Virus record (IMG/VR): IMGVR_UViG_3300035666_000188
Location: 1-21,328 of that record
Reading direction: 5' to 3' (one strand)
Origin: a virus
DNA length: 21,328 bases
In this document: piece after piece, positions 1 to 21,328 of the stretch
How the letters are laid out: each line of letters opens with the position of its first letter
Numbering within the stretch: position 1 is the first letter of the stretch
Translations under genes and position numbers: made by a program
Notes under the pieces: model-generated
Told to the model about the DNA's origin: nothing
Databases searched by the model: none
Seen by the model: only the letters and a program-made list of their open reading frames with translations

Positions 1-70
1 TTCCACTCTCTTTCTCTTCTACTCCGTTGGATAAGAATAAAGAAAAAGAAGAAACGTTAGACAGAGTCTG

Positions 71-87
71 AAAACGAGCGTTTTTTT
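71..87 (+). terminator. weak terminator-like hairpin with T run
   Basis: A short inverted repeat (AAAACG, two-base loop, CGTTTT) runs into seven Ts at 81-87. The stem is short and AT-rich, so it may be a weak terminator for a gene upstream of the window or chance. A second small repeat (AGAC-AGA-GTCT) sits just before it at 59-69. Nothing else is recognisable in bases 1-112, which are purine/pyrimidine-skewed and contain no convincing ORF. Confidence 0.25.
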
Positions 88-112
88 GGAACTTGGAACC
101 TGAGGAATTCGA

Positions 113-616
113 ATGTACGAATCTATCGAGAAACGCTGGCTGATTGTTCGCTGCCATTCCCGGCAGACCATCGACCTGTTCAAAGCCTTGCGAGCTTTTC
201 ACATGGCAGTGTACACGCCGCAGATAACCGTTGTTGGTCGTGTGCCAAGGAAGAAGCTGAGGCGCAAGTCAGTGAAGCCACTCTTGCCCGGCTTCTTGTT
301 CGTGGCTGAGGACGACTACAAGTTCTGCCATTGGTTGTCTGAGAATCACCCAATGCCGAAGTTCCAGCCTTTCTGGGTCAATGGCCGTCACGCGGCTTGC
401 TCAAGCAGAGAGCTTGTTGGGTTGCAAAAGCAGGAGCAGGAAAGGAAGACAGACGAACTCAAAGCTGGCGACTTGGCAGTCATTGGCTCTTCCGTTCTGG
501 GCGGCGAGTACTGCACGATCCTCGAGAAGCAGGGAGCTTATTACAGGGTGGCTCTTGCCAGCTCTGGAAGAGAGATAAAAGTTTCTGCTTTTCTTTTGCA
601 ATCTTTCAACTCATAA
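113..616 (+). CDS. NusG/RfaH-like transcription elongation (antitermination) factor
   Basis: The 167-residue product has the two-domain layout of NusG-family proteins, which bind the RNA polymerase clamp and alter pausing or termination. Residues about 8-65 look like the NGN domain: a starting RWLIVRCH strand, VYTP near residues 33-36, a basic RKKLRRK stretch, then LLPGFLFV at 57-64. Residues about 117-145 look like a KOW domain (KAGDLAVIG, then GGEYCTILE). It is close in length to RfaH (162 aa in E. coli) and shorter than housekeeping NusG (181 aa). GAGGA at 102-106, six bases before the ATG, supports this start. The gene lies directly upstream of a terminator-like hairpin and the late operon, so a phage-specific antiterminator role is a reasonable inference. 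The alternative is a transcription factor that acts elsewhere. The family call is firm; the target is not known. Confidence 0.82.
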   Translation: MYESIEKRWLIVRCHSRQTIDLFKALRAFHMAVYTPQITVVGRVPRKKLRRKSVKPLLPGFLFVAEDDYKFCHWLSENHPMPKFQPFWVNGRHAACSSRELVGLQKQEQERKTDELKAGDLAVIGSSVLGGEYCTILEKQGAYYRVALASSGREIKVSAFLLQSFNS

Positions 617-673
617 GCGATTTCGGGAAATGGTGCTGGCTGGCCTGAGTGCTTCGCTGCCTTCCTGGCTCAG

Positions 674-691
674 AACGGTAATGTTACCGTT
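674..691. repeat. perfect inverted repeat in the leader between the NusG-like and HNH genes
   Basis: AACGGTAA and TTACCGTT are separated by TG, giving an 8-base perfect inverted repeat. No T tract follows closely enough to call it a terminator. It could be a protein-binding operator or an RNA hairpin upstream of the larger hairpin at 728-774. The rest of 617-727 shows nothing I can identify. Confidence 0.4.
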
Positions 692-727
692 GTTTGCTTG
701 CATTGGCTGCTCCTCCTGGTTCTCCTC

Positions 728-774
728 AGGCCTCTCTGTTAACCCACCTCCCGTTAGCAGAGAGGCTTTTCTTT
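728..774 (+). terminator. strong terminator-like hairpin that also holds the HNH ribosome binding site
   Basis: Bases 730-743 pair with 753-766 over 14 positions (nine perfect pairs, one G-T wobble, four more pairs) around a nine-base C-rich loop. The stem is followed by TTTTCTTT at 767-774, the form of an intrinsic terminator. The right arm contains AGAGG (761-765), the only plausible Shine-Dalgarno sequence for the ATG at 775. The hairpin can therefore both stop transcription and hide the ribosome binding site of the next gene. The loop includes ACCTCC, which is the anti-Shine-Dalgarno sequence of 16S rRNA; that may be coincidence. The position between a NusG-like gene and the late operon suggests a regulated stop. 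Confidence 0.72.
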
Positions 775-1095
775 ATGAGCGGTAAGCGCCACAGCAGGAC
801 AGAAGCAGGCAGAGCCTATCAAGGTTTATATAAGACAGCAGCATGGAAGGATTTAAGGCTAAGGGTCTTCATAAGAGACTGCTATGTCTGCTCCTACTGC
901 TCAAGAGGAACCAATCACGATGCCGGGCCTCAACAAGCAATAGCTCACCACAAGGTCGAGCACAAAGGAGATCATCGCCTCTTCTTCGACATTAATAATC
1001 TAGCCACCTCATGTAAGGCCTGCCACGATTCAATTGCTCAGAAGGAGAGCAAGTCAGGATTCAAGGGAGCAGGCGAGGACGGCTGGCCTAGGTAG
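775..1095 (+). CDS. HNH endonuclease next to terminase
   Basis: The 106-residue product is a small phage HNH nuclease, a metal-dependent DNA-cutting fold. Zinc-type cysteine pairs are visible at C39/C42 and C80/C83. The core has AHHK at 57-60, FDINNL around 71-76 and CKACH at 80-84. In HK97-type phages the HNH protein is encoded beside cos and the terminase genes and is needed for specific cos cleavage with the large terminase; gene order here matches. I chose ATG 775 over an upstream in-frame TTG at 694. The longer form would begin with a low-complexity stretch translated from the terminator hairpin, and AGAGG at 761-765 is well placed for ATG 775. Confidence 0.85.
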   Translation: MSGKRHSRTEAGRAYQGLYKTAAWKDLRLRVFIRDCYVCSYCSRGTNHDAGPQQAIAHHKVEHKGDHRLFFDINNLATSCKACHDSIAQKESKSGFKGAGEDGWPR

Positions 1096-1192
1096 GGGGA
1101 GGTCTTTTTTGTGGGAAAAACCACATTCGAGGTGCGGCGAGGTGCACTTGCACACAATAAGTCGCATTAATCTTCAGAATAGGAATTGAAGA
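1096..1192. other. candidate cos / small-terminase recognition region
   Basis: This gap between the HNH and small terminase genes is where many HNH-encoding cos phages carry their packaging site. It contains a T run (1105-1110), a 5-bp hairpin TGTGG-GAAAAA-CCACA (1110-1125), two copies of CGAGGTGC (1128-1135 and 1138-1145) whose starts are exactly 10 bases apart, and the inverted repeat GTGCA-CT-TGCAC (1142-1153). Repeats spaced by one helical turn suit a DNA-binding protein such as small terminase. AGGA at 1181-1184 is the ribosome binding site for the next gene. The packaging assignment is inference; no cohesive end can be read from the sequence. Confidence 0.35.
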
Positions 1193-1669
1193 ATGTCTGC
1201 TGCCAGAGGAGCTAAGAAACTCCCATCAAATATTAGGGTCCTGACAGGCAATCGCGGCAACAAGCCGATCAACACAGCTGAGCCAAAAGTGAAGATTGTT
1301 CGTCCACCGGCACCTCGCGATCTGACAGAGCGCGAACAGGAGAAGTGGAAAGAGATGGTTGGCCTTCTCTACTCGGTCGGCGTGCTTGGCAACACTGACC
1401 TCGATGCACTCAAGTCGTACTGCCGCGCTTGGATCTTGTGGCACACGACATGGGAGACGCTGGAGAAGGAAGGCCGCTACATTCACGGCACAGACCAGAG
1501 CGGCAATGTGACGATCAAGGCGCACCCAGCGTGGCAGCACCACTTCACCGCCTTGCACCAAATCCGTCAACTCGCTGCTGAGTTCGGTTTGACACCAGCC
1601 AGCCGCGCAAAGATAAAAGCAGAGGTCGTTCCGAGTGACGCCGACTCCGTCGAATCCTACTTTGCCTGA
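1193..1669 (+). CDS. terS: terminase small subunit, P27 family
   Basis: The 158-residue product matches the P27-type small terminase pattern. This subunit recognises viral DNA and delivers it to the large terminase. Visible features are an N-terminal basic GNRGNKPI segment, a proline-rich stretch ending in PPAPRDLTERE, a helical middle with LGNTDLDAL and AHPAWQHH, and the typical closing motif EFGLTPASRAKI. AGGA lies eight bases before the ATG. The gene overlaps the large terminase start by 35 bases, which implies coupled translation. It follows the repeat-bearing gap that may be its binding site. The family call is strong; the DNA target is inferred. Confidence 0.88.
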   Translation: MSAARGAKKLPSNIRVLTGNRGNKPINTAEPKVKIVRPPAPRDLTEREQEKWKEMVGLLYSVGVLGNTDLDALKSYCRAWILWHTTWETLEKEGRYIHGTDQSGNVTIKAHPAWQHHFTALHQIRQLAAEFGLTPASRAKIKAEVVPSDADSVESYFA

Positions 1670-3440
1670 TCCGACGACCGACTATGCTCGGTCTGTGGTG
1701 GAAGGAAAGACGATCGCAGGACCATACGTCCGGCTAGCAGCGCAGCGCCACCTCAAAGACCTTGCCAATGCAGAAGCTCAACAGCTCGTTTGGTCAGCTG
1801 AAAAAGCCTACAGAGCCATCAAGTTCTTCTCGGACATTCTTACAGTTGAGGTTGAGACACAAGACGAAGATGGCTCTGTCACGAGCCAAGCAGTGCCGTT
1901 TATCCTCCAGCCTTGGCAATGCTTCATCATAGGTTCGATCTTCGGTTGGCTGCGCTCTAGCGGCCTGAGAAGGTTCCGTCGCGCATACGTCGAGATAGGA
2001 AAGGGCAACGGCAAGTCGCCGATGGCCGCTGGCATCGGGCACTACATGCTCACAGCCACTGGCAAGCTCCGTGCTGAGATCTACAGCGCAGCGACCGACA
2101 AGGACCAAGCAGCGATCCTGTTCCGCGACGCAGTCGCGATGTGGGAGCGTTCGCCGCACTTGAACAAGAGGCTGCTATCTTCCGGCGTCAATCCGGTCTG
2201 GCAGCTGACTCATCTTGAGAAAGCATCCTTCTTCAAGCCGATCAGCTCTGACAAGAAGGGCAAGAGCGGTATCCGTCCTTACTGCGCTCTGATTGACGAA
2301 GTGCACGAGCACCCTGACAACTCGGTCATCGAGATGCTGCGAGCTGGCACAAAGGGCAATCAGGATGCTCTGATCTTTGAGATCACGAACTCTGGCTTTG
2401 ACCGCAAGTCTGTTTGCTGGTCCGAGCATGAATACACGACCCGCCTTCTCAGTGGTGAGGTCGAGAATGATCAGTGGTTTGGCTTCATCTGCTCGATCGA
2501 CGATGATGACAATCCTTTCGAGGATGAGAGCTGCTGGATAAAGGCCAACCCGAATCTTGGCATATCGATCCAGCCGCAGTTCATTCGCGAGCAGGTTAAT
2601 GAAGCCAAAGGAATGCCATCAAAGGAGTCAATCGTTCGCCGGTTGCACTTCTGTGAATGGGTCGACAGCGAGACAGCCGCCTTCTCTCGTGCTCAGCTTG
2701 AGAAGGTTCTTGCGCCGGTCGATGCCGAAGAGATGCTCAGGAAAGGCTACAAGTGCTATGGTGGCCTTGACCTTTCGCGCACGAAGGATTTGACGGCATT
2801 TACGCTGACATGGGTCTTGGACCCTGCATTCGACAAACAGGTGTTCGCTTCTAAGACTTGGTACTTCACGCCGAAGGACACGCTGGCTGAGCGATCGAAG
2901 AAGGATCGCACGCCATACGACACTTGGGCCAAGGCAGGTCACATGACTGCAGTGCCGGGTCAGCGAATCAATTATGGCTACATGGCCGAAGCTCTCGCTG
3001 AGTTGGTTGCCAAGTTCCATCCCGAAGAGATCGCCGCTGACCAGTATGGCCTAGAGAATCTTCGCGATCATGCTTCTGAGAAGAACATAACGCTGCCATG
3101 TGTCGTGCACCCGCAAGGATTTCAGCGCCGCAAGGTCAGCGACACCGATGCAGCTGCCTTGGGAATGGATGGCGTTGAAGAGATCGTTCTCTGGATGCCA
3201 GACTCGATCAACAAGCTTGAAGCAGCGATCATCGAAGAGCGAATCACGATCGAAGACCAGCCGGTCAACCGTATGTGCTTGGCTGGTGTCGTTTATGAAC
3301 AGAACAGGACCGGTCACCGGATGTTCGCCAAGGACAAGTCAACGACACGCATCGACGGCGCTGTGTCGCTCGCGATGTCCATAGGGATGGCAACAGTAGG
3401 CGCAGCTCCGGTTAAGAAATCATTTTGGGAAGCCGCCTAA
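1635..3440 (+). CDS. terL: terminase large subunit (ATPase-nuclease)
   Basis: The 601-residue product is a full-length packaging motor and DNA-cutting enzyme of the HK97/P27-associated type. The ATPase domain has a variant Walker A loop GKGNGKS at residues 122-128 and a Walker B segment ALIDE at 218-222. The nuclease domain has acidic residues in the expected contexts: D379 in GGLDLS, D469 in AADQYG and D574 in RIDGAVSLAM, which I infer to be the RNase H-like metal ligands. The start is a GTG inside the small terminase gene, with GAGG at 1622-1625 spaced well for it. Its stop overlaps the portal ATG by one base (TAATG). The protein appears intact. Confidence 0.93.
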   Translation: MTPTPSNPTLPDPTTDYARSVVEGKTIAGPYVRLAAQRHLKDLANAEAQQLVWSAEKAYRAIKFFSDILTVEVETQDEDGSVTSQAVPFILQPWQCFIIGSIFGWLRSSGLRRFRRAYVEIGKGNGKSPMAAGIGHYMLTATGKLRAEIYSAATDKDQAAILFRDAVAMWERSPHLNKRLLSSGVNPVWQLTHLEKASFFKPISSDKKGKSGIRPYCALIDEVHEHPDNSVIEMLRAGTKGNQDALIFEITNSGFDRKSVCWSEHEYTTRLLSGEVENDQWFGFICSIDDDDNPFEDESCWIKANPNLGISIQPQFIREQVNEAKGMPSKESIVRRLHFCEWVDSETAAFSRAQLEKVLAPVDAEEMLRKGYKCYGGLDLSRTKDLTAFTLTWVLDPAFDKQVFASKTWYFTPKDTLAERSKKDRTPYDTWAKAGHMTAVPGQRINYGYMAEALAELVAKFHPEEIAADQYGLENLRDHASEKNITLPCVVHPQGFQRRKVSDTDAAALGMDGVEEIVLWMPDSINKLEAAIIEERITIEDQPVNRMCLAGVVYEQNRTGHRMFAKDKSTTRIDGAVSLAMSIGMATVGAAPVKKSFWEAA

Positions 3441-4909
3441 TGGGCATCATCTCTGATATAGCAAGTTGGCTTGGCTTTGATCGCAAGATGAGCTCTCTGG
3501 AGCTTTGGAAAGAGATCTATGGGTCAAATTCCAGCTCATCTGGGGTGACAGTTAACGCCGAAACAGCAATCAAGGTGTCGACTGTCCTGGCATGCGTCAG
3601 GGTTATCGCGGAAGGCGTGAGCCAGATCCCGTTCAGGGTTTACATCGAGAAAGATGGCAAGCGCGTACCGGCGACCGACCATCCTCTGTACACACTCCTC
3701 CATCGCCGCCCGAATGGTTGGCAGACGAGCTTTGAGTTTCGCGAGACCATGATGCTTCACGCATTGCTTCGCGGCAATGCCTATGCATTCATAAATCGAG
3801 TTGGCTCTGGCTCTCAAAGGCGCATTAAGGAGTTGATCCCTATCAGCGGAGATGTGACAGTTGAGCGCAATGCTGACTACTCTCTCACCTACAAGGTGCG
3901 TGATAAGCAGACTCAAGAAGAAAAGATCTTTCCGCAGGCAACCATTTGGCATTTGCGTGGATTGTCTTGGGATGGATTGGTCGGGATGGATGCAGTTGGG
4001 CTGGCGCGTGAAGCGATCGGCCTTTCAATCTCTCTCGAGAAAAGCCATGGCGACATGCACAAGAATGGTGCAGCCGTTTCTGGCCTTCTTTCGGTAAAGG
4101 ACAATTTGTCCAGCGAGCAGTATGCTGGCTTGGCAGCTTGGCTCGCGAAGTATGAGATCGGCGGTGAGCTTCATCGCAAGCCGATGATCCTTGATCGCGG
4201 CGCGACATTCTCTACGATGCAGATGAGCGGCGTTGATACCCAGCACATCGAGACACGCCGCCACCAGATCGAAGAAATCTGTCGCGCATTCCGGGTGATG
4301 CCGATGATGATCGGTCACCCAGCTGACATGGCAGCGAGAGCAGCCACTGAGTCGATCTTCCTCCAGCACGTTGTTCACACGCTCATGCCATGGTGCGAGC
4401 GCATTGAGCAGTCGGCAGACAACAATCTTTTGACTGAGCAGGAAATCAATTCCGGCCATTACACAAAGTTTACCGTCAATGCTCTGCTCCGTGGAGCTGC
4501 AAAGGATCGTGCAGACTTTTATGCCAAGGGGCTCGGCTCCGGAAACGGCAAGGGCTGGTTGACTCAGAACGATGTTCGGGCGCTGGAGGAAATGGACAGG
4601 GTTGACGACCCGGAAGCCGACAAGCTGCCGCAGCCGCCAGCCCCAGCGCCGGCACCTGAAAACGTCAAGCCTGAGGTCTCGGAAGAGCCAAAGGCATTCA
4701 ATGTCCAGGATCTGAAGAGTGCCATTGAGTCGATGCCTTCGCCGATCATTAATGTCGATGTGAAGTCTCCGGAAGTTAACATCACACAGCCAAATATTGA
4801 AGTTCACGCTCACCTGCCAAATCGCGGCAAGGTTCACAGAACTGCTCAATTCGACGAAACCACCGGTCGCATGACTGGGATGATCGAAGAGGAAGTCGAG
4901 AATGCCTAA
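3440..4909 (+). CDS. portal protein, HK97 family
   Basis: The 489-residue product forms the dodecameric ring through which DNA enters and leaves the head. HK97-portal features include the N-terminal VSTVLACVRVIAEGVSQIPF segment, HPLYTLLHRRPN, LLRGNAYAFI, LIPI, WHLRGLS and the FRVMPMMIGHP region. From about residue 395 a proline/alanine linker (PPAPAPAPE) leads to a C-terminal tail of alternating valine/isoleucine strands ending in GMIEEEVENA. Such tails occur in portals of this type, but this one is fairly long. I chose the ATG at 3440, which overlaps the terminase stop, rather than the in-frame TTG at 3425 inside the terminase gene. It overlaps the next gene by eight bases. Confidence 0.92.
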   Translation: MGIISDIASWLGFDRKMSSLELWKEIYGSNSSSSGVTVNAETAIKVSTVLACVRVIAEGVSQIPFRVYIEKDGKRVPATDHPLYTLLHRRPNGWQTSFEFRETMMLHALLRGNAYAFINRVGSGSQRRIKELIPISGDVTVERNADYSLTYKVRDKQTQEEKIFPQATIWHLRGLSWDGLVGMDAVGLAREAIGLSISLEKSHGDMHKNGAAVSGLLSVKDNLSSEQYAGLAAWLAKYEIGGELHRKPMILDRGATFSTMQMSGVDTQHIETRRHQIEEICRAFRVMPMMIGHPADMAARAATESIFLQHVVHTLMPWCERIEQSADNNLLTEQEINSGHYTKFTVNALLRGAAKDRADFYAKGLGSGNGKGWLTQNDVRALEEMDRVDDPEADKLPQPPAPAPAPENVKPEVSEEPKAFNVQDLKSAIESMPSPIINVDVKSPEVNITQPNIEVHAHLPNRGKVHRTAQFDETTGRMTGMIEEEVENA

Positions 4910-5336
4910 GTCCACATTGACATGCAACAAAGTCCTGGCTCTGATCTTCAATGCCACGGCATGGGCAGACATTGCAGAGAATGACAGCTCTGCACCGTTG
5001 ACCAATCTTTATGTTTCGCTGCACACAGCCGATCCCGGTGTCGGGAATTCGCAGACAACGAACGAGGTTGCGTACACGAACTATGTCCGCATCGCGATCG
5101 CCCGCACGACTGGCGGTTGGGATGTTCCGGCATCTGGCCTAACACAGAATGCCGCCTTGGCACAGTTCGCTCAGTGTGGTGTTACCGGCGCGACGATCAC
5201 TCACGTAGCGATCGGAACAGCTTCGTCGGGTGCCGGCAATGTTCTTTATGCCGGTGCGCTGGACGCTTCGCTGGCAGTTGCCAACGGCATCCAGCCGCAG
5301 TTCGCTGCCGGCGCACTCAATGTGACGGAGACTTGA
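4902..5336 (+). CDS. virion protein resembling phage tail-fibre/head-fibre accessory family
   Basis: The 144-residue product has a pattern seen in many phage structural clusters: a segment starting LYVSLHTADPG, then NEVAYTNYVRIAIART, a W in GGWDVP, and a glycine/alanine-rich end with HVAIGTASSGAGNVLYAGALD. Members are often labelled tail fibre or hypothetical; their role is not well established. The protein looks beta-rich, without membrane segments. It starts within the last codons of the portal gene, so it is probably made together with head proteins. Lying between portal and protease, a capsid-surface role is as likely as a tail role. I recognise the family pattern but not a proven function. 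Confidence 0.6.
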   Translation: MPKSTLTCNKVLALIFNATAWADIAENDSSAPLTNLYVSLHTADPGVGNSQTTNEVAYTNYVRIAIARTTGGWDVPASGLTQNAALAQFAQCGVTGATITHVAIGTASSGAGNVLYAGALDASLAVANGIQPQFAAGALNVTET

Positions 5337-5338
5337 TC

Positions 5339-5488
5339 GTGAAATACACATGCAAGGAATGCGGCAAGGAAGTCATCGTCGAGAACGGCAATGTCAAGCG
5401 CGATTGCGCTTGTGACAACGGCATCATTGCGCACATGACCGCAACCGCTCGTGGCATTGGCGGGATGGTAAATAGAAAGACAGCCTGA
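5339..5488 (+). CDS. small zinc-ribbon-like protein, unknown function
   Basis: This 49-residue ORF starts with GTG two bases after the preceding stop. It carries CKECGK near the N-terminus and CAC about 17 residues later, which could form a small zinc-binding knuckle. The C-terminal half (HMTATARGIGGMVNRK) is glycine-rich with no recognised motif. Tight packing between two structural genes and an intact frame support it as real. The frame remains open upstream inside the previous gene, but only this GTG fits the spacing. I cannot assign a function; a minor virion or nucleic-acid-binding role are both possible. Confidence 0.5.
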   Translation: MKYTCKECGKEVIVENGNVKRDCACDNGIIAHMTATARGIGGMVNRKTA

Positions 5489-5489
5489 C

Positions 5490-6395
5490 ATGGCCGGTTT
5501 CCGCAATCTCAAGGAATACGTCGAAGCTGAAGACAACGGCCAGTATCACGTCGCGTCATTTCGCAAGGTGAACCCTGGGACCACCGTAAACCAGAGCAAA
5601 TGGTTGGACCTGATTTATTCGGGCGGCTCGCCAACGGCGCACTTCTACGCATCCTCGCCTCTTGAGGCGGCGCTGATCCCGGGGGCACGCGGCTTCGATG
5701 TCCCGAATGTGGCGCCAGCCCGGCAAGTCCTGAGAAACATCAAGATTCAGAGCAGTTCCCGGTCGTCAACGGGAAACACCAATGACCGAAACCAGATGAT
5801 CCTTTGCGACTATCTGCTCTACTATCCATTCATCGACATGGATGCGACCGGCGATCCGCAAACGCTGATAAACGACGTGGCCTTGCCGGAACGATACCCT
5901 GGAGGCGGGCAAGTTGTCGCTGTCGGGCAGTCTGCAAATCCCGGTGGTGGCAACTTCACATTCACCTACACCAATCAGGACGGCACGCCGGGGCGGGTCG
6001 CGCCCATTCAAGTTATCAATCCGGTCAACGGTGGCGGGCAGGTTGTCGGTGGGTCGCCCGCGAACTCGAACAACGGGCTTCCATTCTGCCCGTTACAGGG
6101 TAACGACACCGGCGTCCGCTCGATTGAGGATGTGACCTTTACGGTCGCAGGCGGCGGGCTGATGGCCTTTGCAATCGTCAAGCCGCTGCTGACCTTTTAC
6201 CTGACGCAGGTAGGCCGGCGCGACGGCACGCTAAACGTGAGTTTCGGCGCGTGTGACGAATTTGCGGGCCTGATCAACATTCCGCGCCTGCCCATCATCA
6301 AGGACGATGCGGTGCTTTCCATCCTTGGCTGCGGCCACAACGGAACGGCTGACGGAATGATCCTCACCGGCATCATCGAAACAGCTTGGAATTAG
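5490..6395 (+). CDS. phage structural protein, paralog A of an accessory pair
   Basis: The 301-residue product is beta-rich with no signal peptide. It contains W-LDLIYSGGSPTAHF early, the segment LCDYLLYYPFIDMD around residues 108-122, RYPGGGQV, a FTFTYTNQDGTPG strand pair, LPFCPLQGNDTGVRSIEDVTF, a VKPLLTF strand and INIPRLPIIKDDA near the end. The same ordered landmarks occur in the product of 6405-7289, so the two are paralogs. Similar sequences occur in phage structural regions with no settled function. Its GC content is visibly higher than the portal gene's, pointing to a separate origin for this block. A capsid-surface or head-fibre protein is my best inference. Confidence 0.55.
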   Translation: MAGFRNLKEYVEAEDNGQYHVASFRKVNPGTTVNQSKWLDLIYSGGSPTAHFYASSPLEAALIPGARGFDVPNVAPARQVLRNIKIQSSSRSSTGNTNDRNQMILCDYLLYYPFIDMDATGDPQTLINDVALPERYPGGGQVVAVGQSANPGGGNFTFTYTNQDGTPGRVAPIQVINPVNGGGQVVGGSPANSNNGLPFCPLQGNDTGVRSIEDVTFTVAGGGLMAFAIVKPLLTFYLTQVGRRDGTLNVSFGACDEFAGLINIPRLPIIKDDAVLSILGCGHNGTADGMILTGIIETAWN

Positions 6396-6404
6396 GATAA
6401 AAAA

Positions 6405-7289
6405 ATGGGCTGGACTTCGCACGACGACCTGATCAACCAGATCACAGTCAACGAAAAGGCTGGGCAGACGTTCTATAACAAGACGCTGGCTTCTGCCGGC
6501 ACGGCAGGCCATTGGACGCTGCTGTCTGGTCACGGCGGCTTCCCTGCTGCTGCTACGTTTGCTGGCACCGATCTGACCTATGTGGCGACCGACGACACTT
6601 GGGGCGAAGGTGCGCCTTACCACGGCGGCAACGTGTCGGCCGCGACCAAGCACTTCCTCGGGGCTGGCGCGGCTATTGTCGCTGCTGCGGGCGCGCCTTG
6701 GTATCTGATGGCGATTGACCTGGTCGGCTATGTGCCGCTCTCGGGCACGAACGTCTCCACCATTGGCACAAAGACCGTCACCATGACGGCGCTCGGCGGC
6801 GGCGCTCGATACCCGAACGGCCAGGGGCTGCGCCTGTTTGTGGCGGCTGATACGGCGCTTGGCGCGAACGCTCCGACCTGCATCGTCAACTATCTGGACA
6901 CTGGCGGCGGCGCTGGCGCCACAACCACGTTCACATCCACCGCCTCGCTTGGCATCGGGCAACTTCTCAATTCGGGAACGGCGGCGAACAAGTGGAACCC
7001 ATTCCTGCCGCTCGCGGTCGGGGATACGGGCGTCTCGGACATTGTCGATCTGGTATGGGCCGGCACGGCGCACGCATCCGGCACCGTCATCATCGGCCTC
7101 TGCAAGCCATTGTGGACGATCCCGGTCCCGGCCACCGGCCTCTACACGAAGATGGACTTCCTGAACGCATACCCAAGCCTGCCGCGCATCAGGGACGGCG
7201 CAAACATCCAGTTCCTACTTTATCAGACCGCCGCCACGACTTCGGCTGGCACGATCATGGTCGACTTTGATTGGGCCTACGGAGGTTGA
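6405..7289 (+). CDS. phage structural protein, paralog B of an accessory pair
   Basis: The 294-residue product shares the layout of the preceding protein. It has HWTLLSGHGGFPAAATF early, WYLMAIDLVGYVPLSG in the middle, ARYPNGQGLRLFV, a glycine-rich hairpin, NPFLPLAVGDTGVSDIVDLVW, CKPLWTIPV and LNAYPSLPRIRDGANIQF near the end. The match is of patterns in the same order, not near-identity, so the duplication is old. GGAT lies shortly before the ATG. Coding GC is very high in places (6901-6960 is about 72% by count). Together the pair may form a surface assembly or occupy different symmetry positions on the head. Function is inferred only from context. Confidence 0.55.
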   Translation: MGWTSHDDLINQITVNEKAGQTFYNKTLASAGTAGHWTLLSGHGGFPAAATFAGTDLTYVATDDTWGEGAPYHGGNVSAATKHFLGAGAAIVAAAGAPWYLMAIDLVGYVPLSGTNVSTIGTKTVTMTALGGGARYPNGQGLRLFVAADTALGANAPTCIVNYLDTGGGAGATTTFTSTASLGIGQLLNSGTAANKWNPFLPLAVGDTGVSDIVDLVWAGTAHASGTVIIGLCKPLWTIPVPATGLYTKMDFLNAYPSLPRIRDGANIQFLLYQTAATTSAGTIMVDFDWAYGG

Positions 7290-7290
7290 T

Positions 7291-7443
7291 ATGGATAAGT
7301 CCATCCTCGACATCATCAACGATTTCGCGGCGTGGCGCGGCAACTTGTTCACCTTGGCGGCGCTGATAATCGACCGGCATTCGGCCATGATCAGGGAGAA
7401 GCTGATAGCCGCCGGCCACGCGGAAGCTGCGGAACTGTTCTGA
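7291..7443 (+). CDS. 50-residue protein of unknown function
   Basis: A GGAGG at 7281-7285 sits six bases before this ATG, an excellent ribosome binding site for such a small ORF. The product begins MDKSILDIINDFAAWRG and is predominantly helical, with a mildly hydrophobic centre (LFTLAALII) too short and too charged around it to be a clear membrane segment. Its stop overlaps the ATG of the next gene (ATGA), consistent with translational coupling. No family is recognised. It could be a small chaperone or leader for the following repeat protein. Confidence 0.55.
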   Translation: MDKSILDIINDFAAWRGNLFTLAALIIDRHSAMIREKLIAAGHAEAAELF

Positions 7444-8240
7444 TGGCGCTGTTCGGCAACGGCAACAATTACGGGAACCCCTGCATACGGGTGTTTGGCG
7501 CCGGGGTCGTGGCGCTTACGACATATCCGTCAGCGCTGGTGTCGAATTTCGATCAGGGCGGGTTCAGGCGAAACAGCTATTGGGGTACCGGCATCAACTC
7601 AAACTACGCCTCGATCCCTTCCGGCAAGTACAATTCCTATGCCTGGATGATGCCGGCCAAGGCCGGGGCAATTGCCAGCCACCGGACAATCATCGGGGAA
7701 GGCGACCTCGATGCGGCAATCACAGGCGGCAGGAATGGCGCCGCCACCTTAGCGGGATCTGGATCGCTGACGGCAATCGGGCAGCTTGTCGTCTCACTGG
7801 CCGCCACCCTGGCGGGCTCGGGCGACATCACCGCAGCGGATCTGCGCGCCTTCCTGAATGCGTCGGCAACCCTGTCCGGTTCTGGCTCCGTATCCGCCTT
7901 GCTTTCAGCTGAAGCAGAATTGGCGGCAAATCTTTCCGGCTCCGGCGACATAGATGCGGTCATAAAAGCTCTTGGCACAATGTCGTCGACCATCACATCA
8001 TCCGGCGATCTTCTAACGACTTCGAACGTTGGCAATGCAGTTCTCGATGCGCTCAACGGAGTGGAAGATGATTGGACATTGCGCCAAGCTTTGCGCATTA
8101 TTCTGGCGGCTCTTGGCGGTAAGGTTTCGATCTCTGGCAACACAGTCACGATACGAGACATTAACGACACATCAGACCGCATCGTCGCAACAACCACCAC
8201 AGATGGGCAACGCACGGCGGTAACATTGGACGCTGACTGA
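7443..8240 (+). CDS. repeat-containing virion surface or fibre protein
   Basis: The 265-residue product has three parts. Residues 1-80 are glycine/asparagine/tyrosine-rich. Residues about 83-190 contain six spaced copies, roughly every 20 residues, of a motif like ATLSGSGSVSA (for example near 101, 121, 142 and 162, with degenerate copies near 83 and 182). Residues about 197-265 resemble a C-terminal domain seen at the ends of several phage structural proteins (TLRQALRIILAALGGK, then VTIRDINDTSDRIVAT, RTAVTLD). I chose the ATG at 7443, which overlaps the preceding stop, not the upstream in-frame start. Base composition falls from GC-rich to AT-richer within the gene, around 7900-8050. A fibre or decoration role is inferred. 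Confidence 0.55.
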   Translation: MALFGNGNNYGNPCIRVFGAGVVALTTYPSALVSNFDQGGFRRNSYWGTGINSNYASIPSGKYNSYAWMMPAKAGAIASHRTIIGEGDLDAAITGGRNGAATLAGSGSLTAIGQLVVSLAATLAGSGDITAADLRAFLNASATLSGSGSVSALLSAEAELAANLSGSGDIDAVIKALGTMSSTITSSGDLLTTSNVGNAVLDALNGVEDDWTLRQALRIILAALGGKVSISGNTVTIRDINDTSDRIVATTTTDGQRTAVTLDAD

Positions 8241-8785
8241 TGGCTGATTTCTGGGCAGATAAATACTGGAACGGAAAATACTTTAACGTTCGGTATTTCG
8301 GCACAGGCGAAGAGCTGCCAGAAGGCTCAATCTCTGCAACTCTTTCCGGCTCCGGCTCGGTATCAGCAGACCTTTCTGCAGTTCAAGCAGCTGCCGACAT
8401 CTCTGCAACTCTTTCCGGCTCCGGCTCGGTATCAGCAGACCTTTCTATCGTTGCAATACCAGCAGACATCTCTGCAACGCTCTCTGGCTCTGGAGACATC
8501 ACAGCAAATCTAGAGATTTACGTCGAGCCAGAGATAAAGCCTGGTGGCTGGATAAGGCGCAGAGGCGCAAGAAATTGGGAAACGCCAGTTCCTCTAAGAA
8601 CTGAGGCAATACCAGCATACATCAACGCCACAATCTCTGGCTCTGGCTCTTTAGAAGCATCAGCATCTGCCATTGCACCAATGAGTGCAAAGATATCTGG
8701 CGCAGGTTCTGTCAGCTCTGAAATCGAATCTGTAGACAGAAAACAAATCGCAGAAGACAATGCTTTCTGGCTCCTTGCAGCCTAG
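8240..8785 (+). CDS. second SGSGS-repeat virion protein
   Basis: The 181-residue product opens with an aromatic segment (DFWADKYWNGKYFNVRYFG). Three copies of ISATLSGSGSVSADL follow, spaced exactly 23 residues apart, then a basic insert (GGWIRRRGARNWE), then two further degenerate copies (INATISGSGSLEA and AKISGAGSVSSE). It shares the repeat motif with the upstream protein, so the two genes are linked by motif exchange or duplication. The start overlaps the previous stop (TGATG). Similar repeats occur in phage appendage proteins. No enzymatic motif is visible. I infer an exposed fibrous or trimeric structure, without direct evidence. Confidence 0.55.
   Translation: MADFWADKYWNGKYFNVRYFGTGEELPEGSISATLSGSGSVSADLSAVQAAADISATLSGSGSVSADLSIVAIPADISATLSGSGDITANLEIYVEPEIKPGGWIRRRGARNWETPVPLRTEAIPAYINATISGSGSLEASASAIAPMSAKISGAGSVSSEIESVDRKQIAEDNAFWLLAA
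8330..8515 (+). repeat. direct repeats with 69-base period inside a coding gene
   Basis: A 48-base unit at 8330-8377 is repeated without a mismatch at 8399-8446. A diverged third copy begins at 8468, giving a period of exactly 69 bases (23 codons). The unit encodes ISATLSGSGSVSADLS. Identical DNA in the first two copies implies recent duplication or gene conversion. About 16 bases of the unit (TCTTTCCGGCTCCGGC) also occur in the upstream gene near 7935-7950. Confidence 0.9.
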
Positions 8786-8809
8786 CATTAAACCTGAAAG
8801 GAATTCAGC

Positions 8810-9217
8810 ATGGCAGATATCACAATCACAGCAGCGAACGTCGTAGCTGTTGCCGGAGCATCGCTTGTAAGCGCATATGCTCTCGCAACAATCACAGCCG
8901 GTCAGGTGGTTTATCGCGACGCGACGACAGGAAATTTCGGCTTGGCCGATAACAACGGCGCAACCGCAACCCGTGTGCCAGTCGGCATTGCACTTCACGG
9001 TGCTTCTGCTAATCAACCACTCACTATCTTGACTGCCGGATCAATTACCATAGGCGGCACGTTAACGGCTGGCATCGCTTATTACCTTTCGGACACACCT
9101 GGCGGCATCTGCCCAGTTGCAGACATTACCAGCGGTGAAACATCGACTGTTCTCGGCATCGCAACATCGACTTCTGTCCTGAAAGTCGACATCAACCCGT
9201 CTGGCGTGACGATCTAA
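8810..9217 (+). CDS. capsid decoration-like protein
   Basis: The 135-residue product resembles a family of small beta-rich proteins encoded near capsid genes. Landmarks are an N-terminal MADITITAANVV, TITAGQVVYRD, ADNNGATATRVPVGIAL, QPLTILTAGSITIGGTLTAG, YYLSDTPGGICPVAD and a C-terminal LGIATSTSVLKVDI. Such proteins often carry a capsid decoration or head-fibre label, though experimental proof is sparse. AAAGGA at 8796-8801 is a good ribosome binding site. It directly precedes the prohead protease and major capsid genes, which supports a head-surface role. Confidence 0.6.
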   Translation: MADITITAANVVAVAGASLVSAYALATITAGQVVYRDATTGNFGLADNNGATATRVPVGIALHGASANQPLTILTAGSITIGGTLTAGIAYYLSDTPGGICPVADITSGETSTVLGIATSTSVLKVDINPSGVTI

Positions 9218-9250
9218 CCCTGACATGCCCTCGAAGACGAAGGAAACAAA

Positions 9251-9928
9251 ATGCAAAACATAGACTTTTCTTTTGAGTGCAAGAGTCTGAATGACTCCGG
9301 CGTTTTCGAGGGCTATGCTTCTGTTTTCAACGAGAAAGACCTTGGCAGCGATATTGTTGTCAAGGGAGCGTTCGCACAGTCGATCAAGACTCGTGGCGCC
9401 AAGGGCATAAAGATGTTCGGCGATCATGACCCGCGCAACCGCGTCGGCGTTTGGACCTCGATCGAAGAAGACGAAAAAGGCCTGCTGGTAAAAGGCAGGC
9501 TACTGATGGCAAAAAGCATCGCAAAGGACATCTACATAGACCTGAAGGAAGGTGCCCTTGATGGCCTTTCCATCGGCGGGATGACAAAGAAAGACAAGTA
9601 CGACGGTCGGCGCAAAGCGCGCATGATCGAGGAGTTCGACCTTTTCGAGATCAGCCTCGTGTCGATCCCGATGAATCAGAGCTCAAGAGTAGTTTCTGTC
9701 AAGTCCTCAATGACTGATATGTCGACAGAGGATTGGCGAGAAATTGAAGCCACACTAAGGACCAAAGGTTTGTCCCGGTCCGACGCTGTGAGAGCGGTGT
9801 CTGGCTTCAAGGAATGGTCGCGCCGAGAAGGTGCGACAAATACGGCCAACCTTCTTCGTGATGAAGATGGGACCGAAATCGCGGCGCTGATCCGCCGCAA
9901 CATCGAAACCATCAATCTGAAAGGTTGA
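9251..9928 (+). CDS. prohead protease, HK97 family
   Basis: The 225-residue product is the maturation protease that removes the scaffold-like N-terminus of the capsid protein and then degrades itself. Expected motifs are FEGYASVFNEKD near residues 19-30, GDHDP with likely catalytic H59, DGLSIGG with likely nucleophile S107, and the closing LFEISLVSIPMN strand. After about residue 155 comes a helical, charged tail that is probably removed during maturation. GAAGGA lies before the ATG. It is immediately followed by the capsid gene, the usual order, but it is separated from the portal by a 4.3-kb accessory block, which is not usual. Confidence 0.92.
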   Translation: MQNIDFSFECKSLNDSGVFEGYASVFNEKDLGSDIVVKGAFAQSIKTRGAKGIKMFGDHDPRNRVGVWTSIEEDEKGLLVKGRLLMAKSIAKDIYIDLKEGALDGLSIGGMTKKDKYDGRRKARMIEEFDLFEISLVSIPMNQSSRVVSVKSSMTDMSTEDWREIEATLRTKGLSRSDAVRAVSGFKEWSRREGATNTANLLRDEDGTEIAALIRRNIETINLKG

Positions 9929-9932
9929 AACC

Positions 9933-11276
9933 ATGGAACCGAATGAGATCAAGTCTCTCATCGAAGATCAGGGCAAGGCTTTCGAAGCCTTCAAAACCGT
10001 CCTCGATGGAGAGCTGAAGAGCAAACTCGCGAAAGACGATCCGATCGTCAACGAAAAGCTGACCCGCATCGAGAAGGCTCTCGACACGGCAGTCGAAACC
10101 AAGGCAGCTCTCGAAGCTGCAATCAACGCAGAGCGCAAGCAGCGTGAAGAGCTGGAAGCACGTCTCAACCGCGAAGGCATCAAGTCCTCGTCGGAAGAAG
10201 GTGCCAAGGCTGAGCTTGAGCTGAAGGACTTCAACAAGTTCCTGAAGACCAATGCCGCTGAACGCAAGCAGCCTTTCGTTGAAGTCGACGCAAAAGGCTA
10301 TGCAGAATACAAGCAGGCCTTCGAGTCGTTCATGCGCAAGTCTGAGCGCATGCTCACACCCGAAGAAGTCAAGACCCTTTCGGTCGGCTCCGATCCGGAT
10401 GGCGGCTACTTCGTCACGCCAGACCTTTCCGGCCGCATCGCAACCAGAGTCTACGAAACTTCGCCGATGCGTCAGTATGCCTCTGTTCAGGCAATCTCGA
10501 CTGACGCTCTTGAAGGCATCGAAGATCTGAACGAAGCCGGTGCTGGCTATGCCGGTGAGCAGGTTCAGGGAACTGACCAGACAACTCCGCAGGTCGGCAA
10601 GTGGCGCATTTCGGTCTACTGGATCGACACTGAGCCAAAGGCAACCCAGCAGCTCCTGGACGACTCCGCAGTCAACATCGAAGCATGGCTCGCCGGCAAA
10701 GTCGCCGACAAGTTCGCACGCTTCGAAAATCAGGAGTTCGTAACCGGCACCACCTCGCGAATTCGTGGTCTGATTGATTACCCGACGCTTGCTGACGCTG
10801 GCGCTGGCGTGACTTGGGGATCGATCGGTCGCGTTGACTCCGGCTTGAACGGTGACTTCATGGCCGATGCCAACAAGCCAGTCGATCGTCTGCACGATCT
10901 CGTCGGAACAGTCAAGCAGGCATACCTTGCCGGCTCGGCCTTCTTCACGCGTCGTTCGGTCGTGACCAAGATGCGCAAGTTCAAGGACACCACAAACCAG
11001 TACCTGTGGCAGCCTTCGCTTGTTGCTGGCGCACCGGAGACCTTCATGGGCTACCCGATCGTACGCATGGAAGACATGCCGACCCTTGCTACCAACTCGC
11101 TCTCGTTGGCGTTCGGTAACTTGGGAGCTGCCTACCAGATCGTCGATCGTCAGGGCATCCGCGTTCTCCGCGATCAGTTCACTTCCAAGCCGTTCGTGAA
11201 GTTCTACACGACCAAGCGAGTCGGCGGCGGAATGGTGAATTACGAAGCCATCAAGTTCATGCGCTTCACCACATAA
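9933..11276 (+). CDS. major capsid protein, HK97 fold
   Basis: The 447-residue product has an N-terminal coiled-coil region (residues about 1-105, rich in E, K, A and L), matching the delta domain that acts as an internal scaffold and is cleaved by the protease. The capsid fold follows, with LSVGSDPDGGYFVTPDLSGRI, SPMRQYASVQ, AGYAGEQ, WRISVYWI, the long middle helix around EAWLAGKVADKFARFENQEF, GYPIVRMEDMP, and the closing IVDRQGIRVLRDQFTSKPFVKFYTTKR arrangement. AAGG precedes the ATG. The gene uses the best-ordered codons in the window, as expected for an abundant protein. A very long minus-strand ORF over it is a codon-pattern shadow. Confidence 0.94.
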   Translation: MEPNEIKSLIEDQGKAFEAFKTVLDGELKSKLAKDDPIVNEKLTRIEKALDTAVETKAALEAAINAERKQREELEARLNREGIKSSSEEGAKAELELKDFNKFLKTNAAERKQPFVEVDAKGYAEYKQAFESFMRKSERMLTPEEVKTLSVGSDPDGGYFVTPDLSGRIATRVYETSPMRQYASVQAISTDALEGIEDLNEAGAGYAGEQVQGTDQTTPQVGKWRISVYWIDTEPKATQQLLDDSAVNIEAWLAGKVADKFARFENQEFVTGTTSRIRGLIDYPTLADAGAGVTWGSIGRVDSGLNGDFMADANKPVDRLHDLVGTVKQAYLAGSAFFTRRSVVTKMRKFKDTTNQYLWQPSLVAGAPETFMGYPIVRMEDMPTLATNSLSLAFGNLGAAYQIVDRQGIRVLRDQFTSKPFVKFYTTKRVGGGMVNYEAIKFMRFTT

Positions 11277-11290
11277 CACCTGAACAAAAC

Positions 11291-11316
11291 TGGTCGGGCG
11301 ATCATCCGCCCGACCA
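11291..11316 (+). other. 10-bp perfect hairpin after the capsid gene, no T tract
   Basis: TGGTCGGGCG pairs perfectly with CGCCCGACCA around the six-base loop ATCATC. The hairpin begins 14 bases after the capsid stop. No T run follows, so it is not a classical intrinsic terminator. It may shield the abundant capsid transcript from 3'-to-5' decay or lower expression of downstream genes. GAAGGG at about 11335-11340 starts the next gene. Confidence 0.6.
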
Positions 11317-11347
11317 CCCCACTCAATTCCATCGAAGGGAAAAAGAA

Positions 11348-11779
11348 ATGCGCGACATTCACAATTCACTCCGTGTCATCACGGCCATCGCTCCACAGGC
11401 GATCGGCACGACTGGCATTGCTGGTGGAAAACTCACTGCAGCTCTTGACACCAAGGGCTATGACTCTGCAGAATTCGTCATCAATCATGGCGTTGTCGGT
11501 GCGACCGGCGACACCACGACCGCAATCGTTTACGAATGCGACACTTCTGGCGGAACTTTCACGTCAGTTTCGAACGACGATCTGCTCGGCACTGAAGCAG
11601 CTGCCGGTCTCCCGGCTGGCACTCGAGTTTCTGGCACAAACCAGAATTTCTCGACCAAGATCGGTTATCGCGGTAACAAGCGATTCCTGAAGCTGCGCCT
11701 GTATGGCCTCGGCCATGCAACTGGCCTGATCTCTGCCGCACTGGTCCTTTCCAAGGCCAGCCGCGAACCAGTAGCATAA
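11348..11779 (+). CDS. capsid-associated accessory protein (probable second decoration protein)
   Basis: The 143-residue product is beta-rich and soluble, with no signal peptide. Pattern elements include an N-terminal IAPQAIGTTGI, TKGYDSAEFVINHGVVG, TTAIVYECDTSGGTFTSV, an alanine/glycine turn region, and KIGYRGNKRFLKLRLYGLG leading to a final strand pair. Proteins with this layout occur directly downstream of major capsid genes in other tailed phages and are usually labelled hypothetical. The position after the capsid gene and strong ribosome binding site suggest a protein made in quantity, so I infer capsid binding or stabilisation. Confidence 0.55.
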   Translation: MRDIHNSLRVITAIAPQAIGTTGIAGGKLTAALDTKGYDSAEFVINHGVVGATGDTTTAIVYECDTSGGTFTSVSNDDLLGTEAAAGLPAGTRVSGTNQNFSTKIGYRGNKRFLKLRLYGLGHATGLISAALVLSKASREPVA

Positions 11780-11795
11780 CGATAAGTCCTCTCAC

Positions 11796-13148
11796 GTGAT
11801 CAACAACGGCGAGAGGCAGGTCGCGACGGATATTTCGGGCATTCGTCGCGACCACATTGCCCGATATGAGTTTGCCCGAACACTCATCAAGAAACCTTCA
11901 CGCGTCCTAGATGTCGCGTGCGGCGTAGGCTACGGCAGCTGGCTGCTTGCGCAAGATGGCCACAATGTGATTGGCGCTGATATTTCGCCCGAAGCGATCG
12001 ATTTCGCCAATAAGCATTGGTCTTGCAAAGGCACAAATTTTGTCGTTGCGGATCTAACGGTCGACGCATTTAAAGGCGCAGATGCCGCAGTTTGCTTCGA
12101 AACGATCGAGCATCTCGAGAATCCTGCTCCTTTTTTGCGCGGTCTTCGCAATGCAGCTGATCTGCTTATCGCTTCAGTGCCTAATGAGACGGTTTTTCCG
12201 TACAAGAACTACAAGTTCCACCACCAGCATTACACCAAAGGCCAGTTCACCGACCTCTTGCTCCGTTCTGGCTGGCAACCGGTGGCATACTACGGCCAAG
12301 AAGGGCCAGAATCCGAAGTTGAACCCGAGATCGAAGGAAGGACGCTGATTGTGGTCGCCCGAAAGAGCACAGCAAGCCCCAAGAAAATCACTGAAGACAG
12401 CCCTGGACCAAATACGGTCGATCCTGTCACACCTCCAAAGCATGTAGTCATCATCGGACTGGGCCCATCAGCTTCCTCGTACATGGATATGATAAAATCT
12501 CTTGGAAATCGCAAGAGATTTGCCGATGAGGTCTGGGCAATCAACGCCATGGCTGATATCATCCAGCACGACTGCGTCTTCCACATGGACGATTTGAAGG
12601 TCCAGGAAGAGCGAGCAGCACTTAACCCGGACGGAAACATAGCTTCCATGCTGGAATGGCTCCGTAACCATCCTGGACCGATTTACACATCTGTAAAACG
12701 CGATGGATATCCTGGCCTTGTTGAGTTCCCGCTGGCTGAAGTTCTTTCTAACGGCGGAATGCCATACTTTAACTCAACAGCAGCCTACGCGATAGCATAT
12801 GCAGTCCACATTGGGGTGAAAGAAATAAGCCTCTATGGCATCGATTACACCATGCCAAATGCACACACAGCAGAGCAGGGTCGTGCATGCTGCGAGTTTT
12901 GGCTTGGCATCGCGATGGCTCGTGGCATCTTAGTTAACGTTCCAGCTGAAACTTCATTGATGGATGGCTGCGAGCCGGACGACCGTAGGTTCTACGGCTA
13001 CGATCACTTTCACATTCAGATGATCGATCGAGAAGAAGGTGGCTGCGACATTCGGCTTGATCCGAAGGAAAAGCCGCCAACAGCTGAAGAAATCGAAAAG
13101 CGTTACGATCACAAACGGCACCCAAATCCGTTGATGAGGAATAAATGA
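11796..13148 (+). CDS. two-domain enzyme: SAM methyltransferase plus MptE/DUF115-like Rossmann domain
   Basis: The 450-residue product joins two enzyme-like domains. Residues about 1-190 look like a class I SAM-dependent methyltransferase: GERQ near the start, ARYEFA, motif I VLDVACGVGYGS at 37-48, acidic D62, then FETIEHLENP at 101-110. A proline-rich linker (about 198-214) leads to a second Rossmann-like domain with VVIIGLGPSASSY at 217-229, VWAIN, FHMDD, YFNSTAAYAIAYA and ISLYGIDY at 344-351. The second half resembles MptE/DUF115-type proteins found in some phage head clusters. The substrate is unknown; glycan, protein or nucleotide modification are all possible. It starts with GTG and a weak ribosome binding site, and overlaps the connector gene (ATGA). 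Confidence 0.7.
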   Translation: MINNGERQVATDISGIRRDHIARYEFARTLIKKPSRVLDVACGVGYGSWLLAQDGHNVIGADISPEAIDFANKHWSCKGTNFVVADLTVDAFKGADAAVCFETIEHLENPAPFLRGLRNAADLLIASVPNETVFPYKNYKFHHQHYTKGQFTDLLLRSGWQPVAYYGQEGPESEVEPEIEGRTLIVVARKSTASPKKITEDSPGPNTVDPVTPPKHVVIIGLGPSASSYMDMIKSLGNRKRFADEVWAINAMADIIQHDCVFHMDDLKVQEERAALNPDGNIASMLEWLRNHPGPIYTSVKRDGYPGLVEFPLAEVLSNGGMPYFNSTAAYAIAYAVHIGVKEISLYGIDYTMPNAHTAEQGRACCEFWLGIAMARGILVNVPAETSLMDGCEPDDRRFYGYDHFHIQMIDREEGGCDIRLDPKEKPPTAEEIEKRYDHKRHPNPLMRNK

Positions 13149-13729
13149 TCAATCTCAGGCCAGCAATCGTAACACCGCCAGCAGAGCTGCCTGTCACCTT
13201 GGCAGAGGCTAAGGCTTGGCTCTGGGTCGATCATTCTGATCATGACACGCTGATCACAGCAATGCTCAATGCTGCGATCTCTTACATCGATGGATACAGC
13301 GGCGTTCTTGGTCGCTGTATCATCAATCAGACATGGCGTCAGGATTATGAAAGCTGGAGCGACACTCTCACACTTCCATTCCCAGGAGTGGCGACAGTCA
13401 CACATGTCAAGTATTATGATCAAGCAAGCAATGAGCAGACTGTAACTGCGAGCAAGTATGAGTTGATCGAGGACGCACTCGGCTCGATGGTCAGGTTTAA
13501 CGACTCATTCGAAATCCCAAATCTTTACGACGATCGCACAGACAAAGTTAAAGTGACGTTCGTCGCAGGATTTGGCCTTGCAGCTGCAATTCCAGAGCCG
13601 ATCAAGTCTGCAATAAAGATGCATGTGGCGAGCATGTATGCAAATCGCGAAGTTTCTGGAGACTTGATGCATGAAGTCCCGAATGGCTATTGGGCCATGC
13701 TTAGTGCTTATCGGAGGGTGAACAAGTGA
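13145..13729 (+). CDS. head-tail connector protein, gp6-like
   Basis: The 194-residue product matches the connector family that sits under the portal ring and links it to the head closure protein. It begins with ITPP-type sequence (RPAIVTPPAELPVTLAEAKAW), followed by DHDTLITAMLNAAISYIDGYSG, a W-containing strand, a LPFPGVATVTHVKYYD strand with a long beta region, and the closing IPEPIKSAIKMHVASMYANRE helix. These are standard elements of phiE125 gp8/HK97 gp6-type connectors. It overlaps its upstream neighbour by four bases and the next small gene by four bases. Confidence 0.85.
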   Translation: MINLRPAIVTPPAELPVTLAEAKAWLWVDHSDHDTLITAMLNAAISYIDGYSGVLGRCIINQTWRQDYESWSDTLTLPFPGVATVTHVKYYDQASNEQTVTASKYELIEDALGSMVRFNDSFEIPNLYDDRTDKVKVTFVAGFGLAAAIPEPIKSAIKMHVASMYANREVSGDLMHEVPNGYWAMLSAYRRVNK

Positions 13730-13905
13730 AGGCAATCGCCAAGTTCAAGATGGAGATCAATGCCCGAAAATATTCGTCCGGCGAGGCTCTCGACGAGAGA
13801 GACATTGAAGAAGCTGTTTTGCGCGGCTGGGCTATCAAGCAATATGATGTTCCAGAAATCAAGCCAGCTCAATATCCGAAAGCCAGAGCAAGGATGGCGA
13901 AATGA
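13726..13905 (+). CDS. small basic protein of unknown function in the connector module
   Basis: This 59-residue ORF starts with GTG overlapping the connector stop (GTGA) and ends overlapping the next ATG (ATGA). GGAGG at 13713-13717 supports the start. The product is basic and mostly helical: an N-terminal KAIAKFKMEINARKY segment, an acidic ALDERDIEEAVLRGWAIK helix, and a lysine/arginine-rich end. No known domain is recognised. Its close packing suggests a minor connector component or assembly factor. Confidence 0.6.
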   Translation: MKAIAKFKMEINARKYSSGEALDERDIEEAVLRGWAIKQYDVPEIKPAQYPKARARMAK

Positions 13906-14243
13906 CAAAAGCAGGCGACCTCAGGACAATCGCTTCATTTCAAGCTCGTGAGGAAATCACAGACGCTTATGGGATGAGCACAGTCATGTGGGGAACACCT
14001 GTCAAGATTCAGTGCCAGTTTGTCTCAGGCTCTGGTCGAGAGCTTCTTCGCAATGGTCGCCTTGAACCTTCTGTCACAGCCATGCTGCGAGTTCGTCAGC
14101 CTGCACTGCCATCAGTCGACGAGAGTTGGCGCGTGACAATCGACTCAGTTGTCTGGAATATTCGTTCCGTCATGCGCTTCGGCCAGCGCAAGGAATGGCT
14201 CGACATAATGATCGAGCGCGCAACGAGCGGGGTGGCTGTCTGA
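13902..14243 (+). CDS. head closure / head-tail adaptor protein
   Basis: The 113-residue product resembles the head-tail joining family (SPP1 gp16 / HK97 gp7-like) that closes the head after packaging. It begins with MTKAGDLRTIASFQAREEITDAYG, has a W at the start of a strand (MWGTPVKIQCQFV), then RVRQPALPSVDESWRVTIDSVVWNIRSVMRFGQRKEWLDIMIER. The short N-terminal GDLR, the WRV strand and the C-terminal WLDI strand are typical. It overlaps neighbours by four and one bases. Confidence 0.83.
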   Translation: MTKAGDLRTIASFQAREEITDAYGMSTVMWGTPVKIQCQFVSGSGRELLRNGRLEPSVTAMLRVRQPALPSVDESWRVTIDSVVWNIRSVMRFGQRKEWLDIMIERATSGVAV

Positions 14244-14653
14244 TGCGCTTCACCTTGACCAACAAAGACAAGTTCTTTCGCCGTCTCAACTCTACCGTTG
14301 ATGGCCTTGAAGTCGAGTTGAAAGACGCGCTCGCCAAATCTGGGCAAGAGATGGTCGAAAAGGCGAAGTCCCTCGCACCAGTCGATGAAGGTGAGCTGAG
14401 GAAGTCCATTGAATGGAAATTCACTCGCAACCGGACATTCTTCGGCCGCAAGCGTTCTCCAGCCATTGTCGTTCAAGCCGGATCGAACGATCAATCGAAC
14501 AAAGCATTTTACGCTCGCTGGGTCGAGTTTGGCAGCGACGTAAACACCAAGCAGCCTTTCTTCTTCCCGGCATATCGCTTGCTGCGGAAAAGGATTCGGT
14601 CAAGGATCTCGCGAGCAATGACAAAAGCTGCTAAGAAGGCAGGATTCGCATGA
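14243..14653 (+). CDS. HK97 gp10-like head-tail/tail completion protein
   Basis: The 136-residue product fits the HK97 gp10 family: an N-terminal helix (KFFRRLNSTVDGLEVELKDALAKSGQEMVEKAKSLAPVD is its span, residues about 10-48), then GELRKSI strand, a VVQAG strand, FYARWVEFGS near residues 89-98, and PFFFPAYR with a basic C-terminal helix. The family acts in joining tail to head. I chose ATG 14243, which overlaps the preceding stop, over an upstream in-frame start that would lie deep inside the adaptor gene. It overlaps the next gene by four bases. Confidence 0.85.
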   Translation: MRFTLTNKDKFFRRLNSTVDGLEVELKDALAKSGQEMVEKAKSLAPVDEGELRKSIEWKFTRNRTFFGRKRSPAIVVQAGSNDQSNKAFYARWVEFGSDVNTKQPFFFPAYRLLRKRIRSRISRAMTKAAKKAGFA

Positions 14654-15042
14654 GCGCGGAAGTCCAGAAAGCAGTTTACACTGCCATCACAAGTGCCAAC
14701 ATTTCCGGGGTAGTCTCTGTTCGCGACTCACCGATCGTCAACCCTTCTGAAACTGCCTACCCATTCATAGTGATATCAAACTCAAACATCATCCCAGAGG
14801 ATGCTGGTGGTGACACCGGGAAAAGCGAATTCATCGAAGTTCTAGTTTGGAGCAGATCTCCGGGCAAGAGGCAGGTGAAAGAAATTCAGCAATCGATTTA
14901 CACCGCACTTCACCAGCAATCGCTGACAGTGACGGGAAGATCTTCAGCTCATTGCTGGCTGGATGATGAACGGGTTATTGACATGCCTGATGGCTTAACA
15001 AAGCAGGGCATTCAGACCTTCCAGATAACTCACAGATCGTAA
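14650..15042 (+). CDS. tail terminator / tail completion protein, DUF3168-like
   Basis: The 130-residue product has the small alpha/beta layout of tail terminators that cap the tail tube: MSAEVQKAVYTAITSA helix, SVRDSPIVNPSETAYPFIVISNS strand pair, an EFIEVLVWSRSPGKRQVKEIQQSI strand-helix, and a C-terminal GIQTFQITHRS strand. The motif of a strand ending in W-S-R followed by a helix is typical of the DUF3168/gpU-like group. It sits between the gp10-like gene and the tail tube gene, the usual place. Confidence 0.8.
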   Translation: MSAEVQKAVYTAITSANISGVVSVRDSPIVNPSETAYPFIVISNSNIIPEDAGGDTGKSEFIEVLVWSRSPGKRQVKEIQQSIYTALHQQSLTVTGRSSAHCWLDDERVIDMPDGLTKQGIQTFQITHRS

Positions 15043-15046
15043 GGAG
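15041..15046 (+). promoter_or_regulatory. strong ribosome binding site of the tail tube gene
   Basis: AAGGAG lies six bases before ATG 15053. It is the best match to the Shine-Dalgarno consensus seen in the connector and tail region, fitting high production of the tail tube protein compared with its overlapped neighbours. Confidence 0.75.
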
Positions 15047-15052
15047 ATCTCT

Positions 15053-15460
15053 ATGTCCATCAAAGGTTCTGCAGTCGTTCTCAAGAAGGGCACTGCCTCT
15101 TCTGGCACGACAATCGCCGCAATGCGCACGATCAGCTTTTCGCTGAACGCTGAAACAGTCGATGTAACGTCTGCGGACGACACGAACCGCTGGCGCCAGC
15201 TTCTCTCTGCAGCCGGTGTCAAGTCCATGTCTGTTTCGATGTCTGGTGTTCTCAAGGACGTTGCAACGCACGATCAGCTGGTCGACGACTTCATCGCTCA
15301 GACGAATGATGCATATGGACTCGTTGTTGGCGGCCTTGGATCATTCTCTGGAACTTTCCAAGTGACACAGTTTGAAGGCTCTGGCGAGTACAATGCAGAG
15401 GCCCAGTTTACTGTGACGCTTGAAAATGCTGGCGACATCACTTACGTGGCGATCGCATAA
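15053..15460 (+). CDS. major tail tube protein, TP901-1/GTA type
   Basis: The 135-residue product is the small beta-barrel protein that stacks to form the tail tube. It begins MSIKGSAVVLKKGTASSGTTIAAMRTISFSLN, has DVTSADDTNRWRQLLSAAGVKSMSVSMSGV in the middle, FSGTFQVTQF and ends with a FTVTLENAGDITYV strand. This pattern matches major tail proteins of alphaproteobacterial siphophages and gene transfer agents. A strong AAGGAG supports the start. Its stop overlaps the tail chaperone ATG by one base. Confidence 0.85.
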   Translation: MSIKGSAVVLKKGTASSGTTIAAMRTISFSLNAETVDVTSADDTNRWRQLLSAAGVKSMSVSMSGVLKDVATHDQLVDDFIAQTNDAYGLVVGGLGSFSGTFQVTQFEGSGEYNAEAQFTVTLENAGDITYVAIA

Positions 15461-15771
15461 TGCTTGTCAACTCTGCCCGAGGAGAAGTTCCACTCGAAAT
15501 AGGAACAGCAAAAGTTGTCTTGTGCGCGGAAATGCAACGCATGGCGTTCTTTTGCGACAGGCTGGGAAATCCCGGCCTCAAGGCGATCTTTCAGCGTTTG
15601 AGCGAAAGCGACGTTTCTGCGCTTTACAGCTTCATCGATTGCTTCACGATCGACGGAGATGCCACCAAGCTCAAAGCTGAGATTAAGACATTTGAGGAAC
15701 TGGCCAAAGTCCAAGAGGCTGCTCTGAAAGTTCTCGAGGTCTTCACGGCGTCATCCTCAAAAAAAGAGTAA
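15460..15771 (+). CDS. tail assembly chaperone, N-terminal (zero-frame) product
   Basis: The 103-residue product resembles the GTA TIM-barrel-labelled small tail chaperone family: MLVNSARGEVPLEIGTAKVVLCAEMQRMAFF start, a PGLKAIFQRLSESDVSALYSFI region and a helical C-terminus. Tail chaperones coat the tape measure protein during tail assembly. The stop codon follows an A run (15759-15765) that fits a programmed -1 frameshift, so part of the protein is expected to be extended into the next frame (to 16028), giving a 189-residue fusion. The zero-frame form would be the more abundant one, as for lambda gpG. The start overlaps the tail tube stop. Confidence 0.82.
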   Translation: MLVNSARGEVPLEIGTAKVVLCAEMQRMAFFCDRLGNPGLKAIFQRLSESDVSALYSFIDCFTIDGDATKLKAEIKTFEELAKVQEAALKVLEVFTASSSKKE

Positions 15772-15810
15772 CGCGGGACAGCTCGGTTGAAAAGCCGGTG
15801 CCGTTCCGCG
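15759..15810 (+). promoter_or_regulatory. programmed -1 frameshift signal (slippery A7 plus stem-loop)
   Basis: Bases 15759-15765 are seven As placed exactly as A-AAA-AAA relative to the zero frame, followed by G and the zero-frame stop TAA at 15769-15771. Six bases later a stem begins: 15772-15778 pairs with 15804-15810 (seven pairs, one wobble). Inside it, 15784-15788 pairs with 15793-15797 around a GAAA tetraloop. The -1 frame is open from here to 16028. Slippery site, spacing and structure all agree with the lambda G/GT type of recoding. The structure is read by eye and not energy-tested. Confidence 0.82.
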
Positions 15811-16028
15811 ATTGGCTCGGTGCCGCGTGTGGATATCTGAGATGGTCTCCAAAAGAGTTTTGGGAGGCTAGCTTGGTTGAGTTCTTTGCTGCCATTGAAG
15901 GCAGGAACAAAGTAATGCGTGGATCGGCCGGTCGCCCTGAGCCAGTCTCTCGCGAAGAAGCTGAAGAAATGTGGGCTGCGGAAGACCGAAGAGTTGAGAG
16001 GTTGAAACTAAGGCAGAATGGCAACTGA
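15798..16028 (+). CDS. tail assembly chaperone extension (made by -1 frameshift)
   Basis: The recognisable segment begins at a GTG at 15798 and encodes 76 residues: PFRDWLGAACGYLRWSPKEFWEASLVEFFAAIEG resembles the second tail-chaperone family of gene transfer agents (rcc01693/DUF2376-like), with a W-S-P-x-x-F-W motif and a charged tail ending in RLKLRQNG. No Shine-Dalgarno sequence precedes the GTG, and the frame is open back to the slippery site, so expression as a fusion to the 15460 product (junction at residue 102, 189 residues in total) is much more likely than independent initiation. It overlaps the tape measure start by 11 bases. Confidence 0.8.
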   Translation: MPFRDWLGAACGYLRWSPKEFWEASLVEFFAAIEGRNKVMRGSAGRPEPVSREEAEEMWAAEDRRVERLKLRQNGN

Positions 16029-17709
16029 CTTCAATAAGCTCGCGGTCCTGATCGAAGCGAACACAAAGAGCTATGAGCGTGCACTGACACGTATCGAGGC
16101 TCGCACAAATACAACGTTCGGCCGAATCAATTCCAAGGCGAAGCAAGTTGACAACACATTCCAAAGCTTGGCCGGCAGGGCTGCAGCTTTCGGAGCAGCC
16201 TTGGCTTCCGGCTTCGCAATCTCTGGCGCTGTGAAGTTCGCAGACGCATACACGCGCATCAACAACAGCCTGAAGATGGCTGGCCTTTCTGGTGCAGAGC
16301 TCGACAAAGTCTACAACGAGCTGTACCAGTCTTCCCTCCGTAATGCCGCACCTATTGAGTCGCTCGTCGACCTTTACTCGAAGACAGCTCTTGTCCAGAA
16401 AGAGCTCGGCGCTTCGAGCGCGGACCTTCTAAAATTTTCCGACAACGTTGCTGTGGCGTTGAAGGCGTCCGGCCGATCCTCGACTGAGGCGGCTGGAGCT
16501 ATCCTTCAGCTGACGCAGGCATTGGGCAATGGCATGGTCCAGATGGGTGAATTCAACTCCATCTTGGAAGGTGCGCCAGCAATCGCTCAAGCCGCTGCCT
16601 TTGGCCTTGAAGAAGCGGCTGGCAGCGTCGGCAAGCTCCGCCAAATGGTCAAGGACGGAGAGATCACCTCAAAGACCTTCTTCGCAGCATTCCAAGCTGG
16701 CTCTGAAGTGATGCGTTCGCGTGTTGCCGGATCAGTCCTGACAGTCGGTCAGGCAATGACCAACCTTGACACCCAACTGACAACGACGATCGGCTCTCTT
16801 GACCAGATGACTGGTTTCAGCCGCGATCTTGCAATTGCGATCGATGGCATCGGCCAAGCATTGGCTGGCCTTGAGCCTTACTTCCGCGATGCCATGCAGT
16901 GGTACGAGGATTATGCCCGTTCGAGCCGCCGAGTCGGCGCTCAGATCCGCAATATGATAACAGAAATGTTCGGCGGGCAAGGCGACTATTCATTCCTCGA
17001 GAATTCTGACATCCCTATGGATCCGCGCATGCGCGGAATGACCCGGAATTCTCCTGTTCCGATCCGCCCGGTTTCGGTTAAAGACTTTGTCGCGCCCGGT
17101 GGCTCATCTTCTGGAAAAGGCTCGAAAAGCGAGCGTGACACCCCTTGGCGCGACTTCGGCGTTCAGGACGAGACAATCAACTCAATCGACGACATGGGCG
17201 ATGCCTTGAAGGCTGTGCGTGAGCGCAATGAAGAGCTGAAGTCCAGCTTCTCGTCCTTGGCAACGAACATCGTCGACGGGATGAGGCGTGGCGCATCGGC
17301 GACCGAAGTTATGGCATCGGCTCTGGACGATGTTGCTTCGATGTTCATCCAGATGGGCATTCGTTCGATTGCCAGCTCGCTCTTCGGCGGAATGGGGTCG
17401 GTCGGCGGGGGAATTGATCCTTGGGCCGGGTTGAGAGCGGTCGGAGCACGAGCGATGGGCGGTCCTGTTGGTGCTAATCGTCCGTATTTGGTCGGAGAAC
17501 GCGGTCCAGAACTTTTCGTACCGAGTGCAGCCGGCAGCATACAAAGCTCGTCAGCGGCCTCCTCTGGGATGATCGTCAACATCGACGCTCGTGGCGCTGA
17601 AAATGGGGTTGAACAAAAGATCTCCATGGCTTTAAAGGACTGGGAGCGCCAGTCTTACCAGCGCACTGTCGCTAATGTTCAAATGGCCAAGAAGCGAAGG
17701 GCCATCTGA
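16018..17709 (+). CDS. tape measure protein
   Basis: The 563-residue product sets tail length and is bound by the chaperones encoded just upstream. It has an N-terminal helical region (KLAVLIEANTKSYERALTRIEARTN), an alanine/glycine-rich hydrophobic part at about 52-72, then the tape-measure domain with SGAELDKVYNELYQ, LYSKTALVQKELG, ALGNGMVQMGEFNSILEGAPAIAQA and ITSKTFFAAFQ. The C-terminal part has a conserved ending, GGPVGANRPYLVGERGPELFVPSAAG near residues 481-505. By the usual rule of about 0.15 nm per residue this suggests a tail near 85 nm, short for this class (inference). The start has AGG nearby and overlaps the preceding gene. Confidence 0.92.
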   Translation: MATDFNKLAVLIEANTKSYERALTRIEARTNTTFGRINSKAKQVDNTFQSLAGRAAAFGAALASGFAISGAVKFADAYTRINNSLKMAGLSGAELDKVYNELYQSSLRNAAPIESLVDLYSKTALVQKELGASSADLLKFSDNVAVALKASGRSSTEAAGAILQLTQALGNGMVQMGEFNSILEGAPAIAQAAAFGLEEAAGSVGKLRQMVKDGEITSKTFFAAFQAGSEVMRSRVAGSVLTVGQAMTNLDTQLTTTIGSLDQMTGFSRDLAIAIDGIGQALAGLEPYFRDAMQWYEDYARSSRRVGAQIRNMITEMFGGQGDYSFLENSDIPMDPRMRGMTRNSPVPIRPVSVKDFVAPGGSSSGKGSKSERDTPWRDFGVQDETINSIDDMGDALKAVRERNEELKSSFSSLATNIVDGMRRGASATEVMASALDDVASMFIQMGIRSIASSLFGGMGSVGGGIDPWAGLRAVGARAMGGPVGANRPYLVGERGPELFVPSAAGSIQSSSAASSGMIVNIDARGAENGVEQKISMALKDWERQSYQRTVANVQMAKKRRAI

Positions 17710-18344
17710 TGGCGATATACGAAATCCCATCTTACAAATTGGCAACCTGCACTTTCCGCCTATCGGAGAGTGTCGGCAGAGCCAGGATTTCTGGCGGGGC
17801 AAGTTTGGCCCTGACTGAAACAATGGATGCAGTTTTCAGAGTCGATGTCGTGACCATTCCGTTGTCACCAGCAAGCAGAGCCGATTGGCTGGCTTGGAAG
17901 GCTAAGCTGCGCGGTGGCTTAGATCTTTTCTCAATGTATGATGTCACCAAAAAGAATCCTCTGAATTATAAGGGTGCAATTCTTTCGACAGACATATCTG
18001 CAGCGTGGGACGGAACAGCTGATGTAACTTCTCTTGGCGCTTCTGGCGCGATGGGCTTGGCCTCTCTGCCAGCCAATTATGTTTTATCATTGGGCGATTA
18101 CATTGCTCTTGAAGAAAGTGGAAGATACGACCTTTACCAAGTCTCAGCAACGGTGACTGCCAACGGCTCTGGTGTCGCGTCAATAAGCGTCAGGCCATAC
18201 ATTCGCACTGGCATATTTACATCATCTGCCACAGCACGAATATTTAGGCCAAAGGCCACATTCGTTATTGAGCCTGAGAGCTGGTCCGAGTCAGCTGGTC
18301 TCGTTCCTTCTGCGATCTCATTCACTGGGATCCAGAGAATATGA
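17709..18344 (+). CDS. distal tail-like protein (tail tip component)
   Basis: The 211-residue product is beta-rich and follows the tape measure directly, the place of distal tail or tail-tip hub proteins. Visible features are FRLSESVGRARISGG, VDVVTIPLSPASRADWLAWKAKLRGGLDLFSMYD in the first third, a variable middle with an SLGDYIALEESGRYDLYQV strand pair, and FRPKATFVIEPESWSESAG near the end. It carries no obvious enzyme motif. I infer a structural role at the tail-tube end; exact family is uncertain. It overlaps the tape measure gene by one base and the next gene by four. Confidence 0.6.
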   Translation: MAIYEIPSYKLATCTFRLSESVGRARISGGASLALTETMDAVFRVDVVTIPLSPASRADWLAWKAKLRGGLDLFSMYDVTKKNPLNYKGAILSTDISAAWDGTADVTSLGASGAMGLASLPANYVLSLGDYIALEESGRYDLYQVSATVTANGSGVASISVRPYIRTGIFTSSATARIFRPKATFVIEPESWSESAGLVPSAISFTGIQRI

Positions 18345-18919
18345 GAACTTTTAACGCTACAGTCCAAGCACAGCTTGATGCAGGTCGAGTTTCGATCCGC
18401 CAACTGGTAAAGATAACTCTTGGCAGCGGCGATTATGGCTTTGCTCTTTCTGTGGAGCCGATTACTTATTCTGCACTTGAATACAAGGCTCTGGGAATTG
18501 TAGACGTTTCGGACGTTCAATTCTCTTCCGGCACAAGTGCCAACGATTTCACCATCCGCCTTCCTGCATCCACCGACGACCCGTTGCTCCCTGCTGTTCT
18601 GGATGGATTTTTCACTGAGGATTACAGAGATCGTCCAGTGACTGTCATTGATGCTTATTTGAATGCAGACACCGGCGCATTGATAACAGGCATAACAGTC
18701 AAGTATGGTTACATCGATCAGGTTCGCTTGCTGCGCAATGTTGATGATGGATCTTGGTACGAACTTGAATGCCTCTCTCGTTCTATCGATTATTCGCGTC
18801 GCAATGGCAGGCTCGCGAATGACGTGGACCAGAAGCGTCGTTCTTCAGGCGACAAGTTCTTTGAACACACTGCACAGACCGGTCGTGTTCAGATCTATTG
18901 GGGGAGGGTTAAGAAGTAA
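18341..18919 (+). CDS. tail tip/hub protein, DUF2163-like
   Basis: The 192-residue product resembles small baseplate-hub proteins encoded between the distal tail and central tip genes. It begins MRTFNATVQAQLDAGRVSIRQLVKI, contains YSALEYKALGIVDVSDVQFSSGTSANDFTIRLPAS, then YRDRPVTVIDAYLN and a closing segment with SRSIDYSRRN, a basic Q-containing stretch, GDKFFEHTAQTGRVQIYWG. The W-G ending and preceding GD-F-E-H are recurring landmarks in this group. It overlaps both neighbours (ATGA and TAATG). The DUF2163 link is by pattern only. Confidence 0.6.
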   Translation: MRTFNATVQAQLDAGRVSIRQLVKITLGSGDYGFALSVEPITYSALEYKALGIVDVSDVQFSSGTSANDFTIRLPASTDDPLLPAVLDGFFTEDYRDRPVTVIDAYLNADTGALITGITVKYGYIDQVRLLRNVDDGSWYELECLSRSIDYSRRNGRLANDVDQKRRSSGDKFFEHTAQTGRVQIYWGRVKK

Positions 18920-21328
18920 TGCCTCTTCCATTCTTAGTCACAGCCATCATCAATGTCGCTATTTCCATCGGTCTTTCGTACATATCGAAAAAACTGGCGG
19001 CAAAGGCGCAAGAGAAGGCTCGCAAGAAAGCGGAGCGCGACCGGGCTGCAAATGCCGGCTCAATCCTCGACATTCAGTATGGAGAAGGACAACCAAGGAT
19101 CGTGGCGATCGGCACTGTCGTTACAGCCGGTCAAGCAGTCTATGACAACACATTCGGGACTGCAAATAAAACTTTGCAACGTGTATTGAAGCTGTCTGAT
19201 TTTCGATGCACGGCGCTTTCCAGAGTTGCAGTCGACAATGAGTGGGTTACGCTCGGATCTCTTGATGCAACTAAAGGATACCCAATCACAAGCGGGGAAT
19301 ATTCTGGCTTAATATGGGTAAAATTCTTGTCCGGGTCGCAAACGACAGCCGACACTTATTTGACTGCCAATGATAACCCGAATGGGAGATGGTCAGCAGA
19401 CCATAAAGGAATTGATTGCTGCTACGTCATCGTGACATGCGAATACGACGACGAGAAAATGTCGTCAGTGCCAGAAATGCTTTTCGAGATAGATGGTGCT
19501 CCGCTTTACGATCTTCGAAAGGACACAAGCGTTGGTGGATCTGGGTCACACCGTTGGAACGATGTGACAACTTGGGAGTTTTCTGAAAATCCTATACTGG
19601 CAGAATATTGCTACCGGATGGGATTTTACACCGGAACATATGGCTCTGGCCACGACACATTTTGTGGCATGGGCATGGCACAGTCAGAATTAGACTATGC
19701 ACGTTACGACACAGCTGCAGACATTTGCGATCAAGTTGTTGAAGGTGAAGCACGCTACCGTGTTTCCACCTTCCTCGAAGCTGACAACGAGCACGGCAAC
19801 AACATCGAAGATCTTATGCTAGCTTGCGCTGGCATGGTTGTCGAAGGTGTCACTGGGCCATTCCCGATCCTTGGCGCTTCTCAGACTCCAGTCGCAACGT
19901 TGACGAATGACGATTTGGTCGCTGATGCTCCTGTCGAATTCCGTTTACACCGTCCAGTATCTGAAGTCGTCAACACCGTTTCTGGCGTTTATTCAGAGCC
20001 AAATTTCGGTTATTCCGAGACTGGTTATTCAAAACAGCAGCTCGCAGCAAGTGTAACGGCAGATCGAAGGACGATCGATTACAATCTCAACTTTCCAATG
20101 GTCCCTTCCAAACGGCAAGCCGAACAGCTTGCTTCAATATACCTATCTGAAAACAGATTCGAAGCGACAAAAACTGTTACAGTAGGGCCAAGATGGCAGG
20201 TGCTTGAGGTCGGCGACTGGATAACATGGACCAACGACGAAGATGGTGCAGCTTCGCGTGATTATCAGATCGTCCAAATGGCAATCGCCGCACTTGATTC
20301 AGATCAACCGCGCGTCGTCCAGCTAACGTTGCAGGAGCGCGACGACAGCATTTATGCTGATATCGGCGCAGTCACGCCGCCCACTGCGGCCACGCGCCCG
20401 GGCGCGCCGACCTACCTTCAAGAATTGCAGTCCTTCGGCGTGACGGCGATTGCAGTCACAAACGATCCGAGCGGGTACATCGCGCCTGCCCTTTCGGCTT
20501 CTTGGGCTGCGGTTACGGACCCCACCGTTGAAGCGATACTTCTGGAATGGCGTCCAACAGGGGACGACACGCGCAAGGTGGCAAAGGTAGTCAGCCGAAG
20601 CGCCACCTTGGCAGTATTGCTAGAGGGCGTCGTCGGATCGACCGAGTATCAGGTACGGAACACAATCATTCCAAATCCTGCGAGGGTGACAACTCCGTCC
20701 GCATGGACAACCGTCACCACCGGATCGTTCAACATTCCGGCATCAGTCGATGCCGCATCCATCACAGCGGCAGTCGGTGCGACACTAACCCGCTTGCGCG
20801 ATGATTTGACAAAGGTCTTGGAGACCTCCAACCAGACGGCGCTCGGCTTGTCCGAGACGATGATCTCGAAGATTGAGGAAGTCCTTGCCCGGCGTGTCTT
20901 GAAGGCGCAGGTCGGTGGCGTTTCGGCTACGCTGGCAGCAGAGCAGCTTGCCCGCGTTGAGGGTGACACGGCAACCGCTCTTAGCCTCGTAGCTGTCGAA
21001 GCAAGGGCCGATCAAGCGTCTGCAGAGGGCCTTTTCAAGATCGAGGCGACTGCCGCACCCGGCGGCGTCACGGCGCGTTTCGGTACGTTCCTGCGAGCAA
21101 CGACCGGCGACAACTTCACGACGCAGGCGGCGGAGTATTTGGAGATCGTTGGCGGGCAGTCGCGCAAGGTGATTGCCGCCGACCGGACAATCATCGCGGA
21201 CAGCGGCGGGAACCTGCTAGCCCTGTTTGACGCGAATGGCCAGTTCATCAACAATGCCAGAATTCTCAACCTTACCGCCGACAATATCGCGGCGGGCGCG
21301 ATTACGGCAGACAAGATCCAAGCCGGAA
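18919..21328 (+). CDS. gpJ-like central tail tip / host-specificity protein, C-terminus beyond the window
   Basis: The reading frame is open from the ATG at 18919, which overlaps the previous stop, to the window end: about 803 residues with no stop. An N-terminal hydrophobic stretch (FLVTAIINVAISIGLSYI) is followed by a lysine-rich helix. Residues about 50-480 look like the tail-tip hub region of lambda gpJ-like proteins (LDIQYGEGQPRIVAIGTVV early; WQVLEVGDWITWT and VVQLTLQERDDSIY late). From about residue 490 a linker (VTPPTAATRPGAPTYL) leads to an FN3-like segment, a long helix and a DUF1983-like region. The composition switches to GC-rich at this linker. It probably contacts the host receptor; specificity resides in the missing end. 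Confidence 0.78.
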   Translation, partial: MPLPFLVTAIINVAISIGLSYISKKLAAKAQEKARKKAERDRAANAGSILDIQYGEGQPRIVAIGTVVTAGQAVYDNTFGTANKTLQRVLKLSDFRCTALSRVAVDNEWVTLGSLDATKGYPITSGEYSGLIWVKFLSGSQTTADTYLTANDNPNGRWSADHKGIDCCYVIVTCEYDDEKMSSVPEMLFEIDGAPLYDLRKDTSVGGSGSHRWNDVTTWEFSENPILAEYCYRMGFYTGTYGSGHDTFCGMGMAQSELDYARYDTAADICDQVVEGEARYRVSTFLEADNEHGNNIEDLMLACAGMVVEGVTGPFPILGASQTPVATLTNDDLVADAPVEFRLHRPVSEVVNTVSGVYSEPNFGYSETGYSKQQLAASVTADRRTIDYNLNFPMVPSKRQAEQLASIYLSENRFEATKTVTVGPRWQVLEVGDWITWTNDEDGAASRDYQIVQMAIAALDSDQPRVVQLTLQERDDSIYADIGAVTPPTAATRPGAPTYLQELQSFGVTAIAVTNDPSGYIAPALSASWAAVTDPTVEAILLEWRPTGDDTRKVAKVVSRSATLAVLLEGVVGSTEYQVRNTIIPNPARVTTPSAWTTVTTGSFNIPASVDAASITAAVGATLTRLRDDLTKVLETSNQTALGLSETMISKIEEVLARRVLKAQVGGVSATLAAEQLARVEGDTATALSLVAVEARADQASAEGLFKIEATAAPGGVTARFGTFLRATTGDNFTTQAAEYLEIVGGQSRKVIAADRTIIADSGGNLLALFDANGQFINNARILNLTADNIAAGAITADKIQAG
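20393..20406. repeat. 14-base GC-only palindrome at a composition switch
   Basis: CGCGCCCGGGCGCG is a perfect palindrome made only of G and C. It lies inside the tail tip gene, in the proline-rich linker between the hub part and the receptor-facing part, where local GC rises. It is a candidate mosaic join or recombination point. Confidence 0.7.

Follow-up and report, generated by a model that had tools for sequence, protein, structure and literature searches.

Phage lambda has the gene of its late regulator Q towards the right genome end. Among the paralogues of NusG, LoaP carries transcription through an intrinsic terminator and depends on a hairpin of the leader RNA (PMC12691694), and RfaH is recruited by the loop of the ops hairpin together with a TG pause (PMC5995543). 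The reviewed targets of specialised NusG proteins are antibiotic, capsule and plasmid operons, with rfaH-like genes of prophages treated in passing (PMC7593976). In the accessible part of a report on the Sinorhizobium phage phiLM21 type, a gene annotated as 'transcription antiterminator' is followed by HNH and terminase genes; the region differs from the one described here in that this part offers the annotation alone, the terminator, leader element and mechanism being undescribed in it (PMC12429752). Our search of the open-access literature found no description of a NusG-like gene and attenuator laid out as a late switch; since the search covered open-access papers, the novelty of such a layout is provisional.

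The stretch analysed in our study (hereafter the window) spans the whole of an IMG/VR virus record (21,328 bases), in which a NusG-family gene (113-616), an intrinsic terminator (730-774) and a late operon follow one another on the plus strand. We consider it reasonably probable that this phage NusG paralogue is a late-gene antiterminator that carries RNA polymerase past the terminator downstream of its own gene. The late operon opens with an HNH endonuclease gene (775-1095; Pfam HNH, 25.4 bits; phrog_589) and continues, all on the plus strand, with the small terminase subunit gene terS (1193-1669; Pfam Terminase_4, phrog_83), the large subunit gene terL (1635-3440; Pfam TerL_ATPase and TerL_nuclease) and the portal gene (3425-4909; Pfam Phage_portal). 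The ATG of the HNH gene, at 775, lies 8 nt behind the hairpin, and this order agrees with the original prediction, which had set the terminator at the entry to the late operon. The gap between the HNH gene and terS (1096-1192) has a probable cos end near 1143: the first base of contig L002, whose terL is 90% identical, matches window position 1143, between HNH and terS; L003, L018 and L019 likewise open shortly before terS, and the records of phages Rivra and PPF1 have their first base in the interval from the HNH-side genes to terS. These contig starts are probably cos ends of linear virion DNA.

By profile search and structural modelling, the product of 113-616 (167 aa, ATG start) is a member of the NusG/Spt5 family, with an NGN domain above the Pfam cut-off (NusG, PF02357; 27.8 bits against 22.2) and a modelled C-terminal KOW beta-barrel; the Pfam KOW model itself has no match in this product. 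Its PHROG match is phrog_6386, 'transcription antiterminator', and it contains the motif PLLPGFLFV. The presence of both domains, proposed earlier as a point to be checked by folding, is borne out by an AlphaFold2 model built together with 19 relatives (pLDDT 86.7), which has an NGN domain at approximately residues 7-110 and, at approximately residues 119-165, a five-stranded KOW barrel with its strands at 121-164. In Foldseek, this model matches two PDB entries best: 8phk (E 8e-7), which shows RfaH bound in the ops-paused complex, and 6gov, with NusG as part of the lambda-N complex. Full-length RfaH and NusG are both matched, with whole-chain TM-scores of about 0.4, which are low probably because the NGN and KOW domains are hinged differently, and with 0.5-0.66 by target length for shorter matches. 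The profile of the relatives' NusG-like proteins also matches the NusG (128 bits) and RfaH (85 bits) of E. coli.

Membership in the RfaH, UpxY and Q families was considered and rejected. The RfaH equivalog models score far below their cut-offs (NF006534, 20.2 against 124 bits; TIGR01955, 14.5 against 144.5 bits), as does the UpxY model (NF033644, 20.6 against 100 bits), and the family profile searches matched solely NusG-type families, with no homology to a Q family. The gene had been called NusG/RfaH-like; the NusG family and the RfaH-type fold were retained, but 'RfaH-like' is apt for the fold and for the probable mode of action and wrong for the family. Our searches found no close relatives of either the NusG-like or the HNH protein of the window. 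A tree was built from 44 proteins; in it, host NusG sequences fall into a single clade (support 100/98), the window's protein is a lone long branch with no firm placement, and a single clade of phage NusG-like proteins is rejected, as the tree forces at least four changes. On this phylogeny, what is conserved is the genomic slot, rather than one lineage of NusG-like proteins.

The terminator hairpin (730-766) has a 14-pair stem, GCCTCTCTGTTAAC / GTTAGCAGAGAGGC; its arms lie at 730-743 and 753-766, one pair is G-U, and the loop of 9 nt (CCACCTCCC) spans 744-752; flanking A-U pairs extend the stem to 16 pairs (728-768), and the T-tract TTTTCTTT, with 7 T in 8 positions, occupies 767-774. Its folding energy is -22.1 kcal/mol, and the region folds better than its shuffles (z -4.26). 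A looser terminator caller over-called and was replaced by a strict one, which demands 6 or more pairs, no more than 2 unpaired stem bases, an energy of -10 kcal/mol or lower, and 5 T in 8. With this caller, 730-774 is the sole terminator on both strands of the 21,328-base window, whereas 20 window shuffles averaged 0.65 each, and no site in them reached -20 kcal/mol. The 14-position hairpin with its T-tract, as first described, is a real intrinsic terminator, in which a G+C-rich stem is directly followed by the T-tract. The loop includes CACCTCC, an anti-Shine-Dalgarno sequence, possibly by chance.

The NusG-like and HNH genes are separated by 158 bases, within which the hairpin lies; the 111-base leader between the NusG-like stop and the terminator (617-727) corresponds to the position of the loading element in relatives. 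No sigma70-like promoter was found in this leader with an E. coli-type consensus, and its folding does not exceed that of shuffles (z -0.37). The model of the relatives' covarying RNA element (R1) has no credible match in the window, even with filters off, and no ops consensus was seen in the window leader, apart from a weak candidate at 648-661. This possible degenerate box, AGTGC-TTC-GCTGCC, may be compared with the AGTGC-NNNN-GCTATG of relatives; for the window alone its p is about 0.07, for a pattern defined post hoc. In other leaders, AGTGC-N3/4-GC occurs in 5 of 12 loci against 0.6 expected, a figure that is suggestive only, because the pattern was widened after looking, and we regard 648-661 as a weak candidate counterpart of the relatives' box, no more than suggested by its sequence. 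An 8-base inverted repeat at 674-691, AACGGTAA-TG-TTACCGTT, had been listed as a feature of the leader. It exists, yet at chance level: there are 2 such repeats in the window and 0-5 in each of ten shuffles. Its candidacy as an operator or a LoaP-like hairpin was dropped on account of this frequency, and its exact matches elsewhere are unrelated.

Relatives were collected through terL, which gave 80 loci from viral contigs plus 39 from bacterial genomes, and the named hosts are nearly all Alphaproteobacteria. Many of these loci have a NusG-like gene upstream of HNH and terminase. The order NusG-like gene, terminator, first late gene and terminase recurs across alphaproteobacterial phages and is shared by the isolated phages phi2LM21, phi3LM21, Nsp-JY10, Rivra and PPF1; phiLM21 also has a NusG-like gene upstream of HNH and terminase. 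This recurring order, as it emerges from comparing the loci, is what is new here. After removal of near-copies, the strict caller found a terminator between the NusG-like gene and HNH in 21 of 26 NusG-positive loci and near HNH in 18 of 50 relatives without the gene (Fisher p = 2.5e-4); among windows taken from structural genes as background, 22 of 718 contain one. One locus scored as NusG-negative (L078) has a NusG-like gene that falls just outside the sequence retrieved for it (L085), which makes the real difference a little greater. The co-occurrence of gene and hairpin, a comparison proposed with the original prediction, is therefore present as an enrichment, but the terminator is not strictly tied to the gene, since about a third of the relatives without it have one. 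In the window and most tabulated loci, the first late start codon stands 8-23 nt behind the hairpin, the rest being uncertain or further away; at this distance a promoter would not fit behind the hairpin, and transcripts of the first late gene therefore have to cross the terminator.

Two subgroups of the relatives carry, according to their aligned sequences, a covarying RNA element between the NusG-like gene and the terminator. The 13 loci of the first subgroup have a common stem (mostly CCYTGA / TCARGG) shortly before the terminator, and most of them add an inner hairpin and the box AGTGC-NNNN-GCTATG. In nine of these loci 94% of cells are paired, with a covariation score of 0.207 against 0.118 for shuffled and at most 0.128 for slid alignments. 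The RNA element model built from these nine loci recovers three more loci of the set (E of about 1e-7); in a whole-genome search, its strong matches, which include the new ones in L145 and L148, all lie downstream of NusG-like genes, and one weak match (E 0.0097) was left uncounted. The second subgroup has a different stem, in which every cell is paired and two pairs are compensated. An Rfam search that covered the first subgroup gave no match in the leaders, and on this basis the elements are absent from Rfam.

Several loci deserve separate mention. Some bacterial genomes carry several prophages that all have a NusG-like gene and a leader element of their own: there are three such prophages in R. 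oryziradicis (G043) and two in Rhizobium tropici (G042). In L014, L074 and L108, two or three consecutive strong terminators lie between the NusG-like gene and HNH, as if several attenuators needed passing. Five loci without a NusG-like gene (L044, L045, L047, L053 and L130) have a near-identical strong terminator, GCGCCCACGGGAAACCGTCGGGCGC, with a T-tract at HNH. The proteins encoded at the same spot in NusG-lacking relatives, for example L037:3118-3870, matched no named family, and they may be other late regulators.

In the antitermination reading that we favour, transcription from upstream would yield the NusG-like protein and then mostly halt at the hairpin 730-774. As the protein accumulates, it would load onto the polymerase within the leader 617-727 or immediately ahead of it and stay attached, and the protein-bound polymerase would pass the terminator into the HNH, terminase and structural genes. 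If the polymerase passes the hairpin with the protein, the hairpin works as an attenuator within the late operon rather than bounding it. We infer loading, read-through and timing, and with them a mode of antitermination like that of LoaP or RfaH, at the position of lambda Q. This reading is favoured by the NusG fold with its RfaH and NusG matches, the sole strong terminator, the 8-23 nt spacing, the enrichment of terminators with the gene, the shared order in isolated phages, the covarying element of the relatives and the precedent of LoaP. Against it stand the relatives' element, not found in the window, the ordinary structure of the leader, the terminators in about a third of the gene-less loci and the weak action of the E. 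coli RfaH at such sites (PMC7819879).

Those gene-less loci bear on a rival explanation, in which the hairpin is plain punctuation that closes an early operon ending in the NusG-like gene, the late genes have a separate promoter, and the protein has its role somewhere else, perhaps as a general factor that counteracts Rho or pausing on every phage transcript. A terminator before HNH in 18 of 50 loci without the gene fits this arrangement, as do the NusG-like genes of phi2LM21, phi3LM21, Rivra, PPF1 and Nsp-JY10, which come after replication-type genes and close the early block, and the gap 1096-1192 could hold a promoter. A late promoter may also overlap the hairpin or lie after HNH, the scanned consensus being E. 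coli-type. However, the first late gene begins too close behind the hairpin to have a promoter of its own, terminators are enriched with the NusG-like gene, and in two subgroups the covarying element lies precisely between gene and terminator. We hold plain punctuation to be unlikely, at perhaps the level of a serious minority view.

With the LoaP and dfn leader of Bacillus velezensis, the locus shares a NusG paralogue, an intrinsic terminator before the target operon and a regulator gene adjoining its target (PMC12691694, PMC7819879), and the recognition element upstream of the terminator in the LoaP leader resembles the leader layout of the relatives (PMC12691694). It differs in that the gene here is a phage gene, in phages of alphaproteobacterial type, and that the relatives' covarying element is of another kind; the UNCG hairpin of LoaP was not found, the window leader being without a detected element. 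With RfaH and ops it shares the NGN and KOW fold and the best Foldseek matches, and in the first subgroup of relatives GC-NNNN-GC followed by TATG resembles the ops loop and its pause-inducing TG (PMC5995543); the spacing in the relatives' element is, however, off by about one base, the ops-like box of the window is unconvincing, and its KOW domain is modelled as a beta-barrel, with no sign of the helical autoinhibited state. As with lambda Q and the late terminator tR', a regulator gene directly precedes a terminator guarding the late operon. The records of Rivra and PPF1 start at terS, and their last genes are the NusG-like gene and a few that follow it; the gene of these relatives is thus found at the right virion genome end, as Q is, whereas in the window the likeness is one of local order only; in addition, no sequence relation to Q was found, nor a separate late promoter between gene and terminator.

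The likeness to RfaH also raises the question of the main target, since the protein might act chiefly against Rho-dependent polarity and in ribosome coupling along the long late operon, as RfaH does, with the terminator partly active and not its main object. The inefficiency of RfaH at intrinsic terminators (PMC7819879), the length of the phage operon and the predicted KOW beta-barrel are compatible with such a role; a strong terminator directly at the operon entry and a conserved leader element in relatives are hard to accommodate in it, and we judge it quite improbable.

The original prediction had the right arm of the hairpin hold the only Shine-Dalgarno sequence of the HNH gene, and suggested that the protein could open the operon to translation as well as to transcription. 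In the window, AGAGAGG (759-765) does lie in the right arm, and no other Shine-Dalgarno-like sequence was found between the hairpin and the HNH ATG; it is, however, a weak match and is not conserved. Because the Shine-Dalgarno sequence of the relatives sits between the hairpin and the ATG in the tabulated loci, outside the stem, it is only in the window that the right arm would mask it, and translational control as half of the switch was given up. Under late antitermination, the window's hairpin may also mask the HNH ribosome site until read-through and translation, as a minor and unconserved effect. That the hairpin controls HNH translation alone through its hidden Shine-Dalgarno sequence, the sole one present, with no transcriptional role, is highly implausible given the T-tract (7 of 8) directly behind it and the relatives that retain hairpin and T-tract with their Shine-Dalgarno outside the stem.

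In a broader and more tentative form, to which we give somewhat less than even credence, phages of Alphaproteobacteria would have repeatedly recruited NusG-family proteins into one slot, each of which, with its own leader element (an RNA stem and an ops-like GC-NNNN-GC box at a pause), would pass an attenuator and turn on the late operon; such a switch would do with NusG proteins what lambda does with Q, and its leader RNAs would form a family new to Rfam. The late-gene switches of phages beyond the enteric model systems are poorly known, and the shared layout suggests a common, largely unstudied one. A layout of NusG-like gene, leader element and attenuator, if repeated, would supply further factors paired with their recognition elements, with which target choice by NusG paralogues could be studied, and it would give a general and easily tested model of late control for phages of Rhizobium, Agrobacterium and their relatives.
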